Below are positions 1 to 64,000 of a stretch of 64,000 nt of DNA, piece by piece. Location: positions 2,667,001 through 2,731,000 of the forward strand of contig NZ_CP092109.1 of assembly GCF_025263685.1 (NCBI RefSeq), given 5' to 3'. The translations under genes were made by a program, and so were the position numbers. Origin of the DNA: Geoalkalibacter halelectricus. Lineage in GTDB: Bacteria; Desulfobacterota; Desulfuromonadia; Desulfuromonadales; Geoalkalibacteraceae. Position 1 is the stretch's first letter. Each line of letters starts with the position of its first letter. The notes beneath the pieces are model-generated. The model saw only the letters and a program-made list of their open reading frames with translations, searched no databases and was not told where the DNA came from.

Positions 1-333
1 TGTGACCACATTCAAAAAAACCGTCCGCCGCAGTTTCTCGTCGGCCCCGTGGAAATGCCCGCGGCAATGCGGGCGTTGTGGACCCTGGACTATTTGCTCG
101 GGTGCTGCGGCATGACCGTGAGCAGATCTCCCGATCTGTTGGCATTCACTGCGCCGCCGGTGATTCGTTTTGCGGAGGGCCGGAGTTGGAAGATCGGAGA
201 GATCTTCGACCAGTTGCCGTATCAATCATCAGCGCCCTGCACGGTCGCTCAGCCACCGCCGCGTGCCGGACTTGCTCAGGCTCTCCTCGAGGTGGACGAG
301 AAATGGAACGAGATGCTTCTGGCAGGTCTGTGA
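1..333 (+). CDS. C-terminal part of an unrecognised protein (cut by window edge)
   Basis: The reading frame is open from the first base and runs to a TGA at 331-333, so about 110 C-terminal residues are visible and the true start lies outside the window. An internal ATG at 49 exists, but codons upstream of it (reading CDHIQKNRPPQFLVGPVE) stay open and look continuous with it. The fragment has a hydrophobic stretch (residues LDYLLGCCGM) and an acidic C-terminus. I do not recognise the family and assign no function. The VOC-fold gene follows 36 bp downstream on the same strand and could be cotranscribed. Confidence 0.5.
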   Translation, partial: CDHIQKNRPPQFLVGPVEMPAAMRALWTLDYLLGCCGMTVSRSPDLLAFTAPPVIRFAEGRSWKIGEIFDQLPYQSSAPCTVAQPPPRAGLAQALLEVDEKWNEMLLAGL

Positions 334-369
334 CGCCGCGGCAAAGAATGAAACACGACAGGAAGAGCT

Positions 370-729
370 ATGAAGCCAAAATTCACCGCCGGGCGAAACA
401 TCGCCATCAAAATCCCGCCTCACGAATACGCCGCGACGGTCCATTTTTATGCCGATATTCTCGGCCTCGCACGCATTTCCGAGTTTGCGCCGGATATCGT
501 GTTCGATTTCAACGGCAAGAACCTCTGGCTCGACAAGGTCGACGGGCTGAGCCAGGCCGAAACCTGGCTTGAAGTGTGCGCGGACGACCTCTCGGCGGCT
601 GCCGGGTACCTTGATGCCCAGGGAGTTGTTCGGCGCGATGAAATCGAAAAGCTGCCCGAGGGTTTCGAGGGATTCTGGATCACCAACGCCGCCGGAATAA
701 TCCACCTGGTGTCCCGGCAGAGAGATTAA
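370..729 (+). CDS. VOC-superfamily (glyoxalase-like) protein
   Basis: This 119-residue protein has the length and pattern of a single vicinal-oxygen-chelate module: an N-terminal strand (NIAIKIP), a helix with HFYADILGL, the mid-strand VFDFNGKNLWLDKVD, and a closing strand WITNAAGIIHLVSR. VOC proteins are usually metal-dependent lyases, dioxygenases or resistance proteins acting as dimers. The substrate cannot be read from the sequence and the metal ligands are not clearly conserved, so it could equally be a non-catalytic binding protein. The ATG at 370 follows GGAAGAGCT and begins 36 bp after the preceding partial gene. It converges with the AsmA-like gene, leaving only 15 bp between the two stops. 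Confidence 0.7.
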   Translation: MKPKFTAGRNIAIKIPPHEYAATVHFYADILGLARISEFAPDIVFDFNGKNLWLDKVDGLSQAETWLEVCADDLSAAAGYLDAQGVVRRDEIEKLPEGFEGFWITNAAGIIHLVSRQRD

Positions 730-744
730 AGGCAAAAGGCGGAG

Positions 745-2175
745 TCAATTCGGCGCCGCGACGGAGCCGTCATAAAAGACCTCGCATTCCACTCCGGGAA
801 ACAGGGTCAACCCCCTTTTGAGCAATTCCAGCGCCGGTCGGGCGAGGGTGGTGAGAAAATGGGGTTTTCGCATCTCGGGTTCATCAAAGGTGCCGACGAT
901 TTTTTGCTCCACGATGGCACAGCCTTCGGCGTCGACGAGGGCCACGGTCAGATCGTCGAATCGCTCATGGGCGAGATCAACGCCACCCTGTAGAGCCACG
1001 CGGTATTGGGAGGTCGCCATGGCGACATCCTTTGCCCGAGTGACACCTTCTTCAACCTCCCATTCCGAAACCAGGGTCCGAATCGCGGTACTGCCTTCCG
1101 TGCGGTAGAAAATACTGGCGAATTCATACCCCTTGGTCACCACCATCCCGAACGGACCGACAAAGAATAAGGCGCCCAAATCCACGAGATTGAAGGACTG
1201 GACCGCTTCAAACTGGGCGAATTCCCGATCCAGATCCGTGCCGTGAAGGGTCAGATCCGTGCCGCGCAGGGAGATTTGACCTTCCAGGGAGCGCCTGAGG
1301 GCGTCGCGGGTATCGCCCTGGGCAGAGAGCGTCGCGCTGAAGTCCATGCGCCCCTCGGCGACTTGTTCCGAGGCGAGGGTTTGAAAAAACCGGTCGACGT
1401 CGAATTGCGGCAGAGAGAATTCTGCCTGAAAACGCGGGACTGCGCCGGTGAAATCCCCTTGCAGGCTGCCGGTGCCTTGACTGCCGAAGGCTTGCACGGT
1501 GAATTCCGTGATATCCAATGTCGCGCCATCCGCAACAAGGGCGCCGCTGAGGTCCGCTACGCCGAAGTCGTCATGACGGAATTCGGCGCAGGCGAGATCG
1601 GCGGTGAAGGACGGGTATCTGCGCGGATCGCTGGAATTTTCGACGGCGGGAAGGTGCAGATCGCGCAGGTTCAGGTTGCAATCAACGGCCTCAAGAGTTT
1701 GGCCGAGTTTTTTGTCGGTGAAAATAAGGCTGCCCTCCGAGACGGTGAGTTTTGCCAAGGTCAGGGCCGGTTGGTGCTCCTGCGCATCCCGAGGGTCCGT
1801 GAAAGGAAACTTGCCCTCCTGGTCGCGCTCAAAGGCAATTTGGGGCTGGACCAGCACGACTTCCTTGATCCGGATTTTTCCTTGCAGCAAGGGGCCAAGC
1901 GCCACCGCGACCCTGGCTTTTTTGACCGAAGCGATCTCGGCATCTTCATCATCGAGGTGGGCATCCTCAAGGGTGAGAACCAGGGGGGAGAAGATGGTGA
2001 AACGCATCGGCCCCTCGACCCTGAGGTCAAGGCCCAGCGTCTCGGAAACCACGGCCTCAAGGCGCGGCCTGACGGCATCGGCGGAGACGAAATGCCGCAT
2101 GACCAAGGCGAGCAGTACGAGCAGGGCCAGGACTCCAGCGGCAAAAATCAGGGAGAATTTCAAGGGTTTTGACAT
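745..2175 (-). CDS. AsmA-family protein
   Basis: This 476-residue protein starts with one N-terminal membrane anchor (about residues 7-27, LIFAAGVLALLVLLALVM). The AsmA pattern of a short conserved block after the anchor follows (VVSETLGLDLRVEGPM), then long beta-rich periplasmic sequence with repeated LTLEDAHL/VALGPLLQGKIRIKEV-type strands. Members are inner-membrane-anchored, and the family is linked to outer-membrane assembly and lipid transport between membranes. It is a mid-size member compared with E. coli AsmA or the large TamB/YhdP relatives. It is read alone on the minus strand. The ATG at 2175 is preceded by AAAGGGTGAAGG at a normal distance. The family assignment is good; the specific role is not known. 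Confidence 0.8.
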   Translation of the reverse strand: MSKPLKFSLIFAAGVLALLVLLALVMRHFVSADAVRPRLEAVVSETLGLDLRVEGPMRFTIFSPLVLTLEDAHLDDEDAEIASVKKARVAVALGPLLQGKIRIKEVVLVQPQIAFERDQEGKFPFTDPRDAQEHQPALTLAKLTVSEGSLIFTDKKLGQTLEAVDCNLNLRDLHLPAVENSSDPRRYPSFTADLACAEFRHDDFGVADLSGALVADGATLDITEFTVQAFGSQGTGSLQGDFTGAVPRFQAEFSLPQFDVDRFFQTLASEQVAEGRMDFSATLSAQGDTRDALRRSLEGQISLRGTDLTLHGTDLDREFAQFEAVQSFNLVDLGALFFVGPFGMVVTKGYEFASIFYRTEGSTAIRTLVSEWEVEEGVTRAKDVAMATSQYRVALQGGVDLAHERFDDLTVALVDAEGCAIVEQKIVGTFDEPEMRKPHFLTTLARPALELLKRGLTLFPGVECEVFYDGSVAAPN

Positions 2176-2488
2176 AAACCTTCACCCTTTGGTTTAACTG
2201 CGCGGTTGCCTGTGTATTCCGTTCCTGGTGGTTTCGGTCACCAAGATTTTTTTCGCTTGGCAATTACTATAACAACTTCACCCCCGTTTTCAGCGGCCGC
2301 GGAATGAAATCAGCGCTTTATTCAAAGGGCCGAACCTGGACAGAACCGGGAAAGTTTCGGCTAGACTCCTGTTGGCAATGTTTTATTGCACGGTGCGGCT
2401 CTGGTGCGCGGCCGCATGGGAGGTAAAATTGGACGAGAGAGAAAAACCTATGGCTCGACCAAGGCAAACTCCAGGGGAGGATTAAATC
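2176..2488. other. Divergent intergenic region
   Basis: This 313 bp gap separates the minus-strand AsmA-like gene from the plus-strand isochorismatase-like gene, so it should carry promoters in both directions. On the minus strand a TATAGT hexamer (about 2265-2270) is a plausible -10 element without an obvious -35. No convincing ORF or structured RNA was seen. The plus-strand gene has a good ribosome site (GGAGGATTAAATC before the ATG at 2489). Confidence 0.4.
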
Positions 2489-3112
2489 ATGAACAGCACA
2501 TTCAAGTACACGCGCCTATCCAAGGATGATGCGGCCTGTCTGCTGGTGGACCATCAGTCGGGTTTGATTTCGCTGGTGCAGGATTTTTCGCCGGGAGAAT
2601 TCAAGAACAACGTCCTGGCGCTTGCGGCCTGCGGCAAGTATTTCAAGCTGCCGACCATATTGACGACCAGTTTCGAGAACGGCCCCAACGGCCCGCTGGT
2701 GCCGGAATTGAAGGAGTTGTTTCCCGATGCGCCCTATATCGCGCGCCCCGGCAACATCAATGCCTGGGACAACGAGGAATTCGTCAAGGCGGTGGAGCAA
2801 ACCGGCCGCAAGCAGTTGATCATCGCCGGGGTGGTCACGGAAGTCTGCGTGGCTTTTCCGGCGCTCTCGGCCCGTGAAGCCGGCTATGATGTGTTCGTGG
2901 TCACCGACGCTTCGGGCACTTTCAATGAGGTCACACGTCACACGGCCTGGGCACGCATGGCGGCCGCCGGGGTACAGTTGATGAACTGGTTCGGCGTCGC
3001 CTGCGAATTACACCGTGACTGGCGCAACGATATCGAGGGTTTGGGAGAGCTGTTTTCCACCTACATTCCCAACTATCGGAACCTGATTACCAGCTACATG
3101 GCCAGGCAGTAG
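2489..3112 (+). CDS. Isochorismatase-family (YcaC-like) cysteine hydrolase
   Basis: This 207-residue protein has the cysteine-hydrolase fold of the isochorismatase family. The catalytic Asp is in CLLVDHQSGL (D21) and the nucleophile Cys is in GVVTEVCVAF (C120), preceded by the usual cis-peptide VVT segment. The RPGNINAWDN block resembles E. coli YcaC and related enzymes of uncertain substrate. A nicotinamidase or isochorismatase role cannot be excluded, but the length and the RPG.INAWDN segment favour YcaC-like. The start is set by GGAGG 8 bp upstream of the ATG. It appears to be monocistronic and is followed by a hairpin at 3151-3178. Confidence 0.85.
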   Translation: MNSTFKYTRLSKDDAACLLVDHQSGLISLVQDFSPGEFKNNVLALAACGKYFKLPTILTTSFENGPNGPLVPELKELFPDAPYIARPGNINAWDNEEFVKAVEQTGRKQLIIAGVVTEVCVAFPALSAREAGYDVFVVTDASGTFNEVTRHTAWARMAAAGVQLMNWFGVACELHRDWRNDIEGLGELFSTYIPNYRNLITSYMARQ

Positions 3113-3150
3113 AGGTCGTGAAGGCAGGGAGAGATTCAGGCCGACACGAA

Positions 3151-3178
3151 ACGGCGCGACGCTTGGGCGCCGCGCCGT
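3151..3178. terminator. GC-rich hairpin between convergent genes (possible terminator)
   Basis: Perfect 8-bp arms ACGGCGCG (3151-3158) and CGCGCCGT (3171-3178) lie between the isochorismatase-like gene and the minus-strand small membrane protein, which converge here. There is no T-run on either side, so a terminator role is only a positional inference. Confidence 0.35.
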
Positions 3179-3188
3179 AGGAGGGGAT

Positions 3189-3371
3189 TTATTTCTGTTG
3201 CCAACCGTAACGGCGCATGCTCCAGCCCAGGGCGGTGAAGGTTGTGACGAAAATGCTCCAGATGAGCAGGATGGTTCCCATGAGATGGGGGGCAATCATG
3301 GAAAACATCAGGGTCGGCGCGATGATAATGAGAAACAGAAACGTCAGGAAAATCAAAATTTTGTCTTTCAT
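3189..3371 (-). CDS. Small two-helix membrane protein
   Basis: This 60-residue protein is built from two hydrophobic segments (about residues 5-24 and 30-50) joined by a short loop. The ends are basic (MKDK at the start, MRRYGWQQK at the end), so it is predicted to be an inner-membrane hairpin. An AAAGGATCAGGTC ribosome site precedes the ATG at 3371. The strong hydrophobic pattern and the Shine-Dalgarno site make it more credible than the overlapping ORFs in other frames. I do not recognise a family and assign no function. Confidence 0.6.
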   Translation of the reverse strand: MKDKILIFLTFLFLIIIAPTLMFSMIAPHLMGTILLIWSIFVTTFTALGWSMRRYGWQQK

Positions 3372-3576
3372 GACCTGATCCTTTCAAGGATTGTCATCTG
3401 TATATTCTGAATATTTCTCTTTGCTGATTTTATCGCAAATTCCCTTGGCGCGCATCTTTTCGCTAACTGGTTAAAATGTCGTCCATTTAGCTCACCGCCA
3501 TGCCAGATCCTCGGGCGGTGCCGGGGGGACGGTGGGCGACAACTCCCGAAACCTGTCTTGAGACCTCCAAAAGGGA

Positions 3577-3606
3577 TTGCATCGGGGGAGAATATCATTA
3601 TATATT
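3577..3606 (+). promoter_or_regulatory. Putative sigma-70 promoter for the DD-carboxypeptidase
   Basis: TTGCAT (3577-3582) and TATATT (3601-3606) are separated by 18 bp and lie about 90 bp upstream of the carboxypeptidase ATG. The -10 matches consensus at five of six positions and the -35 is weak. Inference only. Confidence 0.35.
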
Positions 3607-3695
3607 GCTCATAATGTGCGCGATTCTCTGCCTTTGCGTCCTGCAAGGGGGGCCGCACATCGTTTCACCGCTCTCCCTGTTCGGAGGTTTTCCCC

Positions 3696-4571
3696 ATGAT
3701 TGCGCGTGTTTTTGTCATTCTGCTGGCTGTTTGCCTTGCGGTCGTCGCACCGGTGCTTGCCGCCGCACCCCTGCCGGTCTCCGCCGGCGCCGTTTTGGTC
3801 AAATCGGGGGATGCCTTGATCTGGTCCCATCAGGCGGATAAGCGTCTGCCGCCCGCCAGCCTGACTAAGGTGATGACGGCCCTGGTGGTTCTTGAACGGG
3901 CCGATCTCGACGAGGTGGTGACCGTATCCGCCGCGGCAGCCGCCGAGTTGGGCAGCCGCCTGCAAATGCAGGCGGGTGACCGGTTGCGCCTCGGGGATTT
4001 GCTGGCGGCGGTGTTGATTCGCTCGGCCAATGATGGGGCCCACGCCCTGGCCGAGCATGTGGCGGGCAGTCAGGCCGAATTCGTCAGGTTGATGAACCAG
4101 CATGCCGCTGAGCTGGGTTTGGCCGATACGCGTTTTCAGAATGCCAGCGGCTGGGATCATCCGCAGCATTATTCCACCGCCCTTGATTTGGCTCGTCTGA
4201 CTGAATACGCCATGGGGCATGAGGAGTTTCGGCGCCTGGTTGCCGTTGAGGAGATGCAGGTCCGCAGCCTGGACGGCGAGAGTTCCTGGGAGATCAGAAA
4301 CAGCAATCGGCTGCTGGGTTTCTACGAGGGCTTGCAGGGCGTCAAGACCGGCTTCACCAACAGAGCGGGGCCTTGCCTGATCTCTATGGCGGAGCGGGAC
4401 GGAAAGCAGGTGCTGGTGGTTTTGCTCAATTCACCCAAGCGTTGGGATGAGACCCCGGCGATTCTCGACTGGGTGTTCGGACTCGACGCCGCGGATGTCG
4501 AGGGTGAACGAGTAGCGGCGGTTGATCTGGAAGCCTCCGAGGGGCGCGCTGTCGGAGCGGGCGGCGACTGA
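3696..4571 (+). CDS. D-alanyl-D-alanine carboxypeptidase (PBP5/6-like, S11)
   Basis: This 291-residue exported enzyme trims the terminal D-Ala from peptidoglycan stem peptides. An N-terminal signal peptide ends near VLAAAPLPV (about residue 24). All three penicillin-binding motifs are present: SxxK as SLTK (S55, K58), SxN as SAN (S110-N112) and KTG (K217-G219). It is shorter than E. coli PBP5 and ends soon after the catalytic domain, lacking a clear C-terminal amphipathic membrane anchor, so it may be soluble in the periplasm like DacF/YkfB-type enzymes. GGAGG lies 8 bp upstream of the ATG. The methyltransferase gene follows 66 bp downstream. Confidence 0.92.
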   Translation: MIARVFVILLAVCLAVVAPVLAAAPLPVSAGAVLVKSGDALIWSHQADKRLPPASLTKVMTALVVLERADLDEVVTVSAAAAAELGSRLQMQAGDRLRLGDLLAAVLIRSANDGAHALAEHVAGSQAEFVRLMNQHAAELGLADTRFQNASGWDHPQHYSTALDLARLTEYAMGHEEFRRLVAVEEMQVRSLDGESSWEIRNSNRLLGFYEGLQGVKTGFTNRAGPCLISMAERDGKQVLVVLLNSPKRWDETPAILDWVFGLDAADVEGERVAAVDLEASEGRAVGAGGD

Positions 4572-4637
4572 TCCGGCAAAAAAGACCCTCGGGCACGCGT
4601 TCTTGCTCATCGATCCAGATGGGAAGGAGTTGCTTTC

Positions 4638-5399
4638 ATGGCCGAGCCCCTGGACAAAATCCGCCTCTATAACGATCTGGCCTGGCTCTGGCCCCTGTGG
4701 GGTGACCATGAAACCGAGTACGCGCATTACGCCGCGCATGTCGCACGGCTCATCGCGACTCATGCCGCGCCGCCCGCAACCTCGCTGCTGTCCCTGGCGT
4801 GCGGCGGCGGAAAAAATCTCTTTACCCTGAAAAAGCACTTTTCCGTCACCGGCCTCGATCTGAGTCCCGTCATGCTTCGGCAGGCCGCCGCCCTCAATCC
4901 GGAATGCGCCTTTGTCCAGGCCGACATGCGCACTTTTTCCCTGGATATCCTCTTTGACGCGATTTTCCTCGAGGACGGCGTATCTCATCTTATTTGCCGC
5001 ACGGATCTAGCCGCAACCTTTGCTCGTGCCTATCGCCATCTGCGGCCGGGCGGTGTCCTGGTCGTGACGCCCGATATCACCACCGAGAGTTTTCGTCAGA
5101 ACCAGACCACCTGCGCCGAGGCGGTGGCGCGCTTGAAACCGCCGGGGGTGGATGTGAGTTTCGTCGAGAATCTCTACGACCCCGATCCCACCGACGAGCA
5201 TTACGAGGCAACCATCCTCTATCTGATCCGCGAGCGCGGCCGACTGCGCATTGAAACCGACCGTTGGACCCTGGGGCTCTTTCCCCTGGCGGCCTGGAAG
5301 CAGCTTCTGAGTGTCGCGGGCTTTGTGGTCCATGAGCATGCCTATGCGCAGGATGATGTGCAATATCCTAGCTTGGCATGCGTGAAGAGCGGCGCCTGA
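4638..5399 (+). CDS. Class I SAM-dependent methyltransferase
   Basis: This 253-residue protein has a Rossmann methyltransferase core. Motif I is LLSLACGGGKN (about residues 54-64), motif II is VTGLDLSPVML, the acidic post-II position is in VQADMRTF, and the HLRPGGVLVVTPD strand is motif III-like. The substrate is not evident; the pattern is that of the large Methyltransf_25/11 group acting on small molecules. The ATG has an AAGGAG ribosome site. It is downstream of the carboxypeptidase and probably cotranscribed, but no functional link follows from that. Confidence 0.82.
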   Translation: MAEPLDKIRLYNDLAWLWPLWGDHETEYAHYAAHVARLIATHAAPPATSLLSLACGGGKNLFTLKKHFSVTGLDLSPVMLRQAAALNPECAFVQADMRTFSLDILFDAIFLEDGVSHLICRTDLAATFARAYRHLRPGGVLVVTPDITTESFRQNQTTCAEAVARLKPPGVDVSFVENLYDPDPTDEHYEATILYLIRERGRLRIETDRWTLGLFPLAAWKQLLSVAGFVVHEHAYAQDDVQYPSLACVKSGA

Positions 5400-5611
5400 G
5401 AATGCAGTTGAGGGAGGCTGTTGAGAACCGCAACTCAATGGCGGGAAAAACAAAAAGCAGCCGAGAGAAGACTGTCAAGGGAGCAAAATCGTCTTGTAAA
5501 GTATTGAAAAAATGTAAGAAAAGAGGGGGGGTGCGCAGGCTGTTGAAATGATTGCGGAATGTTGCGCTTTTATCGCGGCGATGCGAAAAACTGCCGACGC
5601 TCATCAAAAAT

Positions 5612-5645
5612 TTGACCCGACCACGCAGCGGCGTGGTCGGGTCAA
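5612..5645 (-). terminator. Rho-independent terminator for the small minus-strand membrane gene
   Basis: Perfect 15-bp arms TTGACCCGACCACGC (5612-5626) and its complement (5631-5645) enclose the loop AGCG. Read on the minus strand the stem is followed by ATTTTTG, a short T-run, and it lies about 50 bp past the stop of the gene at 5698-5850. Confidence 0.75.
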
Positions 5646-5697
5646 GGTCAAACGGGTAAGTGAAGGCTCGATTTTTTCCTCAGGTTACCGGACTCCG

Positions 5698-5850
5698 CTA
5701 AAGCCCAAAGATCAGAAACACGAAAAAAAGAACCGTAAAGATACCGCAAAGAATTTTGCCGATTTTGTTCATGGGAGCGGAAATGTCGAGAAACACCAAA
5801 ACAAGGGCGATACAGGCGATGGTGAAAAATACGGTGGCCAAATCCAACAT
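5698..5850 (-). CDS. 50-residue membrane protein, DUF1328/YtjA-like
   Basis: A short ORF of 50 codons begins at the ATG at 5850 behind a strong AAGGAGG ribosome site and ends at TAG 5698-5700, just before the hairpin terminator. The product has two hydrophobic helices (residues 4-21 and 34-50) joined by a turn with NKIGKI. Start MLDLATVF, mid-segment IGKIL and tail FVFLI match the layout of DUF1328 (YtjA) small membrane proteins, in which an IAKIL segment precedes the second helix. Known members are small inner-membrane proteins of unknown function. Ribosome site, length and terminator together make it a real gene; the family call is by pattern only. Confidence 0.72.
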   Translation of the reverse strand: MLDLATVFFTIACIALVLVFLDISAPMNKIGKILCGIFTVLFFVFLIFGL

Positions 5851-5853
5851 TGA

Positions 5854-6280
5854 TTTCCTCCTTGATGCGGGGTATGTGAAAGCTGTGGTCGCTGGACGTT
5901 CTTATCTGAGAAATCCCGAGAGATGAGAATCAGGTAGGTAGCTAAGATTTAGTTGAGTAGCCTGGGGATCATGATGATTTAGATGCCGGCGATGATTACG
6001 AGGATCGGCTCGGTCTGTATACGTTTATGGCGCTACTTCTTTAAATATACCTGCCACTTGAGAGGCTGAGCCTTTAGAGAATTTTATAACAGGCGTTGGG
6101 CGGGAATGCAACACAAACCGGTATGGAGGCGAGCGAAATCGCACCTGCCGCATGCTCGCGAAGCTGCTGGTCATGCCTTGTCTCACATGAACTGAAAGAT
6201 TTCGCCATCAAACCCTAACAGGCGGCATTTATTAAGAACCCTTCCTTCGACAGTCCTTTTTTGCGGAAGGTCGTGTTCTT
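5854..6280. other. Intergenic region, nothing identified
   Basis: This 427 bp stretch lies between the divergent DUF1328-like gene and the histidine kinase hybrid. It is locally AT-rich (5940-6090). I see no ORF with a ribosome site, no tRNA or riboswitch signature and no clear promoter. Inverted CCTTCC and GGAAGG segments in about 6241-6269 could form a weak hairpin ahead of the kinase start. Confidence 0.3.
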
Positions 6281-7504
6281 ATGATCAATCCCCTCATTAA
6301 TCCTGACAAATCACCGGCGGCGGATCCGCATGCCGGTAAAGCCCTCTCGCGCGGTTTGGTTCTGGTGGTTGACGATGAACCGGAACTGGTTGAGATGCTC
6401 GAGTATTCCCTGCGCCAGCAGGGCTACGCCACCCTTGCCACCGGTGACGGATTCAGCGCCTGCCGGCTGATCGAAAAGGAGCGGCCGGAACTCATCCTGC
6501 TCGATATCCTCATGCCGGATCTTGACGGTTGGGAGGTCTGTCGGCTGCTGCGCAGCGTTCCCGATGAAGAGATCGCCACCATTCCCGTGGTCATGCTCAC
6601 CGCCCTCAATGATGCCGAGGATCGCCTGCGCGGGTTGGAACTCGGCGCCGATGCCTATGTGGCCAAACCCTACTCCCTGCGTGAACTTCTGGCTTTGGCG
6701 GAAAACCTCATCGCACGGCGCCGCCGTGACCAGACCCAGCGCAGCGAGCTTGCGCGCCTGCGCTCGCGCGAGCAGGTGTCTGCCGACGTTCAGGGCCTGC
6801 TGTTCCATGAATTGCGCAATCAGTTGGTGGTGATCGGTGGCTTCTCCAACATGCTGGCGCGTGGCGACATGGAGTCCCAGCCCTTGAAAACCCGCGATTA
6901 CCTCAAGGCCATTCATCGCAGCTCCGATTACTTGAGCCAGTTGGCGGAAGAATTTCAGATGGTGCGCCAGATCGAGGATGGCAGTCTGGAGCTTGCCTTG
7001 GCCGAGGTTGATGTTCGCCTGCTGGTTGAGGACGTGATGGCTTTGTTTCGGCCCCTTGCTGAAATGCGGCAGATTGCCCTGGATTTGCAAATCGAGGCGG
7101 ACGTCCCGCCGGTTGCGTCCCACTGGGCCGCGCTCAAGGTGGTGCTCTCGAACCTGGTCGACAACGCCGTGAAGTTCAGCAGTTCCGGAAGCCGGGTCGG
7201 AGCGCGTCTGTTTTGGGATGCACAGGGAGCCGAGGTGGGCGTGGAAATCAGCGACACCGGCGCGGGGATCGCCGAGGAAGAGCAAGACCTGGTTTTTCAA
7301 AAGTTTTGTCGCGGGCGTATCGGGCGGCAGCAGTCGCGCGGCAGCGGCTTGGGTCTGTACATGGTGCGTACCCTGCTGCAAGCGCTGGGAGGTCGCGTGA
7401 CCCTGCGCAGTTCGCCCGGCCATGGGTGCCGCTTCACCGTGTTTCTGCCGGTGGAGGAAGGGCAGGGCAATCGTTCTGATTTTCATGGATCGGGCTCATC
7501 CTGA
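6281..7504 (+). CDS. Hybrid response regulator / histidine kinase
   Basis: This 407-residue cytoplasmic signalling protein has two parts. Residues about 26-140 form a receiver domain with the acidic pocket (VVDDEPE), the phospho-acceptor D75 in LLDILMPDLDG, T in MLTAL and K in AKPYS. From about 165 onward is a kinase: H-box FHELRNQL (H176), N-box NLVDNAVKFS, G1 DTGAGI and G2 GSGLGLYMV. No transmembrane segment is present, so it likely receives input from another kinase through the receiver. The N-terminal receiver followed by a kinase is the reverse of the common hybrid order. GGAAGG precedes the ATG. It lies 120 bp upstream of the unknown large protein/PSD operon and may regulate it or sense the same cue. 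Confidence 0.9.
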   Translation: MINPLINPDKSPAADPHAGKALSRGLVLVVDDEPELVEMLEYSLRQQGYATLATGDGFSACRLIEKERPELILLDILMPDLDGWEVCRLLRSVPDEEIATIPVVMLTALNDAEDRLRGLELGADAYVAKPYSLRELLALAENLIARRRRDQTQRSELARLRSREQVSADVQGLLFHELRNQLVVIGGFSNMLARGDMESQPLKTRDYLKAIHRSSDYLSQLAEEFQMVRQIEDGSLELALAEVDVRLLVEDVMALFRPLAEMRQIALDLQIEADVPPVASHWAALKVVLSNLVDNAVKFSSSGSRVGARLFWDAQGAEVGVEISDTGAGIAEEEQDLVFQKFCRGRIGRQQSRGSGLGLYMVRTLLQALGGRVTLRSSPGHGCRFTVFLPVEEGQGNRSDFHGSGSS

Positions 7505-7624
7505 CCTCATGGGAACATAATATAAAATTCACCACTTCTTCATGTCCGGCAAATGGTCGCGGCGTAGTTTCCCTTCCGAACCCGGGCCGTCCAAAGGCCC
7601 TTTGCGCATGCGGAGCCTTTGAAC

Positions 7625-10081
7625 GTGACGTCCTCTGGACATCCTACCTTGATATCTCTTTCTGGCTCTGTTTCATCTTCTCTGAATTGTTCTCAGCGCA
7701 TCGATCCTCGAGTTGCTTTGCGGAAGCTAAAGGATGCGGGCGCCTTTCTGCCTTTTACCGGTGGCGATGCTACCGCCGGCAGTGAAAGTGAGTTGCAGGT
7801 GGCGGTGTGCGGACGCCGCGAGGAGGTTGATCTGCCTCTGGTCATCGCCCAGTCCAACTACTACGCCAATATCATGCGGCGCGTTCGTGCCGGAGATGCT
7901 TCGCCGCGGTTGGTTTCGAGGCTGGAGCGATTTCTTGCCGACAATGCCGAGGGTGTCTGGGAAAACAGTTGGGTGCGTTTTCCTCACCGAAGCCTCTCGA
8001 CCCTGGCCGCCGATGTGCTGGCCGAGGATCTGCGTGCGGACAAGGCCAGCCCGCAGACCGGCTTGCGCGCCGACGCCGCTCGGTTTTTTCTTGAGCATCG
8101 GGGTGAGCCGTGGGTTCGCGTCCCGGTAAGCTATCTGCTCAAACTGGCCTTGGCCGACGCCTTGGACAATTTGCCCGCCGGTGCCTCCTCCTTGCGCGCC
8201 ATCGGCCTTGGGTTGCTCGGCCATTTTCTCAACGACAACACTTCGCCGGAAACTTTTTCCTTTCATGTCAGCTCCCTGCGACAAGCCGGGAATCCCGGCC
8301 ATCCCGTGGCACGGGAAACGGCCCAGCGTTTTTTGCTCACCCAACTGCTCATCGCCTATGCCAACCAACGCTTCGAACTCAAAAAAAACGGTCAATGCGC
8401 CCAGGTCTATTTCGCCCCCCACCCACCCGTGCGTCAAAAGGAACTCAACGACATCATTTCGGACAGTTTTTATCGCGAACTGTTCATGAGTCCCTGCCTG
8501 TCTGGCTGGGATCAGGGCGAAAAGAAACACGGCTATATGCACCTCTGTCATCAGGTGCTGAGCCGCAGTCAACTCACCGCCGTTGCCAAGCTGCGCGAGG
8601 CTGGAATTATCAGCAATAATCTGGTGGTGCTGCGTGGTGTATCAAACATCAGCCTGGCCAACAACGGCACTCATGTGAGTCTCGGCAGCCGTATTCTGAG
8701 TGCCTGGCAGCGGCAGAACATCCCGGGGTTCGGGCGGGCCGAGGAGAAGGCGGTCGGTGATCTGGTCATCAAGATTTTCGAGCACTTTCTTCCCTTGTTT
8801 GTCGGCACCTACAGCGCAGCGCCTTACCGCTTGGGATTTGCCGATTTTCATCCGGAAAAAGCCTTGGGGTTTCTTCCTCATGAATTGCATGAAACCCACT
8901 TGCGCAAGCTCTGGAGGCGCTGGCGGAAAAAGGCCTCCCTACAATTATTCGGTCATTCCCTGACACCCTTCGGGCCGCCCTGGCTGGATCGAGGCCTCAG
9001 TGCCCTGTGCGGCTTGCGCGGTGACTGGGTGCCGGATTTTCGTATCATCGATTACCCGGCGGCCTTGCTAAGCACGGAACGTAGCCCGGCGCTGGACGGG
9101 CGTCTCGACAACCAGGCGCGGCTCAAGCACGACCTGAGTGATATGGGGGTCTTCGACGCGCAGATGGGGCTGTATCTGCCTTGTCGCCAGCGCGAGTTTC
9201 TGGCCATGGGCTACAGTGGTTTCGAAGCGCGTCACTACAGCCTGTTTGAGCGCTTCGACGAGGACCTCGCCGCGGCCGTCAATCTGCAACTTCTCATCAC
9301 CGCTCTGGCATTCAAGCTGATTGCCGACGGGACGGTGACGCACCGCCACATCCCAGATACCCCCCTGGTGGAGAGCGAACGGCGACAAATCTTTTTTGCC
9401 AAGGCCATGGGCATTCCCACGGTTTTCATCATCCGGACCACGCGTAATAGATTCTTGCGCCGTGTTATCTCTCTGGCCGACCACACCCGTACCAGCAGGC
9501 GCTATCCAGGGTACCTGCGTCTGCCCGTCGCGGATTACCAGCGTGCCCTGATCAGGTTGCTGCGTCTTGAGGGTGCCGATCTTATCGAGGACTTCGGCTT
9601 ATCATTCTGTCTTGAGGAACTGGAAGGCCGGATCGAACAAGCTGGGACGCGATCTGCCGCGGGGCGCTTGACGCACGGCATTCTTGATGGGTTGGGCGCT
9701 CGCGACCCTCTTGAGGTCAGGGCGCGCGATTTTAATCTGGCGGCCGAACAGTACTACCGGGAAAGTTTGCGCGTCGCGCATCTGCATGAGGGGTTTCACT
9801 GGTTCTGCGAAGACCTGTCCGCCCTCGAACGGGTGGCGGAACAGGGCGCCGAACCCTGGCGTGGACTTCTGCGTGCCTTGCTTCCCCAAGAGTCGCAGGC
9901 GAAAGCCATCCTGCCTCTCGTGCAACCTCTTGCGGAAGAGACTCTATCGGCCGAAATTCTCGCCCTGCTCATTCATCTTGTCGTCGCGACCATTGGGCGC
10001 GATCAGGAACTTGCCGCCGTCCATCTGGAGGAGCCCGACCTGAGCCATGTCATATGTTCACCAATACATCGAGCGTTGTAG
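7625..10081 (+). CDS. Large conserved-looking protein of unknown function, PSD-linked
   Basis: This 818-residue protein has no signal peptide and no convincing membrane helix. I do not recognise its family. GTG at 7625 is chosen as start because GGAG lies 9 bp upstream; an in-frame TTG at 7619 is too close to it. Visible features are a basic central part (RKLWRRWRKKAS), a block around GYSGFEARHYSLFERFDED, and an HExxH string HEGFH at about residues 721-725 that could bind zinc but may be chance. Its 3' end overlaps the phosphatidylserine decarboxylase gene by 35 bp, which implies translational coupling and shared function, perhaps in lipid modification. No function is assigned. Confidence 0.75.
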   Translation: MTSSGHPTLISLSGSVSSSLNCSQRIDPRVALRKLKDAGAFLPFTGGDATAGSESELQVAVCGRREEVDLPLVIAQSNYYANIMRRVRAGDASPRLVSRLERFLADNAEGVWENSWVRFPHRSLSTLAADVLAEDLRADKASPQTGLRADAARFFLEHRGEPWVRVPVSYLLKLALADALDNLPAGASSLRAIGLGLLGHFLNDNTSPETFSFHVSSLRQAGNPGHPVARETAQRFLLTQLLIAYANQRFELKKNGQCAQVYFAPHPPVRQKELNDIISDSFYRELFMSPCLSGWDQGEKKHGYMHLCHQVLSRSQLTAVAKLREAGIISNNLVVLRGVSNISLANNGTHVSLGSRILSAWQRQNIPGFGRAEEKAVGDLVIKIFEHFLPLFVGTYSAAPYRLGFADFHPEKALGFLPHELHETHLRKLWRRWRKKASLQLFGHSLTPFGPPWLDRGLSALCGLRGDWVPDFRIIDYPAALLSTERSPALDGRLDNQARLKHDLSDMGVFDAQMGLYLPCRQREFLAMGYSGFEARHYSLFERFDEDLAAAVNLQLLITALAFKLIADGTVTHRHIPDTPLVESERRQIFFAKAMGIPTVFIIRTTRNRFLRRVISLADHTRTSRRYPGYLRLPVADYQRALIRLLRLEGADLIEDFGLSFCLEELEGRIEQAGTRSAAGRLTHGILDGLGARDPLEVRARDFNLAAEQYYRESLRVAHLHEGFHWFCEDLSALERVAEQGAEPWRGLLRALLPQESQAKAILPLVQPLAEETLSAEILALLIHLVVATIGRDQELAAVHLEEPDLSHVICSPIHRAL

Positions 10082-11075
10082 CGGCCGGTGCCGCGTCGAA
10101 CCGCTGTTCGGCGACCGGGTGGTGCGCTGGCTTTACGATCCGCTGCGAGAGAATGCGCCGGCGCTTTTCCGTCTGTTTACCGGCGCGAGTTCCTCGCGGG
10201 CGCTGGCCTTTTTTAACTACGATTTGGTTTTGGGTGCGCGACTGTTGGGTGCCGAGCGCTTTCTCGCCGCCTGCGGCATCGACCGGACGGAATGTCTGGA
10301 TGCCCCGGAAACCCTGGATACGCCGCGTAAGGTCTTCGAGCGCAAAATTCGTTATTGGCAATGCCGGCCCATGCCCTCAGATCCGCGGGCCGTGGTGTCA
10401 CCGGCCGATGCCCGGGTGCTGGTCGGCTCCCTGGCAGAGCAATCGGCCTTTTTTCTCAAGGATAAATTCTTTACCGTGGAAGAACTGCTCGGCGCCGGCC
10501 GTTACCGCTGGCTGAGAGAGTTTGCTGGTGGTGATTTCGCGGTATTTCGCCTTACACCCGACAAATATCACTACAACCACGTGCCGGTCGCTGGACGGGT
10601 GCTCGATGTCTATGAAGTCGAAGGCGACTACCACTCCTGTAACCCGCAGGCGGTGGTTTCGGTGATTACGCCCTACTCAAAGAACAAACGCGTGGTGACG
10701 GTCATTGATACGGATGTCCCGGGGGGCACGGAGGTGGGCCTTGTCGCCATGGTAGAGGTGGTGGCGCTTATGATCGGAGAGATCGTTCAGTGCTACAGCG
10801 AACGCGAATATTGCGAACCTTGCCTGCCGGCACCGGGAATGTTTTTGCACAAGGGACAGCCAAAGAGTCTTTACCGGCCGGGCAGCAGCACCGATGTCCT
10901 GCTTTTTCAGGCGGGGCGGGTTCGTTTCGCGCAGGATTTGCTGACCAATCAGCAGCGCCGGGATGTGTCCAGCCGTTTTACGCGGGGATTTCAGCAGCCC
11001 CTGGTGGAAACGGACCTGCAGGTGCGCTCTGTGGTCGGATGGGCCGCTAAATCAACGAGTGCCCCGTTTGGCTAG
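10047..11075 (+). CDS. Phosphatidylserine decarboxylase-family protein
   Basis: This 342-residue enzyme belongs to the pyruvoyl-dependent phosphatidylserine decarboxylases, which convert phosphatidylserine to phosphatidylethanolamine. The self-cleavage motif is PGSSTDVLLF (G279-S280-S281), giving a short alpha chain of about 60 residues. The catalytic Asp is in SPADAR (D121) and the His in YHYNHVPVAG (H178), followed by VEGDYHSCNP as in the family. The length matches the longer soluble class rather than the small bacterial Psd of about 215 residues. The start overlaps the upstream unknown gene by 35 bp. Whether this is the main cellular Psd or a dedicated one acting on another serine conjugate cannot be told; the neighbours suggest a dedicated role. 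Confidence 0.88.
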   Translation: MSYVHQYIERCSGRCRVEPLFGDRVVRWLYDPLRENAPALFRLFTGASSSRALAFFNYDLVLGARLLGAERFLAACGIDRTECLDAPETLDTPRKVFERKIRYWQCRPMPSDPRAVVSPADARVLVGSLAEQSAFFLKDKFFTVEELLGAGRYRWLREFAGGDFAVFRLTPDKYHYNHVPVAGRVLDVYEVEGDYHSCNPQAVVSVITPYSKNKRVVTVIDTDVPGGTEVGLVAMVEVVALMIGEIVQCYSEREYCEPCLPAPGMFLHKGQPKSLYRPGSSTDVLLFQAGRVRFAQDLLTNQQRRDVSSRFTRGFQQPLVETDLQVRSVVGWAAKSTSAPFG

Positions 11076-11168
11076 TCCTGCGTTGGCGACGCCTTGGCAA
11101 CACCAAAAATATCTCAGAATTATTCAACATGACTAACCGCACGGGACATTGGAAAGGGATGAATCCTT

Positions 11169-12224
11169 ATGGGGGCCAACACAATTTTCGTCTGTGCATT
11201 GTTGGTGCTGGTCGTAGGCAACCTGGTATTCGGCTTTCGCTTTTTGCCGGGTGAGCGCTGGCAGGTATTGGCGGCCCTGCCCGGCAGTAAGCGCAACGCC
11301 GGGGGCAGTTGGCAGGCCACCAATCTGACCTGGTATGGCCTGCTGACCGCCAACGCCTATGCGGCAGCTCTTGCGCTGCTGTTCGTGTTGCTTCAATCCC
11401 TCGGGCTTTCGATGGTGCGGGTGGTTTTGCTCGCCGGGATTTTACTTGCGCTTTGCATCCCCGCGGCCGGCATTATTGCCCGGTGGGTGGAAGGCAAGGC
11501 CTACACGCTGACGGTCGGCGGAGCGGTTTTCGTCGGTTTTCTGGTTGCGCCCTTGGGGATTGCCCTGGTCAATGGGATTCCTTTGGGCGAGAAGCCGCCA
11601 TTGCCGCTGCTGCCGACTCTGGCCGCCATCGCCATTGCCTATGCCCTGGGTGAAGGGATGGGGCGGCTGGCCTGCATCAGTTTCGGCTGCTGCTATGGAA
11701 AGACTCTGGCACAGTGTCCGCGCTGGATGAGCATGCTCCTTGGGCGCTGGAGCTTTACTTTTCAGGGCGAGATGAAAAAAATTGCCTATGCAAGTGGTTT
11801 ACAGGGCCAGCCGGTGGTGCCGATACAAGCCATGACCGCGGTGCTGTACTGCGGCGTGGCGCTGTTGGGAACCTTTTGGTTTCTCAACGGAAACTTCGCT
11901 TTAGCCTTTCTGGCCACGGTGAGCCTGACTCAGATCTGGCGCGCGGTTTCGGAAATGCTGCGTGCTGACCATCGCGGCGGTGGGCGACTATCGGCCTATC
12001 AGTGGATGGCATTGGCCCTGGTGCCCTGCGCGGCTGGTCTGGTCTGGATGGGAGGCGGGGAGCAGAATCTGGCGCCTCAGGTTCTTCAGGGTCTGGCGGT
12101 TCTCTGGCGAACCGATGTGCTGCTGACCCTACAGGGTCTATGGATGTTGATTTTCCTTCACACGGGGCGCAGCAAAACCACGGGCGCCGAACTGTTCTTT
12201 CATGTCCATCGTGAACGCATTTGA
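11169..12224 (+). CDS. Prolipoprotein diacylglyceryl transferase-like membrane protein
   Basis: This 351-residue polytopic protein has about seven to eight hydrophobic segments. The segment GRLACISFGCCYG (about residues 165-177) corresponds to the Lgt signature around the essential Arg and GCCYG, and SEMLRADHRGGGRLSAYQW resembles the C-terminal Lgt block with conserved Glu/Arg. Lgt moves diacylglycerol from phosphatidylglycerol to lipoprotein cysteine. The N-terminus differs from canonical Lgt and the context (next to a PSD-like enzyme) suggests a paralogue with another acceptor or donor rather than the housekeeping enzyme. AAAGGGA lies ahead of the ATG. The stop overlaps the next gene's start. 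Confidence 0.75.
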   Translation: MGANTIFVCALLVLVVGNLVFGFRFLPGERWQVLAALPGSKRNAGGSWQATNLTWYGLLTANAYAAALALLFVLLQSLGLSMVRVVLLAGILLALCIPAAGIIARWVEGKAYTLTVGGAVFVGFLVAPLGIALVNGIPLGEKPPLPLLPTLAAIAIAYALGEGMGRLACISFGCCYGKTLAQCPRWMSMLLGRWSFTFQGEMKKIAYASGLQGQPVVPIQAMTAVLYCGVALLGTFWFLNGNFALAFLATVSLTQIWRAVSEMLRADHRGGGRLSAYQWMALALVPCAAGLVWMGGGEQNLAPQVLQGLAVLWRTDVLLTLQGLWMLIFLHTGRSKTTGAELFFHVHRERI

Positions 12225-12694
12225 TCCGCAGGATTTATTCGCAAATCAGCATTCTCCTGTCCCAGGGAATGAGCCCGCGCGCCCTGGCCGCCACTCTCGC
12301 CCTGGGCACCTTGATCGGCACGCTGCCGGTTGTCTGGGGCACCAGCCTTCTGTGCGCCCTGACCGCCGCGGGTCTGCGCCTCAACCAACTGGCGATGCAG
12401 GCGGTTAATTATCTGGTCTGGCCGCTACAGATCGCGTTGTTTATCCCTTTTTTCAAGGCCGGTCGAGGGCTGGTGCCGAATTCCCCGGTTGAACTCGATT
12501 CGGCAATGCTTGCCGAACAGATGCGCGCCGCTCCCCTTCAGGCAGTCGCTTCCCTCGGTGAGGCCAATCTGCTTGCCTTGCTGGGATGGCTGTGTTGGGC
12601 GCCTTTGGGCAGCGTTTTGCTCTATGGATTGTTGCGCTTGGGGCTTTGGCGCCTGGAGGGCTCAAGAAGAGCAAGGCAGCGCTCCAGGGCTTGA
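12221..12694 (+). CDS. DUF2062 membrane protein
   Basis: This 157-residue protein shows the DUF2062 pattern: a short N-terminal helix, then SPRALAATLALGTLIGTLPVV with alternating Ala/Gly, the LRLNQLAMQAVNYLVWPLQ segment, and a final hydrophobic helix (about 118-140). Members are small membrane proteins of unknown function. The TTG start at 12221 overlaps the Lgt-like stop codon by four bases, so it is translationally coupled and closes this operon. Its last 73 bp overlap the 3' end of the convergent hydrogenase protease gene. Confidence 0.75.
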   Translation: MIRRIYSQISILLSQGMSPRALAATLALGTLIGTLPVVWGTSLLCALTAAGLRLNQLAMQAVNYLVWPLQIALFIPFFKAGRGLVPNSPVELDSAMLAEQMRAAPLQAVASLGEANLLALLGWLCWAPLGSVLLYGLLRLGLWRLEGSRRARQRSRA

Positions 12695-13092
12695 GGCAGG
12701 GCTGCTTGCGCCTGGCGACTGAGTTCTTCGCCGAGGGTGGTGCGGTAAGCCGGCAGGGTGAGCAGCCAGGCGCGTGGACTGCGGCCGTAGAGGCGCTGGG
12801 CCAGCATGAGCAACAGCTCTGGAGAAAGTTGGTGGCCGCAGCGCCCCTTATCCCCCTCGGGTCGGATGCGATGGAGGACGAAGGGGCGTTGCTGATGGCG
12901 CGCCACGTCGATGAACAGTGCTCGGTCGACGGACTCCCGAGCGATTTCCAGGCACAATTCCGGCGTTAATTGGTGCGCCGAAAGCACCTGCGCACGCTGG
13001 GGGGGCAGGCGTTTGGCGAGATCCGCGGCCAGAAGCCTGCCACAGCCGTCGTCGGCGCGCAGCAGGTTGCCGTATCCCATGACCAACCACAT
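12622..13092 (-). CDS. hoxW: Hydrogenase maturation protease (HoxW-type)
   Basis: This 156-residue endopeptidase has the M52 pattern: MGYGNLLRADDGCGRLLA at the N-terminus with the nickel-sensing Asp/Glu region, and ELCLEIARESVDRALFIDV as the central block. These proteases remove the C-terminal tail of the [NiFe] large subunit after nickel insertion. Its start abuts hoxH (the hoxH stop is at 13092), so it is the last gene of the hox operon and its target is almost certainly the adjacent HoxH. The 3' end overlaps the convergent DUF2062 gene by 73 bp, with no room for a separate terminator. Confidence 0.88.
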   Translation of the reverse strand: MWLVMGYGNLLRADDGCGRLLAADLAKRLPPQRAQVLSAHQLTPELCLEIARESVDRALFIDVARHQQRPFVLHRIRPEGDKGRCGHQLSPELLLMLAQRLYGRSPRAWLLTLPAYRTTLGEELSRQAQAALPQALERCLALLEPSRRQSPKRNNP

Positions 13093-14522
13093 CAGGCGCG
13101 GTGCGCCTCGTCAAGCAGGCGTCCGTCGGCCCCGTGCAGTTCCAGGTGCAGGGGCATGCGACCCGCCTCGTGGGTCGAGCAGCTCAGACAGGGGTCGTAG
13201 GCGCGGATGCCGTGTTCAACGCGGTTGAGCAGGCCTTCATCAAGGCGCTCAGCGGTAAGGAAGCGCTGGGCGATCTGCTTGATGGTGCGGTTCATGGCCA
13301 GGTTGTTCTGTCCGGTGGCGATGATCAGGTTGACCTTTTCGAGCAGACCGTGGTCGTCGACCTGATAATGGTGGAAGAGGGTGCCGCGCGGCGCCTCGCA
13401 GACGCCGATGCCGACATTTTGGTTGACCCCGGCGCGGCTGCGGATATGACGAGCGTCCAGAATGTCGTCGCCCAGTAGTTCTTCTATGCGCTCCAGGGCG
13501 TGGAGGATCTCGATGAGCCGCGCGTAGTGATAGAAAAAGCTGCCGTTGACGGGCTTGCCGGGTGCGCAGTAGTGGCGAAACTGGCGCAGTTCCCGGTCGG
13601 CCTTGCGGGTGCCGGCGAAATCGCAGACATTGAGCCGTGCCAGGGGGCCGACCCGGTACATGCCTTTTTCGGGCCCCAGGGGAGCGTAATAAGGAAATTT
13701 CAGATAAGTCCAGGGTTCCTCCTCCTCGGCGATCAGTTCGGGGAAGTTTTCCGGGGGCACCTGATCCTCGATGATTTTTCCGTCGGCAGCGACGATGCGC
13801 AGGCGACCATCGTAATGCTCCAGGCCGCCGTCCTCGCCGACCAGACCCATGAACAGGCTGGGAAACTCGCCGTAGACATCGACCTCGTCCTTGAGGCGAT
13901 CTAGGGCATCCTTGAACAAATCCAGGGCCTGATCGACCAGGGTGAACATTGCGGGGAGCTCGCCAAGGATCTTCTGTTTGGCTTCGGCATTGAGTCCGGA
14001 CCGCACCCCGCCTGGCACCGACCAGGAGGGATGCACGCTGCGTTCGCCCAGGGTGCGGATCAGGTGCTGGCCGAAGGCGCGCAGGCGAATGCCGCCGCGG
14101 GCGATTTCGGGATGGGCGGCGATCAGTCCCATGAGATTGCGCTGCGCCGGGTCGGTGTCCATGCCCAGCAGCAGATCCGGGCCGGAGAGCAGAAAGAAGC
14201 TCAGGGCGTGGCTTTGCACCAGTTGGGCGTAGTTCATCAGGCGGCGCAGGGATACGGCCGGAGCAGGCGTGCGCACACCGAGAATGGCATCGCCGGCCTT
14301 GCTTGAAGCAAGCAGGTGACTGACCGGACAGATGCCGCAAACGCGCGCCGTAATGCCGGGCATCTCCCAGAAACTGCGGCCGATGCAGAACTTCTCGAAG
14401 CCGCGAAATTCGGTGACGTGGAAGCGGGCATCGGCCACCCGGCCCTGCGCGTCGAGCTGGATGCTGATTTTGGCGTGCCCCTCGATGCGGGTGATCGGTT
14501 CGATATGGATCGTGCGTGACAT
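13092..14522 (-). CDS. hoxH: [NiFe] hydrogenase large subunit HoxH
   Basis: This 476-residue catalytic subunit of a bidirectional NAD(H)-linked hydrogenase carries the Ni-Fe site. The two cysteine pairs are in [10 protein letters not shown] near the N-terminus (about residues 61-70) and DPCLSCSTH near the C-terminus. The sequence after that last His ([11 protein letters not shown] onward, about 25 residues) is the tail expected to be cut by the adjacent maturation protease. The N-terminal [10 protein letters not shown] is the usual large-subunit signature. The gene order hoxE-F-U-Y-H-W and the NADH-module subunits place it in group 3d. It is cytoplasmic, with no Tat signal. Confidence 0.95.
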
Positions 14523-14543
14523 GGTATAGGCTCCTGTATCCAG

Positions 14544-15089
14544 TTAGCCGAAGGTGCGCAGCGGCGGTGAAAGTTCGACCTCCTGGCCCTTGAGAAGGGC
14601 GTCGAGGACGGCGCTGATGCGCTCGGGCACCGGTGGACAGCCGGGCAAGAAGACATCGACCCGGATCGCCTGATGCAGGGGAAGGGCTTTTTCCAGCAAC
14701 GCCGGCAGCACTTCAAGGGCTTGCGGACCGATGGGCGCGCGGGCCTGCTGGTAGACGGCGGTGAGCAGATCCTTGACGGGGATGCGATTGCGCATGCTGG
14801 TGACGTTGCCGGTGACCGCGCAATCGCCAAAGCTCACCACGATTTTCGTGTGGGTGCGAATGCGGCGGGCCAGTTCGAGATTTTCTATGTTGGTCACGGC
14901 GCCCTCGACCAGGCACAGATCGACATTTTCAGGATAGGTTTTGGCGTCGACCAGGGGGCCGTAAACCAGTTCGACCTGCTCGCTCAGATCCATGAGACTT
15001 TCGTCGAGATCAAGAAAACTCATATGACAACCGGAGCACCCCCCCAACCAGACCGTGGCGAGGCGCACCTTTTGCGGTTCAGCGTTCAT
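14544..15089 (-). CDS. hoxY: [NiFe] hydrogenase small subunit HoxY
   Basis: This 181-residue protein holds the proximal 4Fe-4S cluster that passes electrons from HoxH to the diaphorase module. The ligand cysteines are visible in [11 protein letters not shown] (CxxC), [10 protein letters not shown] and LPGCPP. It is short, like other group 3d small subunits, and lacks a Tat leader. I take the ATG at 15089 (MNAEPQ) because AAAGG lies about 9 bp upstream; an ATG at 15098 is too close to that site. The open frame continues to 15245 but that part overlaps hoxU and is not plausible protein. Confidence 0.93.
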
Positions 15090-15109
15090 AATGTCCATCC
15101 TTTGTGGGT

Positions 15110-15826
15110 TCAGCGCTGCCATTGACGCTTTTCGCGGCCATCGAGAATGCGGCGCAGAAAGCGTGCATCCTTTTTCATCTCCCCCACCGAAGCGCCCTGA
15201 TCGAACAGCGCCCCCGTCGGGCAGATTTCGACGCATTTGCCGCATTCGGTGCAGGTCTCGCTCTCGCCCCAGGGCCGATTAAGGTCGGTAATCACCTGGC
15301 TCAGGATGCCGCGACCGCGCACATCCCAGGTATGAGCGCCCTCGACTTCGTCGCAAACCCTCACGCAGCGCAGGCACAAAATACAGCGATTGTGATCGAC
15401 GCCGAACTTTTCGTGGCTGGTGTCCATCCCGAGATCGGGGTCCAAATAGTCATAGCGCACATGATCCATGCCCAGTTCGGCGGCCAGGGCCTGCAATTCA
15501 CAGTGCTCGTTGCTGACGCACACCGCGCAGGTATGATTGCGCTCGGCGAAGGTCAATTCCAGAATCAACTTGCGGTAATGGTTGATCTTGTCGTTGTGGG
15601 TGACCACCACCATGCCTTCCACCGCCTCGGTCGTGCAGGCCGGCAGCAAACGCGGCGATCCGCCGATCTCGACCAGGCACAGACGACAGCCGCCCCGGGT
15701 GCTCAGGCCGTCGAGATGGCACAGGGTAGGCAGTTTGACGCCCTGATCCCGAATCGCTTCAAGCAGGCTTTGCCCGGTGCGGGCGCTCACCAGTTCACCG
15801 TTAAGGGTCAATGTGATAACCGACAT
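15110..15826 (-). CDS. hoxU: Hydrogenase diaphorase subunit HoxU
   Basis: This 238-residue iron-sulfur subunit resembles the N-terminal third of NuoG. An N-terminal 2Fe-2S ferredoxin domain ([21 protein letters not shown]) is followed by the His-Cys 4Fe-4S segment (HTCAVC...HCELQ) and two ferredoxin-type clusters ([13 protein letters not shown] and [14 protein letters not shown]). It bridges HoxF and HoxY. The ATG at 15826 has AAGGAG 8 bp upstream and overlaps the hoxF stop (TGATG), so the longer open frame to 15919 is rejected. The C-terminus is basic (REKRQWQR). Confidence 0.93.
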
Positions 15827-17538
15827 CAGCTCCGCTCCTTGAGAATGGCCAGACGATCGACATGCTCGGGCAGCTTGTACAGGGGAATCCGGTCGAGGGT
15901 ACAATTTCCGGCCGGGCAATTCCGTTCATCGACGTGGGCGAGATATTCGTTGCGAAAGTAAAGCAGCGTGTTGAGAACCGGATTCGGCGCGGTCATGCCC
16001 AGTCCGCAGAGGCTGGTTTCCTGGACCAGCCGGCAGAGTTCTTCAAGGGTCTGCAGATCCTCGGGGACGGCGCTGCCGTCGGTGATGCGGGTGAGCAGCC
16101 GATGCATTTCCACCGTGCCGGCGCGGCATGGAACGCACTTTCCGCAGCTCTCATCCATGCAAAATTCCATGAAAAACTTGGCCACATCGGGCATGCAACT
16201 GGTTTCATTCATGACGATCAGCCCGCCTGAACCCATCATGGAACCCAGATCCTTGAGGCTCTCGTAGTCGACGGGGGTATCGAGGTGCTCCGCGGGGATG
16301 CAGCCGCCGCTGGGGCCGCCGGTTTGCGCGGCCTTGAAGCGGCCGCCGTCGGGTAGTCCGCCGCCGATGTCAAAGACGATGCGGCGCAGGCTGATGCCCA
16401 TTTCGACCTCGATGAGCCCGGAATTGACCACTTCGCCGCACAGGGCGAAGACCTTGGTGCCTTTGCTCTTTTCCGTGCCGAAGCCGGCGTACCAGGCGGC
16501 GCCGTTTTTGACAATGGGGGCGATGTTGGCGAAGGTCTCGACATTGTTGATCAGGGTCGGGCAACCCCACAGGCCGCTCTGGGCCGGATAAGGCGGGCGC
16601 GGGACCGGCTGGCCGCGGCGCCCCATGATGGAAGTCATCAACGCGGTTTCCTCGCCGCAGACGAAGGCGCCGCCTCCGACGCGCAGGTCGATGCGGAAGT
16701 TGAAGCCGCTGTCGAGCACCCGGCTGCCGAGCAGGCCGCTCTTTTCGGCCGCCTTGATGGCTTTGGCCAGACGCGCCGCTACCAATGGGTATTCGCCGCG
16801 CACGTAGATGTAGCCCTGCTCGGCACCCACCGCATAGCCGGCGATGGCCATGCCCTCGAGAACCCGGTGCGGATCGGACTCCATGAGGCTGCGATCCATG
16901 TAGGCGCCGGGGTCCCCTTCGTCGCCGTTGGCGACCACGAATTTGCGCTCTCCTGGCGCCTTGCGCACCAGTTCCCACTTGACTCCGGTCGGATAGCCGC
17001 CGCCGCCGCGTCCGCGCAGGCCGCTGCGGGTGATTTCGTTGCACACCTCCTCGGGCGTCATGTCATGCAGCGCCTGCGCCAGGGCACCATAGGCACCGCG
17101 TGCCAGGCTGTGCTCGATCTTCTCCGGGTCGATCCAGCCGTTGTTCTCCAGAGCGATGCGGGTTTGTTGGGTGAAAAACGCCAGATCAGGCGAGAGTTGC
17201 GCGACTTTCGTTGGCTCGGTGTTCGAAAGGCAGGCGTCGAGGATCGAGGGAGCGGACTCCGGCGTGACATTCTCGAAGATTTTTTCGCTGCCGTCGGCCT
17301 GAACGATTCGCAGCAACGGTCCGCGGCTGCAAAGTCCCATGCAGCCGGTCTCAACGACCTCAAGGTCGATCTGCGCATCTGTATTGCACGCGGCGATTTC
17401 CTCATCAAGAACGGCTTTGACGCGGTCGGCCCCGGCCGAAAGGCAGGGGGTGCTGTAGCACAAAAACAAGCGCAGTCTCAGGTTTCGCTGGCGCCGGCGT
17501 TCCTGTTCGGCGCGTTCGTGCAGCTCTGTCGGGTTCAT
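15826..17538 (-). CDS. hoxF: Hydrogenase diaphorase subunit HoxF (NADH/FMN)
   Basis: This 570-residue subunit oxidises or reduces NAD(H). An N-terminal thioredoxin-like 2Fe-2S domain (cysteines in [10 protein letters not shown] and [10 protein letters not shown]) is fused to a NuoF-like core. The core has the glycine-rich FMN/NADH region ([31 protein letters not shown]), [16 protein letters not shown] and the C-terminal 4Fe-4S ligands in [13 protein letters not shown] with a fourth Cys in TSLCGLGM. Its start overlaps the hoxE stop by four bases. The full-length NuoE-like fusion plus separate HoxE is typical of five-subunit Hox enzymes. Confidence 0.95.
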
Positions 17539-18086
17539 TTGTCGTTCTCCTGGCTGTTGTCTGCGTCGGCGAGTTTTTTCTGAATGGCCGCCGTGGTTGA
17601 TTCCGGGGTTTGTTTGCCGAGAACCTCACCATCGAGGGTCAGCATCGGCGCCAACCCGCAAGTGCCCAGACAGCGTGCCGTCATCAAGGTCAACTTTTTG
17701 TCCTCGGTGGTTGCTCCGGCCTTGACGTCGAAAATTTCTTCGAGTCTTGCGACAATTTCCCCGGCGCCCTTGACGTAACAGGGGGTGCCCATGCAGACCA
17801 CGCAAACATGATCGCCCTGAGGTTCAAGGGTGAAAAAGTTGTAAAAAGTGGCGACCCCGTAAACCCAACTGGGCGGAAGCTTGAGCTGAATGGAAACGTA
17901 ATCGAGAATTTCCGCGTCGAGATGGCCGAAACTCTCCTGAGCAGCGTGCAGGACCTCAATGAGGGCGTCCTGTTGGTACTGGAATCGTTTCAGCGACTTG
18001 TCGAGGAGTTGAAGTCGCGTGTTGTCCTTGGAAGTGCTGGAATTTAGTTCCGAAGGGGGCCGAGCGGCCGCGGTGGATGGCGCCAT
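17535..18086 (-). CDS. hoxE: Hydrogenase subunit HoxE
   Basis: This 183-residue NuoE-like subunit has a thioredoxin-like 2Fe-2S domain with ligands in [12 protein letters not shown] and [11 protein letters not shown]. It is the first gene of the operon and is thought to feed electrons between HoxF and other carriers. Start ATG 18086 is preceded by AGGAGG at 5 bp; the open frame upstream to 18155 has no ribosome site. The first about 30 residues (Ala/Ser/Pro rich) look disordered. Confidence 0.93.
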
Positions 18087-18157
18087 GGAACCTCCTGACG
18101 TGTATGTTGTTGCATTGAGAGACGCTTGGCGACGGATCGGCAATCTCCGCGCCATTT

Positions 18158-18193
18158 AATATTCAACTATAGAAAGAATATTCGATTGTGCAA
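18158..18193 (-). promoter_or_regulatory. Putative hox promoter with overlapping inverted repeat
   Basis: On the minus strand TTGCAC (18193-18188) and TATAGT (18171-18166) are 16 bp apart, about 80 bp upstream of hoxE. An inverted repeat AATATTC (18158-18164) and GAATATT (18176-18182) covers the -10 and spacer, the usual place for a repressor site. The elements are seen in the sequence; their function is inference. Confidence 0.45.
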
Positions 18194-18476
18194 TTATTGG
18201 ACCTTCATTGAAAATTTCTTTTCCTTGTGGGTGCCGCAACCTTGAATGGATAGCAAGGTGTTGAAATTACATGGAAGCTTGGCGAGATGGGCATGACTAC
18301 GGCGGGTGTGCCTCCCAAATTGATGTTGGGGTTTTGAGGGTGTTTTGTGCAAAGTTGCTCCCTTTGGTGGGTCATTTTTTCCAATCGGAGCAAAATTTTT
18401 TTCCCGAGCGCGAGTTGGATTTTTTACGATCGATTTTAAAATCAATTTGAAGGGTGATTCTTTCGGGGGGAGGACC
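18194..18476. other. Divergent intergenic region hoxE / DUF3047
   Basis: This 283 bp AT-richer gap has no supported ORF. Overlapping open frames on the minus strand (18194-18478) lack ribosome sites and look random. It should hold the promoter of the DUF3047 gene; none was clear. Confidence 0.3.
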
Positions 18477-19190
18477 ATGAAATTGGTTTTTTTTCGGGAC
18501 AGTGCGCGCCGATCAGGTTCGCCGAAATGGTCTCAGGTTGCCGGCCTTTTGGCCTTGAGCTGGATTCTGTGGAGTTGCAACCATCCTGCCGCGGCCCTGG
18601 CCGACCAGGGTATCGAATTTTCCCCTGCGCAAATCATTGAGTGGCGCCCGCATGTCTTCAAAGGAACTACGCACTACGAACTGACCGACATGAATGACAC
18701 CGAGGCGGTGCATGCGCGCTGCGAGGAGGCCACGGCCTCGGGTCTCTATCTGCGCGAGTCCATCGATTTGCGGAAAACGCCGATAATGGAGTGGAATTGG
18801 CGGGTTGACGAGACATTTACCGATATCGACGAAACGAGCCGTGCCGGCGACGATTACCCGGCGCGGCTCTATGTCGTCGATGAGCGCCGCGTCATGCGCT
18901 GGCGCACCCGCGCCTTGAATTACGTCTGGGCCTCGCAAATGGCCGAGGGGTCCGATTGGCCCAATGCCTACCTGGCGCAGAATCACATGATCGCGGTGCG
19001 CTCCGGCCCGCCCGAGGAATCCGGGCAGTGGTTCACGCAGCGGCGCAATGTGCGCGAGGATTTCATGCGCTATCACGGCCGCGTGGTGGACAGGATCGAT
19101 GCGGTGGCGATCATGACCGATTGCGATGACACGGGTCAACGTGCCCAAGCCTGGTACGGCACCATTCGCTTTCTGCCCGAGTCGGAATAG
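18477..19190 (+). CDS. DUF3047 protein, exported
   Basis: This 237-residue protein has a basic N-terminus, a hydrophobic segment (about 21-33) and a likely signal-peptidase site after ALA or a lipobox-like LWSC, so it is probably periplasmic or a lipoprotein. The body carries the DUF3047 pattern, including MEWNWRVDE, DYPARLYVVD and LNYVWAS, and ends with a WYGTIRFL strand. The family is of unknown function. The ATG at 18477 is preceded by GGGGGGAGG, so the longer open frame from 18345 is not used. A SHOCT-domain gene follows after about 100 bp. Confidence 0.82.
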   Translation: MKLVFFRDSARRSGSPKWSQVAGLLALSWILWSCNHPAAALADQGIEFSPAQIIEWRPHVFKGTTHYELTDMNDTEAVHARCEEATASGLYLRESIDLRKTPIMEWNWRVDETFTDIDETSRAGDDYPARLYVVDERRVMRWRTRALNYVWASQMAEGSDWPNAYLAQNHMIAVRSGPPEESGQWFTQRRNVREDFMRYHGRVVDRIDAVAIMTDCDDTGQRAQAWYGTIRFLPESE

Positions 19191-19293
19191 GGGCGCTCTT
19201 ATCCCGCACTCCTTTGTTGTGGCGGCGCGGTGTCGCCTTGTCGAGAGGAGGGGTTGTGGTAGCCTTACAATATGGAGAGCAAAGGAGGAAGAG

Positions 19294-19518
19294 ATGCTGA
19301 TGAATGGGTACATGCCGGCTTACGGCTGGCTTTTCTTACTGATCCTGGCACTATTTTTGGCTGGGCTTCTGGTGGTTGTTTTTCGTTGGTTGATCAAGCA
19401 GGGTGCGCCCTGGGAAAAACCATCCGAAAAGAGCGCCTTGGAAATTCTCAAGGAACGCTATGCACGCGGAGAGGTCTCGCAAGAAGAATTTGAACAGATG
19501 AAAAAGGATCTTGAGTGA
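19294..19518 (+). CDS. Small membrane protein with C-terminal SHOCT domain
   Basis: This 74-residue protein has one N-terminal membrane helix (about residues 10-32) followed by a SHOCT motif in the tail (ALEILKERYARGEVSQEEF). SHOCT is a short oligomerisation-type domain common at the C-termini of small membrane proteins. The ATG at 19294 has AAAGGAGG immediately upstream; the open frame from 19126 overlaps the DUF3047 gene and is rejected. Function unknown. Confidence 0.82.
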   Translation: MLMNGYMPAYGWLFLLILALFLAGLLVVVFRWLIKQGAPWEKPSEKSALEILKERYARGEVSQEEFEQMKKDLE

Positions 19519-19607
19519 TCTCCCTGATTTGGGGCCTGTTCCCAGAGGAGAAAGAGCTCCGTGGCCGCGGGACTCAGGGCAAGACAGAGCTTATGGCTTT
19601 TAATGCC

Positions 19608-19748
19608 TCAAGAGTTTTCTTCGGGGCAGCGAGTTTTTTTTCCCCTGCATTCCCCGGAGTCGCAGTTGCATCCGCGGTTCTTGATCAGTTTGCGTAAGAG
19701 GTAACCAAGAGCGACGACAAACGCTCCGAAAATAACCAGTTCCTGCAC
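19608..19748 (-). CDS. FeoB-associated Cys-rich membrane protein (46 residues)
   Basis: A short minus-strand ORF starts at GTG 19748 and ends at TGA 19608-19610. It encodes one membrane helix (residues 4-18, LVIFGAFVVALGYLL), a basic turn (RKLIKNR), then a Cys cluster in GCNCDSGECRGKK and a final Cys. This is the layout of the FeoB-associated Cys-rich membrane proteins found next to feoB in many anaerobes, where they may help Fe(II) handling. A weak GCGAGG ribosome site is 5 bp upstream. It is downstream of the feoAB-NikL/NikK-like genes on the same strand, beyond a hairpin at 19767-19799. The pattern match and location make it a real gene. Confidence 0.78.
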   Translation of the reverse strand: MQELVIFGAFVVALGYLLRKLIKNRGCNCDSGECRGKKTRCPEENS

Positions 19749-19766
19749 GACAACCTCGCTAAGTGA

Positions 19767-19799
19767 CGGCGGCCGGTGAAGTTTAATTACCGGCCGCCG
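19767..19799. terminator. 11-bp perfect hairpin after the NikK-like gene
   Basis: Arms CGGCGGCCGGT (19767-19777) and ACCGGCCGCCG (19789-19799) lie 12 bp past the NikK-like stop codon and just before the Cys-rich gene. No T-run follows on the minus strand, so it may be an attenuating or mRNA-protecting stem rather than a full terminator. Confidence 0.5.
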
Positions 19800-19811
19800 C
19801 TGTTGTCCTTC

Positions 19812-20630
19812 TTATTTCATATCCCTGACCTGAACCCAGATGACCGCATCCTGACTTAGTTCCTTGCCACGATACTCCTCGTCGGGACCCACGCCGACGG
19901 CGGCAAAGCCCCACCAGCCGGATTTGGGCAGGCCGAAGGTGAAGGTGCCGTTGGCATCGGTGATGAGACTCAGGGTGACGAAACTGTCCTGCGGCGCTTC
20001 CACGCGACGTTTGCCCATGGCGTTTTTGGCGATGTCGATGTCGTGATTGAGGTACTCGATTTCAAGTTCGGCAAAGGGCACCGGCTTACCTTGGCTCATG
20101 ACCACACCGCTGAAAGTCGATCCCGTCCACAGAGCGTAGGGCTTGCTGAGGGGTACGATTTCGGCCTTGAGCCCCAAATTGGCGTTCCAGTCCGTGGGCA
20201 TTCCGGCCACATTGACGATCAGCTTGGTGATCTGCTGGATGTAGGTGTCTTCATTGGCTTCAAAGTAGGGCGCGGGCTTGAGCACCAGCACATGATCGCC
20301 CATGCGGCGCGCGCCGTACTCGGACTGATAGGCGGCGCCGGCGTTGGCGTTGCCTTGCCAACTGATTTTTTTCAGGGTGTCGCGCAAATCGGTCTTGTTG
20401 CCCCGATGGATGACGTAAAAAGCCTCGACGGGACTCAGTTCGTCGCTATCGTGCTGCCTGCCCATGTCCATGGTGTGCTCGTCGTCGAAGGGGTGGGTGA
20501 AGACATGGCGCAGTTGAATGATTTCGCCGCGCTCCAAAGCCGACTCCGGGGTGTAGAGCAACTGAAAATGAGCCCAGGCGCTCGTGGTGACCGCCAGACT
20601 CAGGGCCAAGCCTAATGCCAATTTCTTCAT
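19812..20630 (-). CDS. DUF4198 (NikK-like) periplasmic protein
   Basis: This 272-residue protein has a clear signal peptide (MKKLALGLALSLAVTTSAWA), and mature protein begins with His (AHFQLLY), as is usual in DUF4198 proteins. These are periplasmic components associated with nickel/cobalt ECF uptake (NikK) or other metals. The beta-rich body contains GSTFSGVVMSQGKPVPFAEL and DANGTFTFGLPKSGWWGF, a transthyretin-like fold segment. The ATG follows AGGAGAG. It is 23 bp from the NikL-like gene and in the same direction as feoAB, so it is probably one operon. The metal is not evident: context says Fe(II), family history says Ni/Co. Confidence 0.8.
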   Translation of the reverse strand: MKKLALGLALSLAVTTSAWAHFQLLYTPESALERGEIIQLRHVFTHPFDDEHTMDMGRQHDSDELSPVEAFYVIHRGNKTDLRDTLKKISWQGNANAGAAYQSEYGARRMGDHVLVLKPAPYFEANEDTYIQQITKLIVNVAGMPTDWNANLGLKAEIVPLSKPYALWTGSTFSGVVMSQGKPVPFAELEIEYLNHDIDIAKNAMGKRRVEAPQDSFVTLSLITDANGTFTFGLPKSGWWGFAAVGVGPDEEYRGKELSQDAVIWVQVRDMK

Positions 20631-20653
20631 CGAATTCTCTCCTGGGAATAAAA

Positions 20654-20965
20654 TCAGAAAATGTTCTTGCCGTCGACGGTGACGACATGGCCTTCACCTG
20701 CATTGAAGACGGCCTGATAGTCGCCCTCGGGTTTTTCGAAGTTCACTTCACTGAATTCATTGAGACGGGTTTTGAGAATCACCTCGTCGTTTTGCTTGAC
20801 GAGGAATTCAATGCCGGCGGCGCTGCTGCCGTCGCTGAAACCGCCTTCGCAGGTGATGGTGTCGTCGCCCTCGTCGAAGCAGGACATGAGCGCGGTGTGG
20901 GCGAAGGCGTGGGTGGAAAAAGCGAGCAGAGCGATGAACAGTAACGGCCCGAGGATTTTGTGCAT
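20654..20965 (-). CDS. NikL-like small periplasmic protein
   Basis: This 103-residue exported protein has a signal peptide ending near THAFAHTALM, placing a His at the mature N-terminus. The rest is a single beta-sandwich: TITCEGGFSDGSSAAGIEFLV followed by strands ending VDGKNIF, which resembles the carboxypeptidase-regulatory-like fold of NikL. The ATG at 20965 follows AAAGGA. It begins 20 bp after feoB stops. The open frame to 21232 overlaps feoB in another frame and is rejected. It pairs with the NikK-like neighbour. Confidence 0.75.
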   Translation of the reverse strand: MHKILGPLLFIALLAFSTHAFAHTALMSCFDEGDDTITCEGGFSDGSSAAGIEFLVKQNDEVILKTRLNEFSEVNFEKPEGDYQAVFNAGEGHVVTVDGKNIF

Positions 20966-20985
20966 GGGGATGAATCCTTTCTCTG

Positions 20986-23421
20986 TCAGTGGGTTTTTCC
21001 GACCTGCCAGCCGGATTGCTTGGTTTTGATCAGTCCTAAACCCAAGGCGAGCAGCGCGACGGCGATATAAAAATTGCGCATGAGTTCCAAACCGCTCCAG
21101 CCGTAGTGGACGCCGAGGGAGAAAAGCAAAATGGAGAGCAGGATTCCCAGGGTCACGGGAAAGGCGATGGCGAACAGCATCCAGCGATAGGAACCGGTCT
21201 GCAATTTGACCACCACCATGGTGGCGATGCACGGCGGGGTGAGAATCATGAACAGGATCATGGAGGCGGCATGCAGAGGCGTGTAGGTGCCATCCTGGGC
21301 CATGACCGCTTCGGGACTGGCGTCGGTGCGGCCCTGCTCGTAAATGGATCCCAAGGTGGCCACAGCGCTTTCCCGGGCGGCAAAGGAACTGAGAAATGCC
21401 ACGTTGATGCGCCAGTCGAAACCGGCATGGCGGGTCAGGGGCTCAAGAGCGCGGCCGAAAGTGCCGAGGTAGGAATTGGAGATCTTTTCGTTCTTGATCT
21501 GCATCTGCAGGCTGCGAGAGACGTTGGACAGGTTGCGCAAGGCGCGGTTCAATTGGCGGGCTTCGGGGTCCGCGGGACGCAGCAAGGGAAACAGTTGAGG
21601 ATGTTTTTCCTCGTAGCGCTGATCGAGCTCCGCCACGGCGGTCTCCGAAGTGGCCAGCAGACGCCCGGTGCGATAGCTTTCATAGAGGTTGAGCAGGGTG
21701 TGGATTTTGTGGGGTTCGTCCAGATGCGAGGCATAGGCGGTGCTTTCGGCAAGAGCCGAGAAATCTGCCAGTGCCGTGTCGGCCTCGGCGCGAAATTGCG
21801 CCATTTTTTCCGGGGCGACGCCCGGATACTGCAGCAGCACGAACAGCACCACGGCGACGGCGACGACGATGGTGACGACTTTTTTGATGTAGAGCCACAC
21901 GCGCTGCATGGCGCGCAGCAGCACGCCCTTGAGGGTCGGCAGGTGATAGGTCGGCAGCTCCATGACAAAGGGCGCCGTCTCGCGGTTTCTGAGCACCGTC
22001 AGGGTGAGGGTGCGCGCCACGATCATGGCGATGAACAGGGTCACCGTTGAGATGAAGAACATCATCAGCGCCATGTCCGGCTTGAAAAAGGCGCCCAGCA
22101 GCAGGGTGTAAAAAGGCACCTTGGCCAGACAGTTCATGTAGGGAACGGTGAGAATGGTGGCCAGCCGCGCCCGCTCGTCGGCGATGCCCTTGGTCGCCAT
22201 CACTCCCGGCACCGCGCACCCGCCCACAAACGCGCCGCCGAGCACCAGGGGCAGGGTCGACTGCCCGTGGAGGCCGTATCTACGAAAAATCCGGTCGAGG
22301 ATAAACGCCATGCGTGGCATGTAGCCGATGTCCTCAAGGATGGCGATGAGGATAAACAGAATGATGAAAATCGGGATGTAGTTGAGCAGGGCCAGCACGC
22401 TGTTGGTCATCCAGATGCCGAAATCGGTGAGCAGGGGCACCTCGATGAACCGGGCATCGGGCAGCAGGGAGAAAATCTGATTGCGCACCGCCGCCAGCAG
22501 CGGCCAGGTGTGATCGGTCAGCTTGTAACCCCAGACGATGGCGAGTTGATAGACCAGAAAGATGACCAATCCGAGGATGGGAAACGCCAGCCAGCGATTG
22601 AGAACGATACGGTCGACGCGCGACGTGAGGGTTTCGCTTTGTCCCGGTTTCTCCTTGACGCACTTGTGGTAGACCAGATCGGCCCCGGCGTAGCGCAGCC
22701 CGGCGATCATCTGGTCGACGTCGATATCGTGGAGCGCATGGATCTGCGCGGTGAGATCTTCGATGGATGCACGGTCGATGGAGACCCTGTCGAGCACCAC
22801 ATCATCGCCCTCCAGAGCCTTGATGGCCAGCCAGCGCCTGGACAGCTTCGACTCCGAGGAGATCTGTCTCTCAAGACGCGCGATGTAGGTTTCGAGCTCT
22901 TCGTAATCGATTCGAAATGGTTGGACCAGCTTCTCGCGCGCCGCCGCGGCAATGGCCTCAAGAAGCTCTTGCTTGCCCTTGCGCTTGGCGCCGACCGCCG
23001 TGACCACGCGGATATTGAGCATCTCGGAGAGCTTGCCCACATCGATTTCCAACTCGCGTCGTTCGGCCACGTCCATCATGTTCAATACCAGGACGACCGG
23101 TTTGCCCAACTCCAGCAATTGAAAGGTCAAATAGAGATTGCGGCGCAGGTTCGAGGCATCGACGACGTTGACGATGACATCGGTGTTCTCCTCGAGGAGA
23201 AAGCTCTTGGCGACGCGCTCTTCGAGCGAGTAAGTGCTGAAAGAGTAGGTCCCGGGCAGATCGACGAGGGTGAAAGTGCGTCCCCCGTGCTTGAGGGTCG
23301 CGGTCTTTTTATCGACGGTGACTCCGGGGTAGTTGGCGACATGCTGATTGACCCCGGCGAGCATGTTGAAGATGGTCGACTTGCCGCAGTTGGGCTGGCC
23401 CGCCAACGCAACCTGGGTCAT
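20986..23421 (-). CDS. feoB: Ferrous iron transporter FeoB
   Basis: This 811-residue inner-membrane Fe(II) importer has an N-terminal GTPase with G1 GQPNCGKST (near residues 8-16), G3 DLPGTYS and G4 NMMDVAE. A helical insertion domain follows, then two gate blocks of membrane helices (including LVLGGAFVGGCAVPGVMATKG with conserved Cys). A long soluble insertion of about 120 residues between helices (starting near VAPEKMAQFRAE) is unusual relative to short FeoB forms and is seen in some anaerobes. It overlaps feoA by 4 bp. FeoA, FeoB, two periplasmic proteins and a Cys-rich helper follow one another on the minus strand. Confidence 0.95.
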   Translation of the reverse strand: MTQVALAGQPNCGKSTIFNMLAGVNQHVANYPGVTVDKKTATLKHGGRTFTLVDLPGTYSFSTYSLEERVAKSFLLEENTDVIVNVVDASNLRRNLYLTFQLLELGKPVVLVLNMMDVAERRELEIDVGKLSEMLNIRVVTAVGAKRKGKQELLEAIAAAAREKLVQPFRIDYEELETYIARLERQISSESKLSRRWLAIKALEGDDVVLDRVSIDRASIEDLTAQIHALHDIDVDQMIAGLRYAGADLVYHKCVKEKPGQSETLTSRVDRIVLNRWLAFPILGLVIFLVYQLAIVWGYKLTDHTWPLLAAVRNQIFSLLPDARFIEVPLLTDFGIWMTNSVLALLNYIPIFIILFILIAILEDIGYMPRMAFILDRIFRRYGLHGQSTLPLVLGGAFVGGCAVPGVMATKGIADERARLATILTVPYMNCLAKVPFYTLLLGAFFKPDMALMMFFISTVTLFIAMIVARTLTLTVLRNRETAPFVMELPTYHLPTLKGVLLRAMQRVWLYIKKVVTIVVAVAVVLFVLLQYPGVAPEKMAQFRAEADTALADFSALAESTAYASHLDEPHKIHTLLNLYESYRTGRLLATSETAVAELDQRYEEKHPQLFPLLRPADPEARQLNRALRNLSNVSRSLQMQIKNEKISNSYLGTFGRALEPLTRHAGFDWRINVAFLSSFAARESAVATLGSIYEQGRTDASPEAVMAQDGTYTPLHAASMILFMILTPPCIATMVVVKLQTGSYRWMLFAIAFPVTLGILLSILLFSLGVHYGWSGLELMRNFYIAVALLALGLGLIKTKQSGWQVGKTH

Positions 23422-23666
23422 GGCGCCTGAACCCGAATCATCTGCGCTTCGCTACGTCGCAGGGTCACCAGATAATTGTGAATACCGATTTCAATTGGAT
23501 CGCGCAGAGGAGCGTTCCTGATCATGCGGACTTCGGCGCCGGGAATAAATCCCATGCTGAGCAGCTTCTGCTTGAGCAGGCCGTCGGCGGTGCACTGACG
23601 GATCACGGCGCGCTCGTTTTGCTTCAAGTCCGAGAGGGCCAGGGCGCAGGGGGCAGGGGGCTTCAT
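23418..23666 (-). CDS. feoA: FeoA-family protein
   Basis: This 82-residue SH3-like protein regulates or assists FeoB. It shows the FeoA pattern LLSMGFIPGAEVRMIRNAPLRDPIEIGIHN..VTLRR. ATG 23666 (MKPPAPC) is supported by AGGAGA 6 bp upstream; the open frame to 23693 lacks one. Its last 4 bp overlap feoB. An N-terminal Pro/Ala/Cys segment precedes the domain. Confidence 0.92.
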   Translation of the reverse strand: MKPPAPCALALSDLKQNERAVIRQCTADGLLKQKLLSMGFIPGAEVRMIRNAPLRDPIEIGIHNYLVTLRRSEAQMIRVQAP

Positions 23667-24225
23667 GTTCTCTCCTGGATTCAGTACCGGCAATAGAAGT
23701 GCGGCCCGTAGCGGCCGCGCCAGAATAGAAGCGACAAAGGACTTAATTCGTCGTGGTAGGCCGTGTGACGGTCAATGACCTATGCAGAAGGTTTTAGCAT
23801 GCCTGATTTTCTTTTTCAAATTCATTTTCGCAGGCCAGGTCGAACGATCGATTTTTGGCGCGGGCGTTTTGCAAAAAACATTGATTAAATCCTTGACCGT
23901 TAGGGTCATGCGGCAGAACTGCGGATCTGCGTAAAAAAACAATCCCTCCACAGGGATGGCGCAGGAGTCTTCGAAGATCAATTTTTTTATTTGTCGAGTA
24001 TGTTTACACCCACCTTCTATTCTGTAAATTCCACCGACAGGCCATATGGGGGAAGAATCTTGCGGGGGCGCGCCGGTACGTTCGGAGCAAGTGCCTGAAT
24101 AGATTAGGCCGGCAGACAACTCCGGCCTCGAGGCAGGACGCGAAGAGTCGCTGCGCTGGTGTCGAATAAATTAACATTAAAGAAAGAAATCTATTTTATT
24201 CTTTGTCAATTCGCTTATTTATAGG
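23667..24225. other. Intergenic region, no supported gene
   Basis: This region is AT-rich compared with its flanks from about 23780 on. A 115-codon minus-strand open frame (23772-24119) exists but has no ribosome site, no recognisable pattern and odd composition, so I do not call it. The region must hold the feoAB promoter; no clear Fur-box palindrome was found. Confidence 0.35.
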
Positions 24226-24242
24226 CTGGTATGGTTGATGCA
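24226..24242 (+). promoter_or_regulatory. Putative sigma-54 promoter for the precursor/radical SAM genes
   Basis: CTGGTATGGTTGATGCA has GG (24228-24229) and GC (24240-24241) with exactly 10 bp between them, and matches TTGC-type -12 and TGG-type -24 elements with a few mismatches. It lies about 140 bp upstream of the first start codon. The spacing is seen directly; the role is inference. Confidence 0.4.
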
Positions 24243-24379
24243 AAAAATTAGAATTGCCATGCAGGTTGTCGTCTTGGCGTATCGCATGCTGGTCCCCTGA
24301 CCTTGTCGCGGCAGAAAAGATGGGTTGGGCGGGCAGCAGTGCTTGAAGACCCTAACTTTTGTGTATCGAGGAGGAGAAG

Positions 24380-24712
24380 ATGGCCGAAAAGAAACCTTGT
24401 CTGAGACAAATGATCCGCATTCCCGTGGAATACGTCGAGATCCCGGTTGAGGCGAGCAGGGAAGACCTGGCCGCTCTCATGCAAAAGCTGATTCTCGATG
24501 AGGGTTTCCGCAAGGAATTCAACCGCAGGCCGGAGGAAATCCTGCGTCAGGCTGGAATCTGCGTTGAGGCCGAGGACTTGCGCAAAATCGGGCTGAGCCC
24601 GATCACGGCCATGGTGCGCGACCTGGTTCCCCAGCCTCAGGCGATTTCGCTGGCTATCGTCATCATCGGGGTCATCATCGGAGTCATCGCGCCGCCGAGA
24701 CCGGCGGAATAA
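24380..24712 (+). CDS. Candidate RiPP precursor (leader-like protein with hydrophobic tail)
   Basis: This 110-residue protein starts at ATG 24380 behind GAGGAGGAG. Residues 30-66 (including DEGFRKEFNRRPEEILRQAG) have the form of nitrile-hydratase-like or Franean1-type leader sequences: a D-E-x-F-R-x...P-E-x-I/L-x-x-A/Y-G pattern. The C-terminus is a Pro/Gln turn, a hydrophobic run (AISLAIVIIGVIIGVIA) and PPRPAE. It ends 16 bp before a B12-binding radical SAM gene. This suggests a ribosomal peptide precursor whose core is the hydrophobic tail. It could instead be a small membrane-anchored partner of the radical SAM enzyme; no cleavage site is evident. Confidence 0.6.
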   Translation: MAEKKPCLRQMIRIPVEYVEIPVEASREDLAALMQKLILDEGFRKEFNRRPEEILRQAGICVEAEDLRKIGLSPITAMVRDLVPQPQAISLAIVIIGVIIGVIAPPRPAE

Positions 24713-24728
24713 CCCGGTGAGAGGTTCC

Positions 24729-26171
24729 ATGCGCATCGCCATGGCCTGTGTGCCCATCGTGGAGTGGTACCAGGAACGCCTGGTGCCGGCCTACATGGAC
24801 GGGTATCGCAACAATCCCCACCTGGGCCCTTATCTTTTAGCCGCCGTATTGGAACAGGCGGGGTTTGACCTGAGCCTGGTGGATCTGACCTGCGCGGAAT
24901 TTCTCGATGAAAGCGTTGCCGAGAGGTTTGCCGAGTTCGACGTCGTCCTGCTCTCGTGCAATTCGACCAACTGGCCGACGGGCCGCCTGCTGATCGACTG
25001 GCTCAAGCAAAGTTGCCCCGCTCAGGTGCTGGTTGTTGGGGGCATTCATGCCACTCTTTTCGGCCGTGAGGTCATACAGACCACCCCGGTCGACTATGTC
25101 ATCGCCGGCGAAGGGGAAAGATCGCTGCCCCTGCTGTTGGACGCGCTGCAACAGCAGGGGGGCTACCACAAGGTGCCCGGCCTGATCTGGCGACAGGCTG
25201 GCGCCCTGGTGGCCAACCCGCCGGCGCCTTTGTTGAGTTCCCGCGAGCTCGATGCCCTGCCTCTGCCTCTTTACTCCGCCATGCCCCCGGGGCGTTTCAA
25301 GACCATCGCCATCGAGTCGTCCCGCGGATGTCAGGGTAATTGTCTGTTTTGCGCTATTCCCTTTCGCAAGCATTGGCGCCCCTTGTCGGCAGGCGCCTTT
25401 GTGGACAAGGTCGAGGCTCTTCAGCCCTTCCTCGACAAGGTCGAAATGCGGCATTTCTCCGTGGTGGACGACTGTTTCACCATCGACCGGCAACGCGCCC
25501 TGGACATCGTGGAGCTGACCCGGCGGCGGGGGGTGAATTTCCAAGCCACCTACGACGCGCGCATCCGCGATTTTCTCGATGAAGAGTTGGTGGAACACCT
25601 TAGTTCCTGCTCCAGAGGCGTCCTCGTGGGTGCCGAATCCTTCCTGCCGCGCACACTCAAGCGCATCGGCAAGCCGGTGACGCCGGATGAAATCGTGCGT
25701 TGCGCCCGCATTCTCGATCGCTACGGTCTGGCCGAGGACACCATTTTTTCGTTTATTATCGGCTTTCCCTGGGAAACCAAGCGCGAGGTGCAGGAAAACT
25801 TCAGCCGCATTGTCGATCTCGCGCTGACCTTTGGCGTCCGAATCTTTCTTCAATGGCATACCCTGACCCCGGGATCGGCCTTGTGGCACCGGCTGCTGCG
25901 GCAGGGCAAGGTCGCGGTGGCCGATCTTGATACGGTCGGATTTCTCCTCGGCGAAAAATGGTTTTATGTCTCCTCCTCCCTGTCCGTGGAAGACCGCCTC
26001 GACATCAGTGATATGGTCACCAGTGTGCAAAAGGTCATGGCGTTTACCAAGCCCTATGGCAGCAAGCGGGGAGAGATCTCCTTCATCATCCCGCCGTATC
26101 TGCTCAACAACAAGCAACTGACTGAGAAGTGGCGCGAAAGCTACTTCGCTCCCGAGCAGCCTCAAGCCTGA
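24729..26171 (+). CDS. B12-binding-domain radical SAM protein
   Basis: This 480-residue enzyme has an N-terminal cobalamin-binding-type Rossmann domain (VVLLSCNSTN, VLVVGGIHATLF, YVIAGEGERSLPLLL) without the DxHxxG motif. A radical SAM core follows, with the cluster cysteines in CQGNCLFC (C201, C205, C208), DDCFTIDRQRA, and LVGAESFLPRTLKRIGKPVT. This domain order is that of the class B methylases and related tailoring enzymes (MiaB-unrelated, P-methylase/BchE-like). The ATG at 24729 sits behind GAGAGG. It is 16 bp downstream of the precursor-like gene. Substrate unknown; a peptide-modifying role is inferred from context only. Confidence 0.85.
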   Translation: MRIAMACVPIVEWYQERLVPAYMDGYRNNPHLGPYLLAAVLEQAGFDLSLVDLTCAEFLDESVAERFAEFDVVLLSCNSTNWPTGRLLIDWLKQSCPAQVLVVGGIHATLFGREVIQTTPVDYVIAGEGERSLPLLLDALQQQGGYHKVPGLIWRQAGALVANPPAPLLSSRELDALPLPLYSAMPPGRFKTIAIESSRGCQGNCLFCAIPFRKHWRPLSAGAFVDKVEALQPFLDKVEMRHFSVVDDCFTIDRQRALDIVELTRRRGVNFQATYDARIRDFLDEELVEHLSSCSRGVLVGAESFLPRTLKRIGKPVTPDEIVRCARILDRYGLAEDTIFSFIIGFPWETKREVQENFSRIVDLALTFGVRIFLQWHTLTPGSALWHRLLRQGKVAVADLDTVGFLLGEKWFYVSSSLSVEDRLDISDMVTSVQKVMAFTKPYGSKRGEISFIIPPYLLNNKQLTEKWRESYFAPEQPQA

Positions 26172-26590
26172 TCTCGCCCCATTCCTTGCGACGGTTTCGC
26201 CTGCAACCGCCGGCAGCCCCCCCGCATCCAGTGTTTTTGTTTAGCAGCTTTCGGTGTTGTTGTTAAAAAATTAGATATAAATAATGAAAACTCTGTCTTG
26301 GAGTCCAAGGATTTGGTTTCGCGTCCGGACCAAATCAGTCGTTAAAAGCGAGGCAGAGGGATCTGTTTTAAAAATGAAAAAAATTTTGAAATCAATTTGT
26401 CTGCATAGCCTAAGAAGAAGATTTGTGTTGGTGAAAAGGCTGTTTTTCCGCAAGGTTACTGAGGGCTGATAATAGCCATTTTTTTCGATTATTCCTGGAT
26501 TGACAAGCCTGAAGTCTGGGGCATAGTTTTCATAAAAGGTCCGAGGTTAATGAAAATGTCTGGGCCTGTCTACCCGAAAGGAGTGCAATC
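26172..26590. other. AT-rich spacer with promoter before the protease gene
   Basis: This 419 bp gap is distinctly AT-rich. Two overlapping small open frames (26284-26469 plus, 26271-26453 minus) have no ribosome sites. A hairpin-prone stretch with ATTTGGT and ACCAAAT around 26310-26335 is visible. A promoter candidate sits at its end (26500-26527). Confidence 0.4.
26500..26527 (+). promoter_or_regulatory. Putative sigma-70 promoter for the subtilisin-like protease
   Basis: TTGACA (26500-26505) and CATAGT (26522-26527) are spaced 16 bp, about 65 bp upstream of the ATG. The -35 matches consensus exactly; the -10 matches four of six. Confidence 0.45.
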
Positions 26591-29500
26591 ATGAATACGC
26601 TATGGCTTAGAATCGTCGATGCACACTTTCGGCCGATTCGCGGTGCCAGTGTACGGGCGCTGACGGCCGATCAAAGACCGTTTAAACTAAATTTCGAGAA
26701 TGATCGCTGGGTGGGCCGCGGGATGCCCGGCCAGCGCCTGGTGGTCGAAGTGGCGGCGCAGGGCTATGAAACCGAGACCCACAGCTTCGACTTACGCGAT
26801 GAACTGACCCAGGTGGTTGTCGGGCTGCGACAGCCGGGACAGTTCTCATACAGCCAGGGGCTCGATCGGCTTGCCTTCGTTCCGGTGGAGGAGGCGTTTC
26901 TCTTGCGCATCGGGGGCAAGAACGCGGCCGATGTCTTTGCCAAATTGGCTAAAGGGCAGAAGCTCAATTGGCGCCCGGTTTCCGACAAGGCGGGGAGTGC
27001 CTCGGACGATCTGTTCGTGCATGTCGAAGGCGATGCGGAAAAAGCTCAATCCCTGGCCAAGGAATTGAGCGCCGCCAAGCTCAACGCCGAGATTTCACGC
27101 GTGATCGGGCACGGCGAGCGGCCTGCTTTCGGGCTGAACAACGAACTGATCGTACGCTTTCGCGATGATGTGCGTCGCCCGGAGGCTGATCGGCTGGCCG
27201 CCGGGGTGGGATTGAGAATTTTGCGTGAACTTCGGCACGCCGGTAACGCCTTCGTGCTTGGGCGCGAGGGTTTTCCCTCCTACGACCTGCTCAAGGCGGC
27301 CGATGCGCTGGCACGCAGCGGCCGGGTCGTCTATGCCGAGCCCAATTTGACCTTCGCTATCGAAGCGGACCAGTACACGCCCAACGATCCCTTGTGGGAG
27401 CAGGTTCCCCATCTGCAACTGATCAGGGCCGATCATGCCTGGGATTTGCTGGACAATGTCGACGTTAATTTGCGCGGCGGGTCGCCGAATATCACCATCG
27501 GGGTCATCGACCCGCATGGAGTCGCACCCAATCATCAGGAACTGACCGCCAATTTGACCGACGGCACAAGCAAGCTGGTGGCGTCCATAAACTTCACGGC
27601 CTCGCCCATTGCCGCGCAGACGGTGGCCGGATTGGGGGGTGATCACGGAACCCAGTGCGCCGCCTCGGCGACCGCGGCCTTCGATGACAATCGGGGCATG
27701 CCGGGTGTGGCGCCCAACTGCCGCCTCATCGGTGCGCGTATCGGCGGCGTTGCCAACTCGGTATTCATGGCCGACATCTATCTGTGGGTCGGCGGTTTTC
27801 TCAACGGCTCCACGGCGGCGGGATTTCCGGCCGCGCCACCGGCGCGTCCCGCCGACGTGATTTCCAGTTCCTTCGGCGTTAATGGCATGGCCCTCTCCAA
27901 CACCATCCGCGACTGTTTCGATTTTCTCACCACTTATGGCCGCGGCGGCAGGGGGTGCGTGCTGCTTTTCTCATTGGGCAACAACGGCTACGTTGATTTC
28001 ACCAATGCCGCGGGTGGCGCTTTTCGTGCCTGGCCAACCTATCAGAAAACCCTCGGGGTGGGCTCGAGCATCAATGTCAATCCCACCAATCCGATCCCGG
28101 TCTCCTTTCACGCCGATCCCAACGGCAACACCAACAACATTGCCACCGCCGTCGACACGCGAACGCTGTTCAGCCCCTTTGGGGCGACCGCGCTGCGCAA
28201 GCCCGACCTGGTTTCCCCCTCGCATACCGCCTACAACGCCGCGGGCAATCTCATCGATCCGATTCTCTCGGCGGTGCGGGTCGGTACGGGCAACGTCGAT
28301 GGTTGCCCGGGGCCTGCCACCTGTAACGACTACGCAGTCTCCTTCGGCGGCACCAGTCATTCCACGCCGACGGTGGCGGGGGCCGTGGCCCTTATCCTCT
28401 CCGCGCGCCCCAACCTGAGCTGGGTGCAAGTACGCGACATTCTGCGCCAATCCTGCGCGCGCATCGACGCGGCCCAGGCCAATGCCATCGGCCAATGGCA
28501 GGATCTCGATGGCGATGGGCTCATCGATTACAGCCGCTGGTACGGCGCGGGGCGCCTCGATGTGGAGGCCGCGGTCGGATTGAGTCTGGATGAAACCCTG
28601 CCGCTTTCCGATGTCTACGTGCGGGAGAATCTCGCCGATACCGGCGACGTTCCCTCCGGTGGAAGCTGGTGGGCGAGCCCGGACATCTGGGTGCGCCAGG
28701 AAGCGGGGACGCCTATTCCGGCCCTGGCCTGGAACGATGCGCCGCCGCATCAGAATGCGCGGCGAGGCCAGGACAATGCGCTGTTCTGCCGGGTGCGCAA
28801 CCGGGGCACGGCGGCCGCGAGCAGCGTCTATGTGCGAGCCATGCTGACCCATTGGGCGGGCCTGGAATTCGTTTATCCGGCTGATTTCCAGCCCTCCAAC
28901 AACGTCGGTGCGCCGGTACCCAACCCCCTGGTGCCGGGTACTTACCTGATCGGCGAGGCGCGCATCGACAATCTGGGTGTGGGCGCCGACCAGATCGTGA
29001 AATTCATCTGGCCGCAGGCGCTGATTCCGCCGGCTACGGTCATGGTCGGCGGCGCCACCGTTCACTGGCATCCCTGCTTGCTGGTGGAAGCCTCTCCCCA
29101 TGACGGTCCCGAACCTATCGGAGGGCTGGCGGTGCCTGTGCAGGGCAATAACAACATCGCCCAGCGCAACATCAGCATCGTCGATGCCGCAGATGCCAAT
29201 GCCGATCTCTTCGTCGGCATGATCGCCGGTACGCGCAGCGCCTTTGGCGTGGCAACCCTGATCCTGGACGCCACTCTCCTGCGCGGGGCTACCTCCATCA
29301 GGCTGCATTTGGCTGATGAGCGGGCCATGCGGCAACTCACCGCGGGTATTCGCCAGGCGGTTGATGAACAACGTGTTCCGGTGCGAACCGGCGAAGATGG
29401 GGAACGCTGCGCGGTCATCATCGAACAGCGTACCCGGGTACGGGTCGAATGCGGTCCATGCGATACGGTGATCGAAGTGGCACCGGGGTCGCGCATCTTC

Positions 29501-29743
29501 ACCTGCGGCACGCGACCCGCGGATCCCGTCAAGGTGAATTTTGTCAAGCATCAGAATCTGGAAGCGGTCGAGTTGATCGGACTGCGCGGCCAGATCGAGA
29601 TTCCCCTACGCTTGGCGGGCAACCAGTTCGTGCCTTTGCTGGTTGCCGTCACGGGACCGGCCAACGGTGATCTGCACCTCGCGCAACGTCGCGGCGACGG
29701 AGAAATCTCCGCCGGTTATGGGATTCGCCGGACCCTTTCCTGA
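26591..29743 (+). CDS. Large subtilisin-family (S8) serine protease, no signal peptide
   Basis: This 1050-residue protease has an intact catalytic triad: D307 (GVIDPHG), H352 (GDHGTQCA) and S589 (GGTSHSTPTVAG), with oxyanion N464 in SLGNNG. Residues 1-85 look like a regulatory beta-domain (RIVDAHFRPIRGASVRAL). Residues about 180-265 resemble a fervidolysin-type prodomain (ELIVRFRDDVRRPEADRL, VVYAEPNLTF). After the catalytic domain, about 700-800 looks CARDB-like (FCRVRNRGTAAASSVYVRA), and the last 150 residues contain a Cys pair in VECGPCDTVIEV. No signal peptide or membrane anchor is seen, so it is cytoplasmic or exported atypically. GAAAGGAG precedes the ATG. It follows the precursor/radical SAM pair by 420 bp and could process that peptide, but this is unproven. 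Confidence 0.9.
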   Translation: MNTLWLRIVDAHFRPIRGASVRALTADQRPFKLNFENDRWVGRGMPGQRLVVEVAAQGYETETHSFDLRDELTQVVVGLRQPGQFSYSQGLDRLAFVPVEEAFLLRIGGKNAADVFAKLAKGQKLNWRPVSDKAGSASDDLFVHVEGDAEKAQSLAKELSAAKLNAEISRVIGHGERPAFGLNNELIVRFRDDVRRPEADRLAAGVGLRILRELRHAGNAFVLGREGFPSYDLLKAADALARSGRVVYAEPNLTFAIEADQYTPNDPLWEQVPHLQLIRADHAWDLLDNVDVNLRGGSPNITIGVIDPHGVAPNHQELTANLTDGTSKLVASINFTASPIAAQTVAGLGGDHGTQCAASATAAFDDNRGMPGVAPNCRLIGARIGGVANSVFMADIYLWVGGFLNGSTAAGFPAAPPARPADVISSSFGVNGMALSNTIRDCFDFLTTYGRGGRGCVLLFSLGNNGYVDFTNAAGGAFRAWPTYQKTLGVGSSINVNPTNPIPVSFHADPNGNTNNIATAVDTRTLFSPFGATALRKPDLVSPSHTAYNAAGNLIDPILSAVRVGTGNVDGCPGPATCNDYAVSFGGTSHSTPTVAGAVALILSARPNLSWVQVRDILRQSCARIDAAQANAIGQWQDLDGDGLIDYSRWYGAGRLDVEAAVGLSLDETLPLSDVYVRENLADTGDVPSGGSWWASPDIWVRQEAGTPIPALAWNDAPPHQNARRGQDNALFCRVRNRGTAAASSVYVRAMLTHWAGLEFVYPADFQPSNNVGAPVPNPLVPGTYLIGEARIDNLGVGADQIVKFIWPQALIPPATVMVGGATVHWHPCLLVEASPHDGPEPIGGLAVPVQGNNNIAQRNISIVDAADANADLFVGMIAGTRSAFGVATLILDATLLRGATSIRLHLADERAMRQLTAGIRQAVDEQRVPVRTGEDGERCAVIIEQRTRVRVECGPCDTVIEVAPGSRIFTCGTRPADPVKVNFVKHQNLEAVELIGLRGQIEIPLRLAGNQFVPLLVAVTGPANGDLHLAQRRGDGEISAGYGIRRTLS

Positions 29744-29786
29744 AAATTAGCGGGAATCATCAGGTAAGCTTTTCTCGACAGAAAGC

Positions 29787-29818
29787 ATCCACCTGCCCCC
29801 CAAAGGGGGCGGGTGGAT
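29787..29818 (+). terminator. Stem-loop after the protease gene
   Basis: Arms ATCCACCTGCCCCC (29787-29800) and GGGGGCGGGTGGAT (29805-29818) pair with one mismatch around the loop CAAA, 44 bp past the protease stop. The following bases AATTGG are a poor T-run, so termination may be weak. Confidence 0.55.
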
Positions 29819-29898
29819 AATTGGTCAAGGATTGATGCTGAAAAGAAAATCGGCTGAACGCAGCGGCGCGGTGCAATGGCAAAGGGTTTGAGGAGTCA

Positions 29899-32079
29899 AT
29901 GAAATATTTACGCCTCAACTTGCGCGGCTGGATCTGGCTGCCGCTGCTGCTGGTCGTTTCACTGCGCTGGTCGGTGGCGGGTTCCCTGACCCTGGCCGCG
30001 GCGGAACTGGCGGTGCCTGTCGCTGCGTTCCTGGGATATCGTTTCGGTCACCGGGGAATTTGGATCACTGCTTTGGGCGGTTTGCTTTTGCCCGTCGGTT
30101 TTCGTTTTCAGGCGCTCGCTTCAGTCCCTCGCCTGGATATTTATTTGGCGGCACTTCTCGTGTGCTTTTTGGCCGCTTCATCAAAACCACTCAGGCTGTG
30201 GCTTGCTCGATGGCGGGCCTCGCCCTGTTTTTTCCTCGCCTTTCTCCTGCTGCCCCTGGCAGTGGGGCTGTTGGGTGGCGAATTCGGTTCCCTGGTTCTG
30301 TTTCTTGCCCTGCGTTTTTCCGCTCTCTTTTTTCTCTTTGCTTTTCTTGCCGGTGTTTCTCCCATCTCTGGGCGCCTGTTTGTCATGACTCTGGCTGGTT
30401 TCACCCTGGCCGGAATGCTACTGGAGGCCGTCGGCCTGCCTCAGGATGGCCGGGAATTTTTCGGTGGACCCAAGGCGGAGCTGCCGCTGGTGGGCATGAT
30501 GGACCTGCGCTATCTGTGGGCAACTTACGGATTAAATAGTCCGGCCTCCTGGTTGGCCGGCATAGGCTATTTCCATGCTGGGCGAATGTTGCGGCGAATG
30601 CTTGCTGGTGGATTCTCTGAGCGGCCGGGACCGGCTGTCTGGGGCGCGGTGCTCTTGTTGGCACTCGTCGGCGTGGGTGGCGAATTGAATCGCTTTGCCG
30701 CGCAGGCCCTGGCTGGTGCGAACGTTTCATCTTTTATGCTGGTGCTGGGCTCTTTTTACGCGCTTATCGGTGCGGCTTTGCTGGGCGGGTTGCTGTTACG
30801 CTGGTGCGGCGTGATGGCGGTTTTTTCCCTGGTAATGCTGTTCTGGGGGGTGGACGCAGCTCTGCGCAGCGGCCTGGATTTTTCTCAGGTCAGGCTTTGG
30901 ATGCCCCTGGAAGAGCCTCTGGCTGTTTTAGGTTTTGGGATTTTAGGCATTGCCCTGCGGCATTTGGCGCTTCACATCGACACTCCCTGGTGGTCGCCCC
31001 GTTGGACGGGTTTTGCCCTGTTGCTGGCGTTGTTGACAGCCAGTTTTATCGCCGAAGCCAAAGGTTTCTGGGATGTTGTTTGGGCCGTTCTGGTGTTCTT
31101 CGGCAGCCTTGGCCTGGCCCTGGTGCTGGCTTGGCTGCGCGAGCGATTGCTGGGCTGGTTGCCTCGGCATGGCGGCTGGAGCGCCCTCGCCAATCTGCTA
31201 TTGCTGACTCTGCTGGCTCGGCAAATGCCGGGATTCTGGTCGCAGGGCGGCGGGGCCGTGCGTGAGGTGGGTACGGCAGGGCTGGCTCTGATTAAAGCGC
31301 AAGGCATCACAGATCTGGGGACGGAAACCCTGGTGATCTTTTGCTTCTTCATGCTCTTCGGTTTTCTCTGGGTTTCTGCTCTGCAGGCACTCGTTCGTGA
31401 TTTGCGTCACTGTTGGAGCGATGTGCGCACCTTGGCGCGCTTTGCGGGTTTGCATTTGAAGGGCGCGGGGCCCGGCAACGGCGGGGTCGCCGGCGAAGTG
31501 CAAGGCTCTTCATCCGCCCCTAAGGGCGAGGCCCTGTACCTGCGCGCACTTCAAATGCTTCGCCGGGTCATGCTGGTGTTTGCTTTTGCGCCTCTTCTGG
31601 TAGCGACGGTGGTGGATTTTTATCCTCCCGGGGGATTTATTTCGCACCTGCGGGAATGGACGGCCGGCACTGAAAGGAAATTCGATGATGGCGCGGACCC
31701 TGGGGAGCGCGTCCGATCCCGGTCCCCGCCCGCCAATACGTTTCTTTACCAGGCCGCCCGTGAATTTGTTGATGGTTTGCCGGTTATTGTCGACGATCCG
31801 CTCGCCGGCCTCGTTGTGACCGACTGGTATGATTTAAGCGTCGAGCCCCGGGTGCGGGAGAGGATCGCCATCCGCATCGGCCCTGACCTGGCTTTTTATG
31901 CCCTCAATGTCGATCTGCGTCGTCAGCATCGAGGGACCTTTGGTCTTTGGGTCGAGCAAGGAACATACTGGGATGCCCGGCGCGGCGAATTTGTGGGTGT
32001 TGATCTTTTCCCAGTGCAAAAGGCTCTGGAAGAAAAGGTGCTCAAGCGCGCCGAAGAACTGGCGCAAGCTGTTGACTAA
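29899..32079 (+). CDS. Polytopic membrane protein with C-terminal DUF3576-like domain
   Basis: This 726-residue protein has about 13-15 hydrophobic segments up to residue about 575, several very Leu/Phe-rich. A soluble C-terminal part of about 130 residues follows. That part (NTFLYQAAREFVDGLPV, DPLAGLVVTDWYDL, RERIAIRIG...LRRQHRGTFGLWVEQGTYWD) has the pattern of DUF3576 domains, which normally occur as small exported lipoprotein-type proteins. Fusion to a long membrane section is unusual. A low-complexity hinge (GAGPGNGGVAGEVQGSSSA) lies near residue 525. The transported or modified substrate is unknown. It is preceded by a weak GAGG ribosome site and followed by a palindromic repeat. Confidence 0.75.
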   Translation: MKYLRLNLRGWIWLPLLLVVSLRWSVAGSLTLAAAELAVPVAAFLGYRFGHRGIWITALGGLLLPVGFRFQALASVPRLDIYLAALLVCFLAASSKPLRLWLARWRASPCFFLAFLLLPLAVGLLGGEFGSLVLFLALRFSALFFLFAFLAGVSPISGRLFVMTLAGFTLAGMLLEAVGLPQDGREFFGGPKAELPLVGMMDLRYLWATYGLNSPASWLAGIGYFHAGRMLRRMLAGGFSERPGPAVWGAVLLLALVGVGGELNRFAAQALAGANVSSFMLVLGSFYALIGAALLGGLLLRWCGVMAVFSLVMLFWGVDAALRSGLDFSQVRLWMPLEEPLAVLGFGILGIALRHLALHIDTPWWSPRWTGFALLLALLTASFIAEAKGFWDVVWAVLVFFGSLGLALVLAWLRERLLGWLPRHGGWSALANLLLLTLLARQMPGFWSQGGGAVREVGTAGLALIKAQGITDLGTETLVIFCFFMLFGFLWVSALQALVRDLRHCWSDVRTLARFAGLHLKGAGPGNGGVAGEVQGSSSAPKGEALYLRALQMLRRVMLVFAFAPLLVATVVDFYPPGGFISHLREWTAGTERKFDDGADPGERVRSRSPPANTFLYQAAREFVDGLPVIVDDPLAGLVVTDWYDLSVEPRVRERIAIRIGPDLAFYALNVDLRRQHRGTFGLWVEQGTYWDARRGEFVGVDLFPVQKALEEKVLKRAEELAQAVD

Positions 32080-32102
32080 TGATGCGAAAATCGTAACTTT
32101 TC

Positions 32103-32156
32103 GGTGTGGGTCGCAGCCCCCATGGCCCCTTGTCATAGGGGCTGCGACCCCACACC
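32103..32156. repeat. Short (54 bp) copy of the GGGGTCGCAG palindromic repeat
   Basis: Arms GGTGTGGGTCGCAGCCCC (32103-32120) and its near-complement (32138-32156) form a long stem with one unpaired base. The sequence equals the two ends of the longer elements at 52184-52300 and 55631-55744 joined together with their middle removed. It lies between the DUF3576 fusion gene and the SAM synthetase gene and could also end transcription. Confidence 0.8.
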
Positions 32157-32247
32157 GGGTAAACAGATAGAGGGAATCAGCTGTTTCAATCGGTATTCTT
32201 GCCGCTGCTGGGGAGCAGCCCTGATGAAATCCGGAGGAGGTGGAAAA

Positions 32248-33456
32248 ATGATTATCGTCGAGCGGATGCCGGGGCCGGCCATGGCCCGGCGGCAGGTGGA
32301 AATCGTCGAGCGCAAGGGGCTCGGGCATCCCGACACCCTCTGCGATGCCCTGATGGAGGAGGTCTCCCTGGCGTTGAACGGTGCCTATCTGGAACAGTGC
32401 GGCCGGGTATTGCACAACAACATCGACAAGGGGCTGCTGATTGCCGGGCAGGTGGAAAAGCGCTTCGGCGGTGGGCGGGTGCTCAAACCCATGGAGTTGA
32501 TCATCGGCGATCGGGCTACCATGGAGTATGCGGGTCGGCCCCTGCCCGTGGCGGACATCGCCACGGCGGCAGCGCGCGACTGGATCAACCGGCACCTGCC
32601 CCATGTCGACGCGCAGCGCGATGTGCTGATTCGAGTGGCATTGGCACCGGCAGCGGCGGAGCTCACCGGCCTGTTTGAGCACCCCGGGGTTCCGCGGCCG
32701 GCCAACGATACCTCCGCGGCCGTGGGTTACTGGCCCCTCACGCCCACCGAGACGGCGGTTCTGGAACTGGAAGGATGGCTCAACGGCGCTTCCTTCAAGC
32801 AGCGTTTTCCCGAAACCGCCCAGGATGTCAAGGTCATGGCGGTGCGCGAGGGGCAGGCCCTTGACCTGACCGTCGCCATGCCCCTGCTGTGTGCGCAGGT
32901 CGTTTCCGAGGCCGACTATTTCGAGCGCAAGGAGGCGGTTCGGCGCGAGATTCTGGCCTGGACCAGGGACAATCTGCCCCTGGAAACGCAGGTGCGGCTC
33001 AACACCCTGGACCAGCCGGGGCAGGGCGTGGGCGGCGTGTACCTGAGCTTGCTCGGGACTTCCGCCGAGGATTCGGATTCGGGGCAGGTGGGGCGCGGCA
33101 ATCGCGTCAACGGGTTGATCCCGGTGAATCGTCCCATCGGCACCGAGGCGGTCTGCGGCAAAAATCCCTTAAGCCATACGGGTAAGATCTACAACGTACT
33201 CGCTCATCGGGCGGCGCGCGCCATCGGCGAGCAGGTCGAAGAGGTGGAGGAAGTCGAGGTGTCGCTGGTCAGCCGCATCGGGCAATCCCTCGACCGACCC
33301 CTTCTCGCCGCGGTGCGCCTGCTGTCGGCCGAGGGCTGCGACTTTGCCCCGCTCATTCCCCGGGCACGAGAGATCCTGGCCCATGAACTCGCCGCCACGG
33401 ATGATCTGTGTCGCAGGCTGTGCCTGGGTGAGGAACCCCTCGGGGTGCCGCAATAA
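32248..33456 (+). CDS. S-adenosylmethionine synthetase, archaeal type
   Basis: This 402-residue protein makes S-adenosylmethionine from ATP and methionine but is of the archaeal family, not bacterial MetK. Diagnostic stretches are VERKGLGHPDTLCDAL near the N-terminus, GTSAEDSDSGQVGRGNRVNG and GKNPLSHTGKIYN. ATG 32248 follows CCGGAGGAGG and is used instead of the longer open frame from 32104, which runs through the palindromic repeat. It stands alone, with an OsmC-like gene 131 bp downstream. Transfer from archaea at some point is the usual explanation for such genes; whether a bacterial MetK also exists lies outside this window. Confidence 0.92.
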   Translation: MIIVERMPGPAMARRQVEIVERKGLGHPDTLCDALMEEVSLALNGAYLEQCGRVLHNNIDKGLLIAGQVEKRFGGGRVLKPMELIIGDRATMEYAGRPLPVADIATAAARDWINRHLPHVDAQRDVLIRVALAPAAAELTGLFEHPGVPRPANDTSAAVGYWPLTPTETAVLELEGWLNGASFKQRFPETAQDVKVMAVREGQALDLTVAMPLLCAQVVSEADYFERKEAVRREILAWTRDNLPLETQVRLNTLDQPGQGVGGVYLSLLGTSAEDSDSGQVGRGNRVNGLIPVNRPIGTEAVCGKNPLSHTGKIYNVLAHRAARAIGEQVEEVEEVEVSLVSRIGQSLDRPLLAAVRLLSAEGCDFAPLIPRAREILAHELAATDDLCRRLCLGEEPLGVPQ

Positions 33457-33587
33457 GGCTTAGTCATCAGTATGAATGAGTTGGGAATTGTTCGTGTTTC
33501 AGCAAACTCTCCAGCCGCCCTTTACTTGTCTTGCTTGCGTGGTAACCTTCTGATGTAGCGAAGAAAATCGAAAGGAGGCCGATCGTC

Positions 33588-34148
33588 ATGTCTCAAGATA
33601 AAATCATTAATGGCGTCAATGTTACCCAGTTGGTCAACACCATTGAGCTGATTAAGGAAAAACCCACGATCGCCGATTTTAAGTTTCGCGCCACCAACAA
33701 ATGGGTGGGCGGCACCCATAATCGGGCGCGGGTGAAGGATTTTTTCGGTGCCGGCGAAGAGGATAACTCACGCGCGGCCATGACTTTTGAAATCGACGAG
33801 CCGCCGGTGCTGTTGGGCGAAAACCAGGGTGCGAACCCGGTGGAGTATTTGCTGGTCGCATTGTCGGGTTGTTTGACGACTTCCCTGGTGGCCCATGCCG
33901 CGGCGCGGGGCATTCAACTGCGCAGTGTGGAATCTCGCCTGGAGGGCGATCTTGATCTGCACGGATTCCTGGGCCTGTCGGAAACCGCGGAGGTGGGTTA
34001 TAAGGAAATCCGCGTGTCCTTCAAGATCGATGCGGATCTCTCGCCCGAGCAGAAGCAGGAGCTGATCGAGATGGCGCAAAAGTATTCCCCGGTTTTCAAT
34101 TCCATCGCCAAGCCCGTGCCGGTGAAGGTGGGTCTGGCTCAAGATTAA
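33588..34148 (+). CDS. OsmC/Ohr-family protein
   Basis: This 186-residue protein has the OsmC fold with a conserved Glu region (PPVLLGENQGANPVEYLL) and a Cys in LVALSGCLTTSLV. The second peroxidatic Cys of true OsmC/Ohr is not evident in the C-terminal half, so a peroxide-reductase role is doubtful and it fits the broader redox-linked YhfA-type group. A Pro/Val-rich C-terminus follows. AAGGAGG precedes the ATG. A stem-loop follows at 34167-34220. Confidence 0.85.
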   Translation: MSQDKIINGVNVTQLVNTIELIKEKPTIADFKFRATNKWVGGTHNRARVKDFFGAGEEDNSRAAMTFEIDEPPVLLGENQGANPVEYLLVALSGCLTTSLVAHAAARGIQLRSVESRLEGDLDLHGFLGLSETAEVGYKEIRVSFKIDADLSPEQKQELIEMAQKYSPVFNSIAKPVPVKVGLAQD

Positions 34149-34166
34149 AACCGGGTAAGCTCAAAG

Positions 34167-34220
34167 GGGAAAATGATCTGCCGGGGAGAAGGTCAACTCT
34201 CCATCGCCGGTCATTTTCCC
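34167..34220 (+). terminator. Stem-loop after the OsmC-like gene
   Basis: Outer arms GGGAAAATGA (34167-34176) and TCATTTTCCC (34211-34220) pair perfectly, and the enclosed sequence can fold further (GGAGA with TCTCC). It starts 19 bp past the stop codon. A T-run is absent; it may combine with a second GGGGAA/TTCCC pairing just downstream. Confidence 0.5.
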
Positions 34221-34321
34221 TGGGGAATTTTCCCGAGAAAATCTTTGCCCGCCGTAAATCCCCTGTGCTAATCTTTCTCACTTCTTTTTGACGCTAAAAT
34301 CATCGACCCCCTTCATTCTCC

Positions 34322-35080
34322 ATGGAAAAACAGCGCCTGGATAAATTGTTGCTCGACCGGGGGCTGGCCGTTTCGCGCCAGCGGGCTCAGGCTTTGATTC
34401 TGGCCGGTCAGGTGCTGGTCGACGGCAAGCCGCTGGACAAGGCCGGCACCCTGGTCAGGGCCGATGCCGAACTGAGTCTGCGCGGCGAGCAGATGCCTTA
34501 TGTCTCGCGCGGCGGTCTCAAATTGGCCGGCGGTCTGAATGCCTTTGCCCTTGACGTGCGCGGACGCATCGCCCTGGATGTGGGCGCTTCCACGGGCGGC
34601 TTTACCGACTGCCTTTTGCAACGCGGCGCCGAGCGGGTTTACGCGGTGGATGTAGGCTATGGCCAACTGGCCTGGAAGCTGCGCCAGGACGCGCGCGTCG
34701 TCAACCTGGAACGCACCAACATCCGCAATCTGTCGCCGCAGCAGTTGACTGAGCGACCGACCCTGGCGGTGATCGATGCGTCCTTCATCTCGCTGGAAAA
34801 AGTTTTGCCGCCGACCCTGGCGTTGCTGGCTGCCGAAGCCGACATCGTCGCTTTGATCAAGCCCCAATTCGAGGTGGGACGCGGCCAGGTCGGCAAAGGC
34901 GGGGTGGTGCGCGATGCCGGCCAACAGGCGGCGGTGGTGGAGAAAATTTCCGTCTTTGCCCAAAGTCTGGGCTGCACGGTGCTGGCGGTAACGGAGAGCC
35001 CAGTGCTCGGCCCCAAGGGCAACCGCGAATTTCTCATCCACCTGCGCAAAGCGCCGATGAGCGAACAAGGAATCTCATGA
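34322..35080 (+). CDS. tlyA: TlyA-family rRNA 2'-O-methyltransferase
   Basis: This 252-residue protein has an N-terminal S4 RNA-binding domain (RLDKLLLDRGLAVSRQRAQA) and a C-terminal FtsJ-type methyltransferase (ALDVGASTGGFTDCLLQRGA, VVNLERTNIRNL, ALIKPQFEVGR). TlyA methylates ribosomal RNA. The gene overlaps the tetrapyrrole-methylase-like gene by 4 bp. No strong ribosome site is visible before ATG 34322, but the domain begins immediately. Confidence 0.93.
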   Translation: MEKQRLDKLLLDRGLAVSRQRAQALILAGQVLVDGKPLDKAGTLVRADAELSLRGEQMPYVSRGGLKLAGGLNAFALDVRGRIALDVGASTGGFTDCLLQRGAERVYAVDVGYGQLAWKLRQDARVVNLERTNIRNLSPQQLTERPTLAVIDASFISLEKVLPPTLALLAAEADIVALIKPQFEVGRGQVGKGGVVRDAGQQAAVVEKISVFAQSLGCTVLAVTESPVLGPKGNREFLIHLRKAPMSEQGIS

Positions 35081-35850
35081 ACGAGCACAAGGTTTATTTC
35101 ATCGGCGCCGGACCGGGTGATCCGGAATTTTTGACCCTCAAGGGCGCGCGCGCCCTGGAGCGGTGTCAATTGGTATTCGTGCCCACGCCCTACGAGCAGA
35201 CCTTTGCCGATCTTCTCGGAGGCAAAACGCTCCTGGTGCCTTTTGATTACTATTTCGAAGAGCTTCTGGAGCACATTCGCGCCGGGCTTGAAACGGCTTC
35301 GGTGGCGTTTCTGGTGCCGGGCGACCTGACCTTTTATTCCCCCTTCCAGGGCCTGATCGACACCCTGGGCGCCGCAGCCGAGGTGATTCCCGGGGTCGGC
35401 ACCGCCAATGCGGCCTCCGCGCGTCTGAAGAAGACTCTGGATTTGCCCGGGGTCTGCAAGAGCGCGGTCATCGTTTCGCCGCGCACCCTCGGCGATCGTC
35501 CCGAGGATCCCAAGCTGATCGACTTTGCGCGCCCCGGCACCTCGTTGCTCATCTACATGAACAACATTCCTCTGCCCAATCTGGTCGAAGAGCTGCGCCG
35601 CGGCTATCAGAGTGATGTGCCCATCGCCATCATTCACCGCCTGTGCCTGCCCGGTGAGGAGATTGTTCTGGGAACCCTCGATGACATCGTCGCCAAGGTC
35701 GGGGAGCGGGATTTCTTCAATCTGCGCGCCAAGACCAAGCGCCCGGCCCTGACCCTGGTGCTGGTCGGCGAGTCCCTGGCGGCGGAGGAGGACGGCACCT
35801 GGTGGAACTATCGCCGCGACAACATCTGGCGTTACCGCGATGGGGACTGA
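35077..35850 (+). CDS. Tetrapyrrole-methylase-fold SAM methyltransferase
   Basis: This 257-residue protein shows the cobalamin/siroheme methyltransferase fold: VYFIGAGPGDPEFLTLKGARAL at the N-terminus, VAFLVPGDLTFYSPFQGL, EVIPGVGTANAASARL and IAIIHRLCLPGEEIVLGTL. It resembles CobM/CobI-type precorrin methylases, but no other cobalamin biosynthesis gene is nearby, so a specific step is not assigned. It overlaps tlyA by 4 bp and is followed by a U32 gene, an arrangement that does not suggest a pathway. Confidence 0.82.
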   Translation: MNEHKVYFIGAGPGDPEFLTLKGARALERCQLVFVPTPYEQTFADLLGGKTLLVPFDYYFEELLEHIRAGLETASVAFLVPGDLTFYSPFQGLIDTLGAAAEVIPGVGTANAASARLKKTLDLPGVCKSAVIVSPRTLGDRPEDPKLIDFARPGTSLLIYMNNIPLPNLVEELRRGYQSDVPIAIIHRLCLPGEEIVLGTLDDIVAKVGERDFFNLRAKTKRPALTLVLVGESLAAEEDGTWWNYRRDNIWRYRDGD

Positions 35851-35863
35851 GGAACGGTCAAGC

Positions 35864-36841
35864 ATGCATGGTGGCGCGCGCATGAAGATCATCTCGCCCG
35901 TGGATCATCGCGACGAAGCCCAGGGATTGCTGGATGCCGGCGCGGATGAGCTCTATGGTGGTTTTGTGCCCCCCGACTGGGAGGTGAAATTCGGCATGGC
36001 CGCCTCCATCAACCAGCGCACCTTTGCCGCCGCTCAAATCGGCAGCTTCGAGGACCTGGCCGCCATCGTCGCCCTGGCCCATGAACGAGGCCGCACCTTT
36101 TCCCTGACGCTGAACGCGCCTTTCTACGATCAAGCCATGCTGCCCGATCTGCTGGCGTATGTGGATGAGGCTTTGGCCGTGGGCGTCGATGCCGTCATTC
36201 TCGCCGATCTGGCCCTGCTGCGGCTGTTGGCGCGCCGGCATCCCGACCTGGAGTTGCATGCCAGCACCCTGGCGCACCTGGGCAATTCCGAAGCGGTCAG
36301 GTTCTTCCAGGCGCAAGGTGTGCGGCGCGTGGTGTTGCCGCGTCATCTGAGCGTGGCCGAGATGACCGCCATCGTCCGCGAGGTTCCGGGGCTGCGTTTC
36401 GACGCCTTCATGCTAGTGGGAAAATGTCCCAATACCGAGGGCTTGTGCACTCTTCACCACACCAGCCCCGATCGCATCTGGCCGTGCGAGATTCCCTACG
36501 AAATAACGCCCCTGCACGCGCCGGCGTCGCCGCAATTGCAGGCGGCCATGGCGCGCCAGGGCGGCTGGGCCACGACCAACCGCCGTCACGGCTGCGGTTT
36601 GTGCGCCATCCCGCATCTGGCCGCCGCCGGGATTTATGGACTCAAGCTCGTGGGGCGCGGCGCGCCGACGGCGCAAAAAATCAAGAACATTCAGTTGGTG
36701 CGGCGTTTTCTGGAATTGGCCGAGACGCAGCCGGATTTCGCCGCCTATCGGAGTCTGGCGAGAAAGGCGCATGCGCAAAGATTCGGATCGCCCTGCTCGC
36801 CCAATGTCTGTTATTATCCCGAATTCTATGAAGCGGAATAG
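35864..36841 (+). CDS. Peptidase U32-family protein
   Basis: This 325-residue protein has the U32 TIM-barrel pattern: DAGADELYGG, the substrate-like helix INQRTFAAAQIGS, LTLNAPFYDQ, AVILADLALL, and cysteines in KCPNTEGLC, WPCEIPYE and GCGLC that may ligate a cluster. U32 members include tRNA and rRNA hydroxylases and ubiquinone-related proteins such as UbiU/UbiV/RlhA/TrhP. The role here is open. I use ATG 35864 with GAGGAA about 10 bp upstream; ATG 35882 is an alternative. Confidence 0.8.
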   Translation: MHGGARMKIISPVDHRDEAQGLLDAGADELYGGFVPPDWEVKFGMAASINQRTFAAAQIGSFEDLAAIVALAHERGRTFSLTLNAPFYDQAMLPDLLAYVDEALAVGVDAVILADLALLRLLARRHPDLELHASTLAHLGNSEAVRFFQAQGVRRVVLPRHLSVAEMTAIVREVPGLRFDAFMLVGKCPNTEGLCTLHHTSPDRIWPCEIPYEITPLHAPASPQLQAAMARQGGWATTNRRHGCGLCAIPHLAAAGIYGLKLVGRGAPTAQKIKNIQLVRRFLELAETQPDFAAYRSLARKAHAQRFGSPCSPNVCYYPEFYEAE

Positions 36842-36936
36842 GGCGGGCCTGTGAGCTGCCGCGCGGGGCATGAAAACGCCAGTATTTTGGCTCTGCGCCG
36901 TCCCCGACAACTGACAACTGACCATCGGTTTATTAT

Positions 36937-38067
36937 ATGATTCGCATCCTACACACCGCCGATCTGCACCTCGACGCGCCCTTCGTGCAACTGGGCGACA
37001 AGGCAGGGCAGCGGCAGGACGATTTCCTCAAGACCTTCGAGCGCCTGCTCACGCTGGCCATCAAGAACGAGGTGCATCTTTTCGTGGTCGCCGGCGATCT
37101 GTTCGACCATTCGCGCCCCGACTCGGGCCTGGTCGGCCGGGTGCAGGCGGGGCTCAAACGCCTGGCGGATCGCGGCATCGTCCCGGTGCTGATTCCTGGA
37201 ACCCACGATAATGTCATCGCCCCGGATTCGGTCTACCGGCGCCACGAATTTCCCGGCGCCCTGGTTCTGCAGGAACCCAGTGTCGAGGAGCCGGCCTGCA
37301 TCAAGGTCCAGGGGACCGAGGTCTTTCTTTACGGCTTTGCCTACCGCTCAAGCGTTTCCGAGGATGCGCTGGCCTCCCTGCGGCGTCGCGGCGAGGACGG
37401 GCTGCATATCGGTTTGCTGCACGGCGCTCGCGAGGGCAGCCCCGAGTGGGATTATCGCAAAAAGGATCTACCCTTCAATCTGGCCTTGCTCAAGGGGCTG
37501 GATCTCGACTATGTGGCCCTCGGCCATTACCACGAATTCGAGGTGCTCAGCGACGAGGGGCGCATCTGGGCCTGCTATCCCGGCTCGCCCGAGGGCAAGC
37601 GCTTCGGGGAAAATGGGCCGCGCCACTGCGCCCTGGTCACGCTGGCTCCACGCAGCGCCAAAGTGGAAAAACTGCTGTGCAATACCCGCACCCTCGATGA
37701 GCGCACCCTCGATTTGGGCGGCTGCCCCGGGGAGGCCGAGGCGGCGGCGGCCATCGCCGCCCTGGGCAACCCCGATCTGCTTTTGCGCCTGACCCTGACC
37801 GGGGTGGTGGAGGCGCCGCTGGATTTGGTGCGGCTGCAGGCGCTGTTGGCCGGGCAATTTTTCCATCTGGATCTGATCGATCGCACCGGCCTCTACGACA
37901 GTCGTTTTGCGCGCCGCATCGAGGATGAGCAGACCGTGCGTGGACTGTTCGTGCGCCGCGCGCGCGCGCGCATCGGCGCGGCCGATGCCGAGGAGCGCCA
38001 GGTTCTGGAAGAGGCTTTTCGCGAGGTTCTGGTGCGCTTTCGTGCTTTCGGGGGAGGGGCGCCATGA
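36937..38067 (+). CDS. SbcD-like / YhaO-type DNA nuclease (calcineurin fold)
   Basis: This 376-residue metallophosphoesterase resembles the Mre11/SbcD nucleases: HTADLHLDAPF (metal ligands D and H), VVAGDLFDH, IPGTHDN, IGLLHG and ALGHYHEFE. It pairs with the AAA/SMC-like gene just downstream, overlapping by 4 bp. This pair is the YhaO/YhaN version of SbcCD, involved in processing DNA ends or hairpins. The 5' gap (36842-36936) carries two GACAACT direct repeats; no ribosome site is strong. Confidence 0.88.
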   Translation: MIRILHTADLHLDAPFVQLGDKAGQRQDDFLKTFERLLTLAIKNEVHLFVVAGDLFDHSRPDSGLVGRVQAGLKRLADRGIVPVLIPGTHDNVIAPDSVYRRHEFPGALVLQEPSVEEPACIKVQGTEVFLYGFAYRSSVSEDALASLRRRGEDGLHIGLLHGAREGSPEWDYRKKDLPFNLALLKGLDLDYVALGHYHEFEVLSDEGRIWACYPGSPEGKRFGENGPRHCALVTLAPRSAKVEKLLCNTRTLDERTLDLGGCPGEAEAAAAIAALGNPDLLLRLTLTGVVEAPLDLVRLQALLAGQFFHLDLIDRTGLYDSRFARRIEDEQTVRGLFVRRARARIGAADAEERQVLEEAFREVLVRFRAFGGGAP

Positions 38068-40283
38068 TCTTACGCAGTCTTGAATTGCGCCATTTCGGCA
38101 AGTTCGGTGAACGCAATTTCGAGTTTCGCCGCGGCATGAATCTGATCATCGGACCCAACGAGGCCGGCAAGTCCACCCTGGTCGAGGCCATTCCCGCGGT
38201 GCTGTTCGGGGTGCGTGGCAAGGAGCGCTTCCGCCCCTGGGGGCGCCAGGGCAGTTGCGAGGCGGCCCTGGTTCTCGAGGGCCGCGAACGCACCGTACGC
38301 ATCGAGCGCGATATCCTCAGTGACCGGGTGGAGCTTGTCGAGCGTGACGACCTCTATCACAATCTCTATCAGTTTGAGGGCAAGGTCTCGCCCCAGGGGC
38401 GCTCCTCCGAGCGCGGGGAATATCTCGAACAGCTCACCCGCCTGTTCGGCGTGGCCGATGAGGACATCTTTCGCGCCTCGCTCTATTTCGGTCAGGGCAG
38501 TCTCGAGATCTCGGGTCAGGGCGGCATGGCGGCCAAAATCAAGACCCTTTTGTCCGGCTTTGTCGAGGTGGATTACGATCGCGTGCTGCACACCTTGCAG
38601 GAGGATTATTTCGCCGTCACCCGGCAAAACCCCTGGGGCAAGGACAAGACTCGCGACCGTGAACTCGACGAGGTGCGTAAGCGTCTTGAGCAGCTCGAAA
38701 GTCGCTGGTTCGCCGAACAGGGCAGCCTCAAGGAACTTGAGGATCTGCGGGCAGAATTGGCTGAGCTGACGCGCTTTATCGAGGCCGGGCGCAGCGATTA
38801 CGACAAGGGCGAGCGTTACCTCGCCTGGGTGCGCAGGCAATGGGAGCTTGAGGATAAGGCGACGCAATTGCGGCGCGATTTGCAGCGCCTCGATCAGCAG
38901 GGCGATAAAGTCTCCGTTTTGCAACAGCGCCGCGCGGATATCGAACGGGAGCTGCAGGCGGCGGGCTTGCCACGCAAGCTGCCTGAAAAGCTGCCAGGAT
39001 TGCTGGCCGAGAGCGAGGCGGTTCGCCAGGATCTGGTGGCGGTGCAAACCGAGGCGGCCGCCTTGCGCGAGCAGCTTCTGGAACTGCCCAAGCCGTCCTG
39101 GACGTGGCGGCTGGGGGCCAGTCTGGCGGGCCTGGGCGCCGCCGGGGGGATGCTGGCCTGGCAGGGTGAGTGGTTGATCTGGAGTGCCGGTTCGCTGGTG
39201 GCGTTGTTGGCCGGGGTGTGGGCGCCCTATGCGTTGCAGCAGTTTCGCTTCAATGGCGATATGGGCGAGTTGCAGGAGCAGGGGCGACAACTCGAAGAAC
39301 GCCGCCTGGAGGTGCAGACGCGGCTTTCTCACCTGGACGAGCAGTTTGAGGCGCTGGGCCTGCGCATCTCCTCCGTCGAGCGGGTCAAGATGCTGCGCAA
39401 CCTCGACAAGCACCGGGAATTGGCGAACCAGTTGCGCGAGGTGGAAAGTGCCCTGGGAGTGCTTGAAGCCGAGGGCCTGATCAGCGCGGAAAAAGAGACC
39501 CTGCTGGAGGAGCTGGCGCAGATCGAGGAGCGGCTGGAAAATGAGCGCCCCAAGCAGCGCGAGGCCCTGCTGGGCCGCGAGGATCTGCCCGAAGCCGAGG
39601 AAAAGTTGCGCACTCTGGGGGAAGAGCTGCGGGAAAAAGAAAACCGTCTACTTGAGCTCACCCGCCGCGAGGCGGCCCTGCAGGGCGAGCTTGCCGACCT
39701 GGAACGCATCGAGGAAGAGGGCGCGCGTCTGCGTGAGGCCGAAGCTCAACTGGCGCGGCGCGCTCAATCCCTGCGCACGGCTTTCGATCTGCTCAATGAG
39801 TCCGTGGAAGAATTTCGCCAAACCTATTTAGAGCGTTTTTCCGCCGACATCGGTCAGGCGCTGGCCCTGGTGACCAGCGGGCGCTATGCCGAGGTGCGTC
39901 TGGAGGATGATTTTCGCCTGCTGCTGCGCATTCGCGGCAATCAGTGGCAGCCGGTGGAACATTTCAGTCGCGGCACCGTGGATGCGGTCTATTTCGCCGT
40001 GCGCCTGGCCTTGACCCGGCACCTGGCGCGCGGCCGCCATCTGCCCCTGCTGCTCGATGATCCCCTGGTCAATCTCGACGCGACGCGCCTGGCCGACACG
40101 TTGCAAATTCTCGAGCAAATCAGCGCCGAGCATCAGGTGGTGCTGCTGGCCCACGATGAGCGCCTGCTGCGCCAGGCTGCTCGCGGGCGCTGGAATGTGA
40201 TACCCTTGGAACAAGTCAAGACGCCTTCTCCCCAAGAACTTCAAGAAAGGAATGAAGATGTCCGACAACTGTATCTTTTGTAA
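38064..40283 (+). CDS. SbcC-like / YhaN-type ATPase
   Basis: This 739-residue protein has a Walker A GPNEAGKST (about residues 30-38) near the N-terminus, long coiled-coil stretches (180-270 and 440-600) around a central hydrophobic pair of helices (about 340-395), and a C-terminal ABC block (FSRGTVDAVYFAVRLAL, LLLDDPLVNLD, VVLLAHDERLL). It partners with the SbcD-like nuclease. The central membrane-like helices are known in YhaN-type proteins, unlike SbcC. The ATG overlaps the nuclease gene. Its last 26 bp overlap the HIT gene. Confidence 0.9.
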   Translation: MILRSLELRHFGKFGERNFEFRRGMNLIIGPNEAGKSTLVEAIPAVLFGVRGKERFRPWGRQGSCEAALVLEGRERTVRIERDILSDRVELVERDDLYHNLYQFEGKVSPQGRSSERGEYLEQLTRLFGVADEDIFRASLYFGQGSLEISGQGGMAAKIKTLLSGFVEVDYDRVLHTLQEDYFAVTRQNPWGKDKTRDRELDEVRKRLEQLESRWFAEQGSLKELEDLRAELAELTRFIEAGRSDYDKGERYLAWVRRQWELEDKATQLRRDLQRLDQQGDKVSVLQQRRADIERELQAAGLPRKLPEKLPGLLAESEAVRQDLVAVQTEAAALREQLLELPKPSWTWRLGASLAGLGAAGGMLAWQGEWLIWSAGSLVALLAGVWAPYALQQFRFNGDMGELQEQGRQLEERRLEVQTRLSHLDEQFEALGLRISSVERVKMLRNLDKHRELANQLREVESALGVLEAEGLISAEKETLLEELAQIEERLENERPKQREALLGREDLPEAEEKLRTLGEELREKENRLLELTRREAALQGELADLERIEEEGARLREAEAQLARRAQSLRTAFDLLNESVEEFRQTYLERFSADIGQALALVTSGRYAEVRLEDDFRLLLRIRGNQWQPVEHFSRGTVDAVYFAVRLALTRHLARGRHLPLLLDDPLVNLDATRLADTLQILEQISAEHQVVLLAHDERLLRQAARGRWNVIPLEQVKTPSPQELQERNEDVRQLYLL

Positions 40284-40605
40284 GATCGCGGCGGGCGAGA
40301 TTCCCTCGCGCATGGTATATCAGGACGATCAGGTGGTGGCCTTCGAGGATCTCAATCCGCAGGCGCCGCATCACATTCTGCTGGTGCCGCGCAAGCACAT
40401 CCGCACCACCCTCGATTTGACCACCGCCGACAATGAGTTGATCGGCCATATCCACCAGGTGGCGGGTCGGATCGCCCATGACCTCGAATTCGCCGAGGAC
40501 GGCTTTCGCCTGGTCAACAACTGCAACGAAGGGGCCGGCCAGTCGGTGTGGCACATCCATTTTCATCTGTTGGGCGGTCGGGATCTGACCTGGCCTCCGG
40601 GCTAG
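40258..40605 (+). CDS. HIT-family nucleotide hydrolase (HINT-like)
   Basis: This 115-residue HIT protein starts CIFCKIAAGEIP and ends with the catalytic HIHFHLLGGR, typical of Hint-type purine nucleoside phosphoramidases (AMP-lysine or AMP-NH2 hydrolysis). The ATG at 40258 is chosen since AAAGG is 7 bp upstream; ATG 40252 directly abuts that site. It starts inside the 3' end of the SbcC-like gene. Confidence 0.92.
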   Translation: MSDNCIFCKIAAGEIPSRMVYQDDQVVAFEDLNPQAPHHILLVPRKHIRTTLDLTTADNELIGHIHQVAGRIAHDLEFAEDGFRLVNNCNEGAGQSVWHIHFHLLGGRDLTWPPG

Positions 40606-40661
40606 CCATACCCCGAAACCAAGGATTGCCCACTTTGCCCGCGCCCGAAACCAGGAAGCCG

Positions 40662-42116
40662 ATGAACGAAGCCGACGAACGCACGCAGAAACGCCTGATC
40701 TCCGAAATCATGGAATTGCTCGTCACCCACTACGGTGGCGCCATGAGCGAGGAGGAACTCGACGACGCCATCGATGCCCTGCAGCGCGCCTTCGAGATGG
40801 CGCGCGCCTCCCACGAGGGGCAGTTGCGCAAATCTGGAGAACCCTATTTCTTTCATCCCCTGCGGGTTGCCCATCTGGCGGCCCGGCATTGGATGGATTT
40901 CAGTTCCATCATCGCCTCGCTGATGCACGATGTCGTCGAGGACACCCCCGTGACCCTCGCCGAGGTGGAGAAGGCTTTCGGCGGCGAGGTGGCGCTGTTG
41001 GTCAACGGCCTCACCAAGGCGTCGGATGAAAGCCTCAGCCGCGAGGCGCTCAAGGCCACAACCTATCGCAAGACCGTGCTGCTGGCCATTGAGGATGTGC
41101 GCGTCCTGTGCCTCAAATTCTGGGACCGACTGGACAACCTTCAGACCATCGGGGCCCTGCATCCCGACAAGCAGAGCCTGATTGCCGAGGAAACCCGCGC
41201 GATCTACGTTCCCCTTGCCCAGCACCTGGGCATGGGCCGGGTTGCTTCCGAGCTTGAGGCCCTGGCCCTGCGTATCCTCTACCCGCGCCGCTATCAGCGC
41301 TACCAAGGCGTGCTGGAGGGGTTGCGCGAGCAGATGGAGCCTTTTCTGCGCCAGATGCGCTCGCAGTTGCACAATGCCTGCGAACACCAGAAACTCGCTG
41401 TTTTGCTGCGCGATCGCTGGCGCCCCTTCTCCATTGCGGCCGCCAAGGTTCAGCACCGCGGGCTCGCCACCCTCTACACCCTTGAGATTCAAGTCGACCG
41501 CACCATGGATGCCTATCTGGCCCTGGGGCAGTTGCACAGCCTGTTTCACCCCATCCCGGGCAAGCTGCGCGATCATTTGCATATCGTTTCGCAGTTCGGC
41601 TATCAGGCGATCAAGACCACGATACAGGCCGGTGAGCATCGCCTGCGCGTCGAGATCACCACGCGTAAACTGGCGCGTTTCAACGAGGCCGGCGTTCTGG
41701 CGCCCGGCTTCGAGTTCAGCGTGAGCAATTTCAAGGGGTTGATGCAGTCGCTGACCGAAGGCGAATCGGTTTTCGATACCGAGAGCCTGCGTCTGGCCTC
41801 GGCATCCATCCAGGTCTATACCCCGGCCGGCGACACCCGTACCTTGCCGGAAGGCAGCAGCGCCCTGGATTTTGCCTTCGATATCCATGAGGACCTCGGA
41901 CTGCATGCGCGTCGGGCGCGGGTCAACGGCCAGACGCGTCTGTTGCGTTATCGATTGATGGACGGTGACCAGGTGGAGATCGAACAAAGCCCCACGCCCC
42001 AGGTTCTGCCCAAATGGCTGGAGTGGGCGGTGACGCCGCGGGCGCGCAATGCCGTGCGCCGCTATTTGCGCAGCCGGGTTAAAGGAGAGGAAAAAAATGA
42101 GGCAGTGGTTTCCTAA
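40662..42116 (+). CDS. RelA/SpoT-like protein with intact HD but degenerate synthetase domain
   Basis: This 484-residue protein follows the RSH layout. The HD hydrolase domain keeps FFHPLRVAHL, SLMHDVVED and FWDRLDNLQT, so the metal-binding residues of a ppGpp hydrolase are present. The synthetase-like region keeps FHPIPGKLRDHL and FGYQAIKTTI but has lost the usual Rsh residues around DLIAFRVL and KHLYSVYRKM; a TGS domain (QVYTPAGDTRTLPEGSSALDFAF) follows. It probably only degrades alarmones or a related nucleotide. Start ATG 40662 has AGGAA upstream. A second, full RSH is encoded at 49967-52123. It overlaps the next gene by 20 bp. Confidence 0.85.
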   Translation: MNEADERTQKRLISEIMELLVTHYGGAMSEEELDDAIDALQRAFEMARASHEGQLRKSGEPYFFHPLRVAHLAARHWMDFSSIIASLMHDVVEDTPVTLAEVEKAFGGEVALLVNGLTKASDESLSREALKATTYRKTVLLAIEDVRVLCLKFWDRLDNLQTIGALHPDKQSLIAEETRAIYVPLAQHLGMGRVASELEALALRILYPRRYQRYQGVLEGLREQMEPFLRQMRSQLHNACEHQKLAVLLRDRWRPFSIAAAKVQHRGLATLYTLEIQVDRTMDAYLALGQLHSLFHPIPGKLRDHLHIVSQFGYQAIKTTIQAGEHRLRVEITTRKLARFNEAGVLAPGFEFSVSNFKGLMQSLTEGESVFDTESLRLASASIQVYTPAGDTRTLPEGSSALDFAFDIHEDLGLHARRARVNGQTRLLRYRLMDGDQVEIEQSPTPQVLPKWLEWAVTPRARNAVRRYLRSRVKGEEKNEAVVS

Positions 42117-43164
42117 GCGGCCGGTGGCCGCTTTTTTCTTGGTGGCGATGTTGGTTGCGGTCGGCGCGGAGGTGGTCCGCGCCGCCGAGGCCAACGTGTT
42201 TGTCTATCACCGTTTCGGCGATGAGCGCCATCCCTCGACCAATGTGTCCCTGGAGGTTTTTCGCGCCCAGCTGGAGATGCTGCGCGAAGGGGATTACCGT
42301 GTTTTGCCCCTGGGCGAGGTGGTCGAGCATCTGCGTGCCGGGCGCGATCTGCCGCCGCGCACCCTGGTATTGACCATTGACGATGCTTATGAGAGTTTCG
42401 CCACCGGCGGTTTTCCGCTGTTGCGCGAATTCGGTTATCCCGCCACCTTGTTCGTCGCCACCGATTCCGTCGGTCGTCCCGGCTATCTGGATTGGGACCA
42501 ATTGCGCCAGATGCACGAACAGGGGATAGAAATCGGCAACCACTCCGCCGCTCACCTGCATATGGCCGCCCCCGCGGTCGATGAGGAGCCCAGTGCCTGG
42601 CGCGAACGCATGCGCGAGGATCTGGAGCGCTCCCAGCAAGCCTTCCAGAGGCATCTTGGCTTTGCGCCCAAACTCTTTGCCTACCCCTACGGCGAATACA
42701 GCCGCGCTCTGGTCGAATTGGTGCGCGAACTCGGGTTTGAGGCCGCCGCCGCCCAGCACTCAGGAGTGGTGAGTTCTCACAGCGACCTTTTCGCCCTGCC
42801 GCGGTTTCCCATGGGCGGGGTGTTCGCCACGGAGGACGGTTTTCGCGACAAGGTGCGCATGAAAGCCCTGCCGGTCTTGGCGGCGCAGCCCGATGATCCG
42901 ATCCTTGTCGGGGAAAATCCGCCCTGGTTGACGCTGCGCATCGACCCCGAGGGCGCGGCGGACTATACCCGACTTAATTTCTTTGTGCGGGGACAAGCGC
43001 AATCGGACATCGTTCTTGATCCAGCAACACCGGGGTTGGTGCGGGTGCGTGCCGATGAGCCACTTAGCGCGCGTCGCACCAGCTACACCCTGACCGCGCC
43101 GGGGAAAGATGGGCGCTGGCATTGGTACAGTTTTGTCTGGATTCGGCCTGAGGTGCCGGAATAA
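42097..43164 (+). CDS. Exported polysaccharide deacetylase (NodB domain)
   Basis: This 355-residue protein has a signal peptide (about 1-29, ending VVRAAEA) and a NodB deacetylase domain: VYHRFGD, TLVLTIDDAYESF (motif 1 DD), IEIGNHSAAHLH (motif 2 H...H), FAYPYGEYS (motif 3) and RFPMGG. About 100 C-terminal residues form a beta-domain. It acts on exported or peptidoglycan-linked sugars. GGAGAGG precedes ATG 42097, 20 bp inside the upstream RSH-like gene. It is adjacent to sugar-nucleotide genes. Confidence 0.88.
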   Translation: MRQWFPKRPVAAFFLVAMLVAVGAEVVRAAEANVFVYHRFGDERHPSTNVSLEVFRAQLEMLREGDYRVLPLGEVVEHLRAGRDLPPRTLVLTIDDAYESFATGGFPLLREFGYPATLFVATDSVGRPGYLDWDQLRQMHEQGIEIGNHSAAHLHMAAPAVDEEPSAWRERMREDLERSQQAFQRHLGFAPKLFAYPYGEYSRALVELVRELGFEAAAAQHSGVVSSHSDLFALPRFPMGGVFATEDGFRDKVRMKALPVLAAQPDDPILVGENPPWLTLRIDPEGAADYTRLNFFVRGQAQSDIVLDPATPGLVRVRADEPLSARRTSYTLTAPGKDGRWHWYSFVWIRPEVPE

Positions 43165-43286
43165 AATGCCCCAAATCCTTGAAGTTGAGCTAAGGAAGAT
43201 GTTGACAGGTGGGCCGTGCATTTGCGAAAAGTAGCCATGCCGAACGGCTACACCAATAATTGCTGTTTGAGGAGGGAAGGCTCAGG

Positions 43287-44603
43287 ATGGTCACAGTTGA
43301 GGATATTAAAACACGCCGGGACAGCATCGCCCTGGTCGGTCTTGGCTACGTCGGGCTGCCCCTTGCGGCGGCCTTCGGTCGTCAGGCGCGGGTGATCGGC
43401 TTTGACATCAGCAAAAAGAAGATCGAGGAGTTGCGTTGCGGCATCGACGCCACCGGAGAACTGACGCCAGAGGAATTGGCCGCCACCTCCATCGATTACA
43501 CCGACGACCCGGCGCGGCTGCGCGATGCGCGCTTTATCATCGTTACGGTTCCCACGCCCATCGACGAACATCGCAAGCCCGATCTCACCCCTCTGGTGGC
43601 CTCTTCAACCACCATCGGCCGCCATCTGACTCCGGGCACCATCGTGGTCTATGAATCGACCGTCTACCCGGGCCTGACCGAGGAGATTTGCCTGCCCATT
43701 CTGGAGCGAGAGTCGGGATTGAAGTGCGGCGTCGATTTCAAGCTCGGTTATTCGCCGGAGCGCATCAATCCCGGCGACAAGGTGCACACGGTGGAAAAGA
43801 TCGTCAAGGTGGTCGCCGGGCAGGATGAGGAAACGCTCGATACCGTGGCCCAGGTTTACGAAATGGTCATCGCAGCGGGCGTCCACCGGGCCTCAAGCAT
43901 CAAGGTCGCCGAAGCGGCCAAGGTCATCGAGAATACCCAGCGCGATCTCAATATCGCCTTGATGAACGAGTTGGCCATCATATTCAATCGTCTAGGAATT
44001 CCGACGCGCGACGTTTTGGAGGCGGCGGGCACCAAATGGAACTTTCTCAAATTCTTTCCGGGCCTTGTCGGTGGCCATTGCATCGGTGTCGATCCCTATT
44101 ACCTCACCCATAAGGCCGAAGCGGTGGGCTATCATCCCCAGGTTATCCTGGCCGGCCGGCGCATCAACGACGGCATGGGCAAGTATGTCGCCGAGATGAC
44201 CGTCAAAAAAATCATTCAGGCGGATAAGGCGGTTAAAAACGCGCGCGTGCTGGTGTTGGGATTGACTTTCAAGGAAAATGTGCCCGATATCCGCAACACC
44301 AAGGTGGTAGACATCGTGCATGAACTGCGCGAATACGGAATCGAGGTTTTGATTCACGACCCCCTGGCCGCCCCGGACGAAGCGCGGCACGAATACGGCC
44401 TGGAACTTGCCCCCCTGGGCGAGGTCGGCGTTCTCGATGCCGTGATTCTGGCCGTCTCCCACGAGGCGTTTCACGATCTGACCCCGACGCGGCTCAAGGA
44501 GATGACCGACAACGGCAACGGGCGCGGCGTGGTCATCGACGTCAAATCGGTGCTTGATCCCCAGGCCATTCGCGACCTGGGGCTGGTGTATTGGCGCCTG
44601 TGA
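43287..44603 (+). CDS. UDP-N-acetylhexosamine dehydrogenase (TviB/WbpO-like)
   Basis: This 438-residue nucleotide-sugar dehydrogenase oxidises a UDP-HexNAc to the uronate. It has an NAD-binding LVGLGYVGLPLAAAFG, the central KVAEAAKVIENTQRDLNIA helix, catalytic Cys265 in GGHCIGVDPYYL and C-terminal LGLTFKENVPDIRNTK. The GHCIGVDPYYL segment is typical of the UDP-GalNAc/ManNAc group rather than UDP-glucose dehydrogenase. ATG 43287 follows AGGAGGGAAGG; an in-frame TTG at 43260 is not needed. It heads the polysaccharide precursor block with rfbBDAC. Confidence 0.9.
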   Translation: MVTVEDIKTRRDSIALVGLGYVGLPLAAAFGRQARVIGFDISKKKIEELRCGIDATGELTPEELAATSIDYTDDPARLRDARFIIVTVPTPIDEHRKPDLTPLVASSTTIGRHLTPGTIVVYESTVYPGLTEEICLPILERESGLKCGVDFKLGYSPERINPGDKVHTVEKIVKVVAGQDEETLDTVAQVYEMVIAAGVHRASSIKVAEAAKVIENTQRDLNIALMNELAIIFNRLGIPTRDVLEAAGTKWNFLKFFPGLVGGHCIGVDPYYLTHKAEAVGYHPQVILAGRRINDGMGKYVAEMTVKKIIQADKAVKNARVLVLGLTFKENVPDIRNTKVVDIVHELREYGIEVLIHDPLAAPDEARHEYGLELAPLGEVGVLDAVILAVSHEAFHDLTPTRLKEMTDNGNGRGVVIDVKSVLDPQAIRDLGLVYWRL

Positions 44604-44646
44604 GGCAATTCTCGGTGGAACATCCAAACCGTAGGGGATTTTCTCC

Positions 44647-45717
44647 ATGAAAAATATTCTGGTGACAGGCGGCTGCGGCTTCATCGGAAGCAATTTCATC
44701 CACATGATGCTGCGGTGCCGGCCGCAAGTTCGGTTGGTGAACCTTGATAAGCTGACCTATGCGGGCAACCTGCGCAATCTCGAAGAGGTTGCCTCCGATC
44801 CCCGCTATCGCTTCATCAAGGGCGACATTTGCGACCAGTCCCTGGTCGATGGTCTGTTTGCCGAAGAGCGGATCGACACGGTCGTGCATTTTGCCGCCGA
44901 ATCCCATGTGGATCGCAGCATCGAGGGCCCGGGCGCTTTTATTCAGGCCAACATCGTTGGGACTTTCGCACTGCTCGAAGCCGCGCGCAAACATTGGCTC
45001 GCTGCCAGCCCGGCTCCCGAGGCGCCGCGCTTTGTGCATGTGAGCACCGATGAGGTCTACGGGTCGCTGGGCGACACCGGCTACTTCACCGAAACGACGC
45101 CCTATGATCCGCGTTCGCCCTACTCGGCGAGCAAGGCGGCGTCCGATCACTTGGTCAGCGCCTATTTTCACACCTACGGATTGCCCGTTCTCATCACCAA
45201 CTGCTCCAACAATTACGGGCCATACCAGTTTCCGGAAAAGCTTATCCCCCTGATGGTGCACAACGCGCTCAAAGGCGCGGCGCTTCCGGTTTACGGCGAC
45301 GGAAAAAACGTGCGCGACTGGCTTTACGTTGAGGATCACTGTGAGGCGATTATGGCCGTGCTCGCCGGTGGAACGCCGGGGCAAACCTACAACATCGGCG
45401 GCAACAACGAGAAGCAGAACATTGAGATCGTGCAGCTGATCTGCGACTTGCTCGATGAGCAGCTCGGCCGGCTGGCCGACGGGCGGGCGCGCCGTGACCT
45501 TATCACTTATGTCAAGGATCGTCCCGGTCATGACCGGCGTTATGCCATCGATGCCGGGAAAATCGCCCGGGAGCTGGACTGGCGGCCGAAGGTCGGATTC
45601 GAGGAGGGCATGCGCCGCACCCTGCAATGGTATCTTGATCACCGCGAGTGGGTCGAGAGCGTGGTCAGCGGCGATTATCAGGCCTATTACCAGCGTATGT
45701 ATGGAGAGCGTAAGTGA
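44647..45717 (+). CDS. rfbB: dTDP-glucose 4,6-dehydratase
   Basis: This 356-residue short-chain dehydrogenase makes dTDP-4-keto-6-deoxyglucose. It has [11 protein letters not shown] at the N-terminus, [26 protein letters not shown], the active-site [11 protein letters not shown] and [14 protein letters not shown]. It is the first of four dTDP-rhamnose genes, order B-D-A-C, with 3' overlap to rfbD. Full length. Confidence 0.96.
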
Positions 45718-46633
45718 GCCCGGAGTTCCCCAAAGGTCAGCGACCGCCGCTGCTGCTCACCGGGGCGGGGGGCATGCTCGGCAGCATGTTGCAGGCCCGC
45801 ACGCCGGCGATCTACGATCTGCATCCCTGTACCCATGCCGACCTCGACATCACCGATGCCGATCAGGTCGAGGCGCTGGTGTTGCGGTTGCGGCCGCAGG
45901 TCATTGTCAATTGCGCCGCCTTTGCCCGGGTGGATGCCTGTGAAGCCAGCCGCGAACTGGCTCTCCTGGTCAACGGCGAGGGGCCGGGAATTCTGGCCCG
46001 CGCGGCCCACAAGGTTGGCGCCGTGCTGGTGCACTTTTCCACCGACTATGTCTTCGATGGCTGTTACCGGCATCCCTATGTCGAGGAGGATGCCACGGCG
46101 CCGCTTTCGGTTTACGGACTCAGCAAGCTGCGCGGCGAGCAGGCCATCCAGGAGAGCGGTTTGGAGCGCTATTTTATCATCCGCACCAGTTGGCTCTATG
46201 GCCCCGGCGGACCCAATTTCGTCGAAACCATCATCCGCCTGGCCCAAGAGCGTGAAGAGCTGCGCATCGTCGACGATCAGATTGGCTGCCCCACCTACAC
46301 CCGCGATCTGGTGCTGGCCGCCTTTCGTCTGCTCGATGTGCCGCGCCACAGCGACCTCGACCATCATTCCAGCCCTTACGGAACCTTCCACTTCGCCGGG
46401 GAAGGGCAGTGCAGCTGGTTTGAATTCGCTGAGGTCATCGTCACGCTGCTGCGCCACCACGGCCAGGATCTCGCCGTCAAGCGCATCCTGCCCATCAGCA
46501 CCGCGGACTATCCCCTGCCGGCGGCGCGCCCGGCCTGGTCGGTTCTGTCCACAGCCAAATATCAGCGCGTGACCGGGGCGGCCATTCCCCATTGGCGCCA
46601 GAGCCTCAAGGATTATTTCGAAGCGAGGTTTTC

Positions 46634-46637
<4 letters not shown>
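45714..46637 (+). CDS. rfbD: dTDP-4-dehydrorhamnose reductase
   Basis: This 307-residue SDR-fold protein catalyses the last step to dTDP-L-rhamnose. It shows [22 protein letters not shown] and the active-site YGLSKLRGE, with [12 protein letters not shown]. The GTG start overlaps the rfbB stop (GTGA). It overlaps rfbA by 4 bp. Confidence 0.94.
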
Positions 46638-47503
<866 letters not shown>

Positions 47504-47518
47504 GGCATGGGAGCGAGA

Positions 47519-48085
47519 ATGAATCTGGTCCCTACGGCCATCCCCGAGGTGTTGATCGTTGAACCCAAGGTGTTCGGCGATGAACGCGGGTTTTTCTACG
47601 AAAGTTTCAACCAGCGCCTTTGGTGTCAGGCCACCGGGTTGCCCGGCGTGTTCGTGCAGGACAATCATTCCCGATCGCTGCAAGGAGTCCTGCGCGGCCT
47701 GCATTATCAGATTCGCCAACCCCAGGGCAAGTTAGTGCGCTGTACCCTGGGTGAGGTGTTTGACGTGGCCGTTGACCTGCGGCGTTTCTCGCCAAGCTTC
47801 GGCCGTTGGGTCGGAGTGCGGCTCTCGGCGCTGAACAAGCGCCAGCTCTGGATTCCTCCCGGTTTTGCCCATGGCTTTTTGGTGCTCTCCGAAGCGGCGG
47901 AATTTCTCTACAAAACCACCGATTACTACGCGCCTGAGCATGAGCGCACCCTGCGCTGGGATGATCCTCAACTGGCCATCGACTGGCCCCTGGACGGCGC
48001 GCCGCTGCTTTCGGCCAAGGACAGCCAGGGCCTGGAATTGGCCGCGGCGCCCGTGTATACCGAACCTCTTTCAGGGCAGGAATGA
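47519..48085 (+). CDS. rfbC: dTDP-4-dehydrorhamnose 3,5-epimerase
   Basis: This 188-residue cupin epimerase shows DERGFFYESFN, the catalytic His in VLRGLHYQ, GKLVRCTLGEVFDVAVDLR and IPPGFAHGFLVLSE. It completes the rhamnose set. GGGAGCGAG lies 1-8 bp before ATG 47519; an in-frame ATG at 47507 is less likely. Confidence 0.94.
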   Translation: MNLVPTAIPEVLIVEPKVFGDERGFFYESFNQRLWCQATGLPGVFVQDNHSRSLQGVLRGLHYQIRQPQGKLVRCTLGEVFDVAVDLRRFSPSFGRWVGVRLSALNKRQLWIPPGFAHGFLVLSEAAEFLYKTTDYYAPEHERTLRWDDPQLAIDWPLDGAPLLSAKDSQGLELAAAPVYTEPLSGQE

Positions 48086-48092
48086 AATCAAG

Positions 48093-48968
48093 ATGAAAAG
48101 TATGACCGGCTATGGCAAGGGACAGGCACGTGTCGGCGGCCTGGCGCTGACCGCGGAAATCAAAACCGTCAATCACCGCTTCGGCGACATCAACATCAAG
48201 GCACCGCGCTTTTTGCTGTCCTTTGACAACGAGATCAAAAAGCGGGTGGGTGAACGCCTGCGGCGCGGCAAGATCGATGTCTATATTTCTCAGGAGGTTT
48301 CCGAATCCCTGACCACGGTGCCGGTGCTCAATCGGCCCTTGGCCGAATCCTATATGGATCTGTTTCGGAAGATGGAAGCCTGGTTTGATCTGCGCGACGG
48401 TGTGCCGCTGTCCCTGCTCGCCCAGCAGCGTGACGTGATTCTGATGCAAGAGGCGGCGCCCGATCCCGAGGGGTCCTCGCAGTGCCTCTTCGCGGCTCTG
48501 GACCAGGCGCTTGCTGAGGTGGAGCGCATGCGCGCGGTGGAAGGCCAGGCCACGCGCGAGGATATGGAGACGCGCTTGCGTCTGGTGGAGCAGCTTCTCG
48601 AACAGATCAAGGAGCGCGCGCCGCTGGTGGTCGAGGAATGGCGGCAGAAGCTGCATCAGCGCCTGGAGCGCCTCAGCGGCGAATTGGAGGTCGACCCCCA
48701 GCGCGTGGCGCAGGAGGTGGCGTTGTTTGCCGACCGCTGCGACATCAGCGAGGAGGTTGCACGGTTTGCCAGTCATCTCAACCAGTTCCGCGATCTGCTG
48801 GGCAAGGATGAACCCGTCGGTCGCCAACTCGACTTTCTCGCCCAGGAACTCAACCGCGAAACCAACACCATGGGTTCCAAATCCAACGACGCCGAACTGA
48901 CCCGTATGGTGGTTCAAGTCAAGGCCGAGTTGGAGAAGATCAGGGAGCAGGTGCAAAATGTCGAATGA
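48093..48968 (+). CDS. YicC-family endoribonuclease-like protein
   Basis: This 291-residue protein begins SMTGYGKGQA and ends with the family C-terminal block GRQLDFLAQELNRETNTMG.SKSNDAELT. YicC proteins are endoribonucleases in E. coli and B. subtilis. Start 48093 is chosen because the conserved N-terminus begins there; the open frame from 47865 overlaps rfbC. It overlaps gmk by 11 bp, as in most Geobacteraceae. Confidence 0.92.
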   Translation: MKSMTGYGKGQARVGGLALTAEIKTVNHRFGDINIKAPRFLLSFDNEIKKRVGERLRRGKIDVYISQEVSESLTTVPVLNRPLAESYMDLFRKMEAWFDLRDGVPLSLLAQQRDVILMQEAAPDPEGSSQCLFAALDQALAEVERMRAVEGQATREDMETRLRLVEQLLEQIKERAPLVVEEWRQKLHQRLERLSGELEVDPQRVAQEVALFADRCDISEEVARFASHLNQFRDLLGKDEPVGRQLDFLAQELNRETNTMGSKSNDAELTRMVVQVKAELEKIREQVQNVE

Positions 48969-49596
48969 GTCGAAGCGCCCGGCGCGGGGCTGCCTGTTTA
49001 TCGTCTCGGCCCCCTCGGGAGCGGGAAAAACGACCCTGTGTCGGCGGCTCATTGACATTTCACCCAATCTGCGGCACTCTGTCTCATTTACGACCCGCCC
49101 CATGCGGGCTGGGGAACGCGAAGGCGTCGATTACTTTTTCGTCGACGCGGAGAAGTTTTCCCGCATGATCGCCGCGGGTGCCTTCGCCGAATGGGCCGAG
49201 GTTCACGGCAATCGCTACGGCACGGCCATCAACACCCTTGAGCAGTGGCTTGAGAGCGGCTACGACGTTCTTCTGGATATCGACATTCAGGGGGCCGGAC
49301 AGCTTAGGGCAAACCTCGCGGCGGGAGAAGGAGTGTTTGTCTTCATTCTGCCCCCCGATCTGGCTGAGCTGCGGCGGCGCCTGGAAGGTCGTGGAACGGA
49401 TGCTCCCGAGGTGATCGAGCGACGCATCGCCAACGCCCAAGGTGAAATTCAAGCTTCGAGCGGGTATGATTATGTTGTCGTCAACGATGATTTCGAGACG
49501 GCCCTGAACGAGCTGAAATCCATCATCATCGCCGAAAGATGCCGCGCCACGCGGGTATTGCCCGCCCTGGCGGACAGTTTTTCCATTCACGTCTAA
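48958..49596 (+). CDS. gmk: Guanylate kinase
   Basis: This 212-residue kinase phosphorylates GMP. It has P-loop [12 protein letters not shown], the GMP-binding [19 protein letters not shown], and the LID-type [16 protein letters not shown]. It sits in the yicC-gmk-rpoZ-rsh order. Confidence 0.96.
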
Positions 49597-49621
49597 AAAG
49601 ATTTCGAGGAGACTTCACGAG

Positions 49622-49828
49622 ATGGCACGCGTTACCGTTGAGGATTGCCTGGTACAGATTCCAAACCGTTTTCTTTTGACCATGGTTGCGGCCAAGCGCG
49701 CCAAGCAGCTCTACAAGGGTGGGGCCCCCCTGACCGAGAACAAGCAGAACAACAAAAAAATCGTTCTGGCTCTGCGTGAGATCGCGGCGGGCAAGATTGA
49801 ATATGAGCTGCCGGGTCGCAAGAAGTAA
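49622..49828 (+). CDS. rpoZ: RNA polymerase omega subunit
   Basis: This 68-residue protein has the omega pattern: [10 protein letters not shown] at the start, [16 protein letters not shown], and [15 protein letters not shown]. It binds beta-prime and, in many bacteria, helps form a ppGpp site, consistent with the rsh gene next door. GGAG lies before ATG 49622. Confidence 0.96.
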
Positions 49829-49852
49829 TCAATAACAACCTATTTTCTGGTT

Positions 49853-49919
49853 GCCGCCTCGGATGCCCGGGGCGGCGGACGCCAAACCGGCGGGCGGCAC
49901 AAAGCCGGCTGCCTTTTTT
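49853..49919 (+). terminator. Possible terminator region after rpoZ
   Basis: GCCGCC (49853-49858) pairs with GGCGGC (49871-49876), and a second GCCGG-type pairing (49887-49908) is followed by six T residues (49914-49919). It lies between rpoZ and rsh and may partly end transcription. Confidence 0.4.
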
Positions 49920-49966
49920 CGGTTTCATCGCATCGTCTGACGCCGGTGCTGAGTTTCGGATGATAC

Positions 49967-52123
49967 ATGGTTCGTCTGGACGACATTCTTGAAAAGATTC
50001 TCTCCTATAATCCCAGCGCCGATCTCGACGCGGTTCGCAAGGCCTACGTCTTCAGTGCCAAGGTCCATCAGGGCCAGACCCGCCTCTCGGGCGAGCCCTA
50101 TTTGACCCATCCCATGGAAGTCGCGTTCATTCTCGCCCAGTTGCGCATGGATGTCGCTACGGTGGTCACCGGCCTGCTGCACGACACCATCGAGGATACC
50201 CTGACCACCCTGGATGAAATCCGTACCATTTTCGGCAATGAGGTCGCGACGCTGGTTGATGGGGTCACCAAGATCAGCAAGATGTTTCTGCGCTCCAGCG
50301 AGGAACGTCAGGCGGAAAATTTTCGCAAGATGCTCATCGCCATGGCGCGTGATATCCGGGTGATCCTGGTCAAGCTGGCCGATCGCCTGCATAACATGCG
50401 CACTCTGGGCTTTCAGGCGCCGGAGCGGCAACTGCGCATCGCCCGCGAAACTCTCGATATCTATGCGCCCCTCGCCAATCGCCTGGGTATCAGCTGGATC
50501 AAGAGCGAGCTGGAGGATCTGTCCTTCAAGCACCTTGAACCAGCGGGCTACAACGAACTCGCGGGAAAGGTGGCCCGGCGCGTCAAGGAACGCGAGGCCT
50601 ACGTCGATCAGGTCAAGGACAAAATTCGCGTCAAGCTCGAAGAACATGGGATTCGCGGCGAGGTGTCGGGTCGCTCCAAGCACCTGTACTCCGTGTATCG
50701 CAAAATGGAGCGGCAGGGCATTGATTTCGAGCAGGTCTACGATCTGATCGCCTTTCGCGTGCTGGTCGATTCGGTGCGCGAATGCTATGAGGTCCTGGGC
50801 ATCGTTCATTCGACCTGGAAGCCGATTCCCGGCCGCTTCAAGGACTACATCGCCATGCCCAAGGCGAATATGTACCAGTCGCTGCACACCACCGTCATCG
50901 GGCCATTCAATGAACGCATCGAGGTACAGATCCGCACCTGGGACATGCATCGCATCGCCGAGGAGGGCATCGCCGCCCATTGGAAGTACAAGGAGGGCAA
51001 GGGCGCCTCGACCCAGGAGCGTGAGGAGCGCGGCTTCGGCTGGTTGCGCCAGTTGCTTGAGTGGCAGCAGGAACTCAAGGACTCGCGCGAGTTTATGGAC
51101 ACGGTCAAGATCGACCTGTTTCCCGAGGAGGTATTTGTCTTTACCCCCAAGGGCGAGGTCAAGGAGCTGCCCAAGGGTTCGACTCCGGTGGATTTTGCCT
51201 ACAGTGTGCACACCGACGTCGGCCACACCTGTGTCGGCGCGCGTGTCAACGGGCGGCTGGTGCCGCTCAAGACCGAGCTGCGCAATGGCGACGTCATCGA
51301 GGTCATGACCGCACCCAATCACACTCCGAGCAAGGATTGGCTCAAGTTCGTCCGCACCTCCAAGGCGCGCAACAAGATCCGGCAATGGATCAAGTCGGAG
51401 CAGCGCGAAAAGAGCATCGGCATAGGGCGTGATTTGCTCGAAAAAGAATTGCGCAAGTACGGCATGAGTTTCAACCGCGCCGTCGCCTCCCCGGATATGG
51501 CGCGCGGCATCAAGGAACTAGGCTTCGATCAGGTCGAGGATGTGCTCGCCGCCATTGGCTACGGCAAGCTCTCGGCGGGGCAGGTCACGGCGCGGGTGGT
51601 GCCGCAGGAAAGACTGCGCGGCGCCGAGGAGCAAAAGCCCAGTCGCCTCGGCCAGGTAATCGACAAGATCCGCAAGAAGCCCTCCAGTGCCATCAAGATT
51701 CAAGGCATTGAGGATATCATGGTGCGCTTTGCCAAGTGTTGCGGTCCGCTGCCCGGTGATGCGGTGGTGGGTTTCATCACCCGGGGACGCGGCGTGACCG
51801 TGCACACCGCGGACTGTCCCCATGTGCTGGAGGCCGACCCCGAGCGGCGCGTCGATATCGAATGGGATCTGAAGAAAAAGGCCTCGCGGCCCGTCAAGAT
51901 GCGTGTTTACTGCGTGGACCAGAAGGGCATGCTGGCCGGCATTACCGGCGCCATCACCAATTCCGAGGCCAACATCATCAGCGCCAGCGTACATTCCAGC
52001 GTCGACGGCAAAGGGATCAACAACTTCGTGGTCGATGTGCAAAACCTCGAACACTTCAACAAAGTGGTTAACGCCTTGCTCAAGGTCAAAGGGGTCTACA
52101 AGGTCGAGCGCCTGCGGGGTTAG
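49967..52123 (+). CDS. Bifunctional (p)ppGpp synthetase/hydrolase RSH
   Basis: This 718-residue enzyme has all RSH parts: HD hydrolase (THPMEVAFIL, LLHDTIED, LADRLHNMRT), synthetase (GRSKHLYSVYRKM, DLIAFRVLVD, IPGRFKDYIAMPKANMYQSLHT), TGS (VFTPKGEVKELPKGSTPVDFAY), a zinc-finger/helical segment (RFAKCCGPLPGDAVVGFITRG) and an ACT domain at the C-terminus. It is similar to Rel of Geobacter. The stop TAG at 52121-52123 is formed by the first bases of a palindromic repeat fragment. Confidence 0.96.
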   Translation: MVRLDDILEKILSYNPSADLDAVRKAYVFSAKVHQGQTRLSGEPYLTHPMEVAFILAQLRMDVATVVTGLLHDTIEDTLTTLDEIRTIFGNEVATLVDGVTKISKMFLRSSEERQAENFRKMLIAMARDIRVILVKLADRLHNMRTLGFQAPERQLRIARETLDIYAPLANRLGISWIKSELEDLSFKHLEPAGYNELAGKVARRVKEREAYVDQVKDKIRVKLEEHGIRGEVSGRSKHLYSVYRKMERQGIDFEQVYDLIAFRVLVDSVRECYEVLGIVHSTWKPIPGRFKDYIAMPKANMYQSLHTTVIGPFNERIEVQIRTWDMHRIAEEGIAAHWKYKEGKGASTQEREERGFGWLRQLLEWQQELKDSREFMDTVKIDLFPEEVFVFTPKGEVKELPKGSTPVDFAYSVHTDVGHTCVGARVNGRLVPLKTELRNGDVIEVMTAPNHTPSKDWLKFVRTSKARNKIRQWIKSEQREKSIGIGRDLLEKELRKYGMSFNRAVASPDMARGIKELGFDQVEDVLAAIGYGKLSAGQVTARVVPQERLRGAEEQKPSRLGQVIDKIRKKPSSAIKIQGIEDIMVRFAKCCGPLPGDAVVGFITRGRGVTVHTADCPHVLEADPERRVDIEWDLKKKASRPVKMRVYCVDQKGMLAGITGAITNSEANIISASVHSSVDGKGINNFVVDVQNLEHFNKVVNALLKVKGVYKVERLRG

Positions 52124-52150
52124 CCCGCATTATCCACGAGGGTTTGCAGT
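52121..52150. repeat. Fragment of the TAGCCCGCATTAT palindromic repeat at the rsh stop
   Basis: TAGCCCGCATTATCCACGAG (52121-52140) matches the left arm of the element at 52717-52897 with two differences; the match weakens after that. Its first three bases are the rsh stop codon. No right arm is found before the next repeat at 52184. Confidence 0.7.
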
Positions 52151-52183
52151 GAAGAAGCCGTTATGATTTCTGAAAGAAGCAGG

Positions 52184-52300
52184 CGGGCATGGGGTCGCAA
52201 CCCCCATGACAAGGGGCGCTTTTCGCCGTCCATGGCCGCTTGACTGGCGCCATCCCTGGCGCCAGACACCCTCGCCATGGGGGCTGCGACCCCATACCCG
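52184..52300. repeat. Palindromic GGGGTCGCA repeat, full-length copy
   Basis: This 117 bp imperfect palindrome has 25-bp arms (52184-52208 and 52276-52300) differing at two positions. The inner section contains GCCGCTTGACTGGCGCCA. Its reverse complement is nearly identical to the element at 55631-55744. No ORF or ribosome site is inside. It sits between rsh and ridA. Confidence 0.85.
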
Positions 52301-52332
52301 GTTGAATACATACGCTGAAAGGATGGATGCTC

Positions 52333-52719
52333 ATGGCGATAATAAAGATTGAGACCGATCAGGCGCCGGCCGCCATCGGCCCCTATTCTCAGGGGATTCG
52401 GGCCGGTGATTTCGTGTTTTTCTCGGGACAGATTCCCCTGGATGCGCAAAGCGGGGAAATGGTCGCGGGCGGGATTCGTGAGCAGACCGAGCAGGTCATG
52501 GCCAATATGAAAGCGGCCCTTGCCGCCGCCGGCCTGGGTTTTTCCGATGTGGTCAAAACCACCATTTATCTGACCGACCTCGGCCAGTTCGCCCTGGTCA
52601 ACGAAATCTACGGGCGCTTTTTCACCGATCCGTCCCCGGCGCGGGCGACAGTCCAGGTGGCGGCGCTGCCCCGGGGGGCGGCGGTGGAAATTGAATGGGT
52701 GGCTTATTGCGGAGTTTAG
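52333..52719 (+). CDS. ridA: RidA-family enamine/imine deaminase
   Basis: This 128-residue protein clears reactive enamines such as 2-aminoacrylate. It shows AIGPYSQGI, VFFSGQIPLD, NMKAALAAAGL, VKTTIYLTDL, the active-site R in SPARATVQVAALP, and E in EIEWVAY. ATG 52333 has AAAGGA 9 bp upstream; ATG 52327 is too close. The stop TAG at 52717-52719 is the first three bases of the palindromic element that follows. Confidence 0.93.
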   Translation: MAIIKIETDQAPAAIGPYSQGIRAGDFVFFSGQIPLDAQSGEMVAGGIREQTEQVMANMKAALAAAGLGFSDVVKTTIYLTDLGQFALVNEIYGRFFTDPSPARATVQVAALPRGAAVEIEWVAYCGV

Positions 52720-52897
52720 CCCGCATTATTCATGAGGGCTTCTGCTGCAACCGTCCATTGCGCGCCATCTCAAGCCGTGCTCGCTCCTTGCGCTTCGACG
52801 TACTGCAAGTACGTCAGTAGGGCAACTCACTGTGCTTGGCTTGACCTGACGAGCACTGGTCGGTTTCGCGACAAAGCCTCATGAATAATGCGGGCTA
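52717..52897. repeat. 181 bp palindromic element (TAGCCCGCATTATTCATGAG family)
   Basis: The left arm TAGCCCGCATTATTCATGAG and on to 52741, and the right arm 52874-52897, are reverse complements apart from one extra base. Inside is a perfect hairpin GACGTACT-GCA-AGTACGTC (about 52797-52815). There is no ORF. Its first bases make the ridA stop codon, and the rpmB/ridA terminator begins three bases after its right end. Confidence 0.88.
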
Positions 52898-52899
52898 GC

Positions 52900-52937
52900 A
52901 AAAAAAGGCCGCTTCCATCGGGAAGCGGCCTTTTTTT
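52900..52937. terminator. Bidirectional rho-independent terminator, ridA / rpmB
   Basis: A7-GGCCGCTTCC (52900-52916) and GGAAGCGGCC-T7 (52921-52937) form a perfect stem with the loop ATCG, giving a T-run in both directions. It serves the plus-strand ridA and the minus-strand rpmB, which converge here. Confidence 0.92.
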
Positions 52938-52957
52938 ACGATGGTGCCGAGAAAACC

Positions 52958-53149
52958 TTAAATGGCCTTGGTTATCGCGCCCGAGCGGATGCAGCGAGTG
53001 CAGACCTTGACCGAGCGGACGGTGCCGCCGCGCACGGCCTTGACTTTCTGCAGGTTGGGATACCAAACTTTCTTGGTTTTGTTATGGGCATGACTGACGT
53101 TGTTGCCAGTCGAAGGCTTCTTTCCGCAAATTTCACAAATCTTCGCCAT
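52958..53149 (-). CDS. rpmB: Ribosomal protein bL28
   Basis: This 63-residue protein has the L28 pattern: [29 protein letters not shown]-like and [14 protein letters not shown]. The two Cys pairs (CEIC, CTRC) form a zinc ribbon, the zinc-binding form of L28. GGAGGTC lies before the ATG. It is the last minus-strand gene before the terminator. Confidence 0.96.
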
Positions 53150-53240
53150 GGGACCAGACCTCCTGAAAATTTAGAACGCCAGTAATTAGCATGGAATTTA
53201 AAGAAAGGCAAGAGATTTATCGGAGTTTTTTCCGCAATTC

Positions 53241-53705
53241 TCAGGTTTGGATGGCGTCGAGATCCTCTTCGCTGAAGACCTCGATGCCGCTGCGTTGCAG
53301 CAGGGCGGCCGCCACCCCCAACCCGGTGATTTTCTCCTCGCCGCAGTAGACCTCATGCACGCCGCAGGAGGGACTGCGTTCCTTGAGCAGGGCCTGGCGG
53401 CAGCCGCACAGGCGGGCGATTTTCAGGGTTTCCCGCGCTCCGCGTAAAAACACGGCGGTGCGCTCGTCGCCGTGCTCGCTGACCACCTGGGCGCTGCCCT
53501 CCAGAACCTCGTGACCCGCCCCGGCCTGGAAAAAGGTGCGCGAGCGCGGCGTCGGCAGACCCGCCAGTTGTTCTGGACAAACGGGAACGGGAATCCTCTG
53601 GTGGCGGCTTAGCCAGTCTTGAACGCCGGGGTGGTTCTTGCTGGCGCCGTCGTAGCGGGTTTGCAGGCCGAGCAGGCAGGCGCTGACGAGAATGGGTTGC
53701 GACAT
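53241..53705 (-). CDS. DUF523 (TudS-like) protein
   Basis: This 154-residue protein shows the DUF523 pattern: LVSACLLGLQTRYDG with a conserved Cys, VCPEQLAGLPTPR, ALLKERSPSCGVHEVY and TGLGVAAALL. Some members are 2-thiouracil desulfidases using a 4Fe-4S cluster held by these cysteines (C9, C43, C113 region). The substrate here is unknown. It starts 10 bp after purN stops and is probably cotranscribed with the purine genes. Confidence 0.88.
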   Translation of the reverse strand: MSQPILVSACLLGLQTRYDGASKNHPGVQDWLSRHQRIPVPVCPEQLAGLPTPRSRTFFQAGAGHEVLEGSAQVVSEHGDERTAVFLRGARETLKIARLCGCRQALLKERSPSCGVHEVYCGEEKITGLGVAAALLQRSGIEVFSEEDLDAIQT

Positions 53706-53714
53706 GCGCGAACT

Positions 53715-54374
53715 CTAGCCGGGCAGGGCAGGGTTGACGAGGGCTGTTTCGGGCGGATCGGCCTTGGGAGCGATCCGCACCCGCCGTCCTTCGACGCGCA
53801 GCCGGCCTTCGGCGAACAGTTGGACGGCGCGCGGATAGATGCGGTGTTCTTCCGCAAGGATGCGGGCCGCAAGGCTTTGCTCGCTGTCATCCTCAAGAAT
53901 CGGCACCACCGCCTGAATGATGATGGGGCCGGTATCCAGCCCGCCGTCGACGAAATGTACCGTGCAGCCGGAAAAGCGCGCCCCGTATTCGAGGGCTTGG
54001 CGCTGCACGTTGAGGCCTGGAAATGCGGGGAGCAGGGAAGGGTGGATGTTCATGATGCGCTGTGGGAAGGCTTCCAGGAAAACCTTGGAAAGCAGCCGCA
54101 TGAAGCCGGCCAGCACAACCAGTTCCACCCCGGCCTCGCGCAGGGCGGCCACCATGGCCGTGTCGAAGTCCTCGCGGCTGGCAAACCCGCGATGGTCGAT
54201 GACCCGGGTGGGAATGCCCGCCTCACGTGCTTTCTCAAGCGCGCCCGCGTCGGCCTTGTTGCTGGCGACCAGCACGACCTGGGCGTCGATCTTGCCGCCG
54301 AGGCTCTGTTCGAGCAGTGATTGAAGATTGGAGCCGCGGCCGCTGGCCAGAACTCCCACACGCAACTTTGCCAA
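53715..54374 (-). CDS. purN: Phosphoribosylglycinamide formyltransferase
   Basis: This 219-residue enzyme adds the first formyl group in purine synthesis. It shows LASGRGSNLQSLL, the catalytic N/H/D in MNIHPSLLPAF and HFVDGGLDTGPII. I take TTG 54374 as start: GGAGG is 5 bp upstream and the conserved N-terminus begins there; the open frame to 54623 overlaps purM. It lies 17 bp downstream of purM. Confidence 0.93.
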   Translation of the reverse strand: MAKLRVGVLASGRGSNLQSLLEQSLGGKIDAQVVLVASNKADAGALEKAREAGIPTRVIDHRGFASREDFDTAMVAALREAGVELVVLAGFMRLLSKVFLEAFPQRIMNIHPSLLPAFPGLNVQRQALEYGARFSGCTVHFVDGGLDTGPIIIQAVVPILEDDSEQSLAARILAEEHRIYPRAVQLFAEGRLRVEGRRVRIAPKADPPETALVNPALPG

Positions 54375-54391
54375 GCGATCCTCCGGACCGA

Positions 54392-55441
54392 TCAAACCAG
54401 CAGGACGTCGCCGGCTTCTTCCTCGGATTTGATGATTTCGCCGATGACGAAGGCTTTTTCCTTGAGGCCCGAGAGACGCACCATCACTTCGTCCGTCTCT
54501 TCCTCCGGAACGATCAGCACCATGCCGATGCCGTAGTTGAAGGTGCGGTACATCTCGGCGTCCTCGATATTGCCACCCGAACGCAGGGCTTCGAACAGGG
54601 CCGATTTGGGCCAGCTGGCACATTCGATGACCGCGCGGCAGTGACGCGGCAGAACGCGCGGCACGTTTTCGGTGATGCCGCCGCCCGTGATGTGAGCGAT
54701 GCCCTTGAGATTGAAATCGCGCAAGAGGTTGAGGATGGGCTTGACGTAGATGCGCGTCGGAGTCAGCAGGGCCTCGCCCAGGGGCGGTTCCACCCCGTCG
54801 AGGCGCGCGTCGAGTTGCAGCCCCATGGTTTCGAAGAACACCTTGCGTGCCAGGGAATAGCCGTTGGAGTGCAGGCCGCTGGAGGCGATGCCGATGATGC
54901 GGTCGCCCACGGTGATGGAGGAGCCGTCGATTATTTTGCTGTTGTCGACCACGCCCACGGTGAAGCCGGCCAAATCATACTCGCCTTCGGCGTAGAAGCC
55001 CGGCATCTCGGCCGTCTCGCCGCCGATGAGGGCGCATCCCGCCTCAACGCAGCCGGCGGAGATGCCCTTGACGATGTCCACCGCCTTTTCCGGCGCCAGC
55101 TTGCCCGTGGCCAGATAGTCGAGGAAGAACAGCGGCTCGGCGCCCTGCACCACGATGTCGTTGACGCACATGGCGACCAGGTCGATGCCCACCGTATCGT
55201 GCTTGTCCATCATGAAGGCCAGCTTGAGCTTGGTGCCGACGCCGTCGGTGGAGGCCACCAGGGTCGGCTTTTCGTACTTGCCGGCATTAAGCGAAAACAA
55301 ACCGCCGAAGCCGCCGATATCGGTCAGCACCTCGGGGCGGCTGGTCGCCTTGACCAGGGGTTTGATCATCTGGACGAAGCGGTTGCCGGCTTCGATGTCG
55401 ACGCCGGCGTCTTTGTAGGTGCTGGGACTGTTTTTTTTCAA
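54392..55441 (-). CDS. purM: Phosphoribosylformylglycinamidine cyclo-ligase
   Basis: This 349-residue enzyme makes AIR. It shows TYKDAGVDIEAGN, GFGGLFSLN, VASTDGVGTKLKLA, MCVNDIVVQGAEPLFFLDY and GGGITENVPR. TTG 55441 is preferred because AGGAG lies 9-10 bp upstream and the length matches the family; ATG 55477 lacks a ribosome site. With purN it forms a purine operon on the minus strand. Confidence 0.93.
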   Translation of the reverse strand: MKKNSPSTYKDAGVDIEAGNRFVQMIKPLVKATSRPEVLTDIGGFGGLFSLNAGKYEKPTLVASTDGVGTKLKLAFMMDKHDTVGIDLVAMCVNDIVVQGAEPLFFLDYLATGKLAPEKAVDIVKGISAGCVEAGCALIGGETAEMPGFYAEGEYDLAGFTVGVVDNSKIIDGSSITVGDRIIGIASSGLHSNGYSLARKVFFETMGLQLDARLDGVEPPLGEALLTPTRIYVKPILNLLRDFNLKGIAHITGGGITENVPRVLPRHCRAVIECASWPKSALFEALRSGGNIEDAEMYRTFNYGIGMVLIVPEEETDEVMVRLSGLKEKAFVIGEIIKSEEEAGDVLLV

Positions 55442-55768
55442 GGGTGCAAACTCCTGGCAAAGGGAAAAACGAACCATTTTTAAATCAGCCCTTTGCCCCT
55501 TGTCAACGGCAATCTCCCCGGCTAATGCCGTAAACATTCTTTCCTTTACAGCCGCCGCCGCCCTGCATTATCATTCCGGGCAGTCCGCACTCTCCATGAA
55601 CCTGATTTGACTCACAATTGTATCGATTTACCCGCCGTGGGGTCGCAGCCCCCATGGCGAGGGTGTCTGGTGCCGGGAATGGCGCCAGTCAAGCGGCCAT
55701 GGATGGCGAAAAGCGCCCCTTGTCATGGGCGTTGCGACCCCGTTTCGAACAGTTACTCACAGTTTGCC
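55442..55768. other. Divergent intergenic region purM / rimI
   Basis: This 327 bp gap holds the palindromic repeat at 55631-55744 and should hold promoters for purM (minus) and rimI (plus). An open frame from 55607 into rimI runs through the repeat and is not real coding sequence. No other feature was seen. Confidence 0.4.
55631..55744. repeat. Palindromic GGGGTCGCA repeat, second full-length copy
   Basis: This element of about 114 bp is the reverse complement of that at 52184-52300 with only a handful of differences over the shared length, mainly near the ends and at one position around TGGTGCCGGGAATGG. Ends GTGGGGTCGCAGCCCCC and the GTTGCGACCCC right end pair with each other. Non-coding. 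Confidence 0.85.
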
Positions 55769-56230
55769 GTGAATGATGTTGCCATAAGTTCGATGAGCCG
55801 GGCCGATCTGGCCGAGGTTCTGGAGGTCGAGCAAGCCGGCTATACCCATCCTTGGAGCGCGGCGATGTTTCTCGCCGAATTGGAGAAGCCGCAGGCGCGC
55901 ATCGACTTGTTGCGTATCGAGGGGCATCTCGCCGGCTACCTCTGCTCCTGGTTTCTGTGCGGCGAACTCCATATTCTCAACCTGGTGACCGCGCCCGCCT
56001 TCAGGCGCCAGGGGGTGGCGCGGCGCCTGCTCGCCCACGCCATCCAGTGTCGTCGCGCGCAGGGTCTGGAGCGGGTGCTGCTGGAAGTGCGCTTGAGCAA
56101 TGCTCCGGCGATCGGTCTCTACGAACATTTCGGTTTTTGTCGCGACGCTGTGCGCAAAGGCTATTATCCCGATGGTGAAGATGCCCAGTTGATGTCCTTG
56201 TCGATCAATCAGTACCCGCCCCGCGACTGA
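55769..56230 (+). CDS. rimI: Ribosomal-protein-alanine N-acetyltransferase (RimI-like)
   Basis: This 153-residue GNAT enzyme acetylates the N-terminus of bS18. It shows SRADLAEVLEVEQAGYTHPW, ILNLVTAPAFRRQGVARRLL (acetyl-CoA loop), LLEVRLSNAPAIGLYEHFGF and RKGYYPDGEDAQLM. I choose GTG 55769; ATG 55793 is an alternative. The longer open frame from 55607 passes through a palindromic repeat. Confidence 0.9.
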   Translation: MNDVAISSMSRADLAEVLEVEQAGYTHPWSAAMFLAELEKPQARIDLLRIEGHLAGYLCSWFLCGELHILNLVTAPAFRRQGVARRLLAHAIQCRRAQGLERVLLEVRLSNAPAIGLYEHFGFCRDAVRKGYYPDGEDAQLMSLSINQYPPRD

Positions 56231-56257
56231 TCCCATATCTATTCCAGAAGGCTGATT

Positions 56258-57115
56258 ATGAAGAATTACAAGACCATCATCCTGTCCAATCAGGAGATCT
56301 CGCCCGGTTACTATCGCATGCGCCTGCTGACGCCGGGTTTCAGCGAGAGCGCCCGCCCGGGGCAGTTTCTCATGATGCGCGTGCAGCAGTCGCTGCCGCC
56401 GCTGTTGCGCCGCCCCTTCGGCATCTTTCGCACCGGTTTTCTGCCGGCCGACTGCGACGGCATGCCGCCCAAAGAATACACCGAGATTTTATACAAGGTG
56501 GTGGGGCGCGGCACCAACATCATGGCCGACCTGCATCGCGGCGACAAGGTCGAGGTTCTCGGGCCCCTGGGGCGGGGCTTTGACGTGGGCGATCCGGGGG
56601 AGGAAAAAATCCTGGTGGGCGGCGGCATCGGCCTGGTGCCTCTGTATATGCTGGCCGAATCCCTGAGCGCCCGCAGCAAGGTGCGCCTGCTCATGGGCGG
56701 GCGCAATCGCGACGACATCCTCGCCGTCACCGAGTTCGAGCGCCTGGGGGTGGAAACCTATGTGTCCACCGATGACGGCAGCCTCGGCGAGGAGGGGCTG
56801 GTGACCCAGGTGCTGGAGCGTAAGCTGGATAAGTTCCCCAGTTCCTCGGTCTATGCCTGCGGCCCCATGCCCATGCTCGATGCGGTTTACCGCATCTGTC
56901 ATCGACGCCAGGTGCCCTTGCAGGTCTCCCTGGAAGCGCTGATGGCTTGCGGCGTGGGCGCCTGCCTGGGCTGCGTGGTCAAGGGAGCGGGGCATGCCGA
57001 GGACAATCCGCGCTATCTGTGCACCTGCAAGCAGGGGCCGGTGTTTCGCGCGGAGCAGTTGGATTGGAGTCGTCTCGGCGAGGAGCCGGGCTATTGCGAA
57101 GGGTGCAAATCGTGA
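56258..57115 (+). CDS. pyrK: Dihydroorotate dehydrogenase electron-transfer subunit
   Basis: This 285-residue flavoprotein passes electrons from PyrD to NAD. It has an FAD-binding RPGQFLMMRV, LLRRPFGIFR, the NAD-binding GGGIGLVPLYMLA and the 2Fe-2S cysteines in MACGVGACLGCVVKG...YLCTCKQGPVF. It overlaps pyrD by 4 bp, giving a class 1B enzyme. Confidence 0.95.
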   Translation: MKNYKTIILSNQEISPGYYRMRLLTPGFSESARPGQFLMMRVQQSLPPLLRRPFGIFRTGFLPADCDGMPPKEYTEILYKVVGRGTNIMADLHRGDKVEVLGPLGRGFDVGDPGEEKILVGGGIGLVPLYMLAESLSARSKVRLLMGGRNRDDILAVTEFERLGVETYVSTDDGSLGEEGLVTQVLERKLDKFPSSSVYACGPMPMLDAVYRICHRRQVPLQVSLEALMACGVGACLGCVVKGAGHAEDNPRYLCTCKQGPVFRAEQLDWSRLGEEPGYCEGCKS

Positions 57116-58056
57116 CGAGCTGCAAAAATCATCAGACCAGCAACCGCCCGAGCATGGCGGTGGATATTGGCGGATTGACCCTGAAGAATCCGGTGATGCC
57201 GGCCTCCGGAACCTTTGGCTACGGCGAGGAGTACGCGCCCTTTCTCGACATCAATCGCATCGGGGCGGTGGTCACCAAGGGGCTGTCCCTTAAGCCCAAG
57301 GCCGGCAACCCCACGCCGCGCATCGCCGAGACCATCAGCGGCATGCTCAACGCCATCGGCCTGCAAAATGTCGGGGTGGAAGATTTCATCAAGTTCAAGC
57401 TGCCCTTTTTGCGCGAACTCACCACCCCCGTCATCGTCAATTTTTTCGGCAACACCCTGGAGGAATACGGCGAAGTGGCCGCGCGGCTCTCGGAAATCCC
57501 CGAGGTGGCGGCTGTTGAGCTCAACATCTCCTGCCCCAATGTGAAAAAGGGCGGCATCGTTTTCGGCACCGACCCCAAGGCGGCGCACGAGGCGGTCAGC
57601 GTGGTGCGCCGCAATCTGAGCAAGCCCCTGATGGTCAAGCTCACCCCCAACGTCACCGACATCACGGTGATCGCACGGGCGGTGGAGGAAGCCGGGGCCG
57701 ATTCCATCAGCTGCATCAACACCATCACCGGCATGGCGGTGGACATCAAGACGCGCCGCCCGCGCCTGGCCAACCGTACGGGGGGGCTCTCCGGACCGGC
57801 CATCCGGCCGGTGGCCCTGCGCATGGTGCATCAGGTGGTGCAGGCGGTGAAGATTCCGGTCATCGGCGTCGGCGGGATCGTGCGGCCCATGGACGCCATC
57901 GAGTTTCTCATCGTCGGCGCGCGGGCGGTGCAGGTCGGCACCGCCAATTTCGTCGACCCGGCTTCGATGATCACCATCATCGAGGGGATCGAGCAGTTTC
58001 TCATCGAGGAAGGGCTCAAGGACATCCACCAGTTGATCGGCTCACTGGAATTGTGA
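57112..58056 (+). CDS. pyrD: Dihydroorotate dehydrogenase, class 1B catalytic subunit
   Basis: This 314-residue FMN enzyme oxidises dihydroorotate in pyrimidine synthesis. It shows NPVMPASGTFGYGEEYAPF, the active-site region LNISCPNVKKGG with its Cys, VKLTPNVTDI and VGGIVRPMDAIEFL. GTG 57112 overlaps the pyrK stop; ATG 57154 is an alternative. Confidence 0.94.
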   Translation: MTSCKNHQTSNRPSMAVDIGGLTLKNPVMPASGTFGYGEEYAPFLDINRIGAVVTKGLSLKPKAGNPTPRIAETISGMLNAIGLQNVGVEDFIKFKLPFLRELTTPVIVNFFGNTLEEYGEVAARLSEIPEVAAVELNISCPNVKKGGIVFGTDPKAAHEAVSVVRRNLSKPLMVKLTPNVTDITVIARAVEEAGADSISCINTITGMAVDIKTRRPRLANRTGGLSGPAIRPVALRMVHQVVQAVKIPVIGVGGIVRPMDAIEFLIVGARAVQVGTANFVDPASMITIIEGIEQFLIEEGLKDIHQLIGSLEL

Positions 58057-58098
58057 GCCTGGTCATGGTGACATGGGAATCGGAGGTGTTTGGAGTCG

Positions 58099-58267
58099 CT
58101 AGGAGGCTGTCGGACTATCCGGGCCGAAGCGAAAATTTGGATGTTTCAGTCCGGATTTTGGCTCCCTTGAGAGTGCATAGCCGTAGCTACGTGCCGAAAA
58201 GGAGCCGGAATCCGGGCCAAACAGCCGAATTTGCAGCCGGCTCATGGATAGTCCGGCAGCCTCCTAG
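58099..58267. repeat. 169 bp palindromic element (CTAGGAGGCTGTCGGACTATCC family)
   Basis: The 22-bp arms at 58099-58120 and 58246-58267 are complementary except at one base. Inner segments also pair (CCGGATTTTGGCTCC with GGAGCCGGAATCCGG) and the centre holds CGTAGCTACG. No ORF is present. It lies between pyrD and the tRNA nucleotidyltransferase fusion gene, ending 29 bp before the latter's start. Confidence 0.88.
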
Positions 58268-58296
58268 GCAGCCGTAGCGGGCGACTGCGAGACGCA

Positions 58297-60969
58297 ATGG
58301 ACGTCATCACCACCCACATCAACGCCGACTTTGATTGCCTGGGCGGCATGATCGCGGCGAAAAAGCTCTATCCCAAGGCCGAAATGGTCTTCGCCGGGGC
58401 TCAGGAGCGTAGTCTGCGCGAGTTTTTTCTCAAAAGCGCCAGCTATGCCTATGCTTTCAAGCGAGTCAAGGATATCGATCTCGAAGCCATCGACCGGCTG
58501 ATTTTGGTCGACGTGCGCCAGGCGGAGCGCATTGGTCCCTTCGGCGAGGTGGCCCTGCGCGAGGGCGTGGAGCTGCACATTTACGACCACCACCCCGGCG
58601 GCGAGGGCAATCTCAAGGGAACGCTGGAGATCGTGGAGCCCGTGGGGTCGACCGTGACGGTATTTTGTCGGCTGTTCAAGGAACGCGGCATTCATCCCAC
58701 CAGCGACGAAGCCACCCTGATGATGCTGGGTCTGTACGAGGATACCGGCAACCTCATGTTCAGCTCCACCACCGTTGAGGATTATCACGCCGCCGCCTTT
58801 CTTCTGGAACACGGCGGCAACCTCGACGCCGTGGCCGATTTTCTCACCTACGAAATGACTGCCGAGCAGGTGGCCCTGCTCCATGAGCTGCTGGCCAGCC
58901 GCACGGTCCTCAACGTGCACGGCTTCGATGTGAGCATCGCCCACGCCTCGGTGGATCACTTCATCGGCGATCTGGCGGTGCTCACTCACAAGCTGCGCGA
59001 CATGGAGAACCTGCGCGCCCTGATCGTCGCGGTGCGCATGGGCGACCGGGTGTTCATGGTCGGCCGCTCGCGCCTTCCCGAAGTGCATGTCGGCGAAATT
59101 TTGAGCGAATTCGGTGGTGGCGGGCATGCCTTCGCGGCCTCCGCGGCGGTGCGCGGCCAGACCCTGGTGCAGGTTCTCGAACGGCTCAACAAGGTGCTGC
59201 CGCGCCATGTCAACCCGCGCGTCGAGGCGCGCCACCTCATGTCCTACCCGGTCAAGACCGTCGGTCGCGATACCCCTATCGAGGAGGTGCGCGGTTTTCT
59301 CACCCGCTACAACATCAACGCCGCACCGGTGATGGACGCGGAGCGGGTGGTCGGCATCATTACCCGGCAGATGGTCGAAAAAGCCGCTCACCACGGATTG
59401 GGGGACGTCGCCACCGAAGAATATATGGAGGGCGATTTCGCGACGGTCGGACCAAGCGCCCCGGTAGATGAATTGCAGGAATTGATCGTCGGACGCAATC
59501 AACGTTTCGTGCCGGTGCTGGCCGATGAGCGACTGGTTGGCGCCGTTACCCGCACCGATTTGTTGCGCTACATGGTGGATCGCGGCCCGCGCGGCGAGCG
59601 TCGGCAGGAACCGGAAACCGGGCAGGGCGCTACCGATCTCAAAAAGCGCGAAGTCGCGCGCCTGATTCGCGAGCAACTGCCGGGGCGTGTCGGTGCCCTT
59701 TTGCACGATTTCGGCCGAATTGCCGATGACCAGGGCTTGAAGGTGTTTGCCGTGGGCGGCTTCGTGCGCGATTTGCTCCTCGGTGAACCGAATCTCGACC
59801 TCGATATCGTCGTGGAGGGCGACGGCATCGCCTTCGCCGAAGCTTTTTCGCGCGAACAAACGTGCCGGGTGCGCAGTCACGAGAAGTTCGGCACGGCGGT
59901 GATCGTATTTCCCGACGGGTTCAAAGTTGACGTGGCTTCAACGCGGGTTGAATATTATCTTGAACCGGCGGCCCTGCCCACCGTGGAAACCGCATCCCTC
60001 AAACTTGACCTCTATCGCCGCGATTTCACCATCAACACCCTGGCCATCGTGCTCAACAGTGCGCGCTTCGGTGAGTTGCTCGATTACTTCGGCGGGCTGC
60101 GCGATTTGCGGGAAAAGGCCATCCGCGTTTTGCACAATTTGAGTTTCGTCGAGGATCCCACCCGGGTGTTTCGCGCGGTGCGCTTCGAGCAGCGCCTCGG
60201 TTTCACCATCGGCAAGCAGACCGAACATCTGATCCGTAGCGCGGTCCGCATGGGGTTTCTCGACCGCATCGGCGGTCCGCGCCTGCTCAACGAAATCATC
60301 CACATTCTCGAGGAGCCGCGTCCCTATCCCGCCATCGCGCGGCTTGAGGAACTCGAGCTGATCAAGTTCGTGCATCCTGCCTTGGACATCGCAGGGGATA
60401 CCGACGAAATTCTGGAACGCGCCATGCGTGCCCTCAACTGGTATGAACTGCTTTATACCGGTCAGCCCTGCCATGGCTGGATGGTGTATTTCCTCTGCCT
60501 GATTCGCGATCTGGATGAGGATGCGGTGAACGGCATCTGCGAACGGCTGGCGATTCCCGCGCGCCACCGTCCGCTGTTTACCGAGCAGCGCCGCCTGGCC
60601 CAGGGTGTGCTGCAACGCTTACAGGCCTTCGCCAGGCGTAAATTGAAGCGGCCGCAAAACAGTGAGATCCATCGCTGGCTGTTGCCCTTGGATACCGAGG
60701 TTCTGCTCTACCTGATGGCGCGGCTGGAGAACGAGGAGGCGCGCAGCTGGATTTCTTTGTTCGTCACCCGCCTGCGCGACCAAAAAACCCTGCTCAGCGG
60801 CGATGATCTCAAAAGTCTCGGCGTGCCGCCGGGTCCGAGGTACCGCGAGATCCTGGACGAACTGCTGCAGGCGCAACTCGACGGCAAGGTTGCTACGCGT
60901 GAGCAGGAACTTGAATTTGTCGCCCGCAAGTATCTGAAAAACGGGAAGCCGTCACGCTCCCGAGGTTGA
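58297..60969 (+). CDS. DHH-CBS-CBS-tRNA nucleotidyltransferase fusion
   Basis: This 890-residue protein joins four parts. Residues 1-300 are a DHH/DHHA1 phosphoesterase (THINADFDCLGG, VDVRQ, YDHHPGGEG, EFGGGGHAFAAS). Residues 305-420 are two CBS domains (MSYPVKTVGRDTPIEEV, YMEGDFATVGPSAPVDELQ). Residues 460-890 are a class II tRNA nucleotidyltransferase (VFAVGGFVRDLLLGEPNLDLDIV, RRDFTINTLAI, DPTRVFRAVRFEQRLGF). In Geobacter-like bacteria CC-adding and A-adding enzymes are separate, and this kind of fusion is usually the A-adding one; the specificity is not proven here. The ATG has a weak ribosome site. Confidence 0.9.
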   Translation: MDVITTHINADFDCLGGMIAAKKLYPKAEMVFAGAQERSLREFFLKSASYAYAFKRVKDIDLEAIDRLILVDVRQAERIGPFGEVALREGVELHIYDHHPGGEGNLKGTLEIVEPVGSTVTVFCRLFKERGIHPTSDEATLMMLGLYEDTGNLMFSSTTVEDYHAAAFLLEHGGNLDAVADFLTYEMTAEQVALLHELLASRTVLNVHGFDVSIAHASVDHFIGDLAVLTHKLRDMENLRALIVAVRMGDRVFMVGRSRLPEVHVGEILSEFGGGGHAFAASAAVRGQTLVQVLERLNKVLPRHVNPRVEARHLMSYPVKTVGRDTPIEEVRGFLTRYNINAAPVMDAERVVGIITRQMVEKAAHHGLGDVATEEYMEGDFATVGPSAPVDELQELIVGRNQRFVPVLADERLVGAVTRTDLLRYMVDRGPRGERRQEPETGQGATDLKKREVARLIREQLPGRVGALLHDFGRIADDQGLKVFAVGGFVRDLLLGEPNLDLDIVVEGDGIAFAEAFSREQTCRVRSHEKFGTAVIVFPDGFKVDVASTRVEYYLEPAALPTVETASLKLDLYRRDFTINTLAIVLNSARFGELLDYFGGLRDLREKAIRVLHNLSFVEDPTRVFRAVRFEQRLGFTIGKQTEHLIRSAVRMGFLDRIGGPRLLNEIIHILEEPRPYPAIARLEELELIKFVHPALDIAGDTDEILERAMRALNWYELLYTGQPCHGWMVYFLCLIRDLDEDAVNGICERLAIPARHRPLFTEQRRLAQGVLQRLQAFARRKLKRPQNSEIHRWLLPLDTEVLLYLMARLENEEARSWISLFVTRLRDQKTLLSGDDLKSLGVPPGPRYREILDELLQAQLDGKVATREQELEFVARKYLKNGKPSRSRG

Positions 60970-61006
60970 TTGACCGCGCGGTGCTTTTCCCCTAATCTGA
61001 ACACCT

Positions 61007-61693
61007 ATGGAAAATATCCTCGCCAAGCTTTCAATTATGCTGGTACCGGCCCTCATGGCGGTGACCATCCATGAGGTTGCCCACGGATTTTTCGCCGACC
61101 GCTTCGGCGATCCCACGGCGCGCCTGCTCGGACGGCTGAGCCCCAATCCGGTCAAGCATCTCGATCCCGTCGGCACCCTGGCGTTGCTCATCTTCGGTTT
61201 CGGCTGGGCGCGTCCGGTACCGGTCAATTTCCACAACCTGCGCCGCCCCAAGACCGATATGGTCTGGGTCGCCCTGGCCGGACCCCTGGCCAATCTGTCC
61301 CTGGCCGTGGTTTCAGCGGTGGTGCTGCATGGGGTTATCCTGGTTTCCGAAATGGTCTCCGCTGACCAGAAAATGGTGTTTCATGTCCTTGAGCCCCTGG
61401 CGCTGATGGCGGGCTTCAGTCTCTATATCAACATCATTCTCGCGGTGTTTAATCTGATACCCGTTCCGCCCCTGGACGGCGGCCGGGTTCTGGTCGGCAT
61501 CCTGCCGGAGCGTCAGGCAAGCCTGCTGGCACGAATCGAACCCTTTGGCTTTATCCTCATCATTTTTCTTATCTTCTTCACCGACATCTACCGTCTGTTT
61601 CTGGCGCCGATTGTTTTCGCCATCGTCAGCTTCATGGCGGGCAGCCAGCAATACATGGTGTATCGCTCCATTGAATTTCTCTTCGGTCGCTAA
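61007..61693 (+). CDS. Site-2-protease-family (M50) membrane protease
   Basis: This 228-residue protein has about five hydrophobic segments. The zinc motif HEVAH (H22, E23, H26) is near the N-terminus and the third ligand region NLIPVPPLDGGRVL (Asp) is near 150. It is the short form without PDZ domain, found in many bacteria, with unknown substrate. It starts 37 bp after the fusion gene. Confidence 0.9.
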   Translation: MENILAKLSIMLVPALMAVTIHEVAHGFFADRFGDPTARLLGRLSPNPVKHLDPVGTLALLIFGFGWARPVPVNFHNLRRPKTDMVWVALAGPLANLSLAVVSAVVLHGVILVSEMVSADQKMVFHVLEPLALMAGFSLYINIILAVFNLIPVPPLDGGRVLVGILPERQASLLARIEPFGFILIIFLIFFTDIYRLFLAPIVFAIVSFMAGSQQYMVYRSIEFLFGR

Positions 61694-61716
61694 GTGGTGA
61701 GAAGGCGTTCACAACC

Positions 61717-62427
61717 ATGAAGGAGCGTCTGCAAAAGCTCATCGCCGCGGCGGGCCTGGGCTCGCGCCGCCAGGCCGAGGAGTGGATCGCCGCGGGGCGG
61801 GTTCGGCTCAACGGGCGCACGGCCTGCCTGGGCGACAAGGCCGATCCCCGCGCTGACCGCATCCAGGTCGACGGACGCGAGCTGCCGCGCAGTGAAGATA
61901 AGGTTTATCTGCTGCTGCACAAACCCGCGGGCTATGTCACCACCCTGCGCGACCCGCAGGGGCGACCCATTGTGACCGATCTGATCAAGAACTGCCCGGC
62001 CCGGGTTTTTCCGGTCGGTCGCCTCGATGCCGCAACCGAAGGGCTGCTGCTGTTGACCAACGATGGTGAATTGGCTCAGCGTCTGGCCCATCCGCGCCAT
62101 AAGGTCGACAAGACCTATCTGGTCAAGGTCAGAGGGTTGCTGAGCGAGCAGGCCCGCGCGCGTCTGGCTTCCGGCGTTACTCTTGACGACGGACCGACCC
62201 TGCCTGCCGATCTGGCCAGGGTGCGCTTCACCAGCGGCAATACCTGGTTCGAGCTGACCTTGCGTGAAGGGCGTAATCGGCAGGTCCGGCGCATGTGCGA
62301 GGCGGTCGGCTTTCCGGTGGTGCGCCTCAAGCGGCTGCGCATGGGTTTTCTGGAATTGGGAAACCTTCCCGCGGGCCGCTCGCGGCCCCTGAGCGGTACC
62401 GAGGTGGCGCGACTGAAAGAATTGTAG
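61717..62427 (+). CDS. RsuA/RluB-family pseudouridine synthase
   Basis: This 236-residue enzyme has an N-terminal S4 domain (RLQKLIAAAGLGSRRQAEEWI) and the RsuA-type catalytic core with active-site Asp in VGRLDAATEGLLLLTNDG, and GRNRQVRRMCEAVGFPVVRLKR. It likely modifies 23S rRNA as RluB does. It starts 23 bp after the protease gene. Confidence 0.93.
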   Translation: MKERLQKLIAAAGLGSRRQAEEWIAAGRVRLNGRTACLGDKADPRADRIQVDGRELPRSEDKVYLLLHKPAGYVTTLRDPQGRPIVTDLIKNCPARVFPVGRLDAATEGLLLLTNDGELAQRLAHPRHKVDKTYLVKVRGLLSEQARARLASGVTLDDGPTLPADLARVRFTSGNTWFELTLREGRNRQVRRMCEAVGFPVVRLKRLRMGFLELGNLPAGRSRPLSGTEVARLKEL

Positions 62428-62634
62428 GTTGGCCCTTGATTTCCCCGTCTGCCTCCATTAATCTGAAATTTCATTTAAACTGGACCGGCGGCGGGAGACG
62501 GGGCGCCAAGAAATGCCGTTAAGAGCGGCTTAGGCGCTTGTTTTCCAAGATAAAGTCGCCTCCCTTCGCCTTGACGTAGTGGCGCGGCTCATTTATCGTT
62601 AGGAAGTGCTTATAAACGTCCGAGGGTGACTGGT

Positions 62635-64000
62635 TTGTCAAATAAAGAAAAGCTGATTGCAGCGGCCCAGAAAAATCTGCTCAAGGGGCAAATCGCCAAG
62701 GCGATCAAGGACTATCAAAAGGTCGTCGAGCTTGACCCCAGGGATATTCGCAGCCGGCAGAAGCTGGCGGATCTGTTCGTGCGCGCCAAAATGCCCAAGG
62801 AAGCGCAGGAGCAGTACGAAGGAGTGGCCCGCTACTACACGGAGAACGGGTTTTTTCTCAAGGCCATCGCCGTCTACAAGCAAATTCAGCGCATCGATCC
62901 TTCGCGGGTCGAAATCTACCACCGCCTGGCCGAACTGAACGCGCGGCAGGGCCTGGTCGGCAATGCCCTGGCCGAATACAAGTGCCTGGTCAGTCTCTAC
63001 GAGAAGCAGGGTCTGGTGCCGGAAGCCATCAATATTCTCAAGAAAATGAAGGATATTGACCCCGAAAATCTCAATATTCGCGTCAAAATCGCCGAAAGCT
63101 ACGCCCGCGCCGGCATGCGCGAGCAAGGGCTGGGTGAGTTTCGCGATGTCCTCAAGGTTCTGCGTGCCAAGGGCGACCCGGCAAAAACCCTCAAGCTTTT
63201 TCAGATTTTTCAACCCCTCTTTCCAGGAGAAGCCGAGGTTCGCCACGGTTTTGCCCGTGCCCTCATCGACGCCGGGCAACTTGATGCCGGGATCGAACGC
63301 GTGCGAAAAATGCTCACCGAGCAGCCCGGTGCTGAGGATTTGCAGCGCACTCTGGCCCTGGGCCTGCATCGCCAGGGAGATTTTGCCGGCGAATGCCAGG
63401 CCTGGCAGGAGCTGCTGCGGCAGGCTCCCGCGGATCCGCAAGCCCGCGAAGGGTACCTGCGCGCCTGCCTCAAGAGCGGCCGACACGAGGACGCCATTGA
63501 GCGGCTCGAACTTTGGCAGGAGGAGCTGTTTGCCGCGCAGCGTGTCGATCTGCTCAGGGATCTCTACGAACAACTCCACGCGGCGCTGCCCGATGATCCA
63601 CGGGTGATCAAAAACCTTCAGGCGGTTTATCAGGCCTGTGGCCAGGGGGACAAACTTCTCGATCTGATGTCCCTGGAAGGTGATGAGTTCGCCGCCTCGA
63701 CACCAGGCCAACCCGAAGAGGCATTCGAAACTCTGGATGGGTCGGTTCTGGCCGAAGCCACCCTGGATCTGGCCGATGAGCAAGATGCGGTTGATCTCGG
63801 GGGCGAGGAGCCCGTGGAAGAGTTGCCCCTGGAGTTTATCGAGGATGCGCCGGAACAGCCTGAACAGCGGGACCTCCAGGAGGTTTCCGCGTCCGACGTG
63901 GATGCCGAGACCGAGCTGGAACTGGAGTTCGAAGGCGATCTGCTTGCCGACCTCGCGCCCTCCGCCGCGGAGGAAGAGGATCTGGGTGAGGAGCCTGAAT
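62635..64000 (+). CDS. TPR-repeat protein (continues beyond the window)
   Basis: The open frame runs from TTG 62635 to the right edge without a stop, about 455 codons visible. GAGGG lies 8 bp upstream of the TTG; an in-frame GTG at 62626 has no ribosome site. Residues 1-310 hold TPR-like helical repeats (KGQIAKAIKDYQKVVELDP, GFFLKAIAVYKQIQRIDP, GLVPEAINILKKMKDIDP). The C-terminal part is acidic and low complexity (Glu/Asp/Leu-rich). The domain pattern resembles large adaptor TPR proteins; no function assigned. Minus-strand open frames over this region are shadows. Confidence 0.85.
   Translation, partial: MSNKEKLIAAAQKNLLKGQIAKAIKDYQKVVELDPRDIRSRQKLADLFVRAKMPKEAQEQYEGVARYYTENGFFLKAIAVYKQIQRIDPSRVEIYHRLAELNARQGLVGNALAEYKCLVSLYEKQGLVPEAINILKKMKDIDPENLNIRVKIAESYARAGMREQGLGEFRDVLKVLRAKGDPAKTLKLFQIFQPLFPGEAEVRHGFARALIDAGQLDAGIERVRKMLTEQPGAEDLQRTLALGLHRQGDFAGECQAWQELLRQAPADPQAREGYLRACLKSGRHEDAIERLELWQEELFAAQRVDLLRDLYEQLHAALPDDPRVIKNLQAVYQACGQGDKLLDLMSLEGDEFAASTPGQPEEAFETLDGSVLAEATLDLADEQDAVDLGGEEPVEELPLEFIEDAPEQPEQRDLQEVSASDVDAETELELEFEGDLLADLAPSAAEEEDLGEEPE

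Follow-up and report, generated by a model that had tools for sequence, protein, structure and literature searches.

A candidate two-gene RiPP cassette in Geoalkalibacter halelectricus pairs a leader-like short protein with a B12-binding radical SAM enzyme that may C-methylate an aliphatic core

C-methylation of unactivated peptide carbons is hard chemistry for which few enzymes have been characterised. Among the B12-binding radical SAM (rSAM) enzymes known to perform it, PoyC methylates the beta-carbons of Val and Ile in polytheonamide and Val is methylated in bottromycin (PMC11285071), while ApyD targets a Tyr of its core peptide, again at the beta-carbon (PMC10635010). The locus described here lies in the window, the whole stretch of 64,000 nucleotides of G. 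halelectricus that was analysed, and recalls several such systems without coinciding with any of them. With the proteusin C-methylases PoyB and PoyC, which act on Val/Ile Cbeta, it shares an NHLP-type leader, an aliphatic core and a B12-rSAM; PoyC, however, carries a Cx7Cx2C motif (PMC11285071) whereas the enzyme here has CQGNCLFC (Cx3Cx2C), and PoyB and PoyC are set apart by description, not by sequence. Compared with the polytheonamide system, the window locus lacks an epimerase, an N-methylase and a protease, and its match to TIGR03793 falls far below the cut-off. ApyD (NF050148) likewise joins a B12-binding domain to an rSAM domain, acts on a ribosomal core peptide and C-methylates an unactivated carbon (PMC10635010), but its model is 645 positions long, it carries an RRE, and its target is a Tyr modified alongside P450 and MNIO partners, all of which are absent from the 480-aa enzyme and its surroundings. 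The Os1348/Franean1_4349 peptides of the NHLP clan (NF038399, PF14407) have a similar leader over 41 positions, with the precursor here scoring under the cut-off, and the Os1348 cluster encodes, in place of a B12-rSAM, a GNAT and a HEXXH protein (PMC7726476). MgmA, the MCR glutamine C-methylase (PDB 9ccb), gives both the top Foldseek E-value and the top PDB profile match for our enzyme, yet is only 21-22% identical to it and acts on an MCR glutamine, not on a dedicated peptide. We found the pair, and the enzyme branch to which it belongs, described in no curated family and in no paper within the open-access text to which the literature search was limited.

Our main reading, to which we assign a probability of roughly 0.6, is of a RiPP cassette with the minimum of two genes, whose enzyme C-methylates the aliphatic core at unactivated carbons. 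In this cassette the 110-aa protein would be the precursor, with an N-terminal NHLP-clan leader recognised by the neighbouring cobalamin-dependent rSAM enzyme, which would reductively cleave SAM at its [4Fe-4S] cluster, abstract hydrogen from an unactivated carbon of Val, Ile or Ala in the C-terminal aliphatic core, and move methyl groups from methylcobalamin to the core, leaving a C-methylated, more hydrophobic tail. We propose methylation of such a core because known cobalamin-dependent rSAM enzymes methylate Val and Ile beta-carbons; cobalamin loading, methylation as against another radical reaction, the modified sites, cleavage, export and role are what we infer, and a membrane-active or competitive peptide is our guess for that role. 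A compact enzyme with a one-gene substrate would make a convenient test case for this chemistry.

The precursor gene (positions 24380-24712, plus strand, ATG start) is preceded by a Shine-Dalgarno sequence, GGAGGA (24370-24375, plus strand; GGAGGAG ends 4 bp 5' of the ATG), and is present in one copy in the genome, a single 4.13-Mb contig. Its stop codon lies 16 bp before the ATG of the enzyme gene (24729-26171, plus strand), with a Shine-Dalgarno-like GAGAGG between them (24719-24724, plus strand), so that the arrangement of a 110-aa protein 16 bp ahead of a B12-binding rSAM enzyme, first noted in a sequence-only reading, is borne out by both open reading frames and by Pfam domains. The hydrophobic C-terminal run described in that reading is also present as AISLAIVIIGVIIGVIAPPRPAE (residues 88-110; 24641-24709, plus strand), which the precursor alignment marks as the predicted core; a leader resembling NHLP/Os1348 peptides occupies approximately residues 1-87 and includes the leader-like stretch DEGFRKEFNRRPEEILRQAG, and the leader/core border probably falls at about residue 87/88. 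The same reading's sigma-54-like promoter fared less well: the window has two copies of TTGGCN8TGC, where chance alone would give 4.9. No Rfam family was found in the window at the gathering threshold.

The proposal of a nitrile-hydratase/Franean1-type leader held in part. NHLP-clan models match the precursor significantly, with NF038399 (Os1348; NCBIfam) covering 41 positions of the leader at E 6.7e-6 (26.1 bits, cut-off 40), TIGR04509 (NHLP-related RiPP peptide) scoring 25.9 bits (E 7.7e-6, cut-off 34) and TIGR03793 (the proteusin NHLP leader) 17.7 bits (E 0.0024, cut-off 50.9), but all lie under their curated cut-offs, and the Pfam model for Franean1_4349 itself, PF14407, reaches only E 0.055 (14.2 bits, gathering score 48). 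That none of these four leader models is passed agrees with the earlier remark that the pair is not typical of a single known class, and from sequence the leader resemblance appears weak yet above chance. The leader holds no GG-type cleavage site, and two C39 peptidases encoded elsewhere in the genome are not assigned to the precursor for that reason. The AlphaFold2 (AF2) model of the precursor (pLDDT 53) is too poor for a fold search.

Conservation carries the argument that these two genes belong together. A peptide-pattern search of 84,980 genomes yielded three close relatives of the enzyme, in a Chlorobiota MAG (L030, 49% identity), Chlorobium ferrooxidans (L031, 49%) and Syntrophaceae UBA6078 (L032, 35%), and each has a precursor orthologue at its side: 102 aa directly upstream of the rSAM gene in L030 (7680-7988, rSAM from 8001) and L031 (7669-7977), and 111 aa directly downstream in L032 (9471-9806). 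These orthologues score 117-167 bits against a precursor profile in which all of them are themselves included. Together with the window protein they have in common leader residues V23, L33, L37, D40, R44, F47, L55 and G59 and, at the end of the alignment, P108 and E110; the PAE C-terminus of the window precursor recurs in L030 and L031, and the L032 precursor matches the leader model TIGR04351. The precursor is not a chance ORF, since its orthologues adjoin an orthologous enzyme in other phyla, and a leader-like short gene kept beside its modifying enzyme across distant genomes is the general mark of a RiPP pair. Comparison of these sequences thus strongly supports a RiPP precursor/maturase pairing, as the first reading of the pair as a peptide-modifying system had suggested.

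The pair is also rare, recurring here and there among unrelated anaerobes. Of 395 genomes searched in the window's phylum, one gave a strong precursor match and one matched the enzyme profile, an absence made slightly weaker by the fact that the phylum-wide rSAM searches scored the 4-5 best candidates per genome; in the Chlorobium class the precursor was matched in 2 of 98 genomes. In the genomes nearest to that of the window, three of them congeneric, rSAM proteins reach no more than 32% identity. Every precursor orthologue found (a profile score above 100 bits) adjoined the orthologous rSAM gene, and no such orthologue occurred without the enzyme among the 395 phylum and 98 Chlorobium-class genomes, which is the co-occurrence that the earlier reading had called for. 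Plasmids yielded nothing close to the enzyme's family, every match being below 60% identity, and viral contigs held distant rSAM proteins only. Rare, patchy and always together where found, the pair is distributed as expected for a horizontally moving cassette. Both Chlorobiota pairs sit beside defence genes, a type I R-M HsdM gene in L030 (5887-7434) and an AbiEii toxin gene with a DUF6088 protein in L031 (5664-7051).

No exporter, peptidase or RRE gene was recognised adjoining the pair in the window, L030, L031 or L032. Farther downstream in the window and on the same strand lies an S8 subtilase of 1050 aa (26591-29743, plus strand; subtilase domain E 1.4e-25) that carries a fervidolysin-type prodomain and shows no clear signal peptide, and its nearness and domains could make it a third gene that removes the leader from the modified precursor. 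We consider this improbable: the 419-bp gap before the protease gene holds a sigma-70-like promoter of its own (TTGACA/CATAGT), which makes it probably a separate unit, and no protease was recognised beside the pair in the L030-L032 stretches listed.

The enzyme has an N-terminal B12-binding domain (PF02310, E 1.6e-14) followed by an rSAM barrel (PF04055, E 5.6e-14), both over the Pfam cut-off, with the CxxxCxxC cluster motif CQGNCLFC at residues 201-208 (25329-25352, plus strand). This is the architecture of cobalamin-dependent rSAM enzymes, and sequence and model together suggest that it is of this type, with predicted cobalamin binding. An AF2 model built from 15 relatives (mean pLDDT 90.3) matches cobalamin-dependent rSAM methylases, with MgmA (best E-value, 1.6e-21), TsrM, OxsB, CysS, AprD4 and TokK as the top Foldseek hits and VIA-align Z scores of 28.2 for AprD4, 27.9 for OxsB, 27.5 for MgmA, 27.1 for CysS and 26.2 for TsrM. 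We take AprD4 to be a fold match without cobalamin dependence, unlike MgmA, TsrM, OxsB, CysS and TokK. As AprD4, which heads the VIA-align list, is a dehydratase of the same fold, methylation is unproven from fold alone.

This bears on a second reading, which keeps the two genes as a RiPP pair and has the enzyme alter the aliphatic core by a radical reaction other than methylation, for example epimerisation, C-C cross-linking or desaturation. Besides the equally close fold of AprD4, it draws on the ring contraction, C-C cyclisation and C-S bond formation carried out by other cobalamin-dependent rSAM enzymes (PMC10635010) and on the Val/Ile epimerisation known from proteusins and epipeptides (PMC8326336). 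The PoyD epimerase model TIGR04517, however, matches only L032 and a Methanothrix locus (L043), and weakly (E 0.02-0.04); the core has no Tyr, Trp or Cys for the usual cross-links; and the curated family closest to the enzyme, ApyD, is a peptide C-methylase. We therefore regard another reaction as rather unlikely, though still to be taken seriously, and favour C-methylation. The ApyD model NF050148 gives the top NCBIfam score (E 8e-32, 110 bits against an equivalog cut-off of 750), and TIGR03975, for RiPP maturation rSAM C-methyltransferases, scores 66 bits against a subfamily cut-off of 282.

The enzyme also matches the BchE (E 5e-26) and HpnJ (E 1e-19) models, and like these it could act on a metabolite (a lipid, hopanoid or porphyrin), with the short protein serving as a small membrane-anchored partner or regulator. 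The hydrophobic run of the window precursor, which AF2 models as a helix at low confidence, is 17 residues long, nearly the length of a membrane helix, and could be a membrane anchor, but in L030-L032 it spans only some 11-13 residues, short for a membrane helix. RiPP-leader models match the short protein, moreover, and the sister enzymes described below adjoin several kinds of RiPP precursor, so that we give a metabolite substrate very little weight against the precursor reading.

Scores against the enzyme profile fall into steps: 805-889 bits for the window family, from which the profile was built, 220-287 for a second group, and under 182 thereafter. An N-[ST]-x-N-W-like motif is common to the second group; in the window enzyme it reads NSTNW (residues 78-82 of the B12-binding domain; 24960-24974, plus strand) with a W82 that is invariant in the enzyme alignment. 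In a maximum-likelihood tree of 73 B12-rSAM proteins the 23 sequences of this NSxNW branch, of which the motif is a marker, group together at 100/99 support, as do the window enzyme and L030-L032 within the tree (100/99).

Peptides with aliphatic tails recur beside these enzymes. The window precursor ends in AISLAIVIIGVIIGVIAPP and its orthologues in AAVAVIAAVIVLS (L030) and TMVVVGVAVATTVGE (L032); near other branch members we find AVSVVVGPVTLVIASIGA (L033), AGIVIVIVVGVAVTGV (L035), GGGFIVVVAVLAAGIVVVAGAGVAV (L036), GGGVKIVVVGGVVVVGAGAVAVAVVGA behind a Nif11-like leader (L037), and ALVLVNVNVLVNVNANVNANANANANVNANV (L040 and L041, with a similar tail in L100). A short ORF with a Val/Ile/Ala/Gly-rich or Asn/Val-rich tail lies near the enzyme at 12 of 19 branch loci and at 3 of 22 other B12-rSAM loci (Fisher p = 0.0014, approximate and a guide rather than a formal test, because L040, L041 and L100 are close relatives and both counts contain misassignments). 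Among the 12, the window hit (19515-19697) is an unrelated ORF and the L054 hit is probably spurious, and the mechanical criterion dropped the window precursor and both L033 peptides, most likely through its filter on antisense-ORF overlap. L100 and L101 were added by a further search, made once the pattern had been noticed; L101 has no such peptide, and it was with L100 already in view that Asn and Thr were admitted to the composition filter behind these counts. No aliphatic-tailed peptide was found near L034, L038, L042 or L101, and the Methanothrix branch members adjoin a Cys-ended peptide, not an aliphatic one. Leaders across the branch loci are NHLP-like, Nif11-like or of GG type; as leaders differ while cores are alike, the branch enzyme most simply acts on the core, and the sequences point to an aliphatic core as the shared substrate feature of the branch. 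Tying enzyme phylogeny to aliphatic cores across leader types in this way provides a definite criterion by which such peptides can be sought. More tentatively, and with the balance somewhat against it, the NSxNW branch may constitute a leader-agnostic RiPP class, scattered in anaerobic bacteria and perhaps Methanothrix, in which aliphatic or Asn/Val-repeat cores are multiply C-methylated into polytheonamide-like membrane-active peptides, the window pair being its smallest form, without exporter or peptidase.

Individual branch loci differ in content. L037 (3118-5739) encodes three peptides with Nif11-like leaders and Val/Gly-rich tails downstream of the B12-rSAM gene. A Firmicutes cluster (L040:6331-12607, L041:6459-12607, L100:1781-10358) encodes, besides a B12-rSAM, another rSAM and a DUF1648 (SdpI-type) protein, a precursor of 54-55 aa whose C-terminal Val/Asn/Ala repeats (VNVNVLVNANANVNANAN...) recall polytheonamide cores; L100 also has ABC transporter genes. 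In Bacteroidales L044, a 60-aa precursor (547-729) with repeated TIPAIGVG-type units (five copies of TIPAIGVG) after a GG site lies near a SPASM rSAM and a B12-rSAM. At L038 (5908-9236) and L054 (6061-9341) the branch B12-rSAM stands by a pair of ABC transporter genes and a DUF1648-type protein (its Pfam match weak in L038), which hints at a bacteriocin with immunity; no precursor was recognised at either. A Spirochaetales MAG has its branch member flanked by very large ORFs resembling NRPS/PKS modules (L042:4570-14812), so the branch may not be confined to RiPPs. The Methanothrix/Methanosaeta loci L043 (252-3772) and L039 (4159-9299) encode an Os1348-type NHLP peptide ending in GC(L/I)SPCM, which in L043 passes NF038399 (56 bits). 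The B12-rSAM genes of the branch that adjoin this peptide number two in L043 and three in L039, and these are likely archaeal RiPP loci.

Weaker matches to the precursor profile (L075, L076 and L082-L084, of which L075, L076, L082 and L083 were inspected) were set aside as other NHLP-type peptides. In the Chlorobium class, L082 and L084 (some 6 kb apart in one genome) and L083 hold pairs of NHLP-like small proteins of 86-129 aa; one NHLP-like member of L082 ends in a Cys-rich tail, and L083 also encodes a SPASM-like and a nitroreductase-like protein. Outside the NSxNW branch, a Burkholderia stagnalis plasmid (L106:918-7710) carries genes for an insulinase protein, three radical SAM proteins and a 55-aa hypothetical protein, which looks like another RiPP cluster.
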